Part shown: positions 1 to 64,000 of the stretch, one piece after another
How the letters are laid out: each line of letters begins with the position of its first letter
Numbering within the stretch: the first letter of the stretch is position 1
Assembly: GCF_018141525.1 (NCBI RefSeq)
Contig: NZ_CP064655.1
Span: 1,364,001 to 1,428,000, forward strand
DNA from: Miltoncostaea marina
Lineage (GTDB): Bacteria > Actinomycetota > Thermoleophilia > Miltoncostaeales > Miltoncostaeaceae
Length of the DNA: 64,000 bases
Reading direction: 5' to 3'
Notes under the pieces: model-generated
Databases searched by the model: none
What the model was told of the DNA's origin: nothing
Seen by the model: the letters and a program-made list of their open reading frames with translations, nothing else
Program-made: the position numbers and the translations under genes

Positions 1-61
1 TGACGGCGAGGTGATCGACGGGCCGGCGACCCGTCCGCTGGAGCGTCGCGAGATCGGCTGA
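1..61 (+). CDS. C-terminal tail of a truncated gene, possibly a Rieske-type protein
   Basis: A reading frame enters from outside the window and stops at TGA 59-61, leaving 19 residues ending GPATRPLERREIG. The short GPATRPL stretch resembles the end of small Rieske ferredoxin domains, where a Gly-Pro-Ala turn precedes the last strand, but 19 residues cannot establish a family. It is followed by the convergent DUF488 gene 21 bases later. Confidence 0.35.
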   Translation, partial: DGEVIDGPATRPLERREIG

Positions 62-82
62 GCCGCCCGCCGTGCGACGCCG

Positions 83-454
83 TCACGCTCCGGCGCGCGG
101 CAGGCCCCGGCGCAGGACCTCCGCCAGCACCACCGCCTGGTTGTGGTCCGCGTCGCGCGCCGAGTAGACGAGCGTGAGCGTGCCGCGGCGGGCGGTCCGC
201 CGCAGGTCGGCCAGCTGCGAGCGGCACGCGCGCAGCTCCTCGACGTAGCGCTCGCGGAAGCCCGCGAAGCGATCCGGGTCGTGGCCGAACCAGCGCCGCA
301 GCCCGGCGCTCGGCGCGAGGTCCCGCGCCCAGTCGTCGAGCCGGGCCGCCTCGCGCGCCAGTCCCCGGGGCCAGACCCGGTCGACGAGCACGCGACGGCC
401 GTCCGACGCCGCCGGCGGCTCGTACGCGCGCTTCAGCCGGATGTCCACCGACAC
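83..454 (-). CDS. DUF488 family protein
   Basis: A 123-residue protein of the DUF488 family (COG3189-like), which is small, cytoplasmic and of unknown biochemical function. Recognisable family segments are VDRVWPRGLARE near residue 24, a WFGHDP motif mid-protein and LVYSARDADHNQA near the C-terminus, covering the whole domain. I chose the GTG at 452-454 because the conserved IRLKRAYEP strand begins three residues later; a second GTG at 446-448 is also possible. Much longer upstream extension is open only because stops are rare at this GC content. The gene converges on the truncated gene at the window edge. Confidence 0.85.
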   Translation of the reverse strand: MSVDIRLKRAYEPPAASDGRRVLVDRVWPRGLAREAARLDDWARDLAPSAGLRRWFGHDPDRFAGFRERYVEELRACRSQLADLRRTARRGTLTLVYSARDADHNQAVVLAEVLRRGLPRAGA

Positions 455-601
455 ATGCTGCCACCGGCCCCACCGGGCCCGCCGCGCCGGGACCGGCAAC
501 CCCGCGACCCTCCGTAGTCGCCCGCAGCGCGCGGCGGTCCGGTCCCGATGGCCGCCGCGGCCGCGGCGCCGATGGTGGGGGTGACCGCGAAGGAGGACGC
601 G

Positions 602-1393
602 ATGCCCCGTACACGCACCACCGGCCTGCTCGAGCCGTCCATCCGGCTGCGGGGCGACGCCGCCGACGGCCACCGCGAGCGCGCCATGGCGAAGCTGCGC
701 GCGGCGTGCATGTCGGCGCCACGACCGGTCATCCTGGGCCGGCTGGAGCTCGCGACCGAGCCCGACCCCGCGGTGGAGCGGCCCGCGATCGCCAAGGCGA
801 CCATCGACGTGGACGGGCAGCTGGTGCGGGCGCACGTGGCCTGCCGCACCATGGACCAGGCGATCGACCTGCTCGCCGCGCGCGTGCGCCGCAACATCCG
901 CGCGCTCGCCGCCCGCCGCCGCGACCTCGAGCGCCGCCCGCGAGGGGCCGGCGGCGGCGTCTGGCGCCACGACCACGAGCCCGCCCACCGGCCGGAGCAC
1001 CGGGCGCGGCCAGTGGCCGACCGGCGCCTCGCGCGGCGCAAGAGCCTGCCCGTGGCGCGGGTCACGCCCGAGCAGGCCGCCTTCGACATGCGGATGCTCG
1101 ACCACGACTTCCACCTGTTCACCGACGCCGCCACCGGCACGGACTGCCTGATCCACCGCACGGCCGACGGCGGCCTGGCGCTCGTCAGCGCCGACCCGGG
1201 CGCCTGCGGCGCGCCGGCCGGCCCACCCGTCGCGCCGGCGATCCCGATGGAGGTCGGCGACGCGCTCGCCGCGCTCGACGCCACCGACGGGCCGTTCGTG
1301 GCCTTCGTGGACCCAGACCGCGGCCGGCTGATGGTCGCCTACCGCCGGTACGACGGCCACTACGGGCTGCTGGGGCCGGCCGACCGCTACTGA
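602..1393 (+). CDS. Long-form ribosome hibernation factor (S30AE) with two tandem C-terminal domains
   Basis: A 263-residue HPF/RaiA-like protein expected to bind 30S subunits and silence ribosomes during stress. Residues about 12-107 match the S30AE N-domain pattern, including the segment ATIDVDGQLVRAH and the helix RTMDQAIDLLAARVRR. After a basic linker there is an S30AE C-terminal domain at about 150-200 (TPEQAAFDMRMLDHDFHLF) and a second, divergent copy at about 210-262 (AYRRYDGHYGLLGP). Ordinary long HPFs have one C-domain. Some mycobacterial hypoxia-linked hibernation factors also have an extended C-terminal part, which is the closest parallel I know. The start is ATG 602 because AAGGAGG lies at 590-596; an upstream in-frame ATG lacks this. 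Confidence 0.85.
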   Translation: MPRTRTTGLLEPSIRLRGDAADGHRERAMAKLRAACMSAPRPVILGRLELATEPDPAVERPAIAKATIDVDGQLVRAHVACRTMDQAIDLLAARVRRNIRALAARRRDLERRPRGAGGGVWRHDHEPAHRPEHRARPVADRRLARRKSLPVARVTPEQAAFDMRMLDHDFHLFTDAATGTDCLIHRTADGGLALVSADPGACGAPAGPPVAPAIPMEVGDALAALDATDGPFVAFVDPDRGRLMVAYRRYDGHYGLLGPADRY

Positions 1394-1505
1394 CGCCCGC
1401 GCGCCGGGGTTTTCCCGCAGCCGGCCTGCGCGTCGCGCCGATGAGCGGCGCGCCGGCGGGCGGGATGCTGCACGTGCGGGACCGGCGTGGAGCGGAGGGA
1501 GACGG

Positions 1506-3281
1506 GTGATGTCGGTGATCGATCTCGAGCCGGCGGTCGGCGAGACCCCCGGAGGCGGCGGCCCGGGCGGGTACATCCGCGCCGTCGCGGTCGACTTCGA
1601 CGGCACGCTCACCGACGGCGGGCGGCCCGGACGGGAGGCGCTCGACGCGCTCGCCCGCTACCGGTCGCACGGGGGCCGGGTGGTGCTGGTGACCGGCCGC
1701 ATCCTGGCCGAGCTGCTCGAGGCGTTTCCGGACGCCGCCGCGCACGTGGACCTGATCGTGGCCGAGAACGGCGCGACCGTGGCCCGTGACGGCGTCGAGC
1801 GCCTTCTCGCCGAGCCGGTCGACCCGGCCCTGATCGAGGCGCTGCGCCGGCGCGGGGTGGCCGCCCGCGGCGGCCGCGTGCTGGTCGCGATGCAGTGGAG
1901 CGACCACGCGGCCGCGGTGGAGGAGATCGGCCGGCTGGGCCTCGAGCTCCAGCTCATCCGCAACCGCGGCGAGCTGATGGTGCTGCCGTCCGGCGTCTCG
2001 AAGGGCAACGGCGTGGCGGAGGGGCTCGCCGACCTGCACGTCTCCTGCCACAACACGGTGGCGATCGGCGACGCCGAGAACGACCACTCGCTGCTCGCCG
2101 CGTGCGAGGTGGGCGTGGCCCTGGCGAACGCGGTGCCCAGCCTGCGCGCCCACGCCGACCTGGTGGAGGACCGCGCCGACGGGCATGGGGTGGCCGGCGT
2201 GCTCGACGGGCCGCTCGTCTCGGGCGCCGTTCTGCCGCACCCGTCGCGCTGGCGCCTGCACCTCGGCACGGACCCGTCGGGCGACGACGTCGCGCTGCCG
2301 GCCTCGCCGAGCAACGTGCTCGTGTGCGGCCCGAGCGGCAGCGGCAAGTCGCACGTGGCCGGGCTGATCGCCGAGGGGCTCGTGCGCCTGGGCTACTCGC
2401 TGCTGGTCGTTGACCCCGAGGGCGACTACGGGGCGCTCGGCGCCCTGCCGGGCGTCGTGACCGTGGGCGGGGCCGACCCGCTGCCCTCGCCGGAGCGCAT
2501 CGTCGAGCCCATCGGCCAGCTCGGCTCCGTCGTCGTCGACCTCTCGCTGCGCGACGCGGTGGAGCGCCGCGACTTCTACCGCCGCGTGCCCGCGATGGTC
2601 GAGGCCAACCGCGCCGCCCTCGGCATGCCGCACTGGCTCATCGTCGACGAGGCGCACGAGTACCTCGGCGCGGCCCATCACGACCCCGACGCGATCGTGC
2701 CGGGCCGCGGCGGCTACTGCTTCGTGACCTACCACGCCACCGAGCTGCCGCCGCGGGCGCTCGCGCGCCTGGACGTGCTGATCGCCCTCGCCGGCACGCT
2801 GCCCGAGTCGCTCCCCGAGCCCGTCCGCCACGAGCTCGACGGGGCCCGCGACCTGCTCGGGGCGGCCCGCCCCGGCCAGGCTGTCGTGATGCGGCGCGAG
2901 GGGACGAGGGGCGCGCCGGAGGCCCGCATCGTGACGCTCGCCGCCCGCGAGACGCTCCACGTGCGCCACCACCACAAGTACGTCAGCGGGCTGCTGCCCG
3001 AGGAGCTGCGCTTCCAGTTCCGCGTGGGGCCGTCGGAGACGGCCGGGCCGCCGGTCGCCAACGCGATGGAGTTCTACCGGGCGCTGCGCGCCTGCGACGC
3101 CGGGGCGATCGCCCACCACGCCGCAGGCGGGGACTTCTCGCGATGGCTCGAGGAGGTGCTCGCCGACCACGTCCTCGCCGGCCGCGCCGCGGCGATCGAG
3201 GACGCGGTCCGGTGCGGCGCCGCCGCCGACGAGGCGCGCGACGCCTTCCTGCGCGCCATCGAGGCGCGGTACATCGGTTGA
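1506..3281 (+). CDS. HAD phosphatase / P-loop ATPase fusion with a DUF5752-like tail
   Basis: A 591-residue three-part protein. Residues 26-230 form a Cof/sucrose-phosphatase type HAD phosphatase: motif I DFDGTLTD at 30-37, motif II VTGR near 65, the lysine in SGVSKGNGV near 166 and motif IV GDAENDHSLL near 188. Residues about 265-470 form an HerA/FtsK-like P-loop ATPase with Walker A GPSGSGKSH at about 275 and Walker B WLIVDEAHEYL at about 377. The last 110 residues (FYRALRACDAGAIAHH and GDFSRWLEEVLAD) resemble DUF5752. Start GTG 1506 follows GGAGGGA at 1494-1500; ATG 1509 is an equally good alternative. The substrate is unknown. The fusion suggests an ATP-dependent sensor coupled to sugar-phosphate or nucleotide dephosphorylation, but that is inference. 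Confidence 0.75.
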   Translation: MMSVIDLEPAVGETPGGGGPGGYIRAVAVDFDGTLTDGGRPGREALDALARYRSHGGRVVLVTGRILAELLEAFPDAAAHVDLIVAENGATVARDGVERLLAEPVDPALIEALRRRGVAARGGRVLVAMQWSDHAAAVEEIGRLGLELQLIRNRGELMVLPSGVSKGNGVAEGLADLHVSCHNTVAIGDAENDHSLLAACEVGVALANAVPSLRAHADLVEDRADGHGVAGVLDGPLVSGAVLPHPSRWRLHLGTDPSGDDVALPASPSNVLVCGPSGSGKSHVAGLIAEGLVRLGYSLLVVDPEGDYGALGALPGVVTVGGADPLPSPERIVEPIGQLGSVVVDLSLRDAVERRDFYRRVPAMVEANRAALGMPHWLIVDEAHEYLGAAHHDPDAIVPGRGGYCFVTYHATELPPRALARLDVLIALAGTLPESLPEPVRHELDGARDLLGAARPGQAVVMRREGTRGAPEARIVTLAARETLHVRHHHKYVSGLLPEELRFQFRVGPSETAGPPVANAMEFYRALRACDAGAIAHHAAGGDFSRWLEEVLADHVLAGRAAAIEDAVRCGAAADEARDAFLRAIEARYIG

Positions 3282-3391
3282 CGTCCCGGACCGCCTGAAC
3301 TTCGCTCTCACCATGTTTGCGTATCCCATGGACGGGGTACGCGACCGGCAGCCGCCAGGCCCATGTCGTCACCGTGCCCCGGAGGGAGAGG

Positions 3392-5533
3392 GTGCCCCGG
3401 CTGCTCGTGCCGCTCGTCATCGCGCTCGCGTGGGTCGCGGGCGCGGTCAGCGCGCACGCGGAGCAAGCCGGATCCGAGGTCCGGCGCTTCCAGGCCGGCA
3501 TGCTCGACGCCGGGCAGTCCCACACCTGCGCCGTCTCCGACGCCGGCGAGCTTCGCTGCTGGGGTAGCGGCGACTTCGGACGCTTGGGCTCCGCGGGCGT
3601 CGAGGACATCGGGGACGATGAGATGCCCGTCGACGGTCCTGCGGTAGACGTCGGATTCGGTCGCAGCGTCTCGGCGGTCGCCGCGGGTGAGAGCCACACC
3701 TGTGCGGTGCTCGACCGAGGCGAGCTGCGCTGTTGGGGGTTGGGCGCCGCCGGTCAGATCGGGCAGGGCGCGATGGACAACATCGGCGACGACGAAACGC
3801 CGGCAATGGCAGGTGTTGTCCGAACCGGTGGGCCGGTACACGGCGTCACCGCCGGAGGCGATCACACCTGCGTTGTCCTTGATGGTGGAGGCGTCCGGTG
3901 CTGGGGCGACGGCGCGTCTGGACGGCTGGGATACGGCGGCACGCAGGACATCGGCGACGACGAGACGCCGGACGCCGTTGGGCTCATTGATCTCGGTGGC
4001 CAACGCGCCGTTGCCGTCTCGGCAGGCGACATGCACACCTGCGCGATCTTGGCCGACGGGTCTGCGCGGTGCTGGGGCGAAGGAGCGAATGGTCGCCTCG
4101 GCACCGGGACGACCGAGGACATCGGCGACAACGAGACGCCTGGTGCGGTACCGCCGGTCGACCTTGGACCAGGGCGAAAGGCTCGGGCGATCTCGTCGGG
4201 CATGGCTCATACATGCGCGCTACTCGACGACGGCTCGGTCCGTTGTTGGGGTCTTGGAACCTTGGGTCGGCTGGGCTACGGCAGCACTGCATCCGTCGGC
4301 GACGACGAGGTTCCGGGGTCGGTGGCGCCCGTTGACCTCGGACCAGGCGAGTCGGCAGTCGCGATCGCGGCTGGTTCCACGCATACGTGTGCCGTACTCG
4401 AGGACGGCTCGGTGCGCTGCTGGGGCGCCGCGACGGCTGGTCGTCTTGGCACGGGTGACCTAATCACGATTGGTGACGACGAGCCCGTGAGCAGTGGCGC
4501 GCCCGTAGCGTTCGGCCCGGCGGTCCGGGCACGGGCGCTCTCCGCGGGGGGGAGCCACACGTGCGCACTGCTCGACGAGGGGACGCTCTCCTGCTGGGGG
4601 GCGAGCACCCTCGGCCAGCTCGGCTACAGCGATCCGGCGACGATCGGCGACAACGAGCCGGTCTCGTCCGCCGGACGGGTGCCGGTGGGCGCGACGATGA
4701 TCGGGTCGGTGGCGGATCTCTCATTGTCCGCGTCGGCCGACGCGACCGGCGCCGAGGTGGGGCAGGAGGTGGCGATCACCGTGCTCGCCGCCAACGCCGG
4801 CGCCGACCCGGCGACGGGCGTCACGGTGGCGGCGGCGCTGCCATCGGGCCTTGCGCACGCCGGATGGTCCGCCGCGCAGGGGGCGTACGACCCGGCGACG
4901 GGCGCCTGGCAGGTCGGGACGCTGGCGCCGGGGGCGCCGGCGACCCTGTCGCTGCGGGCACGCGTCGCGGCGGAGGGGCCGCACGACGTGGTTGTCGAGG
5001 TCGCGGCGTCGGGCGTGGTCGACCCCGACTCCGCCCCCGGCAACGCGGCGGCCGGGGAGGACGACCGGGCGGCCGTCCGCGTCACGGGCCTGGTGGCGTC
5101 GGCCGCGCCGGCGCCGCAGGCGCCCGGGGGGCCGCCGGCCGCGCCCGGGCCGCCCGTCGCGCCGGGGCCGGGGCCGGCCGCCCGGCGGCGCCCCCGCTCG
5201 CTGAGCCTGACGGTGCGTCCGCGGCGCGATCTGCGCCCGCCGGTGCGCCTCCGGGTCGCCGGCCGGCTCGCCCTGCCGGCGGGCGTCCGGGCGGCGCGGG
5301 CATGCGCCGGGCGGGTGGTCGTGAGCGTCCGCCGCGGCCGGGCGGTGGTCGCGCGCGGGCGCCCCGCGCTGCGGCGGGTGGCGGGGCGCTGCGCGTACGC
5401 CTGGCGCAGGACGTTCGCGGCCCGCGGATGGCGGGCGCGCGGGCCCCGCGCGCTGCGGGTGCACGCGCGGTTCATCGGCACGCCCGCGCTCCTGCCGCGG
5501 GCGGCGCGGGCGGCGCGGGTGCGCGTCCGCTGA
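3392..5533 (+). CDS. Secreted RCC1-repeat beta-propeller protein with a DUF11 domain
   Basis: A 713-residue exported protein. GTG 3392 follows GGAGGG at 3381-3386 and gives a clean signal peptide with core LLVPLVIALAWVAGAV and an AHA cleavage motif. Seven consecutive RCC1 repeats fill residues about 28-435. Each has the pattern HTCAxLxxGxxxCWG, LGxG and IGDDExP and lasts about 55 residues; seven is the number needed to close an RCC1 propeller. A DUF11-type Ig-like domain follows (ADLSLSASAD onwards), then a Pro/Ala-rich linker and a very basic Arg-rich C-terminus. No sorting signal or membrane anchor is visible. Codon choice in 3600-4480 is less GC-biased than in flanking genes, suggesting separate ancestry or recent repeat expansion. 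Function unknown; extracellular binding is likely. Confidence 0.8.
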   Translation: MPRLLVPLVIALAWVAGAVSAHAEQAGSEVRRFQAGMLDAGQSHTCAVSDAGELRCWGSGDFGRLGSAGVEDIGDDEMPVDGPAVDVGFGRSVSAVAAGESHTCAVLDRGELRCWGLGAAGQIGQGAMDNIGDDETPAMAGVVRTGGPVHGVTAGGDHTCVVLDGGGVRCWGDGASGRLGYGGTQDIGDDETPDAVGLIDLGGQRAVAVSAGDMHTCAILADGSARCWGEGANGRLGTGTTEDIGDNETPGAVPPVDLGPGRKARAISSGMAHTCALLDDGSVRCWGLGTLGRLGYGSTASVGDDEVPGSVAPVDLGPGESAVAIAAGSTHTCAVLEDGSVRCWGAATAGRLGTGDLITIGDDEPVSSGAPVAFGPAVRARALSAGGSHTCALLDEGTLSCWGASTLGQLGYSDPATIGDNEPVSSAGRVPVGATMIGSVADLSLSASADATGAEVGQEVAITVLAANAGADPATGVTVAAALPSGLAHAGWSAAQGAYDPATGAWQVGTLAPGAPATLSLRARVAAEGPHDVVVEVAASGVVDPDSAPGNAAAGEDDRAAVRVTGLVASAAPAPQAPGGPPAAPGPPVAPGPGPAARRRPRSLSLTVRPRRDLRPPVRLRVAGRLALPAGVRAARACAGRVVVSVRRGRAVVARGRPALRRVAGRCAYAWRRTFAARGWRARGPRALRVHARFIGTPALLPRAARAARVRVR

Positions 5534-5638
5534 CCGCGCCGGCATCGGCGGTCGCAACCTCCGCAAACCTGTCGAGGTCGCTGGTTTCGCCCGCAAACCC
5601 GGTGTATGAACGACTCGACACCACGGAGCGGAGGGTCG

Positions 5639-6088
5639 ATGTCGGAGCTCAACGACGCCGAGAGCCGGCGGGCATTGGCGGCCCGTCAGCGGCGCATGGC
5701 GCTGCAGCTTGCCCGTTCGGGGGAGTCGCCCGAGGCCATCGCGGCGCGGCTCGGCGTCACGCGCGCCGAGGTCCGCAAGATGGTGGCGCGCGAGGCGCGC
5801 AGCGTCGCCGACGAGTCGCACGCCACCGACCGGCGCATCGTGCACGCCGAGGCCCTCATGGAGCTGTGGCGGACGCTCTACACGCCGGCCGTGTCGGGCG
5901 ACATGCAGGCGATCGACCGCTTCCTGCGGGTGGAGGAGCGCCTGGCGCGCCTGCTCGCCCTCGACCTGGTCGACCACCTGCCCGCCCAGGCCGCCGCGAC
6001 GGCGTCCGGCGGGGCCGACGCGGAGCAGCCGCGCGAGCGGGTGCGCCCGGCCGACGACGCGCTCACCCGCCGCTTCGTGCGCACGTAG
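5639..6088 (+). CDS. Helix-turn-helix protein resembling a phage terminase small subunit
   Basis: A 149-residue protein starting at ATG 5639 behind GGAGGG (5629-5634 region). Residues about 15-45 (ALQLARSGESPEAIAARLG, then TRAEVRKMV) form a helix-turn-helix. The following segment has the pattern LWRTLYTPAVSGDMQAIDRF and RVEERLARLLALD, which is typical of phage terminase small subunits and related recruitment proteins. No terminase large subunit, portal or other phage gene is nearby. It is therefore either a domesticated phage gene or a regulator sharing the fold. The end at 6088 nearly abuts the convergent GNAT gene. Confidence 0.6.
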   Translation: MSELNDAESRRALAARQRRMALQLARSGESPEAIAARLGVTRAEVRKMVAREARSVADESHATDRRIVHAEALMELWRTLYTPAVSGDMQAIDRFLRVEERLARLLALDLVDHLPAQAAATASGGADAEQPRERVRPADDALTRRFVRT

Positions 6089-6100
6089 CGCGCCGCGCCG

Positions 6101-6529
6101 CTACCGGCTGGAGCGGATGAAGGCGGTCAGCCCGTACGAGGTGACGGGCACCATGCCCAGGCGCCGGTAGAACCCCTCGGCGCCGCGCTCGGCCACCAGC
6201 ACCTGGTGGTGGAAGCGGTCCATCGGATAATGGTCGAGGATGGCCCGGACGAGGGTGCGCCCGATGCCCTGTCGCTGGTGGTCCGGGGCGACCAGGATGT
6301 CGGCGATGTAGACGGCGAAGGCCTCGTCGGACATCGCGCGGGCGAAGCCCACGACGCGCTCGTCCTCCGTCGCGACGACGGCGAACGACGAGTGCTCGAT
6401 CGCGGTGCGCAGGCGGGCGGGGTCGCCCGCGTGCGTCCAGCCGTGCGCCCGGTAGAGGCCGATGATGCCGGGGAAGTGCTCGGCCACGTCGGCCGTGCGG
6501 ATCAGCACCGGTGGGCGGGTCGTCGTCAT
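6101..6529 (-). CDS. GNAT family N-acetyltransferase
   Basis: A 142-residue single-domain GNAT expected to transfer an acetyl group from acetyl-CoA to a small molecule or protein amine. The pyrophosphate-binding motif A is visible as QRQGIGRTL near residue 85, preceded by strand 4 (AVYIADILVAPDH). The C-terminal GFYRRLGM segment is the usual motif B. The gene is divergent from leuS: its ATG at 6527-6529 is 34 bases from the leuS start, so the two promoters overlap. A GGGGG tract just upstream can serve as ribosome binding site. The substrate cannot be told from sequence. Confidence 0.85.
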   Translation of the reverse strand: MTTTRPPVLIRTADVAEHFPGIIGLYRAHGWTHAGDPARLRTAIEHSSFAVVATEDERVVGFARAMSDEAFAVYIADILVAPDHQRQGIGRTLVRAILDHYPMDRFHHQVLVAERGAEGFYRRLGMVPVTSYGLTAFIRSSR

Positions 6530-6550
6530 GGGGCCCCCTGAACCGTATGC

Positions 6551-6563
6551 GATACTCGCGCCG
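6551..6563 (+). promoter_or_regulatory. Leaderless-type -10 element of leuS
   Basis: GATACT at 6551-6556 ends exactly seven bases before the leuS ATG at 6564, so transcription would start at or next to the A of the start codon. There is no Shine-Dalgarno sequence in the short gap to the divergent GNAT gene, which fits a leaderless message. Confidence 0.5.
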
Positions 6564-9095
6564 ATGTCGGCGCCCGCTCGAATCCTGCCGGAACGGTACG
6601 ACCCGGCGCCCGTCGAGTCGAAGTGGCAGGCGGCGTGGGAACGCGAGGACGCGTTCCGCGCGGAGCCGGTCTCCGGCGACGGGGCGCACCCCGTCGTGCC
6701 CGAGCGCCCGAAGTACTACGTGCTCGAGATGCTCCCCTACCCGTCGGGGGAGATCCACATGGGCCACGTCAAGAACTACACGATGGGCGACGTGGTGGCG
6801 CACCACCGCCGCCGCTCCGGCGTGGCCGTCTTCCACCCGATGGGCTACGACGCCTTCGGCCTGCCGGCCGAGAACGCCGCCATCCGCACGGGCGAGCCGC
6901 CCGCGGAGGTCACGGCGCGCAACATCGCCCGCATCCGCGAGCAGCTGAAGGGCCTCGGGTTCGCGATCGACTGGAACACGGAGATCGCGACCAGCGACCC
7001 GGAGTACTACCGCTGGACCCAGTGGCTGTTCCTGCGGTTCTTCGAGCGGGGGCTGGCCGAGCGGCGGGAGGCGCCGGTCAACTGGTGCCCCAACGACCAG
7101 ACCGTGCTCGCCAACGAGCAGGTCGTGGACGGCCGCTGCGAGCGGTGCGGCCACGAGGTGGAGCTGCGCCAGCTCACCCAGTGGTTCCTGCGCATCACCG
7201 ACTACGCCCAGCGCCTGCTCGACGACATGGACGAGCTCGTCGACTGGCCCGAGCGCGTGCTCACGATGCAGCGCAACTGGATCGGCCGCTCCGAGGGCGC
7301 GCGGGTGGTGTTCCGCACGGACGACGGCGAGCACGAGATCCCGGTCTTCACCACGCGCCCCGACACGCTGTTCGGGGCGACGTTCTTCATCGTGGCGCCC
7401 GAGCACCCGATCGTCGGCCGCCTGGTGGCGGGGCGCCCCGAGGAGGCCGCCGTGCGCGAGTACGCCGCCGCCGCGGCCCGGGCCTCCGCCGCCGACCGCG
7501 GCGACGCCGACCGGCCGAAGACCGGCGTTCCCACCGGGCGCAGCGTGGTCAACCCGGTCACCGGCGAGCCGATCCCGGTCTGGGTGGCCGACTACGTGCT
7601 GATGGACTACGGGACCGGCGCGATCATGGCCGTGCCCGGCCACGACGAGCGGGACTTCGCCTTCGCGCGGGCCCACGGGCTGCCCGTGGCGCGCGTCATC
7701 GCCCCAGAGGGCGAGGCGCCCGGCGCGCCGCTCGAGGAGGCCTACACCGGCCCCGGACGGATGGTGAACTCGGGGTTCCTCGACGGCATGGAGGTCGAGG
7801 AGGCCAAGCGCGCCATGGCGGCGTGGCTGGCCGAGCGCGACCTCGGCGAGGCCACCGTGGGCTACCGCCTGCGCGACTGGCTGATCTCGCGCCAGCGCTA
7901 CTGGGGCGCGCCGATCCCGGTGGTCCACTGCGAGCGCTGCGGCACCGTCCCCGTGCCGGACGACCAGCTCCCGGTGCTGCTGCCGGAGGTGCGCGACTAC
8001 GCGCCGAAGGGCCGCAGCCCGCTGGCGGGCGCCGAGGACTGGGTGCGCACCGACTGCCCGCGCTGCGGCGGCGAGGCGCGCCGCGAGACGGACACGATGG
8101 ACACATTCGTCGACTCGTCCTGGTACTTCCTGCGCTACACCGCGCCGCACCTGTCGTCCGCGCCGTTCGAGCGCGAGGTGCTCGACTACTGGATGCCGGT
8201 CGACCAGTACATCGGCGGGGTGGAGCACGCGGTGCTGCACCTGCTGTACGCCCGCTTCTTCACCAAGGTGCTCTACGACGCCGGGCTGGTGGGCGTGCGC
8301 GAGCCGTTCGCGCGCCTGTTCACCCAGGGGATGATCTACCGCGACGGCGCGAAGATGAGCAAGAGCAAGGGCAACGTGGTCGCCCCCGACGAGATCGTGT
8401 CCCGCTACGGCGCGGACACGCTGCGCCTCTACGTGCTCTTCATGGGGCCGGCCGCCGAGGACATCGAGTGGAGCGACCGCAACGTCGAGGGCCAGCGCCG
8501 CTTCGTCGACCGCATCTGGCGGCTGGTGGGCGGCCTGGAGGCCGGGCCGCTGGTCGAGCGGCCGGCGCTCGAGGCGCTCGCCGCCGACCCGGTCGCGGAG
8601 GAGCTGGTGCGCAAGGCCGAGGCGACGATCGCCAAGGTCGGGGCCGACATCGGCGAGCGGTTCTCGTTCCACACGGCGATCTCCGCCGTCCAGGAGCTGG
8701 TCAACCTGGCCACGAAGGACGCCGCGGAGGGCGCCCTGGGCGACGAGGTGGGCCGTGACGCGCTGCGGTACGCGGCGCAGACCGCCGTCTCGCTGCTGTT
8801 CCCGTTCGCCCCGCACGTGTCGTGCGAGCTGTGGGAGGCGCTCGGCGGCGAGGCGCTCTGGCGCGAGCCGTGGCCGGTCGCCGACGAGGCGTACCTGCGG
8901 CGGGACACGGTCACGATCGTGGTGCAGGTCAACGGCAAGCTGCGCGACCGCCTGGAGATGCCCGCGGACACCCCCGACTCCGGGGTCGCCGCGCTCGCGC
9001 GGGCGCTGCCGAAGGTGGCCTCCGCGATCGAGGGCAAGGCGGTGGTGCGCGAGGTGGTCGTCCCCGGCCGGCTGGTGAACCTCGTCGTGAAGTAG
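6564..9095 (+). CDS. leuS: Leucyl-tRNA synthetase
   Basis: An 843-residue class I aminoacyl-tRNA synthetase that charges tRNA-Leu. The HIGH signature appears as HMGH at 65-68 and the KMSKS signature as KMSKSKGN near 597. The CP1 editing domain is present with the TTRPDTLFGAT segment that hydrolyses mischarged tRNA. Cys pairs (CERCG twice, CPRCGG) mark the zinc-binding inserts. Length is normal for the bacterial enzyme (about 800-860). ATG 6564 is chosen because the RYDPxxxESKWQ start of the family follows immediately and a -10 box lies directly before it. A hairpin at 9100-9118 follows the stop codon. Confidence 0.97.
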   Translation: MSAPARILPERYDPAPVESKWQAAWEREDAFRAEPVSGDGAHPVVPERPKYYVLEMLPYPSGEIHMGHVKNYTMGDVVAHHRRRSGVAVFHPMGYDAFGLPAENAAIRTGEPPAEVTARNIARIREQLKGLGFAIDWNTEIATSDPEYYRWTQWLFLRFFERGLAERREAPVNWCPNDQTVLANEQVVDGRCERCGHEVELRQLTQWFLRITDYAQRLLDDMDELVDWPERVLTMQRNWIGRSEGARVVFRTDDGEHEIPVFTTRPDTLFGATFFIVAPEHPIVGRLVAGRPEEAAVREYAAAAARASAADRGDADRPKTGVPTGRSVVNPVTGEPIPVWVADYVLMDYGTGAIMAVPGHDERDFAFARAHGLPVARVIAPEGEAPGAPLEEAYTGPGRMVNSGFLDGMEVEEAKRAMAAWLAERDLGEATVGYRLRDWLISRQRYWGAPIPVVHCERCGTVPVPDDQLPVLLPEVRDYAPKGRSPLAGAEDWVRTDCPRCGGEARRETDTMDTFVDSSWYFLRYTAPHLSSAPFEREVLDYWMPVDQYIGGVEHAVLHLLYARFFTKVLYDAGLVGVREPFARLFTQGMIYRDGAKMSKSKGNVVAPDEIVSRYGADTLRLYVLFMGPAAEDIEWSDRNVEGQRRFVDRIWRLVGGLEAGPLVERPALEALAADPVAEELVRKAEATIAKVGADIGERFSFHTAISAVQELVNLATKDAAEGALGDEVGRDALRYAAQTAVSLLFPFAPHVSCELWEALGGEALWREPWPVADEAYLRRDTVTIVVQVNGKLRDRLEMPADTPDSGVAALARALPKVASAIEGKAVVREVVVPGRLVNLVVK

Positions 9096-9099
9096 CACG

Positions 9100-9118
9100 G
9101 CGCCCGGCACACGGGCGC
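9100..9118 (+). terminator. Short GC hairpin after leuS
   Basis: GCGCCCG at 9100-9106 pairs with CGGGCGC at 9112-9118 around a five-base loop, five bases after the leuS stop. There is no U-tract, as is common in high-GC actinobacterial terminators. It separates leuS from the comEA promoter. Confidence 0.45.
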
Positions 9119-9130
9119 GCGCGCGGCGGC

Positions 9131-9176
9131 ACATCCTGCGCGTCACGCGCGCGGATCATCCGCCTAGCGTGGGGTC
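9131..9176 (+). promoter_or_regulatory. comEA promoter, matching the comEC promoter
   Basis: ACATCC at 9131 and CGCCTAGCGTGGG at 9161-9173 recur with identical spacing before comEC (12281 and 12311), each exactly 46 bases from motif to ATG. TAGCGT at 9164-9169 is a -10 box ending seven bases before the ATG, implying a leaderless transcript. The pair suggests co-regulation of the two competence genes. Confidence 0.6.
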
Positions 9177-9799
9177 ATGGACCGGCTCCTGCCATGGCTG
9201 CGGCGATCGGGGTGGGCGTACATCGCCGTGGCGGTGGCGCTGGCCGCCGTCGCCTGGCGGCTGGGGCCCGGCGCGGCGTCGGGCGGGCAGCCGCCCGCGA
9301 CGGCCACGGTGCCGGCCGAGGCGCCGGGCGATGCCGGCGCCGGCGACGGGGCGCCGGGCGAGGCCGCCGGGCCGCGCGCGCTGGTGCACGTGGCGGGGGA
9401 GGTGCGCGACCCCGGCGTCTACGAGCTCGCGCCGGGCGCGCGGGTGGTCGATGCAATCCGGCGTGCGGGCGGGCCCACCCGCCGGGCCGACCTCGCCGCC
9501 CTCAACCTCGCGGCGACGGTGCAGGACGGCAGCAGGTGCGCGTCGCGCGGCGGGCGCCCGCCGGCGGCGCGGCGACGGGCGGCGCGGCGGGCGCCGCGGT
9601 GCAGGCCGGTCCGCTCAGCCTCTCGTCGGCCACCACCGAGCAGCTCGACGCCCTCGACGGCATCGGCCCGACGCTCGCGGCGCGCATCGTCGACTGGCGC
9701 AGCGCCCACGGCGGGTTCTCGTCCGTGGATCAGCTCCTCGAGGTCCCCGGCATCGGCCCGGGGCGCCTCGAGGCCATCCGCGCGCGGGTGGTCCCGTGA
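9177..9799 (+). pseudogene. comEA: comEA, DNA-uptake receptor, interrupted by a frameshift
   Basis: ComEA binds incoming DNA at the cell surface and hands it to ComEC. ATG 9177 begins an N-terminal transmembrane helix (AYIAVAVALAAVAWRLG), then an SLBB-type domain (ALVHVAGEVRDPGVYELAPG) ending LNLAATVQDG. The expected continuation, with QQVRVARR and then the two helix-hairpin-helix motifs (LDALDGIGPTLAARIVDWR and LLEVPGIGPGRLEAIR), lies in another frame. Restoring one C at about 9530, so that GGC-AGC reads GGC-CAG-CAG, rejoins them perfectly. The frame ends at 9799. The lesion may be a real mutation or a sequencing error; comEC downstream is also broken. Confidence 0.85.
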
Positions 9800-10312
9800 C
9801 CGGCGGGGGCCCTGACGGGGCGTCAGCCCACGCGCCACTGGGGCGCGCAGGGCCTCGCCGGGCGGCGATCGGCGCCGGTCGGCGGCCGCGGCGCGCAGGC
9901 GTCCCGCCGCCCGCGACACGGCGTCGGGGGTCGCCGTCTGGGACCACCATCGCCCGCCCTCCATCCGGCCCACGTCGTCGCCGTGCCCGGCGCCGGCGGC
10001 GGCGTCGCACGCCGCTCGCGCCGGCCGCTCGCGCCGGCATGATCGCGTCGCAGGTGGGCCAGGTCGTGCGGCAGCTCGGCGCCGTCGCCGACCCGGTTGT
10101 CGGCGCCGCGTTCGATCTCGACGAGCACCCCGTCCGCGCGGTGGGGCAGCGGGCGGCGGCGCCGCCCGGGGCTCGTGAGGCGGTCGACCCCTGCCGGGTC
10201 GGACGTCGGCCTCCCGCCGCCGCCGGCGGGACGGGCCACCCGCCCGACGGTGGTCTATCCTCGGGTCGCGGTCGGTGGATCCGGCGGCAGATCGCGAGGC
10301 CTTGGAGGGCCA
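9800..10312. other. 513-base spacer between comEA and ftsH with no convincing gene
   Basis: No intact protein family is visible on either strand. The minus strand at about 10020-10150 encodes VLVEIERGADNRV followed by ELPHDLAHL, which resembles part of a small actinobacterial protein family containing a conserved Pro-His-Asp-Leu-(A/V)-His motif, but flanking residues do not continue the family, so it may be a gene remnant. The last 15 bases contain the GGAGGG ribosome binding site of ftsH. A spacer this long is unusual in this otherwise compact window. Confidence 0.4.
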
Positions 10313-12245
<1,933 letters not shown>

Positions 12246-12247
<2 letters not shown>

Positions 12248-12280
12248 CGGGGGCCGGCGCGCCCCCGCGCGCCGGCCGTC
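12246..12280 (+). terminator. Terminator hairpin of ftsH
   Basis: Overlapping the stop codon, GACGG plus CCGGCGCGC (12246-12250 and 12254-12262) pairs with GCGCGCCGG plus CCGTC (12267-12280), giving a 14-base-pair stem with a three-base bulge and a C4 loop. No U-tract follows. The comEC promoter begins immediately afterwards. Confidence 0.55.
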
Positions 12281-12326
12281 ACATCCCGGGCACCGCCCGC
12301 GCGTGCGCCGCGCCTAGCGTGGGCGC
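12281..12326 (+). promoter_or_regulatory. comEC promoter, matching the comEA promoter
   Basis: ACATCC at 12281, CGCCTAGCGTGGG at 12311-12323 and ATG at 12327 reproduce the comEA upstream layout base for base in spacing. TAGCGT at 12314-12319 is a leaderless-type -10 element seven bases before the ATG. Confidence 0.6.
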
Positions 12327-14679
12327 ATGGCGAGCGCGCGCGCCCCGTCGGCGGGCCGGCTGCGGCTGGCGCCGCACGCGGTGCTCGGCGCCTTCTGCGC
12401 CGGCCTCGTCGCGTCGCTGGGCGCGCCCGGGCCGCCGGCGGGGCACGCCGCGGCGTGCCTGGCGGCGGCCTCCGGGGGCGGCTGGTGCATGGCGCGGGGA
12501 GGGCCCGCGGCGCGCTGACCCTCATCGCGCTGGCCGCGCTGCTGGCGGGGCTGGCCTGGGGCGGCGTGCGGGTGGCCCGGACGGCGCCGCCCGCGCTCGA
12601 CCTGCCCGTGCACGTGGGCGGGACGGTGGTCGTCGACACGCCGCCCCTGCCCGACGGCCGGGGCGGGCTGCGGGCGCGGGGCGTGGTGGAGGAGCTGCGG
12701 GGTGGGGCGGCGGTGCCCGCGGGCACGCGCCTGCTGCTGGAGCTGCCGGCGGGCCGGCCGCCGCGCAGGGGGCGCGCCTGCGGGTGGCGGGGCGGCTGCG
12801 CCGGCCGCGGGGCCCGCCGCGCCGGGGTGGTGGCGCGCCTGGCTGGCGCGGCAGGCATCGCGGCGCGCATGCGCCCGCGCGCGCGACGGTCCTCGGCCGG
12901 CGCGGCGGCCCCGCGGGCCTGCGCGACCGCTGGCGGGAGTGGGCGACGGGGGAGGTGGCCGCCGGCCTCGGCGGCGACCGGGCGGCGCTGGTGCGGGGGA
13001 TGGCGCTCGGCGGGGGCGCGACCCTGTCGGAGGGGGCGGCCACCGCCTTCCGCGACGCCGGGGTGTGGCACCTGCTGGCGGTCTCGGGTCAGAACGTCAC
13101 CGTGGTGGCCATGGCGGCGCTCGCCCTGCTGGTGGCGGCGGGTGTCGGCCGGCGAGCGGCGGTCGCCGCGGCGGCGCTGGTGATCGTGGCGTACTGCCTG
13201 GCCTGCGACGGCGGGGCGTCGGTGGCGAGGGCGGGCGTCGTGGGCGCCCTCGGGCTGGCGGCCGAGCTGCGCTCCACGGCGCGCGACCGCTGGCACCTGC
13301 TGCTGGCGGGCCTGGCGCTGCTGCTGGCCCACCAGCCGCGGTCGATCGGCGATCCGGGGCTGCAGCTGTCGTTCGCCGCCGTCTGCGGCCTGTTCACGCT
13401 CGGCCCGCCGCTCGCCGCGTGGTGGCGCGGCTGGCTGCCCGGGCCGGCGGCCGACCTGGCGGCGATGGCGGGCGCGGCGGGGATCGCGACGGCGCCCGTG
13501 GTGGTGTGGCACTTCGGCCGGCTGTCGCTGGTCGGGCTGGCGGTGAACGTGGTGGCGGTGCCGCTTGCGGCGCCGATCGTGGTGCTGGCGCTGACCGGGA
13601 TCGCGGCGGGCGCGGTGCTGCCGGCCGCCGGGGTGGCGCTCGCGTGGGTCGCGGGCGCGGGGGCGACGGCGCTCCTCTGGCTCGCCCGCGCGGCGGCCGC
13701 GGTGCCGGGGGCGGCGGTCGATCTGCCCCTGCGGCCGCGCCCGGGATCGCGGCGGCGCGGCGGGCCTCGCCGGGCTGGCGCGGCTGGCCGCGCCGGCGGG
13801 CCCGGCACCGCCGTGCTCGCTCGGCTGCCGTGGCCGCGGATCGCGGCGGTCCTCGTGGCTGCCGCCGTGGCGGGCTGGGCGCTCGCGCCCGGGCCCGCCC
13901 CGCCCTGGCCGGCGCGCCCCGCCGTGACGGCGCTCGACATCGGGCAGGGCGACGCCATCCTGCTGCGCAGCCCCGACGGGTCGGCCGCGGTGGTCGACGC
14001 CGGGCCGCCGGGCCCGCGGGGGTCGGCCGCGCCGCTGGTGCGGGCGCTGCGGCGGCTCGGCGTGCGGCGGTTGGACGCGCTCGTGCTGACGCACGACTCG
14101 CTGGACCACGTGGGCGGGGCGCCGGCGGCGTTGGCGGACGTGCCGGTGGGCGCGCTGCTGCTGCCGCCCGAGCCGGCGGACGGCTGGGCGCCGGCGGCGC
14201 GCGAGGCGGTGGCGGCGGCGCGCGGGCGGGGCGTGCCGGTCGCCGTCGTGCGGGCGGGCGCTCGGGTGGACGTGGGGGCGTGGCGGGTGCGGGTGCTCTG
14301 GCCGGCGCGCGGCCGGCCGGCGGGGGCCGACCCGAACCCGCACAGCCTGGTGGCGGTCGCGAGCGCGGACGGCCTGGACGTGCTGCTGACCGGCGACGCC
14401 GAGAGCGACGCGCTGGCCCGCCTGCCGGGCGGCCGCGTGGAGGTGCTGAAGGTGTCGCACCACGGCTCGGAGGACCCCGGCCTGCCGGCCGAGCTGGCGC
14501 GGCGGCGCCCCGCCGTGGCGCTCGTCTCGGCGGGGCGGGGCAACCCGTTCCGCCACCCCCGGCCGGAGACCCTGGCGGCGCTGGCCGCGGCGGGCGCGTC
14601 GACCTGGCGCACCGACCGCTCGGGGGACGTGACCGTGACGGCCTCCGCGGGCGCGCTCGCCGTCGCCGGCAGCCGGTAA
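12327..14679 (+). pseudogene. comEC: comEC, DNA-uptake channel, N-terminal third broken by several frameshifts
   Basis: ComEC forms the inner-membrane channel for transforming DNA. ATG 12327 follows a well-formed promoter, but protein similarity then hops between frames: at about 12490 (to ALTLIALAALLAGLAWGG), at about 12762 (to ARLRVAGRLRR), at about 12825 (to RAWLARQ), at about 12852 (to GIAARMR) and at about 12885 (to RATVLGRRGG). From there one frame runs to 14679 with the competence membrane domain (HLLAVSGQNVTVVAM) and the metallo-beta-lactamase-like domain (LDIGQGDAILL, LTHDSLDHVGG, SHHGSEDP). A further compensated shift near 13740-13800 is possible. At least five indels cluster in 400 bases. 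Either the gene is decaying or this G/C-run stretch is badly sequenced. Confidence 0.8.
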
Positions 14680-14691
14680 CCTGGCCGGTCG

Positions 14692-15759
14692 ATGGCCCGC
14701 GAACCCCTCAAGCCCGCGTACGTCATCTGGGGCGAGGACCGCGCCACGATCGACCGCGCGGTGAGCCGGCTGATCGCGCGCGTCGAGCGGGAGGGCGGGA
14801 TGCCCCCGGAGCGCTTCCGGGCCTCTGAGACCTCCTCGGAGCCGGTCGTGGCGGCCTGCGAGGCGCTCTCGTTCGGCGGCCTGCGGCTGGTGCTGGTGGA
14901 GGGCGCCGACGCCTGGAAGGCCGCAGAGGCGGCCGCCTTGGTCGGCTACCTGGCGGCGCCCAACCCGACGACCTGCGTCGCCCTCGTGGCCTCGGCCGCC
15001 GTCACCCCCAAGCTGCACGCTGCGGTGAAGGAGCTGGGCGGCGAGCTGCAGTACGGGCCCGACCCGAAGGCCAAGCGCGGCGACCGGGTCAAGTGGCTGG
15101 TGGAGCACTTCCGCGACGAGGTGCGCCGCGCCGGTGGGTCGGCGTCGCCGGCGGTCGCGCGGGCGGTCGTCGACCGCGTGCTGGTGGACCGGCCCGACGC
15201 CCGGCGCGGCGGGGTGGCGCCGATGGAGCTGGCCCGCGAGGCCGAGAAGCTGGCGGCCTACGCCGACGGCCAGCCGGTGACCGCCGAGATGGTCGACGAG
15301 CTGGTGCCCGACCACCCCGACGCGAAGGTCTACGAGCTGGCCGACGCGCTGGTGGCGGCCGACGCCGCGCGGGCGTACGACCTGCTGCAGGACCTGGCGA
15401 CCGGCGAGGACCCCGTGCCGCCGATCGTTGTCGGCGTGCAGCTGGCCAACCGGTTCCGGTCGCTGGCGCAGGCCCAGGCGCTCGGCCCGCGCGTGAGCGC
15501 CGACGCCGTGGCCGCCGCGACCGGGGTCAAGGGCTGGCCCGCCCGGATCCTCGCCGAGCAGGCGGGCAGGCTGCCGCCCGGCGCCGCCCAGCGGTCGCTC
15601 GCGCGCCTCGCGGCGCTCGAGCTCGACCTGCGCGTGTCCAGCCTCCGCGACCTCGGCCGCACCCGCGACGACGGTGAGCGGCTGGTGCTGGAGGCCGCGG
15701 CGCGCGACCTGCTCGCCCTGGCGCGCGGCGCGCGGCCGGCGCCGGGCGACGGGCGCTAG
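14692..15759 (+). CDS. holA: DNA polymerase III subunit delta
   Basis: A 355-residue delta subunit that opens the beta clamp within the clamp loader. The N-terminal AAA-like domain starts KPAYVIWGEDRATIDRAV, replacing the classical Walker A with the non-ATP-binding form typical of HolA. The middle has the family segment MELAREAEKLAAYA, followed by VYELADALVAADAARAYDLL, and the C-terminal collar helices run to the end. Length and order match actinobacterial HolA. ATG 14692 lies 12 bases after comEC; TAACCT shortly before it could act as a -10 box. The gene converges with rpsT, and the two stop codons share the same CTAG. Confidence 0.93.
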   Translation: MAREPLKPAYVIWGEDRATIDRAVSRLIARVEREGGMPPERFRASETSSEPVVAACEALSFGGLRLVLVEGADAWKAAEAAALVGYLAAPNPTTCVALVASAAVTPKLHAAVKELGGELQYGPDPKAKRGDRVKWLVEHFRDEVRRAGGSASPAVARAVVDRVLVDRPDARRGGVAPMELAREAEKLAAYADGQPVTAEMVDELVPDHPDAKVYELADALVAADAARAYDLLQDLATGEDPVPPIVVGVQLANRFRSLAQAQALGPRVSADAVAAATGVKGWPARILAEQAGRLPPGAAQRSLARLAALELDLRVSSLRDLGRTRDDGERLVLEAAARDLLALARGARPAPGDGR

Positions 15760-16025
15760 GCGGTCGTGATCCCCCGGGCGATGCGCGCCAGGCGGCTCTT
15801 CTTGCGTGCCGCGTTGTTGCGGTGGATCACGCCCTCCGCGGCGGCCCGGTCGATGAGGTGCTCGAGCTCGCGCGAGCGCGCGGTCACCTGCTCGGCGTCC
15901 CCGCCCTCGACGGCCTCGTCGACGCGCCGGAAGAGCGTCTTGATGGTGGAGCGGTACCTCAGGTTGCGGTCGCGCTGCTCCAGCGAGCGGCGGTTGCGCT
16001 TGATCTGCTGCTTGATGTTCGCCAC
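15756..16025 (-). CDS. rpsT: 30S ribosomal protein S20
   Basis: An 89-residue S20, which binds 16S rRNA early in 30S assembly. The N-terminus MANIKQQIKRNRRSLEQR and the C-terminal IHRNNAARKKSRLARIA are diagnostic. The start is GTG at 16023-16025, nine bases after GGAGG. TACCAT (minus strand, about 16059-16064) is a plausible -10 box giving a leader of ordinary length, unlike the leaderless genes around it. Its stop overlaps that of convergent holA by four bases (CTAG). Location between holA and murJ is common in actinobacteria. Confidence 0.97.
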   Translation of the reverse strand: MANIKQQIKRNRRSLEQRDRNLRYRSTIKTLFRRVDEAVEGGDAEQVTARSRELEHLIDRAAAEGVIHRNNAARKKSRLARIARGITTA

Positions 16026-16090
16026 GCGGGGCGTCCTCCAGGGTTCGGTCGGCGCTGCATGGTAGCGGGCGCGCCGGAGCGCGGGTAGAG

Positions 16091-17668
16091 GTGGCCGCGC
16101 GGGACTCCGGCGGCCGGCCCGCGCGCGGGCTCGGCCGCTCGACGGCGATCTTCGCCGTCTGGACGGGCGTGAGCCGGGTGGCGGGGCTGGTGCGCGAGAT
16201 CGCGGCCGCCGCGATCTTCGGCACCTCGGGGGCGATCAGCGCCTTCGTGGTGGCGTTCAACGTGCCGAACCTGCTGCGCAGCCTGGTGGCCGACTCGGCG
16301 CTGTCGGCGGCCTTCGTGCCCGTGTTCACCCAGCTCGAGGAGGAGGGGCGCAAGCGCGAGGCGCAGCGCCTGGCCGGCGCGCTCATCGGCCTGATCACGA
16401 TGGTGCTCGGGGCGGTGACGCTGCTCGCGATCGTCCTGGCGCCGTGGATCATGCCGCTGTTCGCGCCCGGCCTCGACGAGGGGCTGGTCGACGAGACCGT
16501 GCACCTGGCGCGGATCATGTTCCCGATCGTGGTGCTGCTGGGCCTGACGGGCCTGGTGGCGGCGCTGCTGCAGGCGGCGGGCGAGTTCGGCGCGACGGCG
16601 TTCGCGCCGGTGCTGTGGAACGTGGCGATCATCGTCGGCCTGGTCGCGGTGACGCCGCTGGTGCCGGACGACGACCGGATCACCGTCTACGCGGCCGCGA
16701 TCGTGGTGGGGACGGCGATCCAGCTGCTCTACCTGCTCCCCGGGCTGCGCGGGAAGGGGCCGTTCCCGATCTCGCTGGGCCGCGGCAACCGGCACGTGCG
16801 CAAGGTGCTCGTGCTGATGCTGCCGGTCACGCTGGGGCTCGGCCTGATCAACGTCAACCTGACCATCGACACGGTCTTCGCGACGCTCGTCGGCGAGGCC
16901 GCCCCCCGCGCCATCGACGCGGCGTTCCGGCTCTACCTGCTGCCTCAGGGCATGTTCAGCGTCGCGATCGCGACCGTCCTGTTCCCGACGATCTCGCGCC
17001 TGGCCGCGCGCCAGGACGTCGACGGCATGCGGGCCACGCTGGCGCAGGGGCTGCGCCAGATCATCTTCATGCTGATGCCCGCCTCGGCCTTCCTGCTGGT
17101 GCTGGCCGAGCCGACCGTGCGGCTCGTCTTCCAGCGCGGCGAGTTCGACGCCACCAGCACCGACCTGACGGCCACGGCGCTCGTCTTCTTCGCGATCGGG
17201 CTGGCGTTCAACGGCGCCAGCCTGCTGGTGATCCGGGCCTTCTTCAGCCTGCAGATGCCCTGGCTGCCCACGAAGGTCGCCGCGTTCGGGGTGGTGCTCA
17301 ACACCGCGCTGAACGCGGCCTTCTATCAGCCGCTCGGCACGGGCGGCATCCCGCTGGCCACGTCGCTGTCGAGCGCGGTGACCCTCGGGATGCTGCTGTA
17401 CCTGCTGGAGCGCGAGCTCGGCGGCCTGCACCGCGCCTGGGTGGCCGACGGCGCGATGCGCAGCCTGGTGGCGAGCGGCATCTCGGCGCTGCTCGCCTGG
17501 TCGTCGTGGCGGGTGCTCGACGACGCGCTGGGTCGCTCGCTCGGCGCCCAGGTGGTGGCGATGGGCGTGGCGCTCGCCGCCGCCGCGGGGGCGTACCTCG
17601 CCGCCGCGCAGGCGTTCGGGATGGGCGAGCTCCGGGCGCTGGCCCGGCTGAGGCGGCCGCTACAGTAG
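16091..17668 (+). CDS. murJ: Lipid II flippase MurJ
   Basis: A 525-residue, roughly 14-helix MOP-superfamily membrane protein that flips lipid II across the cytoplasmic membrane for peptidoglycan synthesis. Family features are [17 protein letters not shown] in TM1, the [15 protein letters not shown] segment, [19 protein letters not shown] in the middle and [10 protein letters not shown] in the second half. Length is standard for bacterial MurJ, without the kinase-like C-terminal extension found in mycobacterial MviN. GTG 16091 is the first usable start after divergent rpsT. The stop is five bases before the lepA start. Confidence 0.94.
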
Positions 17669-17673
17669 GTCGC
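17661..17673 (+). promoter_or_regulatory. Leaderless-type -10 element of lepA
   Basis: TACAGT at 17661-17666 overlaps the murJ stop codon and ends seven bases before the lepA GTG, so lepA can be transcribed independently of murJ as a leaderless mRNA. Confidence 0.5.
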
Positions 17674-19484
<1,811 letters not shown>

Positions 19485-19488
<4 letters not shown>

Positions 19489-20585
19489 GCGGGGTCCGGC
19501 ACCTCTACGTCCACCTGCCGTTCTGCGCCTCGCGCTGCGGCTACTGCGCGTTCGTGGTGGAGGTGGGCGCGCTCGGCGCGCGCGACGCCTACCTCGACGC
19601 GCTGACGGCCGAGCTCGGGCAGGAGGCCGGGCGCCTCGGTCCGCTCGAGACGGTCTACCTCGGCGGCGGCACGCCGACCCTGATGCGGCCGCGCCGCCTG
19701 GCGCGGCTGCTGGACGGCCTGCGGCCCCGCCTCGCCGAGGGGGCGGAGGTCAGCATGGAGGCCAACCCCGAGACCGTCGACGGCGCCGCGCTGCGGGCCC
19801 TGCGCGCGGCCGGGGTCACCCGCCTGTCGCTGGGCGTGCAGTCGTTCCGGCCGCACCTGCTCGGGGCGCTCGACCGCCTCGCCACGCCCGACCAGGCGCG
19901 CGACGCGTTCCGTTGCGCCCGCGCGGCGGGGTTCGAGGACATCTCGATCGACCTCATCTTCGGCATCCCCGGCCAGACGCCGGCCGACCTCGAGGCCGAC
20001 CTGGCCGACGCGCTCGCCCTCGGGCCGGACCACGTGTCGTGGTACGAGCTGGAGATCAAGCCGGGCTCCGCGCTCGCCCGGCGCGGCACGCGGGCGATGG
20101 ACGAGGACGAGGGCGCCGACGCGTACCGGCGCATCGTGGAGGGGCTCGAGGCCGCCGGGTACGCCTGGTACGAGACCGCCAACTTCGCCCGCCCCGGCCA
20201 CGAGTGCCGGCACAGCCTCGCCTACTGGGGCGCGGCCGACTACCTGGGCCTGGGCGTGGGCGCCGTCAGCACCGTCGACGGGGTGCGCTGGCGCAACGCG
20301 CCGGGGGTCGGGCGCTACACGGCCGCGCTGGCCGCCGGCGGGCCCCCGCCCCGCACCCGCGAGCCGCTCGACGCCGACGACCGGCGCCGCGAGCGCTGGA
20401 TGCTCGGCCTGCGCCTCGCCCGCGGCATGGACCTCGCCTGGGCGGGGCCGCCGGACCACCCGGGGGCGCTCGACCGGCTCGCCGCCGCCGGCCTGCTGCG
20501 CCGCGACCACGACGCCGTGGCGCTCACCCGCGAGGGCCGCTTCGTGCAGAACGCCATCCTCCACGAGCTCATGGAGTACGCATGA
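19485..20585 (+). CDS. hemW: Radical SAM heme chaperone HemW
   Basis: A 366-residue radical SAM protein. The cluster motif CASRCGYC (CX3CX2C) near residues 14-21 is typical, and [10 protein letters not shown], the SMEANPETV segment and SLGVQSF are HemN/HemW signatures. It lacks the longer C-terminal coproporphyrinogen-oxidase extension. HemW-type proteins bind and insert heme rather than oxidise coproporphyrinogen, so that role is preferred. The start GTG 19485 overlaps the lepA stop (GTGA), and the stop overlaps the hrcA start (ATGA). The lepA-hemW-hrcA-dnaJ order is conserved widely among Gram-positives. Confidence 0.92.
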
Positions 20586-21646
20586 CCGACGCCCGCGGCA
20601 TCGGCGACGCGGCGCAGCTCAAGCCGCGCCAGGAGACCATCCTGCGCACGGTCGTCGAGGAGTACATCGCGTCCGGCGCGCCCGTCGGCAGCAAGCACCT
20701 GGCCGGCCGCGAGGGCATCGACTTCGCCTCGTCGACCGTGCGCTACGAGCTGGCGCGGCTCGAGGACCTCGGGTTCCTCGACCACCCGCACACCTCGGCC
20801 GGGCGTGTGCCCACCGACCGCGGCTACCGCTACTACGTCGACGCGCTGCTCACGCGCGACCCGCCGGCCGACCCGCCGGCGGTCGTCGAGACCGCCCTCG
20901 ACCTCTCCGAGATGCGCCGCGAGGTCGACGACGCGCTCGCACGGCTGGCCGACGTGGTCGCGCAGGTCACCAACCTGCTCGGCATCGTCACCGCGCCGCC
21001 GCCCGAGTCGTCGTCGGTGCGCCACGTCGAGGTGCTGCTGCTGCAGCCGCAGGTCGTGATGGTGGTGGTGATCACCTCGACGGGCGCCGTCACCAAGCGC
21101 GTCTTCGCCTTCGACCGCCCGGTCGACCCCGGCCTGTGCGAGTGGGCGGGCGCCTTCCTCAACGAGCGGCTCGCGGGCCTCACCGTGGGCTCGCGGATGG
21201 TCGGCACCCGGCTGGAGGAGCCGTCGCTGTCGGCCACCGAGCGCCGCTTCCTCGACGTGCTCACCCCGGCGATCACCGAGCTCGACCCGGCCGACCCGGC
21301 CAGCATCCACATCGGCGGGCGGGCCCGGTTCCTGGCCGAGCAGCGCCACCTCGACCTCATCGCGATCGACGCCCTGATGGAGAGCCTGGAGGAGCGCTAC
21401 CAGCTGCTCGAGCTGCTGCGCGGCGCCCTGAGCCGCAACCAGGTCTACCTGCGCATCGGCTCGGAGATCCCCGGCCAGCGCATGTCCGGGCTCAGTATGG
21501 TGGCGGCCAACTACGGGGTGGCGCGGCGCAACCTCGGCACCGTCTCGCTCATCGGGCCCACGAGGATGGACTACCGCCTCGCCATGGCGACCGTCCGGGG
21601 CGCGGCGCAGCTGCTGTCGCGCTACGTGGAGGGTGTCTATGAGTGA
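20582..21646 (+). CDS. hrcA: Heat-inducible transcription repressor HrcA
   Basis: A 354-residue repressor of heat-shock operons. The N-terminal winged helix has the family signature LRTVVEEYIASGAPVGS and VRYELARLEDLGFLDHPHTS, with AGRVPTDRGYRYYVD following. The C-terminal GAF-like dimerisation domain ends with SLIGPTRMDY. No CIRCE inverted repeat is visible near dnaJ or elsewhere in the window, so its targets (probably groE/dnaK) lie outside. The start overlaps the hemW stop; GGAGGG near its end serves the next gene. Confidence 0.95.
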   Translation: MTDARGIGDAAQLKPRQETILRTVVEEYIASGAPVGSKHLAGREGIDFASSTVRYELARLEDLGFLDHPHTSAGRVPTDRGYRYYVDALLTRDPPADPPAVVETALDLSEMRREVDDALARLADVVAQVTNLLGIVTAPPPESSSVRHVEVLLLQPQVVMVVVITSTGAVTKRVFAFDRPVDPGLCEWAGAFLNERLAGLTVGSRMVGTRLEEPSLSATERRFLDVLTPAITELDPADPASIHIGGRARFLAEQRHLDLIAIDALMESLEERYQLLELLRGALSRNQVYLRIGSEIPGQRMSGLSMVAANYGVARRNLGTVSLIGPTRMDYRLAMATVRGAAQLLSRYVEGVYE

Positions 21647-22308
21647 CGACGACGAGCGCGGCGGCATCGACGACCGCTTCGAGATCCTCGAGGTGTGGCG
21701 TCGGCCCCTGCGCGGCGACGGCGCGGCCGCCGTCCGGGTGCTCGCGAAGGTCGAGGCGGGCGCCTACGGGCCGGAGGAGTACGCCGTCGGCATCACCACC
21801 CGGCCCGACGCGCAGCTCGCCCCGCTGCTGGACGAGGCCGACCTGTTCACGGGGCTCTCGTTCGCCGAGGCCCACTGGGTGGCGGCGGTGCTCGCCAGCG
21901 CGGCCGACCGCGTGGAGGACGCCGAGAGCCTGCTGTTCGACCTGCGCATCCCGGTCGACCTGGCCTGGCGCGACGTCGACCTGGCGTCCGAGGTGATCGA
22001 GCCGGGCGGCCTGCGCTCGTCGCCGCTCGTCCCCTGGGAGCCGGAGGCCGAGGCCTCGAGGCCGGGTCGCTACGCGATCGCCACCTACACGCTGGACTGC
22101 GGCCACCAGGCGGTCGAGCTGCTGCGCCAGGACCCGGACGCCGCGCCGTTCTGGGTCGAGGACGGCGCCGTCGACCACCTCGTCGCCCGCGACGCCCGCA
22201 GCCTCACGCGCCTGCTGCACCGGGCGGCCAACCTGGAGGAGGCCCACGCGCTGATCGCCTCCGCCCAGGCCAACCTGGCGCGCCACCCCGACGACGACGA
22301 CGAGGACG

Positions 22309-22328
<20 letters not shown>
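21639..22328 (+). CDS. Hypothetical protein between hrcA and an acyltransferase
   Basis: A 229-residue, acidic, soluble protein with no signal peptide or membrane segment, and I do not recognise its family. ATG 21639 follows GGAGGG at 21628-21633 and overlaps the hrcA stop. Conserved-looking parts are an N-terminal beta-rich half (RFEILEVWRRP; GITTRPDAQL) and a helical C-terminal half with a single Cys-Gly-His (YTLDCGHQAVELL) before a poly-Asp tail. Tight coupling to hrcA and to the next gene suggests a protein-quality or envelope-stress role, but this is guilt by association only. Confidence 0.7.
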
Positions 22329-24181
<1,853 letters not shown>

Positions 24182-24203
24182 CGCGCCGCTGACGCGGCTG
24201 CGC

Positions 24204-25001
24204 GTGACGGCCCCCGCCGCGGAGGGCGAGGCCGCGCTCGCCGCGGCGGCCGCGGCGCTCGGGACCGGCTGCCGGCAGTCCGAGGGGCCGCGCGGCGAGG
24301 CCGTGCTCGACTTCTGGGTGCCGGCGCCCGCCGACCCCGGCCGGCTGGCGGACGCCCTGGCGGCGGCCGGCGTGGCCGCGCGGGTGGAGGCCGCCGCGGA
24401 GAGCGACGCCTGGCGCGACGCCATGCGGCGCTTCCACCAGCCTGTCGAGGTCGCCGGGCGCCTGCTGGTGCGCCCGCCGTGGGCGCCGCCGCGATCGGGC
24501 CTGCTCGACGTGGTGGTGGAGCCGGGCATGGCGTTCGGCACCGCCCAGCACGCGACCACCCGCACCTGCCTGGAGCTGCTCTGCGCGCTGCCGGCGGGCG
24601 GCCCGCTGCTGGACGCCGGGTGCGGCTCGGGGGTGCTGGCCGTGGCGGCCCGGCGCCTGGGGTTCGACCCGGTCACGGCCGTCGACGTCGACCCGCTCAG
24701 CGTCGCCGCCACCGTGGAGAACGCCCGGCGCAACGGCGTGGCGCTCACCGTGGGCCGGCGGCGGATCGGCGCCGACCCGCTCCCGGCGGCCGCCACCGTG
24801 ACGGCCAACCTCACGGCCACCGTGCTCCGCGAGCTGGCCGCCGCGCTGCCGCCGCCCGGCCCCCGGTGGCTGCTGGCCTCGGGCATGCGCCCGGAGGAGG
24901 TGGCGGGCGTGGAGGCCGCCTTCGCCGGGCGGCTGGGGCTGCGCCGCGCCCGGGTGGTGGAGCGCGACGGCTGGGCCACCGCGCTGCTCGGGCGGCCGTG
25001 A
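24204..25001 (+). CDS. prmA: Ribosomal protein L11 methyltransferase
   Basis: A 265-residue SAM-dependent methyltransferase that trimethylates L11. Motif I LLDAGCGSGVLAVAARRLG, motif II AVDVDPLSV and motif IV VTANLTATVLREL (replacing NILA) are visible in the C-terminal half; the FGTAQHATT segment is PrmA-specific. The N-terminal substrate domain is short, making the protein about 25 residues smaller than the E. coli enzyme. GTG 24204 is the first sensible start after dnaJ. The stop overlaps the rsmE start (GTGA). Confidence 0.9.
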   Translation: MTAPAAEGEAALAAAAAALGTGCRQSEGPRGEAVLDFWVPAPADPGRLADALAAAGVAARVEAAAESDAWRDAMRRFHQPVEVAGRLLVRPPWAPPRSGLLDVVVEPGMAFGTAQHATTRTCLELLCALPAGGPLLDAGCGSGVLAVAARRLGFDPVTAVDVDPLSVAATVENARRNGVALTVGRRRIGADPLPAAATVTANLTATVLRELAAALPPPGPRWLLASGMRPEEVAGVEAAFAGRLGLRRARVVERDGWATALLGRP

Positions 25002-25732
25002 GGCACGTCTTCCGCTACCCGGTGGCCGAGCCGCCCGCCGCGGGGCGCGAGCTGGACCTGTCGCCGGAGGACAGCCACCACCTGGCCCGGGTGGTGCGGC
25101 GGCGGCCGGGCGACCCGGTCGAGGTGATCGGCCCCGACGGGCGCCTGTGGCCCGCGACGGTGGTGCGCACCGGCCCGGTCGCCGCCGTGCGGGTGGAGCC
25201 GGGCGCCCCCCGCGCGCCGCGCGCCGCGCCGGTCGCGCTGCGGATGGGGCTCGCCGAGTGGGGCCGGCTGGACACGGCGGTCGAGAAGGCCGTGGAGCTG
25301 GGCGTGGCCGAGGTCGGCCTGTTCACCTCCGAGCGCGTACGGCGGGTGCCCGACGCGGACGCCTGGGAGCGGCGCCGGGCGCGGCTCGAGCGGGTCGCCC
25401 TGGCGGCCGCGCGACAGTGCGGCAGGGCGCCGCTGGCGGGCGTGACGGGGCTGGTACCGTTGACGGAGCTGCTGGACGGGATCCCCGCCGGGGAGGGCTA
25501 CCTGATCGACCCACGAGGCGACGCACCGCTCACCACCGCCATCGCCGACGGCGCGCCGGCGGGGCGCGTCGAGCTGGTCGTCGGCCCGGACGCCGGGTTC
25601 TCGGACGGCGAGGTGGCGCGCGCGCGGGCGGCGGGGCTGCGGGTCTGCCGGCTGGGCGACGCGATCCTGCGCGCGGAGACCGCGGCGATCGCCGCCGTGA
25701 CCGTCGCCGTCGCGGCCGGCTGGGCGGGGTGA
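24998..25732 (+). CDS. rsmE: 16S rRNA m3U1498 methyltransferase
   Basis: A 244-residue SPOUT-class methyltransferase. The N-terminal PUA-like domain has HHLARVVRRRPGDPVEVIG. The SPOUT knot is near the C-terminus with VVGPDAGFSDGEV and RLGDAILRAETAAIAA, both diagnostic of RsmE; KAVELGV and the ERVRRVP segment lie between. It overlaps prmA upstream and the HIT gene downstream by four bases each, so the three are one translational unit. Confidence 0.94.
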   Translation: MRHVFRYPVAEPPAAGRELDLSPEDSHHLARVVRRRPGDPVEVIGPDGRLWPATVVRTGPVAAVRVEPGAPRAPRAAPVALRMGLAEWGRLDTAVEKAVELGVAEVGLFTSERVRRVPDADAWERRRARLERVALAAARQCGRAPLAGVTGLVPLTELLDGIPAGEGYLIDPRGDAPLTTAIADGAPAGRVELVVGPDAGFSDGEVARARAAGLRVCRLGDAILRAETAAIAAVTVAVAAGWAG

Positions 25733-26075
25733 GCGTGGCCGCCGACTGCCTCTTCTGCCGCATCGCGGCCGGGGGGATCCCGGCCGAGGTCGTGCGCCGC
25801 GACGACGGCTTCGTGGCCTTCCGCGACATCGCGCCCAAGGCGCCCGTGCACCTGCTGGTGATCCCCGCGCGGCACGTGGAGTCGCTCGCGGGCGTCGGCG
25901 GGCTGTCCGAGGGCGAGCGCGCGGCGATGCTGCCGTTCATCGCCGAGGTGGCCCGCGAGGCCGGCCTCGAGGACGGCGGCTACCGCGTGACGACCAACCA
26001 TGGGCCCGACGCGCGCCAGAGCGTCTTCCATCTGCACTGGCACGTCATGGGCGGGGGGCCACTATCCGAAACGAT

Positions 26076-26079
<4 letters not shown>
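25729..26079 (+). CDS. HIT family nucleotide-binding protein
   Basis: A 116-residue histidine-triad protein, Hint type, which hydrolyses nucleoside phosphoramidates. The triad is HLHWHVMGG near the C-terminus, and the N-terminal [16 protein letters not shown], with its Cys pair, is the Hint signature. GTG 25729 overlaps the rsmE stop, and its own stop overlaps the phoH ATG. Position between rsmE and phoH is frequent in actinobacteria. Confidence 0.94.
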
Positions 26080-27031
<952 letters not shown>

Positions 27032-27035
<4 letters not shown>

Positions 27036-27427
27036 TCGAGGTCGAGGCGCGCGGCGCCGGCGACGCGACCGCGGAGCTGGTGGAGCGGCTGGTGTGGACC
27101 TGCGGCCGGCTGGGCCTGGGGCGGGCGACGCTGGGGCTGATGGTGGTCGGCCCCGACGAGATGGCGGCGATCAACGGCGAGCACCGCGGCAAGCCGGTGC
27201 CGACCGACGTGCTGGCCTTCCCGGTCGATGGCCCCGAGGCGCTCGACTGGCCCGCCGACGGTCCCCCGCCCGAGCTCGGCGACGTGGTGATCTGCCCGGA
27301 CGCCGCCGAGGAGCCGCTCACCACCCTGGCCGTGCACGGCCTGCTGCACCTGCTGGGCTACGACCACGAGGTCGACGGCGGGGAGATGCTCGCCCTCCAG
27401 GACCGGCTGGTGGCAGAGGCGCCGTGA
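27032..27427 (+). CDS. ybeY: Endoribonuclease YbeY
   Basis: A 131-residue zinc-dependent endoribonuclease for 16S rRNA 3' maturation and ribosome quality control. The signature [11 protein letters not shown] near residues 101-111 supplies the three zinc-binding histidines. PTDVLAFP is the other conserved block. GTG 27032 overlaps the phoH stop; the stop overlaps the start of the dgkA-PAP2 gene. Confidence 0.95.
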
Positions 27428-28245
27428 CGACGTCGACGACGCCCTCGGGCAGCCCGGCGCCCGCCGGCGGGGACCCGGGGCGCCGTCCCGGCCGCCTCGG
27501 CGGCCTGCTGCGCCGCGCCTCGCACGCCGGCCTGCCGAGCCAGGGCTCCCTGCGCTGGTCGTTCACGTGGGCCTTCGAGGGCATCGTCTACGTGCTCCGC
27601 ACGCAGCGGAACATGCAGATCCACGTGGGCGTGGCGGTGCTGGCGCTGGTGCTCGGCCTGCTGCTCGACTTCTCGCGGCTCGAGCTCGCGGCGGTGCTCG
27701 GGGCGGTCAGCCTGGTGCTGGTGGCCGAGATGATGAACACGGCGATCGAGGCCGCCATCGACGCCGTGGTCACCACGTACCACCCGCTGGTGAAGATCGC
27801 GAAGGACGTCGCGGCCGGGGCGGTGCTCGTGGCGACGGTCAACGCGGTGGCGATCGCCTACTTCGTGTTCTACGAGCGCCTCACCGACGGCGGGCGCGAG
27901 CTGCTCGTGGGGGTGCGGCGCTCGCCCACCCACCTCGTGGTGGTGACGATGATCGTCACGGTGATCGCCGTCATCGCGATCAAGGCCTGGACCGGGCGCG
28001 GCACGCCGCTGCGGGGCGGCCTGCCCTCGGGGCACGCGGCGGCGGCCTTCGCCGCCTGGGCGGCGATCACGATCATCGCCGAGCCGCTGCGCCACGCCGT
28101 CCTCGTGTCGACGCTCGCCTTCCTCATGGCGCTGCTCGTGGCGCAGTCGCGGGTGGAGGCCGGCATCCACTCGCTGGTCGAGACCGTCGCCGGGGCGGTG
28201 CTCGGGACCTGCCTGGCGATCGTGATCTTCCAGCTGTGGGGATGA
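27424..28245 (+). CDS. Undecaprenol/diacylglycerol kinase fused to a PAP2 phosphatase
   Basis: A 273-residue integral membrane fusion. After a 40-residue disordered N-terminus comes a DgkA domain (about 45-160) with FAFEGI-like [18 protein letters not shown] and the catalytic block [21 protein letters not shown]2 domain (about 175-270) follows with [11 protein letters not shown] and [16 protein letters not shown] carrying its two catalytic histidines. DgkA-type enzymes phosphorylate C55 lipid alcohol and PAP2 enzymes dephosphorylate C55-PP, so the fusion probably handles both supply routes for the C55-P carrier. It sits between ybeY and cdd with four-base overlaps on both sides. Confidence 0.88.
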
Positions 28246-28628
28246 GCGCCGCCGACCTGCTCGCGAGCGCCCGCGAGGCCGCCGGCCGCGCCCACGCGCC
28301 GTACAGCGGCGTGCAGGTGGGGGCGGTCGTGGAGTGCGCCGACGGCAGCCGCTTCATCGGCGTCAACGTGGAGTCGGCCTCCTACGGGCTGACGGTGTGC
28401 GCCGAGCGGGCGGCGCTGGCGCGCATGGTGGCCGACGGCGGGGCGGCCCCGGTGCGGGTGGCGGTGGCGCGGGCCGACGGGGCGCCGATCCTGCCCTGCG
28501 GGGCGTGCCGCCAGGTGCTCGCCGAGCTGGCGCCGGGCGCGTCGCTGGTCCACGCGGGCCCCGCCGGCCCTCGCGAGCGCCCGCTGGCCGAGCTGCTGCC
28601 CGAGCCGTTCGTGCTGGGGGCGCCGTGA
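28242..28628 (+). CDS. cdd: Cytidine deaminase
   Basis: A 128-residue homotetramer-type cytidine deaminase that converts cytidine and deoxycytidine to uridine forms in pyrimidine salvage. Zinc ligands and the catalytic glutamate lie in VCAERAAL and PCGACRQVL; APYSGVQVGA is the substrate strand. Start and stop overlap its neighbours (ATGA, GTGA). The ybeY-dgkA-cdd-era order is a classic conserved string. Confidence 0.95.
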   Translation: MSAADLLASAREAAGRAHAPYSGVQVGAVVECADGSRFIGVNVESASYGLTVCAERAALARMVADGGAAPVRVAVARADGAPILPCGACRQVLAELAPGASLVHAGPAGPRERPLAELLPEPFVLGAP

Positions 28629-29503
28629 GCTTCCGCTCGGGGCTGGTGGCGCTCGCCGGCCGGCCGAACGTCGGCAAGTCGACGCTCGCGAACGCCCTGG
28701 CGGGCGTCCAGGTGGCGGCGGTCTCGCCGCGCCCGCAGACCACCCGCCGGCGCATCACCGCCGTCGTGCACGGCGACGGCTGGCAGGCCGTGCTGCTGGA
28801 CCTGCCCGGGTTCCAGAAGCCGGCCGACGCGCTGACCGCCCGCATGCAGACGACGGTCGATGACAACCTCGCCGACTGCGACGCCGCCCTGTTCGTGCTC
28901 AACGCCACCGAGCCGGTCGGCCGCGGCGACCGCTTCATCGCCGACCGCCTCCGCGCCTCGCGCCTGCCGGTCATCACGGTGCTCAACAAGATCGACCGGC
29001 TGACGCCCGACGAGACCGCCGCGGCCATCGCGCGGGTGGCCCCGCTGGTGGACTTCCTCGAGCTTCACCCGGTCAGCGCGCGCGAGGGGCGCGGGGTGGA
29101 GGCGCTGCGGGCCGACCTGCCGCAGCTGCTGCGCGACGGCCCGCGCTACTTCCCGGAGGGGATGGCGACCGACCAGACCGAGGAGGAGCTCGCCGCGGAG
29201 CTGATCCGCGAGGCCGCGCTGCTGCGGCTGCGACAGGAGATCCCGCACGCGCTGGCGGTCGACGTGCAGGAGATCGAGCCGGCCCGCCACGGCATCGTCG
29301 TGCGGGCGGGGATCGTGGTGGAGACCGAGTCGCAGAAGGGCATCGTGGTCGGCCGCGGCGGCAGCCGCATCCGCGACATCGGCTCGGCGGCCCGGTCGGC
29401 GCTGGGGCGGCTGTGGGGCACGGAGGTCCACCTCGACCTCACCGTGCGCGTGCGCAAGCGCTGGCGCGACGACGAGTCGATGCTCACCCGCCTCGGCCTC
29501 TGA
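28625..29503 (+). CDS. era: GTPase Era
   Basis: A 292-residue GTPase required for 30S maturation. G1 is GRPNVGKST, switch I contains RPQTTRRRITAVV, G3 is DLPGF, G4 is NKID and the C-terminal KH domain contains GIVVGRGGSRIRDIG. G3 has Leu-Pro where DTPG is typical, a small deviation. Length matches Era. GTG 28625 overlaps the cdd stop. It ends the supercluster; the next gene has its own promoter. Confidence 0.95.
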   Translation: MSFRSGLVALAGRPNVGKSTLANALAGVQVAAVSPRPQTTRRRITAVVHGDGWQAVLLDLPGFQKPADALTARMQTTVDDNLADCDAALFVLNATEPVGRGDRFIADRLRASRLPVITVLNKIDRLTPDETAAAIARVAPLVDFLELHPVSAREGRGVEALRADLPQLLRDGPRYFPEGMATDQTEEELAAELIREAALLRLRQEIPHALAVDVQEIEPARHGIVVRAGIVVETESQKGIVVGRGGSRIRDIGSAARSALGRLWGTEVHLDLTVRVRKRWRDDESMLTRLGL

Positions 29504-29531
29504 CGGCCCTCGCGCGGTCGCGGCCGTTTGT

Positions 29532-29543
29532 TAGGGTGACCGA
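29532..29543 (+). promoter_or_regulatory. Leaderless-type -10 element
   Basis: TAGGGT at 29532-29537 ends six bases before ATG 29544, the clearest leaderless arrangement in the window. TTTGTTAGGGT stands out as an AT-rich spot between era and the small gene. Confidence 0.5.
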
Positions 29544-29741
29544 ATGAACGACGTGCGGACGGACGACGCGATCGAGTTCCCCCGCTACGGGGCGCGCGCC
29601 CGCGTGTGGGCCCGCTTCGAGCGCGACCTGCGCGCGTGGCTCGCGACGCCCGACGGCCGCTTCGCCGCCTGGCGCGCCGCGACCGCCGTCGCGCGCGGCG
29701 GCCCGCGGGCGCACGACGACCCGGAGCGCTCCGGCCGCTAG
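29544..29741 (+). CDS. Small hypothetical protein, 65 residues
   Basis: A short, mixed-charge protein that I do not recognise. It has Trp and Phe residues in an amphipathic central helix (RARVWARFERDLRAWLA) and a Gly/Arg-rich tail; no membrane segment. Support for it being real comes from the strong -10 box six bases before its ATG and from codon bias like its neighbours. Its stop TAG lies in the same CTAG that ends the convergent fur gene, so the two overlap by four bases. Confidence 0.6.
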   Translation: MNDVRTDDAIEFPRYGARARVWARFERDLRAWLATPDGRFAAWRAATAVARGGPRAHDDPERSGR

Positions 29742-30196
29742 CGAGCCGCGCGGGGCGGCGCCGCGGCGGCCCCGGCCGCGCAGCCCGCGCACAGCCCGCG
29801 GACGACCACCTGGGCGTCGTCGGGCACGAAGCCCGCGCCCCGGGCCGCGCCGAGCAGCGCCCCGTGGTCGACGGGGGCGTCGAGGTCCATGATCGCGCCG
29901 CACCGCCGGCAGACGAGGTGGTGGTGCTCGTCGGTGCGCGGGTCGTAGACGGCCGTGCCGCTCGCGGTGGCGACCCGCCGCACCAGCCCGAGGTCCTCCA
30001 GCAGCTCGAGCGTCGCGTAGACGGTCGGCAGCGAGACGCCCGGCATGCGGGCGCCGACCTCGGTGTGGATCTCCTCGGCCGTGGCGTGGCGCCGCAGGCC
30101 GCGGACGGTCGCCGCGATCATCAGCCGCTGCGGGGTGGCCCGCTGGCCGCGGGCGCGCAGCGCCGTGTGGAGCGTGGTGTCGGTGACGATCGCCAT
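29738..30196 (-). CDS. Fur family metal-responsive repressor
   Basis: A 152-residue Fur/PerR/Zur family regulator. The winged helix contains RATPQRLMIAATVRG and LPTVYATLELLEDLGLV (recognition helix). The regulatory domain has the metal-binding DEHHHLVCRRCG and a C-terminal CAGCAAG, which together form the Cys4 structural zinc site. Subtype cannot be fixed from sequence; divergence from a ferritin-like gene favours iron or peroxide sensing. ATG at 30194-30196 lies eight bases after TAGAAT (minus strand, 30205-30210). Confidence 0.9.
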   Translation of the reverse strand: MAIVTDTTLHTALRARGQRATPQRLMIAATVRGLRRHATAEEIHTEVGARMPGVSLPTVYATLELLEDLGLVRRVATASGTAVYDPRTDEHHHLVCRRCGAIMDLDAPVDHGALLGAARGAGFVPDDAQVVVRGLCAGCAAGAAAAPPRAAR

Positions 30197-30305
30197 CGCC
30201 GTCGATTCTAGCGCAACCGCGTCGTCGTCCGTAGTCGGTCGTTGTTTTCAATGAGTTGCTATAGTACGCCGAAGCAGCGTGACGGACGACGAGAGGGGAG
30301 TGGGC
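30197..30305. promoter_or_regulatory. Divergent fur / ferritin-like control region
   Basis: This 109-base gap contains the only AT-rich patch for kilobases. Minus-strand TAGAAT (30205-30210) serves fur. Plus-strand TATAGT (30260-30265) serves the ferritin-like gene, with a ~40-base leader holding AGGGGAG before its ATG. TTGTTTTCAA at 30242-30251 is an imperfect dyad immediately upstream of TATAGT and is a candidate site for the Fur-type repressor. Confidence 0.5.
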
Positions 30306-30803
30306 ATGGCCACGACGAGCAGGGTCGCGACCGGCATCCTGTCCGAGGCGCAGGCCGCCAAGCGCGCCGAGATCCTCGATCTCCTGCGCCAGGCGTACTG
30401 GATGGAGATGGAGACGGTGATGAGCTACCTCGCCAACGCCGAGAACCTCGACGGCGTGCGGGCGGAGGAGATCGCTGAGGCGCTGAGCGCCGACGTCGAG
30501 GAGGAGCTCGGCCACGCGCGGCGCTTCGCCGGGCGCATCAAGGAGCTGTACGGCACGCCCCCCGGCTCGCTCGAGTTCACCGCCGAGCAGACCTACCTGC
30601 AGCCGCGCGATGACGCGGCCGACGTGCGGGGCGTCATCGAGGGCGTGATCCAGGCCGAGACCGGCGCGATCGAGCACTACCTCCGCATCATCGAAGCGTG
30701 CGACGGCGTCGACTGGGCCACCCAGGACATGGTCATCGAGATCCTCCGCGACGAGGAGGGCCACCTCCGCCAGTTCGAGCGCTACCTGGCCGAGTACAGC
30801 TGA
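30306..30803 (+). CDS. Ferritin-like four-helix protein
   Basis: A 165-residue ferritin-superfamily protein, probably diiron. Metal-ligand patterns are Glu in WMEMETVMSYL (helix 1), EEELGHARRF (ExxH, helix 2), QAETGAIEHYL (ExxxxxH region, helix 3) and RDEEGHLRQFERYL (ExxH, helix 4). This resembles bacterioferritin or Dps-like DUF892/rubrerythrin-type proteins, lacking a rubredoxin tail. ATG 30306 is preferred over an upstream GTG because AGGGGAG is five bases before it. Divergence from a Fur regulator suggests iron storage or peroxide detoxification. Confidence 0.85.
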   Translation: MATTSRVATGILSEAQAAKRAEILDLLRQAYWMEMETVMSYLANAENLDGVRAEEIAEALSADVEEELGHARRFAGRIKELYGTPPGSLEFTAEQTYLQPRDDAADVRGVIEGVIQAETGAIEHYLRIIEACDGVDWATQDMVIEILRDEEGHLRQFERYLAEYS

Positions 30804-31069
30804 CGCTCCGCCCAGGCCGCCCGGCTCCCCCGGAGGGTCTGGCCTGCGTCGAACTGAGGCACGCCCCGGGCGCGCCGGCCGAATCGGCTCCGGCCTGGCG
30901 GCCGGGGCGCGCCGCGCGGCGAACTGGTCGCGATCCGTCCCGGACGACGTGATCGAGCAACGAGGTGGTCGTAGACACGACCGCCGAAGGCGGGAGCGTG
31001 CACAAACCGGCCACGAGGGCGCCGGGCACACCCCACGCGCACCACGGACGGATCCGTCGATGGGTTTTC
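30804..31069. other. Non-coding stretch after the ferritin-like gene
   Basis: I see no supportable gene in these 266 bases. Open frames exist on both strands but lack family similarity, ribosome binding sites and consistent codon bias. A perfect 12-base palindrome, GACGGATCCGTC, lies at 31047-31058, just before the hairpin cluster. Confidence 0.5.
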
Positions 31070-31166
31070 GGCGGCCCGCCCCGGCCGCAAGGCCGGTGCC
31101 GCCGTGTGCAAATCGCCCCGGCCAGGGGCGATTTGCCGCGTGACCCGGCCCGAAAGAGGCCGGGTC
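31070..31166 (+). ncRNA. Three consecutive hairpins, candidate structured RNA or terminator cluster
   Basis: Hairpin 1 has outer arms GGCGGC (31070-31075) and GCCGCC (31098-31103) and an inner stem CCGGCC/GGCCGG (31081-31096) closed by a GCAA tetraloop. Hairpin 2 is a perfect 12-base-pair stem GCAAATCGCCCC (31108-31119) with GGGGCGATTTGC (31125-31136) and a five-base loop. Hairpin 3 is GACCCGGCC (31142-31150) with GGCCGGGTC (31158-31166) and loop CGAAAGA. Spacing between them is only 4-5 bases. Either strand could be transcribed. The GNRA loop and stacked arrangement suggest RNA structure rather than chance palindromes. Confidence 0.45.
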
Positions 31167-31200
31167 CCCGCGTGAGGGGCACGCCGGTCGACAACGTGCC

Positions 31201-31673
31201 CAGCGCGAGCCGGCCCGCCAGGGCCGGATCCCGCCCGCGCTCAGGATCGGCCCCAGCCGAATCCGCACCGCGACCACCCGCCCAGCGCGAGCCGGCCCGC
31301 CAGGGCCGGGTCCCGCCCGCGCTCAGGATCGGCCCCAGCCGACCCGGTCTGTCGACGACCTCATCACGGGATAGGCCGGGTCCCGCCCGCGCACAGGATC
31401 GGCCCGGCCGACCCGGTCCGTCGACGACCTCGTCAAGCGGGGGCCGGGTCCCGCCCGCGCAGTGGATCGGCCCCAGCCGACCCGGTCCGTCGACGACCTC
31501 GTCACAGGACGAGCCGGCCCCCGCCCGCGCAATGGATCGGCCCCCGCCGACCCGGTCCGTCGACGACCCCGTCACGGGATGGCCGCGACCACCCACCCAG
31601 CGCGAGCCGGCCCGCCATCGCGGCGTCACGCCCGCGCAACGGATCGTCCCCGCCGAGCCGGTCCGTCGCCGCG
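31201..31673. repeat. Six-copy ~70-base direct repeat array
   Basis: The core GGATCGGCCCCAGCCGA, preceded by CCCGCCCGCGC and usually followed by CCCGGTCCGTCGACGACC, recurs at 31244, 31326, 31396, 31464, 31534 and 31641. The spacings are 82, 70, 68, 70 and 107. Because the period is not a multiple of three, any reading frame changes phase at each copy, arguing against coding. First, second and last copies also share an upstream block with CAGCGCGAGCCGGCCCGCCA. There is no CRISPR-like conserved repeat/variable spacer pattern. It lies between the 3' ends of two convergent genes. Confidence 0.7.
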
Positions 31674-32528
31674 CTACTCCCTCAAGAGCCGGCTCAGGCG
31701 GCGGTCGCGGTACCTGCGGCCGCCGGTCTGGCAGGCGGGGCAGTAGACGAGCTCGTACTCGGCGAAGCTGACGCGCTCGAGGAGGGTGCCGCAGCGCAGG
31801 CAGGGCTCGCCGTGGTGGCCGTGGACCGCGGTCAGCCGGGCCTCCCGGTTGGGCAGGTCGGTGGTGATGCGCTCGCGGGCGCGCTCGAGCGCCTGGGTCA
31901 GCACGGCGTCGGCGGCGCGGGCGAGCCGGGCGAGCTCGTCGTCGCCGAGGTCGCCGGCCCGGCCGAAGGGCGCGAGGCGGGCGGCCCACATGATGTCCGA
32001 GGCGTAGGCGCGCCCGATGCCGGCCACCCGACGGCCGTCGCGCAGCGCGGTGTGGAGCAGCGCGCCCGGCCCGCCCAGGGCGGCGCGCCAGCCGTCGGCC
32101 CCGAGCCCGATCGGCTCGGGGCCGAGGCGCGCCAGCGGGCGGTGGGCGGCGAGCCCCGCCGCGTCGAGCAGGTGCGCCGACGCGCGCCGGTGGGTGGAGA
32201 GCTCGCGCAGGCGCAGGGTCTCGCCGCCGCCCACGTCGAGGTCGAGCGCCGCCGTGCGGCCCGGCCGGCCGGCGCCCGCCGCCGCCAGCCCCAGCCGCCC
32301 GGCCTGCATCAGGTGGATGACGAGGGCCGGCCCGTCCTCGTGCTCCACGATCAGGATCTTGCCGCGCCGCCGCACGCCGGCGACGCGCCGGCCGACGAGG
32401 GCCTCCAGCGGGGGGTCGGCGGTCTTCAGCGTGGCCGGCTGGTGCACGCGCGCGCCCTCCACGACCCGGCCGGCCAGCGCGGAGGTCAGCCCCTCGGCGA
32501 GCGCCTGCAGCTCGGGCAGCTCAGGCAC
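31674..32528 (-). CDS. Fpg/Nei family DNA glycosylase
   Basis: A 284-residue bifunctional glycosylase/AP lyase that removes oxidised bases. After the GTG start, PELPELQ provides the catalytic N-terminal Pro and Glu. HLMQAGRL is the conserved mid-strand, GIGRAYASDIMWAARLAPF is the helix-two-turn-helix and the C-terminal zinc finger is CLRCG with YCPACQTGGR. The PELPELQ N-terminus and the finger fit Fpg-like proteins; the N-terminal ELQ rather than EVE is a divergent actinobacterial form. Substrate preference between 8-oxoG and oxidised pyrimidines cannot be told. Upstream is the divergent deoC transcription unit. Confidence 0.88.
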   Translation of the reverse strand: MPELPELQALAEGLTSALAGRVVEGARVHQPATLKTADPPLEALVGRRVAGVRRRGKILIVEHEDGPALVIHLMQAGRLGLAAAGAGRPGRTAALDLDVGGGETLRLRELSTHRRASAHLLDAAGLAAHRPLARLGPEPIGLGADGWRAALGGPGALLHTALRDGRRVAGIGRAYASDIMWAARLAPFGRAGDLGDDELARLARAADAVLTQALERARERITTDLPNREARLTAVHGHHGEPCLRCGTLLERVSFAEYELVYCPACQTGGRRYRDRRLSRLLRE

Positions 32529-32550
32529 GGGGGGCCACCGGGGGCGTCGC

Positions 32551-32563
32551 TATACTCGGCCCA
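32551..32563 (+). promoter_or_regulatory. Near-consensus -10 element of the deoC leader ORF
   Basis: TATACT at 32551-32556 is the best -10 match in the window and ends seven bases before ATG 32564. That ATG starts a 10-codon ORF, not deoC, so the transcript would be leaderless for the short ORF. Confidence 0.6.
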
Positions 32564-32596
32564 ATGAGCAGGACGCCACGTCCCGCGCGCTCCTGA
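32564..32596 (+). CDS. 10-codon leaderless upstream ORF of deoC
   Basis: ATG 32564 through TGA 32594-32596 encodes MSRTPRPARS. It sits exactly at the predicted transcript start and its stop overlaps the deoC ATG (TGATG), with no other ribosome binding site for deoC. This predicts that ribosomes translate the short ORF and re-initiate at deoC. The peptide is basic and has no His, Trp or Phe codons, so classical amino-acid attenuation for the downstream his/trp genes is not indicated. Confidence 0.5.
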   Translation: MSRTPRPARS

Positions 32597-33294
32597 TGCG
32601 GGCCGAGGACCTCACCAAGACGCTCGATCACACGTTGCTCGCGCCGGATGTCACGGCCGAGGACGTGGAACGGGCGTGCGACCAGGCGCGCGAGCACCAC
32701 TTCGCGGCGCTGTGCTCGCACCCCCGGTTCGTGCCGCTGATGGCCGACCTGCTGCGCGGGTGCGACGTCAAGACGTGCGCGGTGATCGACTTCCCCGGCG
32801 GCGCGTCGAGCACCGCCGACCGCGCCCAGGAGGCCGACATCGCGGTCGCCGAGGGCGCCGACGAGCTCGACGTGGTCATGGACTACCGGACCATGCTGAC
32901 GGGTGACTTCCGTGCGGTGCGCGACGACCTCGTGCGGGTGATGCGGGCGGTGCGCGGCCGGGCGGCCAACAACGCGCGCGGCGACGTGCTGGTGAAGATC
33001 ATCATCGAGGCGCCGCTGCTCAACGACAAGGTGAAGCGCCTGGCCTGCAAGATCGTCGACGACGTGGGCGCGGACTTCGCGAAGACGTGCACCGGGGTCG
33101 GCACGCAGGCGACCGTGCACGACGTGGAGCTGATGCGCGACGCGCTGCCCGAGCGGGTGGGCGTCAAGGCGTCCGGCGGCGTGCGCACGCTCGAGGCGGT
33201 CCAGGCCATGATCGGCGCCGGCGCCTCGCGCGTCGGCACCTCGTCGGCCGTCGAGGTGATGGCCGAGCTCGCCGCCCTCAACGGGGACGGCTGA
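32596..33294 (+). CDS. deoC: Deoxyribose-phosphate aldolase
   Basis: A 232-residue class I aldolase that cleaves deoxyribose-5-phosphate to glyceraldehyde-3-phosphate and acetaldehyde. The Schiff-base lysine is in [12 protein letters not shown]; the second lysine lies in VLVKIIIEA, and DHTLL near the start and FAKTCTG are conserved. ATG 32596 overlaps the upstream ORF stop and begins directly at [14 protein letters not shown]. hisIE begins two bases after its stop. Placement upstream of hisIE-trpE suggests cotranscription rather than pathway linkage. Confidence 0.95.
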
Positions 33295-33295
33295 G

Positions 33296-33943
33296 GTGGG
33301 CGCGCCGGCCGACGCGGCCGGGCTCCTCGAGCGGGTGCGCTTCGGCGAGGACGGGCTCGTGCCCGCGATCGTGCAGGACGCGACCGACGGGCGGGTGCTG
33401 ACGCTCGCCTGGATGAACCGCGAGTCGCTCGCGCGCACCCTCGAGCGCCGCGAGACGTGGTTCTGGAGCCGCTCGCGGCAGGAGCTGTGGCACAAGGGCG
33501 CGACGAGCGGCAACACGCAGGCCGTGCGCTCGGTGGCGCTCGACTGCGACGGCGACGCGATCGTCGTGCGCGTCGACCAGACGGGCGTCGCCTGCCACAC
33601 CGGCGAGCCGACCTGCTTCCACGTGCCGCTCGACGACGCGCCGGGCGACGAGCCGTTCGCGGCGGTCGCCGACCTCGAGCGGACGGTGGCCGAGCGCGCC
33701 GCCGCCGCCGACCCGGGCGCCTCGTACACCGCGCGGCTGCTCGCCAAGGGCATCGACACCGTCTGCAAGAAGGTGGGCGAGGAGGCCACGGAGGTCGTGA
33801 TCGCGGCGAAGGGCCGCGAGCGCGGGCAGGTGGTCTACGAGAGCGCCGACCTGCTCTACCACCTGGCCGTGCTGTGGAGCGCCGCGGGCGTGCGGTTCGA
33901 GGAGGTCGCCGCCGAGCTCGCCTCGCGCCGGAGGCCGGGGTGA
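33296..33943 (+). CDS. hisIE: Fused phosphoribosyl-AMP cyclohydrolase / phosphoribosyl-ATP pyrophosphatase
   Basis: A 215-residue bifunctional enzyme for steps two and three of histidine synthesis. HisI occupies about 10-115 with [29 protein letters not shown] and the metal-binding [14 protein letters not shown] and [11 protein letters not shown]. HisE occupies about 120-215 with [20 protein letters not shown] and [11 protein letters not shown]. Fusion of the two is common, though many actinobacteria keep them apart. GTG 33296 is two bases after deoC. The stop overlaps the trpE GTG. Confidence 0.95.
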
Positions 33944-35466
33944 CGCGGCTGCGGCTCGAGGTCCCGCCGCGCCGCGGCTCGAGCCTGGAGGTCACGCCGG
34001 GCATCGAGGCCGTCCGCGCGATGGCGGGCGCCCACGGCCAGGCGCCGCTCGTGCACACCTACATCGCCGACTGCGAGACGCCGGTCAGCGCCTACCTCAA
34101 GCTGCGCGACGGCGGCCCCGCCTTCCTGTTGGAGTCCGTCGAGCACGGCCGGCTCGGCCGCTACTCGATGATCGGCGTCCGTCCCCAGGCCGTCGTGCGC
34201 GGCGCCGGCGGCCGGCTGACCGTGACCGACGAGGCCGGCACGCGCGAGCTGGACGCGGCCGACCCCTTCGGCGCGGTCGAGGACGTCGTGCGCGGGGTCG
34301 GCATGGCGCCGCCGCCGGAGCCGCTCGCCTTCTGGGGCGGCGCGGTCGGCTTCTTCGGCTACGACCTCGTGCGCACCGTCGAGCGCCTGCCCGACGTGCC
34401 CGCCGACGACCTCGGCGTGCCGGACCTCACGGCCATGATCACCGGCCCGGTCGTCGTGTTCGACCACCTGCGCCGCTCGCTGTCGATCGTCGCGCCCTGC
34501 CCGATCGAGCCCGACGGCGACGTCGAGGCCGCCTACTGGCGCACCGTCGCCACGGTCGCCGAGCTCAAGGGGCGCCTTTCGGGCCCGCTGCCGCGGCCGG
34601 CCGACCGCGAGGGGGAGCCGGTGCTCGGGCCGGTGGCGAGCAACCTCAGCCGCGAGCGGTTCGAGGCCGGCGTGGAGCGGGCGCGCGAGTACATCTACGC
34701 CGGCGACGCCTTCCAGATCGTCCCCTCCCAGCGCTTCTCGGCACCGATGACCCTCGACCCGTTCGCGGTCTACCGGGGGCTCCGCACGGTCAACCCCTCG
34801 CCGTACATGTTCTTCCTCGAGACCGGCGAGGTGACCCTGGTCGGCTCGTCGCCGGAGATGCTCGTGAAGGTGGCCGGCGGCCACGTCGAGATGCACCCGA
34901 TCGCCGGAAGCAGGCCGCGCGGGGCCACGGAGGAGGAGGACGAGGCGCTCGCCGAGGAGTTGCTGGCCGACCCGAAGGAGCGCGCGGAGCACGTCATGCT
35001 GGTCGACCTCGGCCGCAACGACCTCGGCCGCGTGTCGGAGATCGGCACGGTGCAGGTGACCGACCTGATGGACGTCCGCCGCTACAGCCACGTGATGCAC
35101 ATCGAGAGCTCGGTGACCGGGCGGCTCGCCGCCGGGCGGCGCGCCTCCGACGCCCTGCGGGCGACCTTCCCCGCCGGCACGCTGTCGGGTGCCCCGAAGG
35201 TGCGGGCGATGGAGATCATCGACGAGCTCGAGCCGACCAAGCGCGGCCCCTACGGCGGCGCGGTGGGCTGGCTCGGCTGGGACGGCGACATGGACACCTG
35301 CATCACCATCCGGACGATCGTCTGCAAGGACGGCATGGCCCACGTGCAGGCGGGCGCCGGCATCGTGGCCGACTCGGTGCCGGCCACCGAGTACGAGGAG
35401 ACCCAGAACAAGGCGGCCGCGCTCTTCCGGGCGATCGAGGTGGCCGCGGGTCAGGCGGACTGGTAG
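33940..35466 (+). CDS. trpE: Anthranilate synthase component I
   Basis: A 508-residue chorismate-using synthase that releases anthranilate using ammonia from TrpG. The N-terminal regulatory region contains [17 protein letters not shown] (LLES is the Trp-feedback element). The catalytic half contains [63 protein letters not shown] and the C-terminal [15 protein letters not shown] 33940 overlaps the hisIE stop. trpG follows after eight bases. Confidence 0.96.
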
Positions 35467-35474
35467 GCGGAACC

Positions 35475-36044
<570 letters not shown>

Positions 36045-36047
<3 letters not shown>

Positions 36048-36056
36048 ATTGCCGCC
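36045..36056 (+). promoter_or_regulatory. Internal leaderless-type promoter before trpD
   Basis: TAGATT at 36045-36050 overlaps the trpG stop and ends six bases before the trpD GTG. It could provide trpD-trpC expression independent of the deoC promoter. Confidence 0.4.
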
Positions 36057-37091
36057 GTGCCCAGCCCCGTGATCTCCCGTGCCATCGACCGGATGCTCGA
36101 CGGCGAGGACCTCGGCCGCGAGGGCGCGTCGGAGGCGCTCGACGCCATCCTGTCCGGCGAGGCCGGCGACGCGCAGACCGCGGCGTTCCTGATCGCCCTG
36201 CGGGCGAAGGGGGAGACCGCCGAGGAGCTCGCCGGCCTGGCGGCCACCGTCCGGGCCCGGGCCGAGCGGGTGGCGCCGCCGTCCGGCGCGTTCATCGACA
36301 CCTGCGGCACCGGCGGCGGGCGGCCGACCTTCAACATCTCGACCACCTCGACCTTCGTCGTCGCCGGGGCCGGCGTGGCGGTGGCCAAGCACGGCAATCG
36401 CTCGGCCACCTCGAAGTGCGGCAGCGCCGACGTGCTGGAGGCGCTCGGCGCGCGCATCGACCTGGGCCCGGACGAGGTCGCCCGCTGCCTGGACGAGACC
36501 GGCCTCGGGTTCATGTTCGCGCCGTCGCACCACCCGGCCTTCCGGCACATCGTGCCGGTGCGGCGGGCGCTCGGCGTGCGGACCATCTTCAACCTGCTCG
36601 GCCCGCTCACCAACCCGGCGGGCGCGCCGCGCCAGCTGCTCGGCGTGAGCGACGCCGCCTACCTCGAGCGGATGGGCCAGGCCCTCGCCGTGCTGGGCTG
36701 CGAGCGCGCCCTGCTGGTGCGCGGGCGCGACGGCATGGACGAGGTCAGCTCCGCGGCGGTCACCGACGTGGTGGCGGTCGACGACGGCGAGGTGCGCCGC
36801 TCGACGATCGACCCGGCCGCCCTCGGCGTGACGGCCCCCGCGGACGGCGAGCTGGCCGGCGGCGACCCCGCCCACAACGCCGAGGTGCTGCGCGGGGTGC
36901 TCGGCGGGCGGCGCGGGCCCGCGCGCGACGTGGTGGTGCTGAACGCCGCCGCCGCGATCTGGCTGGCCGGCGTCGCCGACGGCCTGGAGCCCGCCATGGC
37001 GCTGGCCGAGGCGAGCATCGACGAGGGGGCGGCCCGCGACCGCCTGGACGCGTTCGTCGCCGCCACGCGGCGGCTGGGCGCGGCCGCGTAG
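36057..37091 (+). CDS. trpD: Anthranilate phosphoribosyltransferase
   Basis: A 344-residue enzyme that joins anthranilate to PRPP. The glycine-rich PRPP site DTCGTGGG is near residue 81, NISTTSTFV and KHGNRSATSKCGSADVLEALG follow, and NLLGPLTNPA is the anthranilate-binding region. Length matches the family. The GTG start follows a -10 box. trpC begins 13 bases after the stop. Confidence 0.96.
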   Translation: MPSPVISRAIDRMLDGEDLGREGASEALDAILSGEAGDAQTAAFLIALRAKGETAEELAGLAATVRARAERVAPPSGAFIDTCGTGGGRPTFNISTTSTFVVAGAGVAVAKHGNRSATSKCGSADVLEALGARIDLGPDEVARCLDETGLGFMFAPSHHPAFRHIVPVRRALGVRTIFNLLGPLTNPAGAPRQLLGVSDAAYLERMGQALAVLGCERALLVRGRDGMDEVSSAAVTDVVAVDDGEVRRSTIDPAALGVTAPADGELAGGDPAHNAEVLRGVLGGRRGPARDVVVLNAAAAIWLAGVADGLEPAMALAEASIDEGAARDRLDAFVAATRRLGAAA

Positions 37092-37104
37092 GGTTCGGAG
37101 CGCA

Positions 37105-37881
37105 ATGCCGACCTTCCTCGAGACCGTCGTGGAGCGGACGCAGGCGGACCTGGCGACGCGCAAGCGCGAGCGCCCCGCCGAGGCGCTGCGCGAGCAGCTC
37201 GGGCCCGCCCGCCGCGGACGCCCCTTCTCCGAGGCGCTCATCGCGGAGGGCATCTCGCTGATCGCCGAGATGAAGCGCTCGAGCCCCTCCCGCGGGCCGA
37301 TCCGGCCCGAGGCCAGCGTGACCGACGTGGTGTCGGCATACCAGCGCGCCGGCGCCCGGGCGGTCTCGGTGCTGACCGAGCCCAACTGGTTCGGCGGCAG
37401 CCTCGACGACCTCGCCGAGGCCCGCGGCGCCTGCGAGCTGCCGCTGCTGCGCAAGGACTTCGTCGTCGACGAGTATCAGCTGCTGGAGGCGCGGGTCGCC
37501 GGCGCCGACGCCGTGCTGCTGATCGTGGCCGCGCTCGACGCCGAGCGCCTGGCCGCGCTGATCGCCGGGGCCTCCGAGCTCGGCATGGACAGCCTGGTGG
37601 AGGTGCACGACGAACGCGAGGTGGCGACGGCGGTCGAGGCGGGCGCCGAGGTGATCGGCATCAACAACCGCGACCTGCACTCGCTGGAGGTCGACCTCGA
37701 CACCTCGTTCCGCCTGCTGGCCGACGTGCCGGCCGGGACGGTGGTGGTGGCCGAGTCGGGGATCAGCGCCACCGAGGACGTGGAGCGCCTCGAGCGGGCC
37801 GGCGTGGACGCCATCCTGGTCGGCGAGGCGCTCATGCTCGCCGACGACCCCGTGCGCGCCGTCCGCGAGCTGCTGGGGTAG
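37105..37881 (+). CDS. trpC: Indole-3-glycerol phosphate synthase
   Basis: A 258-residue TIM-barrel enzyme that closes the indole ring. IAEMKRSSPSRG carries the catalytic Lys, LLRKDFVVDEYQ the second Lys/Glu pair, and GINNRDLHSLEVD, VAESGIS and VDAILVGEALM complete the barrel. It is the last trp gene here; trpF, trpB and trpA are absent from the window. TAGGGT ten bases before the ATG overlaps the trpD stop. Confidence 0.96.
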   Translation: MPTFLETVVERTQADLATRKRERPAEALREQLGPARRGRPFSEALIAEGISLIAEMKRSSPSRGPIRPEASVTDVVSAYQRAGARAVSVLTEPNWFGGSLDDLAEARGACELPLLRKDFVVDEYQLLEARVAGADAVLLIVAALDAERLAALIAGASELGMDSLVEVHDEREVATAVEAGAEVIGINNRDLHSLEVDLDTSFRLLADVPAGTVVVAESGISATEDVERLERAGVDAILVGEALMLADDPVRAVRELLG

Positions 37882-37927
37882 CCGGCGCGCGCTCAAGGCG
37901 GCCCCCGAGGCGGCCGATGGGCGCGGT

Positions 37928-38644
37928 GTGACGATCGAGGCGGCATCCGGGCTGGCGGGCACCCTCGCCCGCATCCGGCAGATCACCGGCGCCGCCGTGC
38001 CCGCGAGCGGTGGCGCGCCGCCGTCGCCGGCGCCCGCCGCCGGCGGCTTCGCCGCGGCGCTCTCGGGCGCGCAGGCGGCCGCCTCGGGGGGCGTCCCCGG
38101 GGTCGGCGCCGATTGGCGCACGAGGTCGACGCCAATTGGCGCGACCCCCGCCGGCGCGACCGCCCCGGCCGGGACGATCGCCGCGGCCACCGCCCCGGGG
38201 GCGTCCGGCGTGACCGGCGCCCAGCTGGACGCCTGGATGGCGCGCAAGAACCCCGGCGCGCCGCTGGTGGGCCTGGGCGAGGTCTTCGTGCGCGAGGGCG
38301 AGCGCAACGGCATCGACCCGCGGGCGCTCGTGGCGATCGCCCGGGCGGAGAGCTCGCTGGGCGCCGACCCGGGCGCGCGGGCGCGCAACAACGCCTTCGG
38401 CTGGGGCCCCCACCAGGCGTTCGCGAGCTGGGAGCAGAACATCGCGACCGTGGCCCGCGGGCTGCGCCGCGGCTACCTCGACGACGGCCTCGTCACCCTG
38501 CAGCAGATCCAGTCGCGCTACGCGCCGGTGGGCGCGGGCAACGACCCCACGAACCTCAACTCCAACTGGCTGCGCAACACGACGCTCCTGTACGCCGAGC
38601 TGGGCGGCGACCCGGCCGGGTCGGTCGCGCTGGACCGTCGCTAG
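37928..38644 (+). CDS. Lysozyme-like/glucosaminidase-type cell-wall protein
   Basis: A 238-residue protein whose last ~130 residues resemble peptidoglycan-cleaving lysozyme-like domains. LVAIARAESSLGADPGARARNNAFGWG carries the likely catalytic Glu and the Asn-Asn-Ala-Phe-Gly-Trp-Gly stretch seen in glucosaminidase folds; TLLYAELGGD ends the domain. The N-terminal 90 residues are Ala/Gly/Pro-rich with a short helix (LAGTLARIRQIT) of the kind found in flagellum- or sporulation-linked transglycosylases. No classical signal peptide is seen, so export route is unclear. I write the long motif only in part: key residues lie at about 137-160. Confidence 0.6.
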   Translation: MTIEAASGLAGTLARIRQITGAAVPASGGAPPSPAPAAGGFAAALSGAQAAASGGVPGVGADWRTRSTPIGATPAGATAPAGTIAAATAPGASGVTGAQLDAWMARKNPGAPLVGLGEVFVREGERNGIDPRALVAIARAESSLGADPGARARNNAFGWGPHQAFASWEQNIATVARGLRRGYLDDGLVTLQQIQSRYAPVGAGNDPTNLNSNWLRNTTLLYAELGGDPAGSVALDRR

Positions 38645-38678
38645 CGGGAGGGGCCGGGCCGCCCGGGTAGAAGACGTC

Positions 38679-39260
38679 GTGGTGCGCCGTCGCCGTCGAT
38701 ACGAGGTCGTGGTCGTCGGTGTCTCCGGGCAGGCCGCGTCCCAGCGCAGCGTGATCTCGGAGCACCGCTCCGAGTCGGACGCCCGCGAGAGCGCGGAGCT
38801 CGAGCGCGCGCGGCTCGAGGTGATCTACGGCGAGGGCGCCGACGCGTGGCGCATCCAGGTGCTGCACGACGGCAAGCTCGTCGCGGAGGAGCGCCCGGCG
38901 GGGCGGCCCGACGCCGGCGCGGTCGCCGGGGAGCCGCCCGTGCCGACGCCGCTCGACGCGCCCCCGCGGGGCGAGGACGATCCGGCGGACGCCGACGCCG
39001 ACGCCGACGCTGACCCGTCGGCCGAGGCCGATCCGGCCGCGCCGGCCGAGCCCGGGGCGCCGGAGCCGCCCGGGGCCCCCGTCGCGGGCGGGGCCGCCCC
39101 CCGTCGCGAGCGGTGGCCGGACCTGGACGCGGAGCTCAGCGGCCCCGTGCCGGAGTGGGTCATCGAGCGGGTGGAGGCGTCCATCGCCCGGCGCGCCGAG
39201 CGCGAGCGCGGCCGCGCGCGCGACGACGACCCGGCCGACGCCCCCGGCGAGGGTCGCTAG
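38679..39260 (+). CDS. Hypothetical protein with acidic, proline-rich middle
   Basis: A 193-residue soluble protein of unknown family. The first ~75 residues are a folded alpha/beta module (RYEVVVVGVSGQ; WRIQVLHDGKLVAEERP). Then comes a disordered Ala/Asp/Pro region that includes an (Ala-Asp)5 run encoded by tandem gac-gcc repeats at 38990-39015, and a C-terminal helix (PEWVIERVEASIARRAERER). Start GTG 38679 or GTG 38682. Repeat-driven length variation between strains is likely. Confidence 0.6.
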   Translation: MVRRRRRYEVVVVGVSGQAASQRSVISEHRSESDARESAELERARLEVIYGEGADAWRIQVLHDGKLVAEERPAGRPDAGAVAGEPPVPTPLDAPPRGEDDPADADADADADPSAEADPAAPAEPGAPEPPGAPVAGGAAPRRERWPDLDAELSGPVPEWVIERVEASIARRAERERGRARDDDPADAPGEGR

Positions 39261-39265
39261 ACCGC

Positions 39266-39277
39266 TACGCTGCGGGG
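39266..39277 (+). promoter_or_regulatory. Leaderless-type -10 element of the TlpA-like gene
   Basis: TACGCT at 39266-39271 ends six bases before GTG 39278. Confidence 0.45.
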
Positions 39278-39901
39278 GTGGAGCACGACGAGCAGGAGGC
39301 GCCGCCCGAGGGGGGCGGCTGGGACCGGCGGCGGGCGATCGGCGCCGCCGTGGGCGGCGTGGTCGTGCTCGCCGTCATCGCGCTGCTGGTGATCGGGCTG
39401 GTCAACCGCGACATCGGCACCTCGATCCAGGACGCCCTCGACGAGGGCGAGCGCCCCGAGGCGCCGGGCCTCACCCTGCCGGTGCTCATCGCGGGCGACG
39501 GCGTGGGCCCGGTGGGGTCGGAGGTCTCGCTGGAGGACCTGCGCGGACGGACGGTCGTCCTCAACTTCTGGGCCTCGTGGTGCGAGCCGTGCAAGGCCGA
39601 GGCGCCGGTGCTCGAGCGCATCGCGTCGCGCTACCGCCCGGCCGAGGAGGTCCTGGTGCTCGGCGTGGACGTGCAGGACGTGCGCGAGAAGGCGCTCGGC
39701 TTCGCGCGGGACAACGGCCTCACCTACCCGTCGCTGCGCGACGGCGAGGACGACGCCCGCAAGGCCTTCCAGGTGCCCGCCCTGCCGGAGACGTTCGTGA
39801 TCGACCCGCAGGGCCGGATCGCGCTCAAGGTGTCCGGGCCGGTGCTGGACGAGGCCCAGATCACCAACGCCGTCGGCCAGCTCCAGGCCGCCGCCCGGTG
39901 A
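39278..39901 (+). CDS. Membrane-anchored TlpA/ResA-like thioredoxin
   Basis: A 207-residue protein with one N-terminal transmembrane helix (VVLAVIALLVIGLV, about 28-45) and an extracytoplasmic thioredoxin fold. The redox motif is WCEPC near residue 102, followed by VLGVDVQD and the cis-Pro strand LPETFVIDP. ResA-type proteins reduce apocytochrome c heme-binding cysteines. The next gene is ccmH-like, overlapping by four bases, which strongly supports a cytochrome c maturation role. Confidence 0.9.
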   Translation: MEHDEQEAPPEGGGWDRRRAIGAAVGGVVVLAVIALLVIGLVNRDIGTSIQDALDEGERPEAPGLTLPVLIAGDGVGPVGSEVSLEDLRGRTVVLNFWASWCEPCKAEAPVLERIASRYRPAEEVLVLGVDVQDVREKALGFARDNGLTYPSLRDGEDDARKAFQVPALPETFVIDPQGRIALKVSGPVLDEAQITNAVGQLQAAAR

Positions 39902-40338
39902 CCGTGCGGCGGCTCGTCGCGCTGGCGCTGATCGCGCTCATGGCGCTGCCCGCGGCCGCGCTCGGGCTGACCGTGCGCGACGTCGCCAAGGAGGTCCGCT
40001 GCCCGACCTGCAACACGCCGCTGGACGTCTCGAGCGCGCCGGTCGCGCAGGACATGAAGGAGTACATCGCCACCCGCATCGACCAGGGGTGGGACAAGCA
40101 GCGCATCATCGACGGCCTCGTCGACGAGTTCGGCAAGGGGGTGCTCGCGACGCCCCCCAAGTCGGGCTTCGACCTCGTCGCGTGGGTGGTCCCGGGGCTC
40201 GCCGTGCTGGCGGGCCTGCTGGCGATCCCGATCATCGCGCGCACCTGGTCGCGTCCGCGCCGCGAGGTCGCCCCGCCGCCGCCGCTCAGCCCCGAGGACC
40301 AGCGCAGGCTGGACGAGGAGCTGCGCCGGCTGGGCTGA
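39898..40338 (+). CDS. CcmH-type cytochrome c maturation protein
   Basis: A 146-residue protein with an N-terminal signal/anchor (LVALALIALMALPAAALG), the CcmH/NrfF/CycL motif RCPTCNTPLDV, and a C-terminal transmembrane helix (WVVPGLAVLAGLLAIPIIA) followed by a Pro-rich cytosolic tail. In system I it holds apocytochrome with CcmF. GTG 39898 overlaps the TlpA-like stop. The other ccm genes are not in the window. A GCGACCC/GGGTCGC dyad at 40362-40377 may end the unit. Confidence 0.9.
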   Translation: MTVRRLVALALIALMALPAAALGLTVRDVAKEVRCPTCNTPLDVSSAPVAQDMKEYIATRIDQGWDKQRIIDGLVDEFGKGVLATPPKSGFDLVAWVVPGLAVLAGLLAIPIIARTWSRPRREVAPPPPLSPEDQRRLDEELRRLG

Positions 40339-40361
40339 CGCCCGCGCGGCGCCGTCGCGTC

Positions 40362-40377
40362 GCGACCCCCGGGTCGC
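40362..40377 (+). terminator. Short dyad after the ccmH-like gene
   Basis: GCGACCC (40362-40368) and GGGTCGC (40371-40377) form a small stem with the loop taken from the inner C/G bases, 24 bases after the stop. It is a weak terminator candidate. Confidence 0.3.
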
Positions 40378-40443
40378 CCGGGGCTTGATTCGATCCCCCG
40401 CCGGGCCGATGTCGACCCCGACCGACTGCGGGGGAGGCCCGAT

Positions 40444-42428
40444 TTGTCCGCATGGAAGCGGGGCGCGTGGAGCGTCGTCAGCCCGGAGCGGCTGGCGGAG
40501 ATCATCGACCGGCTGTCCGGCGAGCGCCGGCCCGATCGGCTGGGCGCCGCGGCGCTCGACGCCGCGCTGGCCGCGACCGGCGCGCGCGGCGGCAGGCTGC
40601 TCGGCCCGCCCGCCGCCGGCGGGCCGGCCCCGCTCGCCGCCTCGGGCGACGAGCGGGGCCGCTCGGGCGTCGTCGGCGCCGACCTGCGTGGGCGTCGCGG
40701 CCCGGTGGGGCGGATCGAGGTCTGGGGGCCGGGCGAGGACCCGGCGGCCGAGGCCGCGCTGCGCGTGGTCGCCGCCGTCGCCGCCGCCGCCCTCGAGGGC
40801 GCCGCGGCCGAGCGTGAGCGCGCCGACGAGCGCGGCCGCACGCAGCGCCTGGAGGCCGCCACGGCGGCCGTGCGCGCCGCCGCCGAGCCGCGCGAGGCGG
40901 TGACCCGGGTGCTGGCCGAGCGCGCGCGCTGCTCGGCGCGCCCGCCGCCGCGCTCCTGGCGGCCGGCGCGCCCGAGCCGGAGGTCGCCGCCTACGACGGC
41001 CTCGAGCCGCTCCCGCCGGCCGAGCTGGCGGCGCTGGTGCCGCCGCGCCTGCGCGGCGACCTCGCCCTGGGCCGCTCGTGGACCGGGCCGGTGCCCGACG
41101 GCGGCGCGCTGCGCGAGGGCGGCCTCGCCACGGTGGCGCTGGCGGGCGTGGGCGAGGGGGCCGGGCTCGGCGTGCTCGCGGTGTTCTCGCGTTCGGACCG
41201 CCCGTACGCCGCCGCCGACGTCGCCGCGCTCGAGGAGCTGGCCGCCCAGGCCGCCGCGTCGCTCACCGTCTCGGTGCTGCAGCAGGAGGTGCGCGAGCTC
41301 GGGACCATCGACCCGCTCACCCGCTTCTTCAACGCGCGCTACTTCGCGAGCCGGATCGATCAGGAGTGCCAGCGCGCGCTGCGCGCGGGCGTCCCCCTGA
41401 GCGTCGCGATCATGCAGCTCGACGGCCTCGACGACCTGCGGGCCGAGGGCCGCAGCACCGCCGCCGAGACCGCCATCGAGGCCCTGGCGCGGCACGTGGC
41501 CGGGCGGCTGCGGGCCATGGACGTCGGCTGCCGCCTGGACGCGGACGAGCTGGCCGCGATCCTGCCCGAGGTGGAGGGCCTGGACGCGCTGCGCGTCTGC
41601 GAGCGCCTGCGCGCGTCGCTCGGCGACGTGCCCGAGCTCGCCGGCGCCTTCACGCTCTCCGTTGGCGTGGCCAGCTTCCCGAGCCACGCCGGCCGCCCCG
41701 ACGGCCTGGTCGACAACGCGCGCAGCGCCCTGGCCTGGGCGCGCGAGCACGGCGGCGACCGCACCTTCCTGTTCCACACCGACACGGCCGAGATCCTGCG
41801 GCGCGAGGAGGAGGACCGCGGGGCCGACGACGGCGCGGTGCTCGCGACCGTGGTCTCGCTGGCGGCGTCGGTCGATGCGCGTCACCCCGCGACGCGCCAC
41901 CACTCCGAGAACGTGGGCCGCGTGGCGGCCCTGCTCGCCGCCGAGGCCGGCCTCGGCCCCGAGCACGCCGAGCGCGTGCGCGTGGCCGGCCTGCTGCACG
42001 ACGTCGGCAAGATCGGCGTGAGCGACGACGTGGTCGCCGCCGAAGGACCGCTCACCGAGGCGCAGGCCGCCGAGCTGTCGCGCCACCCCGAGATCGGCCA
42101 GCGCATGCTCGCGGGCAGCCACCTCGCCGGGCTCGCCGCCTGGGTGCTCCACCACCACGAGCGCATGGACGGGCGCGGGCACCCCATGGGGCTGCGCGGC
42201 GGCGAGATCCCGCTGGAGTCGCGCATCATCGCCGTCGCGGACGCCTTCGACCGCCTGGTGAGCGGCGGCCCCGGCCGCCCGGCGGTGCCGATCGGCGAGG
42301 CGCTCGACGAGCTCGGCCGGCGCGCAGGCGACGAGCTCGACCCGGCCGTGGTCGGCCACCTGCGCGCGCTCGCCGGGCGCGGCGAGCTGGGCCCCGGCCC
42401 GCGCACCACCTCGGAGGAGACGGCATGA
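40444..42428 (+). pseudogene. GAF / degenerate GGDEF / HD-GYP protein with a 2-base frameshift
   Basis: A ~660-residue c-di-GMP-type signalling protein. TTG 40444 is supported by GGGGGAGG at 40430-40437. The first frame ends in similarity at ERARC near 40925; the continuation (ALLGAPAAALLAAG) is in another frame. Removing two bases from the CGCGCGCG run at 40921-40928 joins them. After a GAF-like region, the GGDEF domain (TIDPLTRFFNARYF) has RLDADEL in place of the GGDEF motif, so it is probably inactive. The HD-GYP domain has HDVGKIG and HHHERMDGRGHPMGL (GYP is GHP), compatible with phosphodiesterase activity. A dinucleotide run is a classic slippage site. The stop overlaps the HDOD gene. 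Confidence 0.8.
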
Positions 42429-43444
42429 GCACGACCGCCCCGCCCCACGGCCGCGGCGCCGCCCGGGTCACCGCGCGCCTGGTCGCCGAGGCGGCCGACC
42501 ACCTGGCCGCGCCCTCGCCGGTCGTCGCCGGCGTGCTCGAGCTGCTCGACGCCGGGGCGCCGTCGGCGCGCCGGCTGGCGGCCCGGGTGGGGCAGAGCCC
42601 CGAGCTCGCCGCCCAGGTGCTGCGCCTCGCCAACTCGGCGCACTTCGGCGAGGGCGCCGATACGCTCGAGGCGGCGCTCGTGCGCCTGGGCGACCGCACG
42701 CTGCGCGCTCTGCTGCTGTCGGCGGCCACCTACCGGCTGCTCGAGGGCGCGATGCCCGCCTACGGCGCCCCGCGCCTCGCGCTGCTGCGCCACTGCGACG
42801 ACGTCGCCACCATGGCGGCCGCGCTCGTGCGCCAGGCGCCCGGGGCGCTGGCGACGCACGCGCACCTGGCCGGCCTGCTGCACGACCTCGGCAAGCCGAT
42901 CCTCGCCCGGGTGGCGGAGGAGCTCGGCGTGGTGGCCGACGGCCTCGCCTCGGTCGCCGACGAGCGCGAGGCGTTCGGCACGGACCACACGCGCGTGGGC
43001 GCCTGGATCGCCCGGCGCTGGGGCCTGCCCGACGAGCTCTGCGCCTCGATGGAGCACCACCACGACGCCGCGCCGCCCGACGACCCGGTCGCCCGGGCCG
43101 TCTGGCTGGCCGACGTGGCCGTCCACGCCGCGGCGGGCGACGAGGCGGCGATCGCGTCGCTGCCGGCGTCGGCGGCGGCCTGCGGGCTGGGCTCCGACGC
43201 CCTCGAGGCGCTCCTCATCGCCTCGCCCGAGAGCGAGCCGCTGCGCCGCCCGCCGGGCCTGACCGACCGCGAGGTCGAGGTGCTGCGGCTGCTGGGCAGG
43301 GGGGCCGCCGCCAAGCAGGTGGCCCGGGAGCTCGGCTGCTCGCCCTCGACCGTGCACAACCACCTGCACCACGTGTACCGCAAGCTGGGCGTCTCCGGGC
43401 AGTCCCAGGCGCTGCTGCTCGCGCGGGAGCGTCGCTGGATCTAG
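42425..43444 (+). CDS. HDOD domain / LuxR-type DNA-binding regulator
   Basis: A 339-residue regulator. Residues about 20-230 form an HDOD domain (ARVGQSPELAAQVLRLANSA; HLAGLLHDLGKPIL; MEHHHDA). Residues about 275-339 form a LuxR-type helix-turn-helix (LTDREVEVLRLLGRGAAAKQ; SPSTVHNHLHHVYRKLGV). HDOD proteins are commonly coupled to c-di-GMP signalling. Its ATG overlaps the stop of the HD-GYP gene, and the WxL surface operon begins 100 bases downstream on the same strand, making that operon a plausible target. Confidence 0.88.
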   Translation: MSTTAPPHGRGAARVTARLVAEAADHLAAPSPVVAGVLELLDAGAPSARRLAARVGQSPELAAQVLRLANSAHFGEGADTLEAALVRLGDRTLRALLLSAATYRLLEGAMPAYGAPRLALLRHCDDVATMAAALVRQAPGALATHAHLAGLLHDLGKPILARVAEELGVVADGLASVADEREAFGTDHTRVGAWIARRWGLPDELCASMEHHHDAAPPDDPVARAVWLADVAVHAAAGDEAAIASLPASAAACGLGSDALEALLIASPESEPLRRPPGLTDREVEVLRLLGRGAAAKQVARELGCSPSTVHNHLHHVYRKLGVSGQSQALLLARERRWI

Positions 43445-43545
43445 CGGTTTCGGCCGCAATTTGCCGACGAGGTTCCTCTACGGAGCCTCAACTCCCGTCG
43501 CCGGCGATCGATACATGGAATGGAAACGAACTGGACGGGGGAGAG

Positions 43546-44130
43546 ATGGCGACCACGATGACGGCCTGCCCGCGGGTGTGGGCGTTGGTCGGGATCGGCG
43601 CGGCGCTGGCGCTCGCGCTCGGCGCGCCGGCCGCCCACCCCGCCACGTCGGGCGCCGAGGTGACGATCACGGCGGGATCGCTGTCGCTCGCGGCCTCCGA
43701 CTTCCAGCCGCTGGCCGCGGCGCTGACCGGCGCGGAGCAGGTGCTGCCCACGACCCCGGCGAGCCCGTGGACCGTGGTCGACGCCCGCGGCACCGGGGCG
43801 CCCTGGAGCGTCGTGGCGACGGCGACCGACCTGGTCTCGCCCGGGACGCCGGCGAGGGTGATCCCGTCGTCGGCGATCGCCATCACCACCGGGCCGGTCG
43901 CCGCCGGCGCGGGGGCCGACCCGGCGACCGGCATCGCCGGCGCCACGGGCGCGGCCTTCACGGCCCCGACCGGGCCGGGCCAGACCGACGTGGCGGTGCT
44001 CGCCGCGCCCGGCCCGCACCGCGGCGCCTTCACCTTCACGCCCCGGCTCGACGTGACCATCCCCGCCGACGCGATGGCCTCCCACGCGGGCGCGCCCTAC
44101 GCGACGACCCTGACCCTGACGATCTCGTGA
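43546..44130 (+). CDS. WxL-domain-like secreted surface protein
   Basis: A 194-residue exported protein: signal peptide core WALVGIGAALALALGAPAA, then a beta-rich domain with the WxL-family pattern (VTITAGSLSLAASDF; SPWTVVDARGTGAPWSVVATA; RLDVTIPADA; TTLTLTIS at the end). The two Trp-x-(Val/Leu) spots are WTV and WSV. WxL domains bind peptidoglycan non-covalently and pair with DUF916 proteins; the next gene is exactly that. GGGGGAG precedes the ATG. Its stop overlaps the next start (GTGA). It is the first gene of a six-gene coupled operon. Confidence 0.7.
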   Translation: MATTMTACPRVWALVGIGAALALALGAPAAHPATSGAEVTITAGSLSLAASDFQPLAAALTGAEQVLPTTPASPWTVVDARGTGAPWSVVATATDLVSPGTPARVIPSSAIAITTGPVAAGAGADPATGIAGATGAAFTAPTGPGQTDVAVLAAPGPHRGAFTFTPRLDVTIPADAMASHAGAPYATTLTLTIS

Positions 44131-45056
44131 GGACGCTCCTGGTCGTGCTCGCGCTGCTCGGCGCGCTGGCGGGCGAGGCGGCGGCCGCGACCGGCTCGCT
44201 GGTGGGGGTGCGCCCGCTCGCGCCCGATGGCAGCTGGATCGTGCTGCGGGCGGCGCCCGGCACGGTCGCGTCCGCCGACGCCGTGGTGCTGAACCTGACC
44301 GACGAGCCGCAGGCGGTCGACCTCTCGACGGCCGACGCGACCACGACGGCCGACGGCGTCTTCACGCTGGCGGGCGCCGGCGAGGCGGCGACCGGGGTCG
44401 GCGCCTGGATCGACGCGCCCACCGGGCGGCTGCGACTGGCCCCCCGCGAGCGCAGGGTCGTGCCGCTGCGCGTGCGGGTGCCCGCCGACGCGCGGCCCGG
44501 CGACCACGCCGGCGGGCTTGTGGTGCAGTCGGCCTCGGCCGCCGGCACGGCGCAGGCGGGCGGCGTGGCCGTGCGCGTGGTCGAGCGGGTGGGCCTGCGG
44601 GTCTACGTCACGGTGGAGGGCGCCCGGGTGGGCGCGGTGGCGGTCGACGGCCTGGCGGCCGAGGTGACCGGCCGCGGCGGGCTGTCGGGCGCGCTGGGGC
44701 TCGGCGGCCGCGCGGGGGTGCGCTTCGGGGTGCGCAACGCCGGCAACATGGTCCACGAGCGGCTGCGCGGCGAGGTGGCGCTGGTGGAGGGCGGGCGCAC
44801 CCTCGCCACCCGGCCGCTCGACCTCGGCACCCTGCTGCCGGGCGACGTGCGGCCGGTGGGGCTCGAGCTGCCCCTGCCGCGATGGTCCCCGGGCGACTAC
44901 CGGGTCGAGGTGCGCATCCACGGCGAGCCGCCGGCGACCGCCGCGGCCGGCGTGCACGTGGGCGGCGCCCGGCTGTGGGGCGCCGGGGGGCTCGCCCTGG
45001 GCGCGGTCGCGCTGACCGGCGCGGGCGTCGGCCTGCGGAGGCGCCGTGCGGCGTGA
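44127..45056 (+). CDS. DUF916 WxL-interacting protein (WxLIP-like)
   Basis: A 309-residue membrane-anchored surface protein. It has a signal peptide (LLVVLALLGALAGEAAA), a DUF916 Ig-like domain with VLRAAPGTVASADAVVLNLTDEPQAV (key features at about 30-60) and RRVVPLRVRVPADARPGDHAGGLVVQS near 110-135, and a second Ig-like domain with RFGVRNAGNMVHERL. A C-terminal transmembrane helix (GAGGLALGAVALTGAGVGL) and an Arg-rich tail follow. In Firmicutes Csc clusters this family bridges peptidoglycan and WxL proteins. Domain order, length and TM-Arg tail match. It sits between two WxL-like genes with short overlaps. Confidence 0.8.
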   Translation: MRTLLVVLALLGALAGEAAAATGSLVGVRPLAPDGSWIVLRAAPGTVASADAVVLNLTDEPQAVDLSTADATTTADGVFTLAGAGEAATGVGAWIDAPTGRLRLAPRERRVVPLRVRVPADARPGDHAGGLVVQSASAAGTAQAGGVAVRVVERVGLRVYVTVEGARVGAVAVDGLAAEVTGRGGLSGALGLGGRAGVRFGVRNAGNMVHERLRGEVALVEGGRTLATRPLDLGTLLPGDVRPVGLELPLPRWSPGDYRVEVRIHGEPPATAAAGVHVGGARLWGAGGLALGAVALTGAGVGLRRRRAA

Positions 45057-45546
45057 GCTGCTCGGCTGCGCCCTCGCCGTCGCGGCCGCCGCGGCGCCCG
45101 CCTGGGCGGTGCAGTCGCGCGCCGGGGTCGCGCTGGAGGGCGGCGGCCTGACGGTCGACGCGCCGTCGGTCGTGGAGCTGCCGCCCATCGTGGTCGACGG
45201 CCGGCCCGTCGCCGTGCGCGCCGCGCTCGGGCCGATCGGCGTCACCGACACGCGGCCGGGCGCCCCGGGCTGGACGCTGGTCGCGCAGGCGGACCCGCCC
45301 GAGGACCCGCTGGGGCGGCCGCTCGGCGCGCCCCTCGAGCTGGTGCCGCGGCGCCCGGCGGGCCCGGCCGCCCTCGGCGTGGAGACCGGCCGCCCCGGCG
45401 ACCTCTCCGCCGCGCGCGCGATCCTCGCCGCGCCGCCGGGCTCGGGGACGGGGCGGCTGGAGGTGACGCCCGTCGTGCGCGTCACGGTGCCCGCCGACGC
45501 ACCGAGCGCCGTCTACACCACGACGCTGGTGGTGACGGTCTCGTGA
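45046..45546 (+). CDS. Second WxL-like secreted protein
   Basis: A 166-residue exported protein with a signal peptide (LLGCALAVAAAAAPAWA) and a WxL-like domain: VELPPIVVDGRPV, VTDTRPGAPGWTLVAQADP (true W-T-L) and the C-terminal RVTVPADAPSAVYTTTLVVTVS strand pair that also ends the first WxL protein. GTG 45046 overlaps the DUF916 gene by 11 bases; the stop overlaps the following gene by four. Confidence 0.65.
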   Translation: MRRELLGCALAVAAAAAPAWAVQSRAGVALEGGGLTVDAPSVVELPPIVVDGRPVAVRAALGPIGVTDTRPGAPGWTLVAQADPPEDPLGRPLGAPLELVPRRPAGPAALGVETGRPGDLSAARAILAAPPGSGTGRLEVTPVVRVTVPADAPSAVYTTTLVVTVS

Positions 45547-46049
45547 GGTGGCGCGGCTGCCCCCTCGTGGTCGCGGCCGCCGTCGCCGCGGCCGGGTGCG
45601 CCGCGCCGGCGGCGCCGGGCGGCGGGGCGGCGGCCGCCCCGACCCACCCCGCGGGGCCCGGCTCGGCCATGGCCGCCGCCCCCGGGGCGCCGCCCCGCTC
45701 GGCCCCGTTCGCGATCGTGGCCGGCTCGCACTCGGCCGCCGCGACGGCCCGCGTGGCGGCCGGCGGCCGGGCCGAGGTGGCGTTGCGGGTGGCCAACGCG
45801 TCGGACGCGCCCCGCAGGCTCGCGCTCGTCGCGCGCGCGTCGTGGCTGCGCGTGCCCGGCACGGTGCGGGTGCCCGCCCGCCAGAGCGTCGCCGTGACCG
45901 CCGTGGCGGCCCCGCCCGCCGGCACCCCGGCGGGCACCCTGCGCGGCGCGGTCGCGGCGCGTGGCGGCGGCGACGCGGCGGCGGCCGTGTCGGTCGCCTA
46001 CGAGTCGGTCGTCCCCGTGGTCGTCCACGTGACCCCCGCGGCCCGGTGA
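45543..46049 (+). CDS. Putative lipoprotein with Ig-like fold
   Basis: A 168-residue protein starting GTG 45543. The N-terminus PLVVAAAVAAAGCAAP has a lipobox-like Ala-Ala-Gly-Cys, suggesting lipid anchoring at about residue 20. After an Ala/Gly/Pro spacer comes an Ig/BACON-like strand domain (ATARVAAGGRAEVALRVANA; VRVPARQSVAVTAVAAPPAG; VVPVVVHVTPAAR). This looks like a single Ig module related to the DUF916 Ig fold. Overlaps of four bases on both sides place it firmly in the WxL operon. Confidence 0.6.
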   Translation: MRWRGCPLVVAAAVAAAGCAAPAAPGGGAAAAPTHPAGPGSAMAAAPGAPPRSAPFAIVAGSHSAAATARVAAGGRAEVALRVANASDAPRRLALVARASWLRVPGTVRVPARQSVAVTAVAAPPAGTPAGTLRGAVAARGGGDAAAAVSVAYESVVPVVVHVTPAAR

Positions 46050-47512
46050 CGCGGCGGCCGGCGGCCATCCTGGCCGGCGCCCTGGCCGCGCTCGCCGCGT
46101 GGGCGGGCGCGGCGGCGGGGCACGGCACGACGACCGTCCCGGCCACGACGCCGGGGCCCGTGGCGCACGGCGCGCTCAGCGGGCTGGCGGCGGCCGGCGA
46201 CGCCGGCGACGGCGACGCCGCGGCGACCCTCGCGGAGACCGACGCCGGGATGCTCGCGCCGTCGGTGCACCCGTCCGGCGGGGGCTTCGACGGCGGCATG
46301 GGCGGCTGGACCGCCGCCGACCAGGCGATCGGTCTGTGCACCATCTCCTCCGGCCACACCGGCGACCACGGCGGCTCGCTGCGGGCGGGCTACGCCGCCC
46401 TGCTCAACCTGCTGGGCCTGCTGGGGGAGTGCCGCACGAGCTGGCGCAGCCCGAGCTTCACCTGGACCGGCGGCGCCCCGGCGGCCGTCGCCTTCTCCAT
46501 GGACCGCCTCGTCGACGTCAACGGGCTCCTCAACCTGGTGACGGTGCGATGGACGGCCGTGCTGGTCGACGAGACCGCGCCCGGCGAGCGCGTGCTGCTC
46601 GGCGGCGTGCGCGCCGCCGACGAGGGCTGGACGACGCAGTCGGCCACCGGGCTCGGCGCGGACGCGATCGCGCACGGCCACACGTACCACGTGCGCATCG
46701 ACGTCCGCATCGAGTCGGCCCTGAGCCTCGTGACCGGCATCGGCTTCGGCGCCGACGAGGTGGCGCTCACGATCACGCCGCAGGACCACCGCGCCGACGC
46801 CGAGATCCGCGCGTCGGGCGTCCCGCGCGGCAGCACGCACACCCTCGAGCTCGCCGCGCGCACGACCGGGGAGCCGTTCGACGTCCGTCTGTGGGACGGC
46901 GCCGGCTGGGCGACCCGGGCCACCGTCAGCGGGGCGGGCCCCGCCTGGCAGCCCGTGGCGATCGGCCTCACGCCCGGGGAGTGGAACGGCGGGACGGTGC
47001 GCGTGCGGCTCGTCGCGACGGGCGCGGGCCCCGACGACACGGCGGACGCCCTGTCGCTGGAGCACGCCCGCGTGGTGGCCACGGGCGGCATCACCGTCTC
47101 GGGGCCGACCTCGGTGATCCTGCCGCCCGTCGCCCTCACGGGGCTCGCGCCCGCCGTCACGAGCGCGGCCCTCGGCCCGATCGAGGTCGTCGACACCGGC
47201 GGCGCAGCCCCCGGGTGGTCGCTCACGGCCACCGCCACGCGCTGGCGGCTCGACGGCCGCCCCGGCGAGACGCTGCCGGAGGACGCGCTGAGCGCCGCGC
47301 CCGTCGCGCCCTGGAGCCCCGACGGCTCCGACCTGTCCGGCGTCGCGGCCGGCGCCGGCGGCGTGCTCGCCGCGAGCCCGGCCGAGCTGATGCGGGCGGC
47401 GGCCGGCGGGGGCGTCGGCACCTACCGCCAGAGCCCCCTGCTCAGCCTGGTCGTCCCAATCACCGCGATGCGCGGGGTGTACCGATCCGAGATCACGCTC
47501 TCCGCCGGCTGA
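46046..47512 (+). CDS. Large secreted protein with jelly-roll-like repeats and a C-terminal WxL-like domain
   Basis: A 488-residue exported protein with signal peptide AAILAGALAALAAWAGAAAG. Residues about 75-225 form a beta-sandwich opening GFDGGMGGWTAADQAIGLC with Cys pairs (LCTISSG; GECRTSW). Residues about 240-345 form a second sandwich (RGSTHTLELAARTTGEPFDV; GEWNGGTVRVRLVATG). The end has a WxL-like domain: IEVVDTGGAAPGWSLTATAT, and VVPITAMRGVYRSEITLSAG as the terminal strand pair. It is probably the ligand-binding or structural member of the complex. The stop overlaps a CTG used by the next frame. Confidence 0.65.
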   Translation: MTRRPAAILAGALAALAAWAGAAAGHGTTTVPATTPGPVAHGALSGLAAAGDAGDGDAAATLAETDAGMLAPSVHPSGGGFDGGMGGWTAADQAIGLCTISSGHTGDHGGSLRAGYAALLNLLGLLGECRTSWRSPSFTWTGGAPAAVAFSMDRLVDVNGLLNLVTVRWTAVLVDETAPGERVLLGGVRAADEGWTTQSATGLGADAIAHGHTYHVRIDVRIESALSLVTGIGFGADEVALTITPQDHRADAEIRASGVPRGSTHTLELAARTTGEPFDVRLWDGAGWATRATVSGAGPAWQPVAIGLTPGEWNGGTVRVRLVATGAGPDDTADALSLEHARVVATGGITVSGPTSVILPPVALTGLAPAVTSAALGPIEVVDTGGAAPGWSLTATATRWRLDGRPGETLPEDALSAAPVAPWSPDGSDLSGVAAGAGGVLAASPAELMRAAAGGGVGTYRQSPLLSLVVPITAMRGVYRSEITLSAG

Positions 47513-48308
47513 CGGCCGCGGCCGCCGCCGCGCTCGCGCTCGCCGCCCCCGCCGCCGCGACGGCGACCGAGCTGCGCCTGCCCGTGCTCAACGCCGACGC
47601 GCCGGCCGTCCGCATCGTGGCGCCGGCCGACGGCGCGCGCCTGGTGGCCGGGCGGCCGGTGGCCGTGCGGGTGGTCGCCGAGCGCGCCGAGCGGCTGGCC
47701 ATGGCGGTCGACGGGGTCGACGCCTGGTCGGCCGACGCCCCGGCCCTGTCGGGGTCGTGGACGCCGACGCCGGGCAGGCACCGGCTGGTGGCCGTCGGGA
47801 GCCGCGAGGGCGCCCCCGACGCCGTGGACGCGATCGAGGTGGTGGCCGTCGCCGAGGCCGGGACGGCCGCCGGCGCGCCGCCGGCCCCGGCGGGGCCGGC
47901 CGCCCCCGGCGCCGGCGATGCGCCGTCGTCCCCCGCGCCGGCCCCCGCGCCCGCCGACCCGCGGCCCGGCGCGGGGCCCGTGCGCGCCCCGGCCGCGGCC
48001 CCGGGCGCCCCCTCCCGCGGCGGCGCCGCGCCGGGGCGCGCGCCGGCCGCGGCCGGCCGGGGGGGTCGGGCGCCGGCGAGCGCCGCCGCCGGGGACGCGG
48101 CGACCGCCGCCCCGGCGGCCGCGCCGCCGACCGGCCGCTGTGGCGCCGCGTGCTGGCGGCGGAGGGCGCGGCCGCCGCGGTCGCGTTCCCGCTCCTGCTG
48201 CTCGTGGCCGCGGGGGCGTACGCCCTGCTGCAGCGGTTCATCGACGGGGGGAAGAAGCTGGCCTGGCGCGGCCGCGGCGCGGCCGACGACCAGGTGATCG
48301 AGTTCTGA
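47509..48308 (+). pseudogene. Membrane-anchored Ig-like protein, C-terminal anchor frameshifted
   Basis: The first frame encodes a signal peptide (TAAAAAALALAAPAAA), a strand-rich Ig-like domain (VRIVAPADGARLVAGRPVAVRVVA; GRHRLVAVGSREG) and a long Ala/Pro linker. The expected C-terminal transmembrane anchor (WRRVLAAEGAAAAVAFPLLLL; RFIDGGKKLAWRGR) is in another frame, reaching TGA 48306-48308. Adding one C near 48134 (ACC-GGC-CCG-CTG) restores it. There is no ATG/GTG/TTG; CTG 47509 overlaps the previous TGA exactly as the GTGA/ATGA junctions of the other operon genes, so a CTG start is plausible. Its stop overlaps the GGDEF gene start. Confidence 0.6.
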
Positions 48309-49720
48309 TGGCCGGCCGGCGCGCCTACGACGGCGAGCTCGACCGCCGCCCCTGGTACCAGCTCGAGGACCGCCACGGCGGCATCCTCGCGGCCCGCCTC
48401 GCCGGCGGGGCCGCCGCGGCCGCGGGCGTCGCGCTGCTGCCGTCCGGCCACGCCCCGGCGCCGGCCCTCACGGCGACGCTCGCGTGCGCCCTGGCCGCCG
48501 CCCTCCACGTGCTGCTGTGGGCCGTCCCCGCGCGGTGGCCGCGCCGCCTGCGCCTCGCGGTCGACCTGAGCCTCGTCGTCGACGCGGCCTGGGTGGGCGC
48601 GCTCACCGCGCTGGCGGGGGGCTCGCGCGCCGCCGTGGCCGGGCTCTTCCTCGTCACGGCGATGTGGGCGGCCCTCGGCTACTCGGCCCGCACCGGCCTG
48701 AAGGCCGCGGCGCTCGCCTCTCTCGTGTTCCTCACGCTGGTCTGGCACGACGACGGCCGCCTGTGGAGCGCGGCGTCCCTCTCGCGGCTGGCCTTCTTCT
48801 GGATCGTCCTCGCCGCCGCCATCACCGGCGCGGCCGCCGGGGAGCGCGAGCTGCGCGTGCGCGCCGAGCGGCTGGCGGTGCTCCACGCCTCGGCGCGCGG
48901 CCTGCTCGCCGCGCCGGGGCGCGACGCCATGCTGACGATCGCGCGCGACGCCGCGGCGTCGCTCATGCCAGCCTGGCGCGCGGCCGTGCGCCTGGGCCCC
49001 GCCCGCGACGGCATCCGCCTGGCGCGGGCGGGCGACGACGGCGTGGTCGTGGTGCCGGTGCACGTGGACGGCCGGCCCGCGGGGGCGATCGAGTGCCGGC
49101 GGCCGCTGCTCGCGGGCCGGGTGCACCACCGCATCCGGCTGCGCGAGGTGAGCGCCCTGGAGACGCTCGCCGCCAACCTGGGCAACGCGCTATGGCGCGC
49201 CGAGCTCACCGCCGCCGCGGAGCGCCAGAGCCTGACCGACGGCCTCACCGGCCTGGCGAACCGCCGGGCGTTCGACGCCGAGCTGGCGCGCCGGCTGGCC
49301 GAGGTGGGCCGCGCCGAGGGCGCCTCGAGCGTGGCGCTGTGCCTGTTCGACATCGATCACTTCAAGTCGTTCAACGACACGTTCGGCCACCGGGCGGGCG
49401 ACGGGGCGCTGTCCGCCGTGGCGGGCGCGATCGCCGGCGCCTGCCGGGCCACCGACATCCCGGCCCGCTACGGCGGGGAGGAGATGGCGGTGATCATGCC
49501 GGGCCTCGGCCTGGCCGACGCCGAGCGGGCGGCCGAGCGCATCCGCGCCGCCGTCGAGGCCACCGACGTGCCCGAGCGCCTGGTCACGGTGAGCGTGGGC
49601 GTCGCCGCCACGTCGGGCGGCTGCTCGGCCGAGCTGCTGATCGAGGCCGCCGACCGCGCGCTCTACGAGGCCAAGCGCGGCGGGCGCAACCAGGTGGTCG
49701 CGGGCGCCGTCGCGGCGTGA
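48308..49720 (+). CDS. Membrane-bound GGDEF diguanylate cyclase
   Basis: A 470-residue protein. Five to six N-terminal transmembrane helices (about 25-180; e.g. ALTATLACALAAALHVLLWAV) form a MASE-like sensor, followed by a GAF-like region (about 190-300) and a GGDEF domain (about 305-465). The active motif is RYGGEEM with the substrate residues of FDIDHFKSFNDTFGH. An inhibitory I-site RATD lies five residues upstream of GGEEM, so product feedback is expected. ATG 48308 overlaps the preceding stop (TGATG), tying c-di-GMP synthesis to the WxL operon transcript. Confidence 0.92.
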   Translation: MAGRRAYDGELDRRPWYQLEDRHGGILAARLAGGAAAAAGVALLPSGHAPAPALTATLACALAAALHVLLWAVPARWPRRLRLAVDLSLVVDAAWVGALTALAGGSRAAVAGLFLVTAMWAALGYSARTGLKAAALASLVFLTLVWHDDGRLWSAASLSRLAFFWIVLAAAITGAAAGERELRVRAERLAVLHASARGLLAAPGRDAMLTIARDAAASLMPAWRAAVRLGPARDGIRLARAGDDGVVVVPVHVDGRPAGAIECRRPLLAGRVHHRIRLREVSALETLAANLGNALWRAELTAAAERQSLTDGLTGLANRRAFDAELARRLAEVGRAEGASSVALCLFDIDHFKSFNDTFGHRAGDGALSAVAGAIAGACRATDIPARYGGEEMAVIMPGLGLADAERAAERIRAAVEATDVPERLVTVSVGVAATSGGCSAELLIEAADRALYEAKRGGRNQVVAGAVAA

Positions 49721-49733
49721 TTCACTGGCGCCC

Positions 49734-50645
49734 GTGTCCGGGCGCGACGTGCGGGTGGGGACGGCCTCGTGGACCGACCCCGAGTTCATCAAGGCGGGCT
49801 GGTACCCCGCCGAGGTGAAGGACGACGCCGAGGGGCGCCTGCGCCACTACGCGTCGCGGTTCCCGATGGTCGAGGTCAACGCGACCTTCTACGCCCTGCC
49901 GACCGTCGACACGACCGCGTCGTGGGCCGAGCGCACGCCCCAGAACTTCCGCTTCCACGTGAAGGCCCACCAGGTCGTCTCGGGGCACCCGTCCGACCCG
50001 GCGCGGCTGCCGCCGCCCCTGCGCGAGCTGCCCTTCGGCGCCGACTCCCGGGGGCGCATCCGCCGGCCGAGCCGCGAGCTGCGCGACGCGGTGATCGACG
50101 CGCTGCTGGAGGCCTGCGGGCCGCTCGGCGACAAGCTGGGCGCGATCCTGGTCCAGCTGCCGCCCTTCGTCGTGGCCGGCGACGAGCAGCGCGCCGAGCT
50201 CGCCCGCATCCTCGGCCGCCTGCGCCCGGCCCGGGCCGCGGTGGAGTTCCGCCACCGCTCGTGGGCCGAGCCCGCCGAGGTGGCCGTCACCACCGAGCTC
50301 CTCGGCGAGCACGACGCCGCCTGGGTGTGCGTCGACGCCCCGCGCAGCGATGCGAGGAACGTCATGCCCACGATCGTCGAGGTCACGAGCCCGGCGCTCG
50401 CCTACGTGCGGCTGCACGGCCGCAACGCGGCCTCGTGGAACACCGGCCGCACCGTGGCGGAGCGCTTCGACTACCGCTACTCGGACCAGGAGCTCGAGGA
50501 GTGGGTCGACCCGGTGCTCGAGATGGCGGAGCGCGCCCAGGAGGTGGCGGTGGTCTTCAACAACAACGCCCGCGACCACGCCCTGCGCAACGCGGAGCGG
50601 TTCGGCGAGCTGATTTCCGCTGCAAAGGAACGGGTTTCGGACTGA
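49734..50645 (+). CDS. DUF72 family protein with an element-supplied 3' end
   Basis: A 303-residue TIM-barrel-like DUF72 (YecE/YneF) protein of unknown enzymatic role. Family blocks are VRVGTASWTDPEF, VEVNATFYALP, FRFHVKAHQ, ILVQLPPFV, VEFRHRSW, YVRLHGRNAASW and VFNNNARDHALRNAERF. The last block is a 44-base sequence duplicated at 53353-53396. Downstream of it this copy ends ELISAAKERVSD with AT-richer codons, while the GC-rich native end (ELLRAAAPGGAGEGS) now lies 2.8 kb away. The integrated element thus replaced the last 15 codons and kept the gene intact. GTG 49734 is 14 bases after the GGDEF gene. Confidence 0.9.
   Translation: MSGRDVRVGTASWTDPEFIKAGWYPAEVKDDAEGRLRHYASRFPMVEVNATFYALPTVDTTASWAERTPQNFRFHVKAHQVVSGHPSDPARLPPPLRELPFGADSRGRIRRPSRELRDAVIDALLEACGPLGDKLGAILVQLPPFVVAGDEQRAELARILGRLRPARAAVEFRHRSWAEPAEVAVTTELLGEHDAAWVCVDAPRSDARNVMPTIVEVTSPALAYVRLHGRNAASWNTGRTVAERFDYRYSDQELEEWVDPVLEMAERAQEVAVVFNNNARDHALRNAERFGELISAAKERVSD
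50556..50599 (+). repeat. Left 44-base attachment repeat (attL)
   Basis: Identical over 44 bases to 53353-53396. Sequences diverge immediately outside on both sides (C versus G before, G versus C after), which defines the crossover region. It encodes FNNNARDHALRNAE of DUF72. Confidence 0.9.
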
Positions 50646-50658
50646 CGGCGTCCCGGGT

Positions 50659-50722
50659 GCTGGCCCGCGCACAATGGCGCGTGGGCCAGCAATTCGGGCC
50701 AGTATTGGCCCAGGATTGGCCC
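50659..50722. repeat. Clustered TGGCCC/GGGCCA sites near the left end
   Basis: An inverted pair GCTGGCCC (50659-50666) and GGGCCAGC (50683-50690) is followed by two direct copies of ATTGGCCC at 50704-50711 and 50715-50722, exactly 11 bases apart, about one helical turn. A third ATTGGCCC lies at 53281-53288 near the right end. The distribution resembles integrase/excisionase arm-binding sites. Confidence 0.45.
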
Positions 50723-50850
50723 ACGAAGTCGAGGACGCTATCCAGCGATGCGGCGCGGCGACCGCCCGCTCTTGGCCGGTATGCGGGACGGTTAAGCCTT
50801 CGTCGGCCCACTGGCGTGGACCGGGCGCAATCGGGTACCTTGCGAGAAAC

Positions 50851-50890
50851 ACGCATACGAACGCATACAACGAATACAACGCACATAGCG
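50851..50890 (+). promoter_or_regulatory. Ten-base iterons upstream of the HTH-PIN pair
   Basis: ACGCATACGA (50851-50860) and ACGCATACAA (50861-50870) are tandem, followed in the same ten-base register by CGAATACAAC and GCACATAGCG, with another CGCATAGCG at 50900-50908. They sit 55-95 bases before the HTH start and likely bind that HTH protein (autoregulation or excision complex). TACGAT at 50910-50915 could be the -10 box. Confidence 0.5.
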
Positions 50891-50944
50891 AAGCATCCGC
50901 GCATAGCGCTACGATGCGCCGCATGAATGGGAGGAGCGACCAAG

Positions 50945-51232
50945 GTGCCGCAGCTGACCGGCTCGCGTCCGCAGCTGCTGACCACGAAGGAGGCGGCTGA
51001 TCTCCTTCGTGTCAGCCAGAGGACGATCACGCAGTGGATCGCAGAGGACCGGATCCCGTACGTCCGGCTTCCGGCGGCCGGGGAACGCCCGACGTTCCGA
51101 ATCCCCCTCGCGGGGCTCTTGCGGACGCTCACGGGCAACTTTGATCTGGCGAGCGAGCTCGCAGACCTCGATCAGCGCACGGCGGCTGTGAAGCTCACCG
51201 AGGAGCAGGTGATGGACATCTTCAAGGACTAG
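50945..51232 (+). CDS. Excisionase-family helix-turn-helix protein (probable antitoxin)
   Basis: A 95-residue protein with a MerR/excisionase-type winged helix: LLTTKEAADLLRVSQRTITQW then IPYVRLP and a wing ending FRIP. The C-terminal ~40 residues (ASELADLDQRTAAVKLTEEQ) are helical and acidic, as expected for an antitoxin's toxin-binding tail. GTG 50945 lies eight bases after GGGAGGAG (50929-50936); ATG 50927 is possible but overlaps that site. The PIN gene starts 14 bases downstream. It may act as antitoxin and repressor, as excisionase, or both. Confidence 0.75.
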   Translation: MPQLTGSRPQLLTTKEAADLLRVSQRTITQWIAEDRIPYVRLPAAGERPTFRIPLAGLLRTLTGNFDLASELADLDQRTAAVKLTEEQVMDIFKD

Positions 51233-51246
51233 AGGAAGGGCGAAGC

Positions 51247-51954
51247 GTGCGGCTGGTCGTCATGGACACGAGCGTGCTGCTGCCGGCACTCCTGGCCCCG
51301 GGGGGCCGCCGGCGGCAGCTCCTGACCGTGCTCGCCTACAGCGCCGTCGCGGCGTACCACGCCTTGATCGGGAGAGCGGAACAGGAGGCGATGAACGCGA
51401 TCACGGCGGAGATCCCCGGGGCGTCCACCGGGGGCCTGCCCGTTGAGACTCTCATCCAGAACGCCGGGGACGCTCGTACGATCCTGGACGAGTTCATGCC
51501 GGCCGTCACCCCGACGGAGTTCGTCATGACGGCGTGCCCGCTGCTGTTCGACGAGGTCGAGGGGAAGATCCTGGAGCGCGGCCACATCTGGGGCGCGTCG
51601 CCGGACGACGCCAAGACGTACCGGCGCGCCCTCCTCGCTGTCACGCCGTTCATCGTGCCCCCGTACTCGGCTGGTGACGTGAGGGACTACGGCCTCGGGG
51701 ACCCCGACGACAATTTCCTGATCCACAGCGCGATCGAGGCGCAGGCCGAGTTCGTGATCAGCGACGACAAGAAGGTCGCGCCCGACGGCGGGAGCGTAAA
51801 GATCGAGTGCCCGCTGACCGGTCGGACGGTCACGGCCATCCAGGTCAACGACTTCGTCGAGGACTACCTCAACAACTCGAACTTCGACCTCTCCGCCGTT
51901 TCCGGCGCGGGGTTGCCGCTTGCCCTGCGCGCCATGCTCGTCGGCGCGCCATAG
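51247..51954 (+). CDS. PIN-domain ribonuclease, probable toxin
   Basis: A 235-residue PIN-fold protein (COG1569-like). Acidic active-site candidates are Asp in VVMDTSVLLPALL, Glu in CPLLFDEVEGKILE and Asp pairs in YGLGDPDDNFLIHSAIE and VISDDKKV. About 60 extra residues between the first strand and second motif, and a C-terminal tail after ISDDKK, make it longer than minimal VapC toxins (130-150). GAGGAAGGG precedes GTG 51247. Pairing with a small HTH gene 14 bases upstream fits a PIN-family toxin-antitoxin module that stabilises the element. Confidence 0.78.
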   Translation: MRLVVMDTSVLLPALLAPGGRRRQLLTVLAYSAVAAYHALIGRAEQEAMNAITAEIPGASTGGLPVETLIQNAGDARTILDEFMPAVTPTEFVMTACPLLFDEVEGKILERGHIWGASPDDAKTYRRALLAVTPFIVPPYSAGDVRDYGLGDPDDNFLIHSAIEAQAEFVISDDKKVAPDGGSVKIECPLTGRTVTAIQVNDFVEDYLNNSNFDLSAVSGAGLPLALRAMLVGAP

Positions 51955-51968
51955 GGTTTCTCGACTCT

Positions 51969-51985
51969 TAGGCCCCCTCGGCCTA
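51969..51985 (+). terminator. Hairpin after the PIN gene
   Basis: TAGGCC (51969-51974) pairs with GGCCTA (51980-51985) around CCCTC, 15 bases after the stop. It is a modest terminator candidate for the HTH-PIN pair. Confidence 0.35.
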
Positions 51986-52132
51986 GCGGCGCGCTTCCCG
52001 CAAGTACGGGGTCGCTCCATGGGGTCTTGAGCAGGGGGGGTGGATCACAGCGCCCGCGCTCCCGGGCTCGGTGCGGTGGGGGACTCACGGCGGAAGAAAC
52101 CGCTCCGACCGCCCGGTGTCGTACACTGTTAA

Positions 52133-52676
52133 CCGGTCAATCAGTTCACGCACCGGCTGACGCCCGACCAGGTCTCGCACCTGGACCGCCGCGCACGAGA
52201 GCGCGGCATCACCCCGTCGGCCGTCGTGCGAGCGCTCATCGATCGCGACCGGCTCGACGAGCGAGGCGTTGTCATCGTGAAGGGCACGCGTGACCGCTCT
52301 GGCGAGATCGTGGAGCCCAAGAGCCGGCGAACGCGCGAGGTCCCTATCGGCCCGGACCTCGCCTCTCGCCTGCGCCGCCATCGGATTGCCGCTCCGCGCT
52401 CGGGCGTCGGGGGGCGAGTCTTCTGGCGCTCGCATCGCCGGGCGTGGGAGCGGGTGCGCGAGGCGGCCGGGCGCACCGGAGCTACGCGTGCACGACCTCC
52501 GTCACACGGCCGCGACGTTCTGGCTTGCGGCGGGGCTCACTGTCCATGCCGTCGCCGAACTGCTCGGGCACGTCGACGCGGCACTCGTGCTGCGGCTCTA
52601 CGGACACGCTCTGCCTGCCGAGGTTTCCACGGCGGGCGAGCGCATGGAGGCGTGGCGGGCAGGTCAGCGAGCATAG
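52133..52676 (+). pseudogene. Ribbon-helix-helix / tyrosine recombinase chimera, start-less and frameshifted
   Basis: After TAA at 52130 the frame encodes NQFTHRLTPDQVSHLDRRA and RGITPSAVVRALID, a clear ribbon-helix-helix (CopG-like) domain, but has no ATG, GTG or TTG before it. It then runs directly into the middle of a tyrosine recombinase (VVIVKGTRDRSGEIVEPKSR; REVPIGPDLASRLRRH). After about 52480 the recombinase continues in another frame with LRVHDLRHTAATFWLAAG and AVAELLGHVDAALVLRLYGH, containing the catalytic HxxR, the second His and the Tyr. The N-terminal core-binding domain and box I Arg are gone. This looks like a deletion that fused an antitoxin remnant to an integrase remnant. 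Confidence 0.75.
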
Positions 52677-52685
52677 GCGGCGACT

Positions 52686-53180
52686 TCAGCCTGGCAGCCG
52701 ACGGTCGCGCTGAGCCCGTTCCTTCCGCGCGGTCGCGACAGCTCGCCGTCGCTCGTCGATCGCTCGTCCGGCGTTATCGGGCGACTGTTCCTTCATGTAC
52801 CCGACGGCTTCTTCGAGGTCGAGGTAGCCGCCCGCATGGAGGCTGTTCAGGATCGCCGTGGATGCTGAACCGGCGACGACCCGCAGGCTGTCGATATCGC
52901 TGATCGGCGGGTTAGTGCGCGACGCTGATTCATAGGCAGCGAGAGCCGTGACCCGCGCCTCGCGCTCCGAGAGCCCGAGTGCCTTCAGGGCGTCGAGTAG
53001 GTCGGAGAACTCGGCCCGCGATGCCTTCTTCGCGGCCCGCCGCTCGCCACGGGATGGGCCGTTCGCGGCCACAGCGTGCGACGTCATATGGTCCTCGACG
53101 AGCGCACGTAGTTTAAGAACGAAGCCCGCCGACAGGCGAGCTCGCTCATCATTCGGGAGATCGCGGAGCCTCGGGCTCAT
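52686..53180 (-). CDS. Hypothetical protein of the integrated element
   Basis: A 164-residue, helix-rich, soluble protein of no recognised family. Notable segments are LPNDERARLSAGFVLKLRAL at the start, a central ALKALGLSEREARVTALAAYE and a C-terminal DLEEAVGYMKEQSPDNAGR. Its last residues are strongly basic. ATG at 53178-53180 has GGAGAGG two to three bases upstream; an in-frame TTG at 53219 is less likely. It converges on the recombinase remnant with ten bases between them and is the only minus-strand gene of the element. Confidence 0.6.
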   Translation of the reverse strand: MSPRLRDLPNDERARLSAGFVLKLRALVEDHMTSHAVAANGPSRGERRAAKKASRAEFSDLLDALKALGLSEREARVTALAAYESASRTNPPISDIDSLRVVAGSASTAILNSLHAGGYLDLEEAVGYMKEQSPDNAGRAIDERRRAVATARKERAQRDRRLPG

Positions 53181-53232
53181 AGCCTCTCCATCGCCAGCGG
53201 GCTGAACATGAGAAGCCAACCCCAGGAATTAG

Positions 53233-53451
53233 ATGAGTCACAACCACTTCACGCCGAAGGATGGATTCGATTGGTCCAGCATTGGCCCGGCTGTGGTCAT
53301 CGAAGAGTGCGAACCGCATAGCCAAGCCGTTCTCGCGGCGCGGGCGCTGCAGTTCAACAACAACGCCCGCGACCACGCCCTGCGCAACGCGGAGCGCTTC
53401 ACGGAGCTGCTGCGGGCGGCCGCGCCGGGCGGCGCGGGGGAGGGGTCATGA
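53233..53451 (+). pseudogene. Orphaned native 3' end of DUF72 joined to element sequence
   Basis: An open frame from ATG 53233 encodes about 40 element-derived residues (MSHNHFTPKDGFDW onwards) and then reads through attR into the original DUF72 C-terminus (FNNNARDHALRNAERF, then TELLRAAAPGGAGEGS). No ribosome binding site precedes the ATG, so it is probably not translated on purpose. Its TGA overlaps the ATG of the zf-UBP gene, preserving the ancestral translational-coupling junction of the operon. Confidence 0.75.
53353..53396 (+). repeat. Right 44-base attachment repeat (attR)
   Basis: A perfect copy of 50556-50599. Downstream of it the original DUF72 3' end continues in frame to TGA 53449-53451. 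Confidence 0.9.
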
Positions 53452-53801
53452 GCGCCGTGCCGGGGATCGATCCCGACGTGCCGCCGAGCGGCCCCGGCTG
53501 CGCCGAGTGCCTCGCCGGCGAGGGCGAGGGCTGGTGGTTCCACCTGCGCCGCTGCGCGCAGTGCGGGCACGTCGGCTGCTGTGACTCGTCGCCGTCGAGG
53601 CACGCGAGCGCCCACGCGGCGGCCACCGGGCACCCGGTGGCGCAGAGCTTCGAGCCGGGCGAGGACTGGTTCTGGTCCTACGCCGACGAGCGGTACGTGC
53701 GCGGGCCGGCGCTCGCGCCGCCGCGCGAGCACCCGCCCGACCAGCCGGTGCCCGGTCCCGCCGGGCGGGTGCCGCCCGACTGGGTGTCGCGGCTGCGGTA
53801 G
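53448..53801 (+). CDS. UBP-type zinc finger protein
   Basis: A 117-residue bacterial zf-UBP protein. Cys/His ligands are visible in CAECLAGEGEGWWFHLRRCA, then QCGHVGCCDSSPSRHASAHA and TGHPVAQSF, followed by EDWFWSYAD. In eukaryotes this fold binds free ubiquitin C-termini; in bacteria its role is unknown. ATG 53448 overlaps the displaced DUF72 stop, so expression originally depended on DUF72 translation and must now come from within the element. A strong hairpin follows at 53807-53840. Confidence 0.9.
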   Translation: MSAVPGIDPDVPPSGPGCAECLAGEGEGWWFHLRRCAQCGHVGCCDSSPSRHASAHAAATGHPVAQSFEPGEDWFWSYADERYVRGPALAPPREHPPDQPVPGPAGRVPPDWVSRLR

Positions 53802-53806
53802 GCCGC

Positions 53807-53840
53807 GCCCGCGCCGGCCCCCGCGGGGGCCGGCGCGGGC
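53807..53840. terminator. Bidirectional GC-only terminator
   Basis: A perfect 16-base arm pair, GCCCGCGCCGGCCCCC (53807-53822) and its complement (53825-53840), lies between two convergent genes, five bases after one stop and four before the other. There is no T-tract on either side. Confidence 0.6.
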
Positions 53841-53843
53841 GGA

Positions 53844-54197
53844 TCAGGTGGCGTGCTCGCTCTCGCCGCCCTCGTGGACGCGCTCCTGGTCGGGGTCGCC
53901 GTACGTCCCCCGGGCCGCCTCGGCCTCGGGCTCGCCGGCGTCCTCCAGGATGCGCTCGGTCCCGTCGAGCGGCCCCTGCTCGGCGTTGTCGACGAGCTCG
54001 GCCTCCGACTGCTCGAAGCCCTCCGCGACCCCGCCGCCGCCCTCGATGACCGGCACCATGGCCGGGTCGAGCGGCTCGTCGGATCCCGCGCCGTCGACCG
54101 TCCGGAAGCCCTCGTCCTCCAGGCCCCGCTCGAGCTCGGCGCGCTGCTGCTCCACCTGCGGGTCGAAGTCGTCGTCGGGAGGTGGTGCGGTGCCCAC
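53844..54197 (-). CDS. Acidic hypothetical protein
   Basis: A 117-residue, strongly acidic, probably disordered protein rich in Asp, Glu and Gly (PPPDDDFDPQVEQQRAELER; EGFEQSEAELVDN; ERVHEGGESEHAT). No Cys, no membrane segment. GTG at 54195-54197 has AGGAGG five bases upstream. Composition resembles small stress-related or DUF5709-like actinobacterial proteins (DPQxxQQRAELERGLEDEGF is suggestive), but I cannot name a family with certainty. Confidence 0.6.
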   Translation of the reverse strand: MGTAPPPDDDFDPQVEQQRAELERGLEDEGFRTVDGAGSDEPLDPAMVPVIEGGGGVAEGFEQSEAELVDNAEQGPLDGTERILEDAGEPEAEAARGTYGDPDQERVHEGGESEHAT

Positions 54198-54280
54198 GCG
54201 GCCTCCTTGTCGGGTTGCGCTGACGCGCCCTGTCTACCCGCCCGGGGGCCGGGCGACGCAGGGCGCGCGCCGCGGTCGCG

Positions 54281-54829
54281 CTACGCGGCGGGCTCCGGCC
54301 CCGCGGGACGCGGTGCGCCCCGCCCGGCCGGGCGCTCCACCGGCGCGCCGGCCTCGGCGGCCATCCCCTCGATGAGCACGGCGGTGTCGACGGCGGCGGG
54401 GGTGTCGGTGTCGGCCGCCGTGTCGGCCACGTGCCACGCTTCCCGGGCGAAGTAGGCGAGCCGCGCCGCGGCGTCGGGCCTGCCGACCGCCTCGCGCGCC
54501 TGGGCCTCCAGGTAGTCCAGGATCTCCCGGCACTCGCGGCTGGTCCACCCGCCGCCCCCCTCCGCGTCGCGGCGGCGGATGAGGATCCACCAGACCACGC
54601 CGAGCAGGGGCAGCTTGATGAAGATGAAGGCCGCGGTGACCCAGGCGGCCAGCACGCCCGGGCTGCCGGCCCCCGCGGCGAGCAGGGCGATGAACATGCC
54701 CAGCGTGAGCAGGACGGCCACGCCGACCACGGCGCCCGCGAGCACGGGCGTGCGCAGGTCGCCCTGCCGGTCGGCGAACGCGCGCGCGAGCGGCGAGCGG
54801 CGCCGGGCCGCTGTGCGGTGCGGGTCCAC
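54281..54829 (-). CDS. Two-helix membrane protein with cytosolic helical tail
   Basis: A 182-residue protein. The N-terminal basic segment is followed by two transmembrane helices (LAGAVVGVAVLLTLGMFIAL and LAAWVTAAFIFIKLPLLGVV, about 35-90), then a cytosolic helical domain (TSRECREILDYLEAQAREAVG; ARLAYFAREAWHVADTA). Family unknown. GTG at 54827-54829 is chosen because TACCCT (minus strand, 54836-54841) ends six bases before it, giving a leaderless arrangement; a GTG 15 bases upstream overlaps that box. Confidence 0.65.
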   Translation of the reverse strand: MDPHRTAARRRSPLARAFADRQGDLRTPVLAGAVVGVAVLLTLGMFIALLAAGAGSPGVLAAWVTAAFIFIKLPLLGVVWWILIRRRDAEGGGGWTSRECREILDYLEAQAREAVGRPDAAARLAYFAREAWHVADTAADTDTPAAVDTAVLIEGMAAEAGAPVERPAGRGAPRPAGPEPAA

Positions 54830-54835
54830 GCGCCG

Positions 54836-54841
54836 AGGGTA
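54836..54841 (-). promoter_or_regulatory. Leaderless-type -10 element
   Basis: TACCCT on the minus strand ends six bases before GTG 54829, matching the spacing seen at several other genes in the window. Confidence 0.4.
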
Positions 54842-54936
54842 CACCGCCGGGGGTCGTTAACGGGCGAACGAGGTTGCGGGCGTCCGGGGCCTTTGCCACA
54901 CTCGACGAGGCACGGCGTTCCGAATGCGAGGTCGAG

Positions 54937-55257
54937 ATGCTGACGCTCACCCCGGAGGCGAAGGACAAGCTGCGCAGCCTCATCGCGGCCGAGGCTGACC
55001 CCCAGGCCGGCCTGCGGGTGCAGGTCGTGCCGGGCGGCTGCTCGGGATTCGAGTACGACCTCTCGCTGAGCGCGCCCGCCGAGGGCGACGAGGTGGTGGA
55101 GGACGGCGACGTCCGCGTGATCGTCGACCGCTTCAGCGTCCCCTACCTGCTCGGCGTGCAGCTCGACTACGAGGAGGGCTTCCAGGGGGCCGGGTTCCTC
55201 ATCAACAACCCGAACGCCTCCGCCGCCTGCGGCTGCGGGAAGAGCTTCCAGGCCTGA
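54937..55257 (+). CDS. IscA/ErpA-type iron-sulfur carrier protein
   Basis: A 106-residue A-type carrier that delivers Fe-S clusters to apoproteins. The three conserved cysteines are in [15 protein letters not shown] and the C-terminal [18 protein letters not shown] is the usual preceding block. The pattern is the HesB/ErpA family. ATG 54937 begins at [14 protein letters not shown] as in homologues. No isc or suf genes are adjacent. Confidence 0.92.
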
Positions 55258-55311
55258 TCGCGGCCCCGGCCCGCCGCAGCATGCCCGCGCCGCCGGCGCC
55301 GGGAGGCGCCC

Positions 55312-56499
55312 ATGGGTGACGTGGTCATCGCGAGCGCGGTCCGCACGCCGATCGGCGCGTTCATGGGCGGCCTCGCGTCCGTGTCGGCGACCGCGCTCGG
55401 CGCCCGCGTCATCGAGGAGGCCGTCCGGCGCGCGGGCGTCGACCCGGGGCGCGTCGACGACGTGCTGATGGGCAACGTCCTGCAGGCCGGGCTGGGCCAG
55501 AACCCGGCGCGGCAGGCGGCGCTCGCCGCGGGTCTGCCCGAGTCGGTGCCCGCCACGACGGTCAACCAGGTGTGCGGGTCGGGCCTGCGCGCGGTGGCGA
55601 TGGCCGTGCAGGCGATCCGCGCCGGCGACGCCGAGGTCGTGGTGGCCGGCGGCATGGAGAGCATGTCGCGCGCGCCCCACCTGCTGGACATGCGCGCCGG
55701 CACGCGGATGGGGGACGCGACGGCGGTCGACTCCATGGTGCACGACGGCCTGTGGTGCGCGATGTGCGACGTCCACATGGGCGTGACGGCCGAGAACGTC
55801 GCCGCCGAGCACGAGGTCTCGCGCGAGGACCAGGACGCGTTCGCGCTGGTCAGCCAGCAGCGGGCCGCCGAGGCCATCGCCGCGGGCGCGTTCGACGACG
55901 AGGTCGCGCCGGTCAGCGTGCCCGCCCGCCGGGGCGACCCGGTGGTCGTGGAGCGCGACGAGTTCCCGCGGCCCGACACGACCCTCGAGGGGCTGGCGCG
56001 CCTGCGGCCCGCCTTCGACCGCGAGGGGACGGTCACCGCCGGCACGTCGTCCGGCATCAACGACGGCGCCGCCGCCGTGGTGGTGATGAGCGCCGAGGCC
56101 GCGCGCGAGGCGGGGGCCCCCGTCCTCGCCGTGGTGCGTGGGCACGCGTGGGCCGGGGTGGCGCCGCGGGTGATGGGGATGGGGCCGGTCGAGGCCGTCC
56201 CGGCCGCGCTGGCGCGGGCCGGCGCCGAGCTGGCCGACGTCGACCTGATCGAGCTGAACGAGGCCTTCGCCGCGCAGTCGCTCGCGGTCTCGCGGCGCCT
56301 CGGGCTGGACCCTGAGCGGGTCAACGTCCACGGCGGCGCGATCGCCCTGGGCCATCCGATCGGCGCCTCGGGCGCCCGCGTGCTGACGACCCTGCTGCAC
56401 GGCATGCGCCGCCGCGAGGCCCGCCTGGGCCTGGCATCGCTGTGCATCGGCGGCGGGCAGGGGATCGCGATGGTCGTCGAGCGCCCCGACGGCGGGTGA
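55312..56499 (+). CDS. Acetyl-CoA acetyltransferase (thiolase)
   Basis: A 395-residue thiolase that condenses two acetyl-CoA or cleaves 3-ketoacyl-CoA. The acylation Cys is in [11 protein letters not shown] near residue 89, the catalytic His in [16 protein letters not shown] near 347 and the second Cys in SLCIGGGQG near 378. [17 protein letters not shown] and ELNEAFAAQ are family blocks. ATG 55312 has GGGAGG six bases upstream. Biosynthetic (AtoB/PhaA) versus degradative (FadA) function cannot be decided; no partner beta-oxidation gene is adjacent. Confidence 0.93.
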
Positions 56500-57170
56500 G
56501 CGACCCGGCGGACGAGGTCCACTGGCGGCCGGTCCGCGGGGGCGTCTGGGCGCCGATCTGGTGGTTCGGGCGCGTCCTGCTGTGGGTGACGGCGCCGTGG
56601 CTGCTCGGCTACCGGGCGGCGGGGCGGCGCCGGGTGCCGCGCGAGGGGGGCGTGCTGGTGATCGCGAACCACCTCGCCGACATCGACCCGCCCGCCCTCG
56701 CGATGGCCGTGATGCCGCGCCGGGCGGAGTACCTCGCGGACGCCCGCCACTTCACGAGGCGCTGGCTCGCGACCCTGCTCTTCGCGCTGGGCGCGTTCCC
56801 GGTGCGCCTGGACCGCTCCGACCTGCGCGCCCTGCGCCACGCGCGCGAGCGCCTGCAGGCCGGCGGCCTCGTGATCGTGTGGCCGGAGGGCACGCCGAGC
56901 TGGGGGCCGCGGATGGGGCCGTTCCGCGAGGGTGCGGGCCACCTCGCCCTGACGCCCGGCGTCACCGTGCTGCCGGCCGCGATCTGGGGCACCCACAAGG
57001 TGCTGCGCGGGCGGCGCCCCGTGGGCCGCGGCCCCGTGCTGGTGGCCATCGGCGAGCCGTTGCCGGTGCCCGCCGAGGGGCCGTCGCGCGAGCGCGCACG
57101 GGCGGTGGTGGAGCAGGCGCGCGCGGAGATCGAGCGGCTGCTCGAGCCCATGGTGCGGGCCCACCCGTGA
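56496..57170 (+). CDS. PlsC-like acyltransferase
   Basis: A 224-residue lysophospholipid acyltransferase. HX4D is NHLADIDP near residue 58 and the EGT motif is [11 protein letters not shown] near 130; [10 protein letters not shown] follows. An N-terminal aromatic helix ([18 protein letters not shown]) provides membrane association. GTG 56496 overlaps the thiolase stop; the stop overlaps the next gene, so thiolase, acyltransferase and the serine hydrolase form a coupled unit. Confidence 0.88.
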
Positions 57171-58288
57171 TCGCCCACGCCGCTCCGCCGCCGCCCGTGG
57201 TGGCGGCGCCGGCGGTGAGCTTCGGGCGCATCGCGGTGCGCCTCGGACCCGGCACGAGCCGCGTCGAGGTGCAGGCCGACGGCCGCATCACGCACCGGCG
57301 CCGGGTGCCGGCCGGCCCGCGGCGCATGTCCGTGCCGGTGCCCGCTGGCGCCCGGGCGGTGCGGGTGCGGGCCACGGGCCGCGGCGGCAGCCGCTGGTCG
57401 GCCACCGTGCGGGTGCGCGTGCTGCCGCCCTCGGCGCGCCGGGCGGGCCGGGTGCCCGGCTTCGTGGACCGGCGGCTGCAGCGCGACGTCGACGGCCTCG
57501 TGGCCCGCCTGCCGGCGATCGCGGGCGTCTACGCGCAGCACCTGGTGACCGGCTGCGGGGCCGCCCGCAACGCCGACGCGCGGTTCCCGGCGGCCAGCAC
57601 GCTGAAGGCGGCGATCCTGGTCGACGCGGTGCGGAGGGGCCGGGCCCGCGAGCTGCGCGGCCTGCTCGACCGGATGGTCATCGACTCCGACGACCGGGCC
57701 GCGAACCGGGTGCTCGCCGCCCTCGGCGGCGGCTCGGGCGAGGCGGGCGCCGCCGGCGTCACCGACACCCTGCGCCGGCTGGGGCTCGGCCGCTCGCTGG
57801 TGCGGCGGCCGTACATCGTGGAGGACGCCCGGCACCCGCTGCCGGTCACCGTCGAGGCCGCCCCGGCGCTGCTCACGAACTTCGTCACCACCCCGTACGA
57901 GCTCGCCCGCCTGATGGTCGCCGTGCACCGCGGCGCGGTGGGGCGCGGCGGCGTCGCGCGGCTCGGCATCGGGGCGGCCGCCGCGCGCGCCGAGCTGCTC
58001 GCCCGGCTCCTCGACGTCCGCGACGCCACCAAGCTGCGGGCGGGCCTGCCGGACGCCGTGCCCGTCGCCCACAAGAGCGGCTACACCCGGGAGGTGAAGC
58101 ACGACGGCGGCATCGTCTACCTGCGCAGCGGGCCGGTGGCGGTGGCGGTGATGACCTGGAGCGCGCGCGGCGTCACCGACGCGGCGGGCGATGGCCTGAT
58201 CGCCGAGGTCGCGCGGGCCGCGCGCCACCGGCTCGGCCCGGGGGGCCGGTGCGACGGCCTGCCCCTGGCGCGCCCCCGCGGCCGGTAG
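57167..58288 (+). CDS. Secreted-type serine hydrolase, class A beta-lactamase-like
   Basis: A 373-residue protein. The first ~110 residues are a strand-rich Arg/Val module ([29 protein letters not shown]). The C-terminal domain has the penicillin-interacting motifs: SxxK as [11 protein letters not shown] near residue 144, SDN as SDDRAANR near 173 and KSG as [10 protein letters not shown] near 305. Lack of a Glu166-type omega loop cannot be judged by eye. No clear signal peptide precedes the domain; GTG 57167 is forced by overlap with the upstream stop. It may be a DD-peptidase, a beta-lactamase or an unrelated esterase of the same fold. Confidence 0.75.
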
Positions 58289-58319
58289 GTTGCCGCAGAC
58301 CACGACCACGGGGGGGCGG

Positions 58320-59183
58320 ATGGCGGCTGCGGCGGACTGGTACGCGGATCCGACGCGCGAGGGACGGCTGCGCTACTGGGACGGGACGCGCTGGACCGAG
58401 CACGTGAGCGAGGACGGCGGCACGGCCGTGGAGCCCGTCGCCGGGCTGCCGCCCGCGCCGCCGGCCGTCGCGGCACCGGCGGCGGCCGACCCGCCGCCCG
58501 CGCCCGGGGAGGGCGCCGCGCCCGGCGCCTACCCGCTCACCCTCGTCGGGCGCCTCGGGTTCGTCGTGGCCGCCGTCGGCGGCGTGCTGACCGGTACGAC
58601 CAACGGCTCCACGGCCGTGGAGCAGGGCGAGCTGGGCCGCATCGAGGTCGCCGGCGGCGCCTGGATCGGCATCGTCGCCGCGTTCCTGTGCCTGGCCGCG
58701 GCGGCCGCGCCGTGGCCCTGGGCCCGCGTGACCGGCGTCGCCGTGTCCAGCACCTTCGCCCTGCTGGTGGCGTTCGCGGTCATCGGCTTCCGCACCTCCG
58801 ACGACCTCTTCACGGGCCTCGACGTGAGCCTGGGCCCCGCCGGGTGGATGATGCTCGCCAGCTCGCTGCTGCTGTTCGCCGGCACGGCGATCGCGCTGTG
58901 GTTCCTGCGCGTGCCGGTCACGGCGCCGGCGCCCGAGGGGGTGGCCACGCCGGGGTCCGGCAAGTCGGTCGCCAGCCTCGTGCTCGGCATCGTCGGCGTG
59001 CTGGTCCCCGTGCTCGCCGCGCCCGCCATCGCGCTCGCCCTGTTCGCGTTCGACGACATCCGCGCCGCCGGCGGCCGGATGGGCGGCCGGGGCCTCGCCG
59101 TGGCCGGCCTCGTGCTCGGCATCGTCTCGCTGTCGCTGTGGGGGGTCGGGCTGACGCTCGGCATGCTGCTGGCGCAGCCCTGA
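58320..59183 (+). CDS. DUF2510 / DUF4190 membrane protein
   Basis: A 287-residue membrane protein. The N-terminal DUF2510 module (DWYADPTREGRLRYWDGTRW) is typical of actinobacterial membrane proteins. After a Pro/Ala linker there are four transmembrane helices (about 80-205) and a C-terminal pair of the DUF4190 type (SVASLVLGIVGVLVPVLAAP; GLAVAGLVLGIVSLSLWGVG). Substrate unknown. A G-rich tract precedes ATG 58320; TAGGTT overlapping the previous gene's end may be the promoter. Confidence 0.8.
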   Translation: MAAAADWYADPTREGRLRYWDGTRWTEHVSEDGGTAVEPVAGLPPAPPAVAAPAAADPPPAPGEGAAPGAYPLTLVGRLGFVVAAVGGVLTGTTNGSTAVEQGELGRIEVAGGAWIGIVAAFLCLAAAAAPWPWARVTGVAVSSTFALLVAFAVIGFRTSDDLFTGLDVSLGPAGWMMLASSLLLFAGTAIALWFLRVPVTAPAPEGVATPGSGKSVASLVLGIVGVLVPVLAAPAIALALFAFDDIRAAGGRMGGRGLAVAGLVLGIVSLSLWGVGLTLGMLLAQP

Positions 59184-59226
59184 GGCACCCCGCGGGGACG
59201 GGTGCCGCCCGTCACCGCGGGGTGCC
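59184..59226. terminator. Strong bidirectional terminator
   Basis: Arms GGCACCCCGCGG (59184-59195) and CCGCGGGGTGCC (59215-59226) are perfectly complementary, with an inner GACGGG/CCCGTC stem (59197-59202, 59208-59213) and TGCCG loop; one G-A mismatch separates the two stems. It starts one base after the stop codon and stands between convergent genes. Confidence 0.75.
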
Positions 59227-59255
59227 ACGGCGATCGCCGGGCCGGGTCGCCGGCC

Positions 59256-59840
59256 TCACCGGCGCTCCCGGCGCAACCGCACCCGCCGCGCCTCCACGAG
59301 CTGGCGCCAGTCGACGCGCACGAGCGCCCAGAGCACGGCGGCGACCGCCGTCACGCCGAGGAGCACCGACCACGGGCCGGCGGTGTCGCGGATGCGGTCG
59401 GCGAGCTCGTCGGCCGCCGAGCCGGCTAGCGCCACGCCGAGCGCGTACGTGACCAGCCGCCCGGCGAAGCAGGCCGAGGCCACGACCGGGAGCGCGACGC
59501 GCAGCACCCCGGCGGCGGTGTAGAGCGCGCCCGACGGCGGCGGCGAGAGCGCCAGGACGCCCCAGACCCCCGCCGTCGTGGCGCGGCCGTGGAGGTGGCG
59601 GGCGAGGTAGTCGACGTTCGCCCGCCCGCCGGCGCCCATCAGGCGCGGCCCCAGGGCGCGGGTCCAGACGGCGAGCGCCGTGCGGCCGGCGGTGGCCCCG
59701 GCGGCGCCGGCGAGCACCATCCCGGCCGGCTCGGCGTCGAGCTCGAGGCTGAGGTACGTGATCACCAGCCAGGAGGGCGGCCCCGGGAGGGGCGTGATCG
59801 TCAGCCCGATGACCACGCCCGCCGCGATCAGGTACGCCAC
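59256..59840 (-). CDS. VTT/DedA-like membrane protein
   Basis: A 194-residue integral membrane protein with about five helices. LALSPPPSGALYTAAGVLRVALPV resembles the re-entrant Pro-rich loop of SNARE-associated (VTT/DedA) proteins, and ITPLPGPPSWLVITYL near the N-terminus is a second such loop; key residues are the double and triple prolines at about 18-22 and 100-102. Such proteins act as lipid scramblases or C55-P transporters. The similarity is by pattern only. Confidence 0.6.
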   Translation of the reverse strand: MAYLIAAGVVIGLTITPLPGPPSWLVITYLSLELDAEPAGMVLAGAAGATAGRTALAVWTRALGPRLMGAGGRANVDYLARHLHGRATTAGVWGVLALSPPPSGALYTAAGVLRVALPVVASACFAGRLVTYALGVALAGSAADELADRIRDTAGPWSVLLGVTAVAAVLWALVRVDWRQLVEARRVRLRRERR

Positions 59841-59875
59841 GGGGGCAGGCTACCGGCGGCCCCGGGGCGGCGGGG

Positions 59876-60169
59876 TCAGCCGCCCTGCTCGAGCACCACC
59901 TCGTAGACGCCGTCGGCGCCGGTCGACTCCACGAGCTCGTCGGTGCGGCGCCGCTGCCCGGCGTAGTCGAACTCGCGCTGCGACCGCCGCAGGTCGTCGA
60001 TGGAGCCGTCGAAGAAGCCGAACGAGACGATCTCGGCGGGGTCCTCCAGGCGGCGCACGGTGTAGGCGCGGACCCACCCGGGCGGCATGGCGTCCAGGCG
60101 CCAGGCGCGTTCGAAGTCGTCGAGCGAGACGCCGGCCCGCAGCCGGCGCACGGTGAGCGCACAGAGCAT
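59876..60169 (-). CDS. Small ABM-like (alpha/beta dimeric barrel) hypothetical protein
   Basis: A 97-residue protein with a ferredoxin-like strand/helix pattern (CALTVRRLRAGVSLDDFERAW; VRAYTVRRLEDPAEIVSFGFF; GADGVYEVVLEQGG) as found in stress-responsive and antibiotic-biosynthesis-monooxygenase-like dimers. No catalytic residues can be assigned. AGGAG lies seven bases before ATG 60169. Confidence 0.6.
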   Translation of the reverse strand: MLCALTVRRLRAGVSLDDFERAWRLDAMPPGWVRAYTVRRLEDPAEIVSFGFFDGSIDDLRRSQREFDYAGQRRRTDELVESTGADGVYEVVLEQGG

Positions 60170-60262
60170 GGGGGGCTCCTGTCGCGGGGCGGCGCGCCGC
60201 GGGCGGCCGCCGTGGCATGGCGCCGGGATCGTCCCACGGCCGCGCCCCCCGCGCCAGCGCCC

Positions 60263-63200
60263 TCAGCGCCGGCCGTACCCGAAGTTCTGGCCCTCCGGGG
60301 CGGCGGCGCGCAGGCGGGCCATCTCGGCGGCCGCGCCGGCCGGCTCGAGGGCCTCCTCGGCCGGCGGCTCGATGCGCTCCAGGCGGGTGACCAGGACGTT
60401 GAGGTTGCGGTCGCGCCGCTCCAGCCGCCCCCGGACGAGCACCAGCGGGTCGGCGCGCACGACCGAGCGGTGGCGCTCGTAGACCTCCGGGCGCACGATG
60501 CAGTTGACCATCCCGGTCTCGTCCTCCAGCAGCAGGAAGACGATGCCGTTGGCCGTCGCCGGCCGCTGGCGGGCGACCACCATGCCCGCCACCGCCACAC
60601 GGGTGCCGTCCGGCGTCGCGCGCAGGTCGGCCGCGGTCCGCGTGCCGGGCGGCAGACCGGGCCGCACGAGGGTGACGAGGTGCCAGCCGGTCGACAGGCC
60701 GGTCGTCTCGTAGTCGGTCACCGTGCGCTCGAAGCGGGTCAGCTCCGGCAGCGGCGGCGCGGGCCCGGCCGGGATCGGCAGCGCGAGCTGCACGCCCCCC
60801 GCCCCGGCGCGCGGCCGCGCGAGCACGCCGAGCTCCCAGAGCATCTCGCGGCGCGGGCGGCCGAGCACGTCGCACGCCCCCGACCGCACGAGCTGGGCGA
60901 GCTGCTCGCGGCGCAGGTCCGCCCGCGCGGCCAGGTCGGCCACGTCGCGGAAGCCCCCGCGTTGCTCGCGCTCGTCCACCAGCCGCTCGGCGGCCTCGCG
61001 GCGCACCTCGCGCACGTAGCCCAGGCCCACGCGCACGGCGCCGTCCTCCATCGCGCAGAGCGCGCCCGAGCGCGCGATGCACGGCGGCAGCACCCGCACG
61101 CCGCGCCGCTGCGCGTCGCGCACGAGGCTCGCGGGCGGGTAGAAGCCCATCGGCTGGGCGTTGAGCAGGGCCGCGAGGAACTCGGCCGGGTAGCGCCGCC
61201 GCAGCCAGGCGCTCTGGTAGGCGAGCACGGCGAACGCCGAGGAGTGCGCCTTGGGGAAGCCGAAGTTCGAGAAGCCGACGAGCTTCGTGAACACGGTGCG
61301 GATGGTCTCGTCGTCGACGCCGCGCGCGCGGGCGCCGTCGCGGAAGTCGCGCCACAGGTCCAGCATGGCCTCGCGGCTGCGCTTGCGGCTCATCGCCCGC
61401 CGCAGGGCCTCGGCCTGGCCGGGGGTGAAGCCGGCGAGCGCCATGGCGACCTCGAGCACCTGCTCCTGGAAGACCACCACCCCGAGCGTCTCGCGCAGCA
61501 CGCCGGCCAGCAGCGGGTGGTCGTAGGGCACCTCGAACGACGGGTCGGCGCGCAGCGCCTTGCGGTGCGCCACGTAGGGGTGGACCGCGCCGCCGCTCAC
61601 CGGCCCGGGGCGGATGAGCGCCACCTGGACGGTGAGGTCGTCGAGGTTCTCGGGGCGCGTCTGGAGCAGGCTCTGCATCTGGGCCCGGCTCTCGATCTGG
61701 AAGACGCCGACCGTGTCGGCGTCCTGGATCTCGTCGTAGACCTCGGGGTCGGAGAACCCGATGCGCGACAGGTCGACGCTCTCGCCGCGCGAGCGCGCCA
61801 CCAGGTCGACGCACTCCTCGACGGCCGAGAGCATCCCCAGCCCGAGCAGGTCGATCTTCACGAAGCCGGCGTCGGCGCAGGAGTCCTTGTCCCACTGGCA
61901 GATCTGCCGGCCGGGGAAGGCCGCCGGCACGACCGGCACCAGCTCGACCAGCGGACGGGCGCTCACCACCATGCCGCCCGAGTGCTGCGACAGGTGCCGG
62001 GGCAGCCCGGCCGCCTCGCGCGCCAGGTACGCCAGCGCCCGCCAGCGCGGCGACGCGAGCTTGGCGGCGCCGTCGGGCAGCCGGACGATCTCCTCCTCCA
62101 CCGCCCGCGCCGACGACCAGCCGTCGGACAGGCGCGCCAGGCGCTCGATGTCGGCCTCGGGCAGCGCCAGCGCGGCGCCGAGCTCGCGGATGGCCATGCG
62201 GATGCGGAAGGTGGGGAAGGCCGCCACCAGCGCCGCGTGCTGGTGGCCGTAGCGGCGGATCACCTCCTCGATGAGCCGCTCGCGCACGTCGCGCGGGAAG
62301 TCGAGGTCGATGTCGGGCACCGACGCCATGTCGCGGTTGAGGAAGCGGCCCAGGAAGAGCCCGTTCTCGACCGGGTCGATGTGCGACAGGCCGGTGAGGT
62401 AGCAGACGATCGAGCCGACCGACGACCCGCGCCCCCGCCCGGGCGGCAGCCAGCGGCGCGCCGAGCCCGCCGGGCGCACGGTCAGCGCGACCTCGCGGGC
62501 CAGCTCGAGGATGTCGCGGTGGAGCAGGAAGAACCCGGCCAGGTCGTGGTGGGCGATGAGGGCGAGCTCCTCGTCGAGCCGCCGCCGGGCCGCCGCCCGC
62601 CTGCGGGCGTTGGGGTAGCGCGCGCCGAGCTGGTGGACGCACAGGGCCGCGAGCGCCTCCTGCGCCGTCTGCCCGGGGTGCGACCCCGTGAAGTCGGGGA
62701 AGCGGTAGCCGAGGTCGCGGGTGAGGTCGAACTCCAGCCGCTCGGCGATGCGCACGCTCTGGGCGACCGCCTCGGGGTGGTCGGCGAAGCGGGCGGCCGT
62801 CTCCGCGGGCGGCCGCAGGACGGCCTGGCGGTTGCCGCGCCGATGCTCCTCCGAGCCGTCGAGCGTCAGCCGGTGGCGGATCGCGACGAAGGCGTCCTGC
62901 AGCAGCGCGCGCTCGGGGGCGTGCGCGTGCGGGTCGCCGGTGGCGACCGCCGGCACGCCGGCGGCCTCGGCCAGGCGGACGAGGTCCCGCGCCAGCCGCC
63001 GGTCGCCGCGGGTCATCGTGCGCTGGATCTCCACGTGCACGTTGCCGGGCCCGAAGTCGCGCGCCAGGTCGCGCACGGCCTGGAGGGCGGCCCGCCGCTC
63101 GCCCGCCGCGACCAGCCGCGGCACGAGGCCGTGGCGGGCGCAGCCGGTGAGGCACACGAGGCCCGCCGCGTGGGGGCCGAGCGCGTCGCGGTCGAGCGCG

Positions 63201-63538
63201 GGCGGTAGGGGGCGCCGGTCGGGCGGCGGCCGCGTGTCCCGGTGGGCGATCGTGACGAGCCGGCAGAGGTTGGCGTACCCGCGCGCGTCGGCCGCCAACA
63301 GCGTGAGATGCGAGCCGTCGCGCAGGGTGAGCTCGGCGCCCGTGATCGGGCGCACCCCGCACGCGCGCGCCGCGTGCGCGAACGCCAGCGAGCCGCACAG
63401 GCCGTCGTGGTCGGTGAGCGCGAGCGCGGCGTGGTCCATCCGCGCCGCCGCCTCGGCCATCTCCTCGGGGGCCGAGGCGCCGTCGAGGAAGCTGAAGGCC
63501 GAGTGGGCGTGGAGCTCGACGTAGGGGGTCCGGGCCAT
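60263..63538 (-). CDS. dnaE2: Error-prone DNA polymerase DnaE2
   Basis: A 1091-residue class C polymerase used for SOS translesion synthesis. The N-terminal PHP domain has YVELHAHSAFSFLDG; the catalytic palm has GRGSSVGSIVCYLTG and PDIDLDFP near residue 408 with its acidic triad; the fingers include SQHSGGMVVSARPL and FVKIDLLGLGML; the OB fold (VAVAGMVVARQRP, then CIVRP) ends the protein. Length near 1,080 and lack of the tau-binding tail fit DnaE2 rather than replicative DnaE1. No imuA/imuB is in the window. ATG 63538 is chosen; ATG 63550 lies inside the SOS box. Confidence 0.94.
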   Translation of the reverse strand: MARTPYVELHAHSAFSFLDGASAPEEMAEAAARMDHAALALTDHDGLCGSLAFAHAARACGVRPITGAELTLRDGSHLTLLAADARGYANLCRLVTIAHRDTRPPPDRRPLPPALDRDALGPHAAGLVCLTGCARHGLVPRLVAAGERRAALQAVRDLARDFGPGNVHVEIQRTMTRGDRRLARDLVRLAEAAGVPAVATGDPHAHAPERALLQDAFVAIRHRLTLDGSEEHRRGNRQAVLRPPAETAARFADHPEAVAQSVRIAERLEFDLTRDLGYRFPDFTGSHPGQTAQEALAALCVHQLGARYPNARRRAAARRRLDEELALIAHHDLAGFFLLHRDILELAREVALTVRPAGSARRWLPPGRGRGSSVGSIVCYLTGLSHIDPVENGLFLGRFLNRDMASVPDIDLDFPRDVRERLIEEVIRRYGHQHAALVAAFPTFRIRMAIRELGAALALPEADIERLARLSDGWSSARAVEEEIVRLPDGAAKLASPRWRALAYLAREAAGLPRHLSQHSGGMVVSARPLVELVPVVPAAFPGRQICQWDKDSCADAGFVKIDLLGLGMLSAVEECVDLVARSRGESVDLSRIGFSDPEVYDEIQDADTVGVFQIESRAQMQSLLQTRPENLDDLTVQVALIRPGPVSGGAVHPYVAHRKALRADPSFEVPYDHPLLAGVLRETLGVVVFQEQVLEVAMALAGFTPGQAEALRRAMSRKRSREAMLDLWRDFRDGARARGVDDETIRTVFTKLVGFSNFGFPKAHSSAFAVLAYQSAWLRRRYPAEFLAALLNAQPMGFYPPASLVRDAQRRGVRVLPPCIARSGALCAMEDGAVRVGLGYVREVRREAAERLVDEREQRGGFRDVADLAARADLRREQLAQLVRSGACDVLGRPRREMLWELGVLARPRAGAGGVQLALPIPAGPAPPLPELTRFERTVTDYETTGLSTGWHLVTLVRPGLPPGTRTAADLRATPDGTRVAVAGMVVARQRPATANGIVFLLLEDETGMVNCIVRPEVYERHRSVVRADPLVLVRGRLERRDRNLNVLVTRLERIEPPAEEALEPAGAAAEMARLRAAAPEGQNFGYGRR

Positions 63539-63541
63539 GGG

Positions 63542-63555
63542 GGAACGCATGTTCG
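63542..63555 (-). promoter_or_regulatory. LexA (SOS) box at the dnaE2 start
   Basis: Reading on the minus strand the site is CGAACATGCGTTCC, an exact match to the Gram-positive/actinobacterial consensus CGAACRNRYGTTYC. It overlaps an upstream ATG (63548-63550) and lies four bases before the ATG chosen for dnaE2, a position where LexA would block transcription start or elongation. Confidence 0.75.
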
Positions 63556-63616
63556 TACCGGCCCGGCCCCGATGCAAGCGGGCGCGGCGCGATGCGACGC
63601 GGCCCCGCCCGGGGGC

Positions 63617-64000
63617 TCAGCGCGGCCCGCCCGCCTCCGGCCGCCACGCGGGCGCGTACATCCCCGCGTCCGGCCCCGAGCGCGTGATCCGCCGCGCCGG
63701 TCCGCCGGCCGCGGGGACCAGGTACAGATCCTGCCGGCCGTGGCGCACGGCGTACACCGCGATCCAGCGGCCGTCCGGCGACCACGCCGGGTCGAGCTCC
63801 GCCCACGGCGTGCGCGTCAGGCGGTACGCGCCCGTGCCGTCGGCGTCGACCAGGTACAGGTCGCCGTCGCGCGCCACGACGAGCCGGCGCCCGTCCGGCG
63901 ACCAGCTCGGCGCCGCCCCGGCCGTCAGCGGGCGCGCCCGTCCGCCGGCCGCCGGGGCGATCAGCACGCGCGGCCGGCCGCGCGCGTCGTCGCGCGTGAC
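63617..64000 (-). CDS. C-terminal part of a TolB-like beta-propeller protein
   Basis: The gene enters from the right edge and ends at 63617. The visible 127 residues contain PD40/WD40-like repeats of the TolB type: PSWSPDGRRLVVARDGDLYL, then DPAWSPDGRWIAVYAV and a final APAWRPEAGG. An upstream part (TRDDARGRPRVLIAPAAGG) shows that the frame continues without a start, so the methionine-like GTG at 63967 is internal. It encodes an extracytoplasmic or cytosolic propeller of unknown partner. Confidence 0.75.
   Translation of the reverse strand, partial: VTRDDARGRPRVLIAPAAGGRARPLTAGAAPSWSPDGRRLVVARDGDLYLVDADGTGAYRLTRTPWAELDPAWSPDGRWIAVYAVRHGRQDLYLVPAAGGPARRITRSGPDAGMYAPAWRPEAGGPR

Follow-up and report, generated by a model that had tools for sequence, protein, structure and literature searches.

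A probably genus-specific family of interspersed three-hairpin repeats with a preference for gene 3′ ends in Thermoleophilia

Introduction

REP, BIME and REPIN elements are multi-copy intergenic palindromes that lie mainly downstream of genes, between convergent or co-directional neighbours; REP elements are thought to act as RNA elements and often form inverted pairs (PMC3733652). The pneumococcal elements BOX, RUP and SPRITE show the same bias towards convergent genes, which their authors read as tolerance of insertion (PMC3049150). Hairpins with compensatory stem changes also occur between convergent genes as the bidirectional terminators of Bacillus cereus (PMC5381666), and stem-loop sequence families, repeated genome-wide between genes with a common fold, have been described in 40 genomes (PMC2267715).

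The locus described here lies in a window of 64,000 nucleotides (the whole stretch of DNA that was analysed) and shares features with each of these systems. Like REP, BIME and REPIN elements, it is a multi-copy intergenic palindrome behind genes, with copies in inverted pairs; like BOX, RUP and SPRITE of Streptococcus pneumoniae, it is modular, with a variable tandem unit and no transposase gene of its own, the likeness to BOX being one of organization only and taken from the published description (PMC3049150); like the B. cereus terminators, it places hairpins with compensatory stem changes between convergent genes; and like the stem-loop families it is repeated genome-wide in intergenic positions with a common fold. 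We consider that it probably belongs to a genus-specific non-coding family of interspersed structured repeats, akin to REP/BIME and BOX, which would fold at the 3′ ends of transcripts. The family appears to be new as far as the literature and Rfam were searched and is an apparently undescribed structured repeat family for Thermoleophilia; its general kind is already known. Its main interest lies in the rewriting of the stems together with a consistent placement at gene ends.

Organization of the locus

The features of the locus are summarized in Table 1. A first-pass annotation, made from the sequence, had reported three hairpins spaced by 4–5 bases between convergent genes, with A–T pairs in two of the stems, a feature that it judged improbable by chance at this GC content. 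Re-reading of the sequence gave exact positions for all three, with spacers of 4 nt between hairpins 1 and 2 and of 5 nt between hairpins 2 and 3, and RNAfold reproduced all three on the + strand with a z score of −4.2, a fold equalled in 0 of 200 shuffles (z = −4.7 on the − strand). When a 200-nt stretch was dinucleotide-shuffled 2000 times, four of the shuffled sequences had a perfect stem of at least 12 bp and none had two separate perfect stems of at least 9 bp. Hairpin 2 contains four A–T pairs and hairpin 3 contains one. The three hairpins are not a product of chance, and the flanking genes do converge, the ferritin-like gene (+) stopping at 30803 and the Fpg-type gene (−) at 31674, so that this part of the annotation was confirmed throughout. 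The loop of hairpin 3 can also be read as C-GAAA-G with a bulged A, and the possible outer extension of this hairpin was left out of the structure that was counted below.

What the first reading overlooked is that a multi-copy repeat cassette takes up practically all of the 870 bp between the two genes. Four ~70-bp tandem units lie at window positions 31303–31582. Intrinsic-terminator-like sites (a G+C-rich hairpin followed by a U-run) were absent from both strands of window positions 30700–31800, and no sigma-70-type promoter consensus was found around the element, in a host whose promoters may differ from that consensus.

Table 1. Coordinates of the repeat locus and its neighbours in the window
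Feature	Position	Strand	Remarks
Left neighbour, ferritin-like/rubrerythrin gene	30279..30803	+	3′ end toward element
Left palindrome module of larger cassette	30805..31064	+	common to other cassette copies
Repeat core, ~110 bp	31065..31176 (G000:C1:1395065-1395176)	+	match to covariance model R1
Hairpin 1	31070..31103	+	sequence and RNAfold
Hairpin 1 outer stem, 6 bp GGCGGC/GCCGCC	31070-31075/31098-31103	+	
Hairpin 1 bulge, 5 nt CCGCC	31076-31080	+	
Hairpin 1 inner stem, 6 bp CCGGCC/GGCCGG	31081-31086/31091-31096	+	
Hairpin 1 loop GCAA	31087-31090	+	
Hairpin 1 single unpaired T	31097	+	
Hairpin 2, perfect 12-bp stem, loop GGCCA	31108..31136	+	sequence and RNAfold
Hairpin 3, perfect 9-bp stem, loop CGAAAGA	31142..31166	+	sequence and RNAfold
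Possible outer extension of hairpin 3, CGCG (31137-31140) with CGCG (31169-31172)	31137..31172	+	sequence
Right cassette part, related ~70-bp tandem repeat units	31189..31671	+	
Right neighbour, Fpg-type DNA glycosylase gene	31674..32528	-	3′ end toward element

Copies in the genome of the window

The genome of the window (G000) consists of one contig of 3,370,274 bases, in which the window occupies positions 1364001–1428000. In a DNA search of this genome, 22 copies matched most of the length of the query, and several further copies were divergent. The covariance model R1, built from nine diverse copies (109 positions, 33 pairs), detected 28 matches at E ≤ 0.1, and 26 of these had E ≤ 4.4e-9; a weak match at 2770876 (E 0.08) was rejected as a copy. 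All-against-all BLAST showed 20 of the 26 copies to be embedded in a larger mosaic cassette, with a shared stretch that runs from 129–534 bp before the start of the core to 218–744 bp after it. The left part of the cassette is a mosaic of palindromes and the right part contains a variable number of ~70-bp units; one such unit has 76 matches in G000, all located beside cores as judged by position. Four divergent copies (1920600, 2593300, 288139 and 3159494) are alike only over the ~110-bp core, copy 1744252 forms the final unit in a short array, and copy 1020030 shares the core and ~97 bp to its left. Since some copies share little beyond it, the ~110-bp core stands as a separate unit.

Six of the 20 cassette copies are clustered within ~80 kb (G000 2711203–2790401). 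Three diverged three-hairpin units, two of them weak matches, stand in tandem at G000 1744024–1744360 (L023 2987–3323), adjoining a dxs-like gene (named by eye). The core-only copy at G000 3159494–3159603 (L058 1501–1610) lies between co-directional purF-like and purM-like genes (also named by eye) and may sit within an operon.

Conserved pairing and rewritten stems

Pairing was counted in two alignments. In A1, a MAFFT alignment of nine hand-picked G000 copies that was not fitted to the model, 96.3% of the cells are paired, and 16 of the 33 pairs show two-sided change and none one-sided change only. A3 contains 19 copies from three genomes (11 rows drawn from the 26 copies of G000 and eight rows from G002 and G003), leaving out near-identical G000 copies, the weaker or incomplete matches L060, L063, L069, L070, L075 and L076, and additional units from the 1744xxx array. 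It was fitted to R1, so that its counts lean toward structure: 97.0% of the cells are paired, with two-sided change in 24 of the 33 pairs (11 of 12 in hairpin 2 and seven of nine in hairpin 3) and one-sided change in just one cell. Two-sided change was observed in 128 cells of A3 compared with a shuffled mean of 37, and only 36–45% of the cells are paired when the pairing partners are slid. The check for compensatory changes put forward with the first-pass annotation thus gave a strong result, and the pairing is conserved in relatives, whose copies form part of A3.

The architecture of hairpin 1 recurs in copies from G000–G003 with altered outer stems. Judged by eye, its five-base bulge of the type C-N-K-Y-C and its single T are kept across copies, its short loop mostly has G first and A last, the loop of hairpin 2 has G first and mostly A last, and hairpin 3 mostly reads C-GNNA-G plus one bulged base, A or T. 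Exceptions are the loops GCAC (one copy from G003) and GGCCG (one copy from G000) and a differently built hairpin 1 in two or three copies from G002. On the strand read here, loops that start with G and end with A (G..A loops) occur in 17 of 38 distinct hairpins compared with 11 of 241 elsewhere in the window (Fisher p = 4e-10); the corresponding values for T..C loops are four of 38 and 12 of 241 (p = 0.25).

Of the 627 pair cells in A3, 606 are Watson–Crick and ten are mismatches that would be G–U on neither strand. Fifteen of the 33 extra pair types are G–C/C–G flips, which cannot pass through G–U, and whole stem arms switch as blocks between copies. In the B. cereus terminators AU–GC switches stand at 79% and occur mostly through G–U (PMC5381666), whereas the present stems show few transition-type switches and almost no G–U pairs. 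Base composition accounts for part of this; the rest could be due to arm-to-arm copying or to a requirement that both strands fold. That the stems are rewritten as near-perfect Watson–Crick blocks suggests that they are copied as DNA or that both strands are used, and the scarcity of G–U despite turnover at most stem positions allows arm-to-arm copying of DNA to be tested against selection on both strands. The working strand is undecided: the enrichment of G..A loops favours the + strand, whereas the wobble counts lean the opposite way, with two G–U cells on the + strand and nine that would be G–U on the − strand, several of which represent one inherited change. A choice of strand from the wobble pairs was rejected.

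Distribution among related genomes

The covariance search of related genomes that had been proposed at the outset returned R1 matches in three of 40 relatives, and these three belong to the same genus. Judged from Fpg relatives, the family is Miltoncostaeaceae in the class Thermoleophilia, and the window probably comes from Miltoncostaea itself. A second model, R2, found the element in four of 399 genomes of the class, representing one of 128 genera of Thermoleophilia; this search scored nine candidates per genome and could miss weak or diverged copies elsewhere. The family thus seems to be confined to the genus within the genomes searched. Related multi-copy elements are present in the three other genomes of the genus (G001, G002 and G003), and G001 and G002 have multi-copy subfamilies of their own; that of G001 keeps hairpin 1, has a different second hairpin and comprises six copies at 90–100% identity. 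A hairpin-1 pattern gave 28 matches compared with five for the reversed control in G000, 14 compared with four in G001 and six compared with five in G002, and did not exceed the control in G003 (three compared with four) or in the 57 other genomes (pooled by eye). Since a copy lies within 500 bp of a contig end in eight of the ten G002/G003 contigs with R1 matches, the copy numbers for these two genomes are lower bounds. The weak match L125 (18.5 bits) was rejected as a copy.

Carriage by plasmids, phages or viruses was rejected, as the element had no match in plasmids and phages and the exact pattern, applied to hairpin 2 only, had none in viral contigs. In G001, two inverted copies ~2.7 kb apart (1986822–1989661; L111) enclose ordinary-looking genes. 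An autonomous version with a transposase between these copies was considered and rejected; from a reading of the open reading frames, we take the enclosed genes to have ordinary identities.

Placement at gene 3′ ends and turnover of sites

Genes around the copies were called with a home-made codon-position gene caller. The 26 copies in G000 comprise 11 between convergent genes (in ten regions), 14 between co-directional genes and one between divergent genes; the gene pairs of the window itself comprise six convergent, 47 co-directional and five divergent. Convergent regions thus make up ten of 25 regions with copies compared with six of 58 in the window (Fisher p = 0.0045). The neighbouring gene ends are 3′ ends in 56 of 77 cases over the four genomes (p = 8e-5), counted by hand for sides with a called neighbour only, several G002 and G003 copies being at contig ends, and in 35 of 52 cases in G000 alone (p = 0.018). 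In ten core-only copies (five from G000 and five from G001) the stop codon of the right-hand gene lies about −19 to +26 nt from the end of the core. Inverted pairs of copies fill convergent gaps in G000 (1019647/1020030) and in G002 (L113).

The sites differ between species. The sole neighbour protein common to G000 and G001 sites is that of an RNase J-like gene, and two sites are common to G002 and G003. Two convergent junctions are filled in G002 and lack the insert in G001. The first, L113, contains two copies in ~560 bp in G002 compared with 9 bp left by the aligned genes of G001; G000 has ~1.1 kb of other, coding-looking sequence there. The second, L120, measures 346 bp in G002 compared with 12 bp in G001, and in G000 the aligned pieces are separated by 63 bp compared with 609 in the query; L120 is most simply explained by a gain in the G002/G003 line. 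Since a filled site is always compared here with an insert-free site of another species, loss elsewhere may have contributed. At the junction of the window, the place of the repeat is taken in G001 by a small gene and a palindrome of ~40 bp; owing to this extra gene the junction was rejected as a clean pre-insertion site, the repeat being simply absent. No target duplications, which together with terminal inverted repeats from an IS in the same genome characterize MITEs, are visible when insert-free and filled sites are compared, the species being too far apart to show them.

Comparison with known repeat systems

Membership in a known RNA family was rejected: Rfam gave no match at the gathering threshold in the window and none over the element at E ≤ 1 in ten loci. 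In the loose sense, the element is a REP-like interspersed palindromic repeat, being multi-copy, palindromic, extragenic and biased towards 3′ ends. Membership in the REP/REPIN group with RAYT was rejected, as there is neither a fixed tag nor a Y1 transposase. GTAG is found in two and CGTC in 18 of the 26 G000 copies (core ±10), and the sequences after hairpin 1 (GTGTGC, GTCCGC, GTCTGC, GTTTGC and GGTTGC) show by eye that the flank positions are not constant. Y1 (IS200/IS605-type) transposases (PF01797) were found in none of the four genomes of the genus, by a method that detects them in five of 14 controls. CGTC-tagged REPs are without a dedicated transposase (PMC3733652), so that this absence bears on GTAG REPs.

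Unlike REP, BIME and REPIN elements, which measure 20–40 bp and carry a GTAG or CGTC tag, the repeat is a ~110-bp three-hairpin unit, and its copies are embedded in 0.5–1.2-kb cassettes in a genus in which no RAYT-type transposase was found. In contrast to BOX, with its boxA/boxB(n)/boxC modules and a very different host, the repeat has a 70-bp array behind its core and a palindrome module on the left; from bidirectional intrinsic terminators it differs in having no U-tract, three hairpins, conserved bulges and loops and a dispersed repeat family. It is not among the stem-loop families in the part of PMC2267715 available to us.

Possible origin and function

Computation establishes a multi-copy core, a fold that is maintained across species with rewritten stems, a preference for 3′ ends and convergent junctions, and sites that differ between species. 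The element probably carries no gene and would have spread, now or once, through machinery supplied in trans or recombination between copies, and would persist where insertion does little harm, directly behind stop codons. Read-through from a neighbouring gene would place three hairpins, mostly with G..A loops, in 3′ untranslated RNA, where they could hinder 3′ exonucleases or polymerase; a terminator or mRNA/RNA-protecting role is plausible. In the species of the window, one lineage would have gained the left palindrome module and the ~70-bp array and multiplied as a cassette of ~0.5–1.2 kb. Against this reading, no mobilizing enzyme was identified, Y1 transposases are absent and no target duplications were seen. 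The RNase J-like site common to G000 and G001 counts against a mobile repeat, and the tight placement at stop codons and the near-perfect stems could point to a selected function rather than tolerance.

Selection is central to one alternative, in which the repeat is kept as a bidirectional terminator or mRNA 3′-end stabilizer for convergent genes at ~76% G+C, where U-tracts are scarce, and its spread is secondary. The stop codons close to the core in the core-only copies, the inverted pairs in convergent gaps of G000 and G002, the scarcity of G–U pairs (expected if both strands must fold) and the simple strong palindromes in other convergent gaps (window 53806–53841; the G001 equivalent of the junction of the window) favour it. 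However, neither side has a U-tract, terminator-like sites were not found, the repeat is missing from many convergent gaps in the genus, and the same convergent bias in BOX, RUP and SPRITE has been read as tolerance (PMC3049150); we regard this alternative as unlikely. The conserved form could instead be DNA: a protein (a nucleoid protein or an enzyme of transposition or copying) would read cruciforms or single-stranded hairpins, whose arms would be rewritten from each other during replication. The 606 Watson–Crick cells with only two G–U on the + strand, the 15 G–C/C–G flips and the switching of whole arms as blocks agree with this, as do the enriched G..A loops, which are very stable in DNA too; high G+C alone, however, disfavours A–U and G–U states, no candidate enzyme was found and G..A loops suit RNA equally, and the proposal seems doubtful to us. 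More speculative is multiplication by a non-RAYT system that recognizes the fold through its loops and bulges and rewrites the two arms of each stem together, leaving the sequence free and the shape inherited, with the array as the standard filling of convergent junctions in each species.

The first-pass annotation saw room for an independent structured RNA. Conserved pairing, compensatory change and the absence of a credible Rfam match uphold its structured character; its independence is not supported. The compact stable fold, conserved loops and intergenic position would suit an independent trans-acting small RNA from the locus, but with ~26 copies in G000, most of them within larger cassettes and mostly at gene 3′ ends, with no terminator-like site and no promoter-like site (by the sigma-70 consensus, from which that of the host may differ), and with sites that turn over between species, we consider it very improbable; a single structured-RNA gene was rejected as the main reading by the copy number. 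Convincing covariation can stem from a repeat family, a warning for annotation, as an RNA gene is not implied by covariation alone. As an interspersed repeat family, by contrast, the ~26 natural variants of one fold in one genome offer a means to probe the effects of three hairpins at 3′ ends on RNA.

Other hairpins in the window

A perfect 16-bp G+C palindrome with the loop CGCG (window 53806–53841) fills a 42-bp convergent gap and is a candidate for a simple bidirectional terminator without a U-tract. A perfect 13-bp hairpin is located within the Fpg-type gene (window 32095–32125), and a perfect 11-bp hairpin lies a few bases past a predicted stop codon (window 12252–12277).

Follow-up and report, generated by a model that had tools for sequence, protein, structure and literature searches.

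A WxL/DUF916-type surface-protein operon preceded by a sigma-28-type promoter in the actinobacterium Miltoncostaea marina

Results

Organization of the locus

The window analyzed here, a 64,000-nucleotide stretch of Miltoncostaea marina DNA (contig NZ_CP064655.1, positions 1,364,001 to 1,428,000), holds a tight same-strand run of genes, g1 to g6, at positions 43546-48308 (Table 1). An earlier note on this DNA had described the run as a six-gene operon with short overlaps. The operon is real: overlaps of 4 bases (GTGA) join g1/g2, g3/g4, and g4/g5, g2 and g3 share 11 bases, and each of g1 to g5 carries a hydrophobic, signal-peptide-like N-terminal segment. Two corrections apply: g6 is not one open reading frame, and the run continues into g7. 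The ATG of g7 overlaps the g6 stop codon (TGATG) in both the window and the sister species, and with its start inside this last stop codon g7 probably belongs to the same unit, which would then comprise seven genes. The product of g7 is a diguanylate cyclase, which synthesizes the signaling molecule c-di-GMP.

Table 1. Features of the operon, with positions in the window
Feature	Position	Strand	Basis
Sigma-28-type promoter CCTCAA-N17-CGATA (core TCAA-N16-TCGATA)	43486..43513	+	conserved boxes
g1: small secreted WxL-like protein (CscB-like), 194 aa	43546..44130	+	Pfam WxL E = 0.033
g2: DUF916/WxL-interacting protein (CscA-like), 309 aa	44127..45056	+	PF06030, 29.6 bits
g3: small secreted WxL-like protein, 166 aa, motif DTRPGAPGWTL	45046..45546	+	domain common to g1 and g5 C-terminus
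g4: probable lipoprotein with DUF916-like half domain, 168 aa	45543..46049	+	hhalign and lipobox
g5: large WxL-like protein (CscC-like), 488 aa	46046..47512	+	CBM-like jelly rolls and C-terminal WxL-like domain
g6 Ig frame: Big_7 Ig module, then P/A-rich linker	47509..48297	+	Big_7 above cut-off; CTG start
g6 TM frame (-1 relative to Ig frame): membrane anchor ...FPLLLLVAAGAYALLQRFIDGGKKLAWRGRGAADDQVIEF	48096..48308	+	codon usage, sister species
g7: membrane diguanylate cyclase (6TM, GAF, GGDEF)	48308..49720	+	GGDEF E = 2e-41

WxL-like domains of g1, g3, and g5

The reading of g1, g3, and g5 as three WxL-like proteins that share a domain is borne out insofar as one domain is common to g1, g3, and the C-terminus of g5 (g5 matches g3 at E = 3e-8), but the Pfam WxL model (PF13731) matches g1 only at E = 0.033 and gives no match to g3 or g5. 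Homology of the window domains to WxL is thus indirect, by way of relatives that do match PF13731. A WxL-like profile derived from the window picks up WxL-like genes next to DUF916 genes across Actinobacteria, with no match in a reversed-sequence control, and 44 of 66 scanned WxL-like domains match Pfam WxL (best 1.2e-14). Of the 66 rows of alignment A1, one (window:47071-47509) is out of frame and carries no weight as support; the g5 domain was tested apart from it.

In the actinobacterial WxL-like alignment, Trp is present in 65/65 domains and Asp at W-8 in 61/65. This Asp and an Arg at W-6 mark the first motif in g1 (DARGTGAPWSV, with Val replacing Leu) and g3 (DTRPGAPGWTL); the g5 motif, DTGGAAPGWSL, is without the Arg. 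At the site of the second Trp-x-Leu motif, Trp was not found in g1, g3, or g5, and just 9 of the aligned domains from Actinobacteria have one. A sequence search against solved structures returned no useful relatives. In a Foldseek search with the AF2 model of g1 (162 residues, mean pLDDT 88.9), donor-strand pili rank first (CfaB, archaeal bundling pili, type 1 pili), a weak likeness with a best E of about 0.01 and a TM-score of about 0.4.

DUF916 proteins and the g5 ectodomain

The DUF916 WxL-interacting protein of the earlier note is g2, which scores 29.6 bits against DUF916/WxLIP_PGBD (PF06030), above the cut-off of 27.3. The host-binding domain PF11797 (DUF3324) is matched by 7 of the 51 members of the g2 family alignment (best 1.7e-7), with no match in g2 itself. 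The C-terminus of g2 has a G/A-rich segment followed by RRRR, in which no 19-residue window exceeds 1.6 on the Kyte-Doolittle scale. A further relation to DUF916 was found in g4, which aligns with the DUF916 family alignment at E = 5e-5 (hhalign, probability 67%). The lipobox claimed for g4 is canonical (LAGC) in the sister species, but in the window it is only a weak AAGC.

The large member, g5, was said to carry two unfamiliar β-sandwiches. The two sandwiches are present, at roughly residues 72-350 and ahead of the C-terminal WxL-like domain, but they are not unfamiliar: in the AF2 model of the ectodomain (pLDDT 79.2) they are predicted to be carbohydrate-binding-module-like (CBM-like) jelly rolls, and their best Foldseek matches include a CBM22 tandem (E = 1.4e-7) as well as CBM11 and CBM4. 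Only the ectodomain was modeled because the full-length homolog alignment was misaligned. Other secreted proteins from the same class commonly carry the first jelly roll as well.

The split frame of g6

The TM-anchored Ig protein proposed at the end of the run has both of its parts, but they lie in different frames, so that one protein requires a frame change. The Big_7 Ig module scores 25.2 bits, above the cut-off of 24.1, in a frame ending at 48297, and the TM tail lies in a frame ending at 48308; the tail is at -1 relative to the Ig frame in the sister species too. An ATG, GTG, or TTG start for g6 was not found in the window, and g6 likely starts at a CTG that overlaps the g5 stop, a GTG standing at the same place in the sister species. 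Codon usage locates the frame change to 48096-48150. A separate small TM gene in place of the tail is disfavored, since both genomes have tail paralogs at other loci that share a frame with their ectodomains. The split reflects either indels or a real frameshift. We do not claim a programmed frameshift, as codon usage gives no shared slippery sequence for the -1 change. A frame scan of 424 kb gave 21 candidate changes, some of them surely false, of which 16 are of the same -1 type. A -1 shift in the window also affects a nearby GAF-GGDEF-HD-GYP gene that is intact in the sister genome, which makes single-base losses in this very GC-rich sequence plausible.

Promoter and regulon

The two most informative features of the locus, both beyond what the earlier note had seen, are the coupled GGDEF gene and a sigma-28-type promoter. 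The core TCAA-N16-TCGATA lies 32 bases before g1 in the window and 40 in the sister species, with both boxes invariant and the spacer and the rest of the leader diverged. The motif has 8 exact matches in the two genomes and 0 in a backward control. A close pattern, TMAA-N16-CCGATA, precedes flagellin, motA, fliM, fliJ, cheA, and cheY, and this flagellar-type motif has 18 genome matches versus 0 in the control; the g1 -10 box is TCGATA versus CCGATA of the flagellar genes. The genome encodes a FliA/WhiG sigma factor (E = 1e-83). No Rfam riboswitch match was found before g1. Both the spacing and the -35 and -10 boxes of the g1 promoter are like those of the sigma-28 (FliA/SigD/WhiG) flagellar regulon, of which, by our literature search, WxL clusters are not known to be a part; the search returned no paper linking WxL to flagella or to donor strands.

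Phylogenetic distribution

The sister genome contains g1 to g6 as a unit, with identities of about 49-73% (73% for g1, 49% for g3) and conserved neighbors on both flanks. This exact operon is present in two genomes only. DUF916 itself is found in about 9% of sampled genomes, both of the same class (Thermoleophilia) and of the phylum, and WxL-like genes adjoin 59 of 79 actinobacterial DUF916 genes. Recurrence in the sister genome together with these neighbors indicates that the arrangement is not due to chance, and the frequency of DUF916, usually next to WxL-like genes, places the window operon by sequence in a branch widespread among Actinobacteria, so that it does not stand alone as a system. 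The suggestion of a distinct cell-surface complex consequently holds only in part. The pairing recurs across Actinobacteria in a form partly missed by the Pfam WxL model. In Microbacteriaceae, Cellulomonas, and other Actinobacteria (loci L002-L028 and L123-L137), the WxL-like gene lies 5' of the DUF916 gene on the same strand, as in the window; unlike the window, these loci usually have a single WxL-like gene, and relatives of g4 and g6 were not found in them. Some DUF916 genes without WxL neighbors adjoin other small secreted proteins.

Discussion

The WxL/Csc surface-complex gene set is known from lactobacilli and their relatives, and WxL clusters are regarded as a trait of low-GC Firmicutes, mainly gut commensals, and are tied to virulence or plant sugars. 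In one survey, more than 91% of WxL sequences belonged to Firmicutes (PMC9772566). The earlier assignment of this actinobacterial locus to WxL/DUF916 is supported, as far as homology and gene content are concerned, by the Pfam matches, the window-derived profile, and the DUF916 neighbors. Like the Firmicutes cscA-cscD clusters (PMC1534035, PMC9772566, PMC10599100), it is one tight operon in which all proteins are secreted, with small CscB-like and large CscC-like WxL-like proteins. Its domains share the first WxL motif (Asp at W-8, Arg at W-6, and Trp), and N-terminal binding domains are present in both g5 and the large Firmicutes WxL protein. Firmicutes CscA, like g2, is a single DUF916 protein; it has a membrane segment at its C-terminus, for which g2 offers only a candidate. 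In contrast to the Firmicutes clusters, the window has lost the second Trp-x-Leu motif and has no LPxTG CscD protein, a component present in most clusters but not essential (PMC9772566); as had been noted before, no LPxTG motif was found in g1 to g5. With both absent, we class the operon, on its sequence, as an actinobacterial variant of the WxL/Csc clusters. It further differs in having an extra lipoprotein and Ig/TM protein, a sigma-28-type promoter, a coupled GGDEF gene, and a high-GC actinobacterial host.

With somewhat more belief than doubt, we propose that this variant is a sigma-28-expressed surface adhesion complex that is made together with a diguanylate cyclase. A sigma-28 factor would start transcription just before g1, alongside the flagellin, motor, and chemotaxis genes. 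The products of g1 to g6 would be secreted, and g2, held in the membrane, would bind the WxL-like domains of g1, g3, and g5, completing their unfinished β-sandwich and holding them at the cell wall. We infer this strand complementation by analogy with Firmicutes homologs, in which a DUF916 hairpin is predicted to complete the WxL domain (PMC10599100). The g4 lipoprotein and the Ig protein g6 with its TM tail may act as further anchors that replace the Firmicutes LPxTG protein, a role that in g6 requires the frame change. We suggest that g5 is the adhesin, its two CBM-like jelly rolls pointing outwards toward a putative ligand. Co-translated g7 could then tie assembly to c-di-GMP, such that swimming cells would be primed for attachment. 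The flagellar-type promoter offers a concrete handle on the timing of the complex, and it makes a surface complex of unknown function testable as a swim-to-stick switch.

It is also conceivable, although we consider it rather unlikely, that the operon serves ordinary Csc-type carbohydrate acquisition, with g5 capturing polysaccharide close to the cell, the WxL and DUF916 proteins holding g5 at the wall, and co-expression with flagella and chemotaxis marking foraging, without any attachment device. A part in carbon-source acquisition has been proposed for Csc clusters (PMC1534035), and the CBM-like modules of g5 and a promoter type common to chemotaxis genes are consistent with such a role; glycoside hydrolase and transporter genes are, however, absent among g1 to g7, and the coupled diguanylate cyclase better suits attachment. 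That the promoter type is common to late flagellar genes could alternatively point to a WxL/DUF916 scaffold for the flagellum, such as a collar fixed to the wall of this Gram-positive cell and encircling the rod or filament, for which the wall and membrane anchoring expected of the complex would be fitting. We judge this improbable, as the operon is absent from two further genus members in the genome collection, both with flagellin. Across the class, moreover, co-occurrence of DUF916 and flagellin is not beyond chance (8/27 versus 50/272, p = 0.13), with most flagellated genomes lacking DUF916 and most DUF916 genomes lacking flagellin.

We give similarly little credence to a donor-strand surface fiber, in which the WxL-like domains would polymerize, each filled by the strand of the next one, and the DUF916 protein and its g4 relative would behave like pilus chaperones. 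The top ranking of donor-strand pili for the g1 model, the predicted DUF916 hairpin, and the small secreted proteins beside some DUF916 genes that lack WxL neighbors all speak for a fiber, but the E-values and TM-scores are those of a weak likeness, an usher-like gene is absent, and our literature search found no fiber reported for any WxL protein.

Beyond this genus, we entertain, tentatively and as something short of probable, the idea that DUF916 surface assemblies of several actinobacterial lineages, with WxL-like or other small β-sandwich partners, belong to a sigma-28-family regulon and represent a previously unrecognized apparatus of motile or differentiating cells, which in this genus would be wired to c-di-GMP via the co-translated cyclase. 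The sigma-28 part of our main reading also gains support from other actinobacterial DUF916 genes, whose upstream regions are enriched for similar motifs, with 10 of 18 matches falling in a zone that makes up 11% of positions; seven control patterns gave 0 matches inside the zone and 25 outside (0/25). In the genomes of several motif-bearing DUF916 loci, however, flagellin was not detected, and the motif may therefore serve another sigma-28-family factor elsewhere. At one locus (L133), a TAAAGTTT-type motif lies 110 bases before the WxL gene.

Operon layout and conservation

An earlier note described a tight six-gene run with small overlaps, and this layout is confirmed: neighbouring genes overlap by 4 bases (GTGA at g1/g2, g3/g4 and g4/g5; CTGA at g5/g6) or, at g2/g3, by 11. 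A seventh gene, g7, encodes a membrane GGDEF protein and starts within the g6 stop codon (TGATG), an overlap common to the window genome and a sister species. The operon is preceded by a GAF-GGDEF-HD-GYP gene and an HDOD-LuxR gene. A survey of relatives recovered g1-g6 as a unit in that one sister species, where the operon also keeps its HDOD-LuxR, GGDEF and next downstream neighbours; the other two genus members examined lack it.

Features of the region in window coordinates (window: 1364001-1428000 of a single 3.37-Mb contig)
Feature	Position	Remark
Operon g1-g6	43546-48308	Six genes, all same strand
GAF-GGDEF-HD-GYP gene	40400-42428	Broken near 40920, where the frame shifts by -1
Apparent g6 start	47509	CTG overlapping the g5 TGA; GTG in the sister species
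g6 frame change	48096-48150	Placed by codon usage
Candidate frame change	9533	Codon-usage scan
Candidate frame change	12871	Codon-usage scan

Identity and classification of the proteins

Profile searches bore out the proposed families in part. The g2 protein exceeds the cut-off of DUF916/WxLIP_PGBD (29.6 against 27.3 bits), whereas the Pfam WxL model reached only E=0.033 on the small protein g1 and had no match in g3, also small, or in the large g5; it is their relatives that match. A WxL-like profile made from the three domains of the window together with their counterparts in the sister species detects WxL-like ORFs adjoining DUF916 in most actinobacterial loci, with zero matches in a reversed-sequence control. 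Of 66 such actinobacterial domains scanned singly, 44 reach E<=0.01 against Pfam WxL (best 1.2e-14); when ten full ORFs were checked, nine matched as well, the majority exceeding the cut-off. The first-motif Trp is present in 65/65 aligned domains that were read in the correct frame and an Asp at W-8 in 61, and the second Trp is kept in only 9 of the aligned actinobacterial domains. By hhalign, the probable lipoprotein g4 is similar to one half of DUF916 (E=5e-5, probability 67%), and g6 carries a Big_7 Ig domain.

DUF916 occurs in 27/299 genomes of the class and 27/296 of the phylum. For 59 of 79 actinobacterial DUF916 proteins examined, a WxL-like domain is encoded on the same strand no more than 2.5 kb away (5' of DUF916 in 58), and 16 have at least two nearby. 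Because such pairs are spread through Actinobacteria, the view of WxL clusters as a low-GC Firmicutes trait is too narrow, though a survey places over 91% of known WxL sequences in Firmicutes (PMC9772566). Among the actinobacterial DUF916 loci examined, relatives of g4, the g5 N-terminus and g6 were confined to the two sister genomes. Some DUF916 genes without WxL-like neighbours (L118, L122, L138, L117) follow a small secreted protein with the pattern W..xTNN..GY.L..sAsG.PAM, for which no family passes the cut-off, and sigma-28-like motifs are found on the 5' side.

The operon shares its core with WxL/Csc clusters and would work alike. It differs in that the second WxL motif, which we looked for, is absent and, as the earlier note had it, no LPxTG protein is present among g1-g5; on these sequence grounds we file it as an actinobacterial WxL-like variant rather than a canonical member.

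A sigma-28-type promoter motif

Between the two species the leader 5' of g1 has diverged, and only two boxes, GGAGCCTCAA and TCGATAC, are kept, with the same spacing. The pattern CCTCAA-N17-CGATA has 8 matches in the two genomes and 0 in a backward control; outside the operon it lies upstream of cheA in both. The flagellar-style TMAA-N16-CCGATA has 18 matches against 0 in the control, upstream of flagellin and motA (both species), fliJ, fliM, cheY and cheA. Further genes behind a flagellar-type promoter include two that lack a Pfam match, L205 and L207, and one that is kept in both species (L209, L210). In the window genome, flagellin has three matches, and a sigma factor of the FliA/WhiG type is encoded (E=1e-83).

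In a further 44 actinobacterial DUF916 loci there are 18 motif matches, of which 10 lie no more than 1.3 kb 5' of a same-strand DUF916 or WxL-like domain. This zone comprises 11% of positions; seven control patterns have 0/25 matches in it. The clearest motif match, TAAAGTTTTGTCCGCTTGGACCGATA, lies 110 bases 5' of two WxL genes and DUF916 in locus L133. Class-wide co-occurrence of DUF916 with flagellin is not significant (8/27 vs 50/272, p=0.13), and therefore the link to the flagellum is a shared promoter type, not strict co-inheritance. In the open-access literature we found no paper tying WxL clusters to flagella or a sigma-28 factor.

Predicted structures and proposed mechanism

Pilins are the best PDB neighbours of the AF2 model for the g1 domain (mean pLDDT 88.9), but with an E of only about 0.01 and a TM of about 0.4. 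The model of the g5 ectodomain (pLDDT 79.2) resembles carbohydrate-binding modules, namely a xylanase tandem CBM22 (E=1.4e-7), CBM11 and CBM4; its first half recurs in further secreted proteins from the class.

According to a published prediction, the WxL sandwich has a gap that is filled by a hairpin of DUF916 (PMC10599100), and a surface complex made of Csc proteins has been proposed (PMC1534035). Beyond the operon's observed content, homology, conservation, promoter motif with its companions, CBM-like fold and coupled GGDEF gene, we propose that g2 would anchor g1, g3 and g5 to the wall, that g4 and g6 would be further anchors, and that g5 would bind glycan. Expression within the flagellar regulon, together with the diguanylate cyclase, would then prime swimming cells for attachment. 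We lean slightly towards this mechanism as a whole; its rivals are that the proteins serve carbohydrate foraging, form a flagellar collar or assemble as a donor-strand fibre.

A frame change in g6

In both species the Ig module and TM anchor of g6 lie in different frames, the anchor being shifted by -1; codon usage places the sister's change in an overlapping range when distances are counted from the TM segment. Elsewhere in both genomes, anchor paralogues occur as in-frame fusions. Since the upstream HD-GYP gene is also shifted by -1, yet intact in one frame in the sister species, bases missing from the assembly are a real possibility as the cause, and the frame change carries no weight in the argument made here. 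The anchor motif, ...LLGQRxxDRGxKLxYAGRPGEPDDELIEL, is also the C-terminal end of other P/A-rich proteins in the genus (L150, L149, L144, L146), of which those at L149 and L150 have signal-peptide-like starts; it is possibly a lineage-specific membrane anchor.
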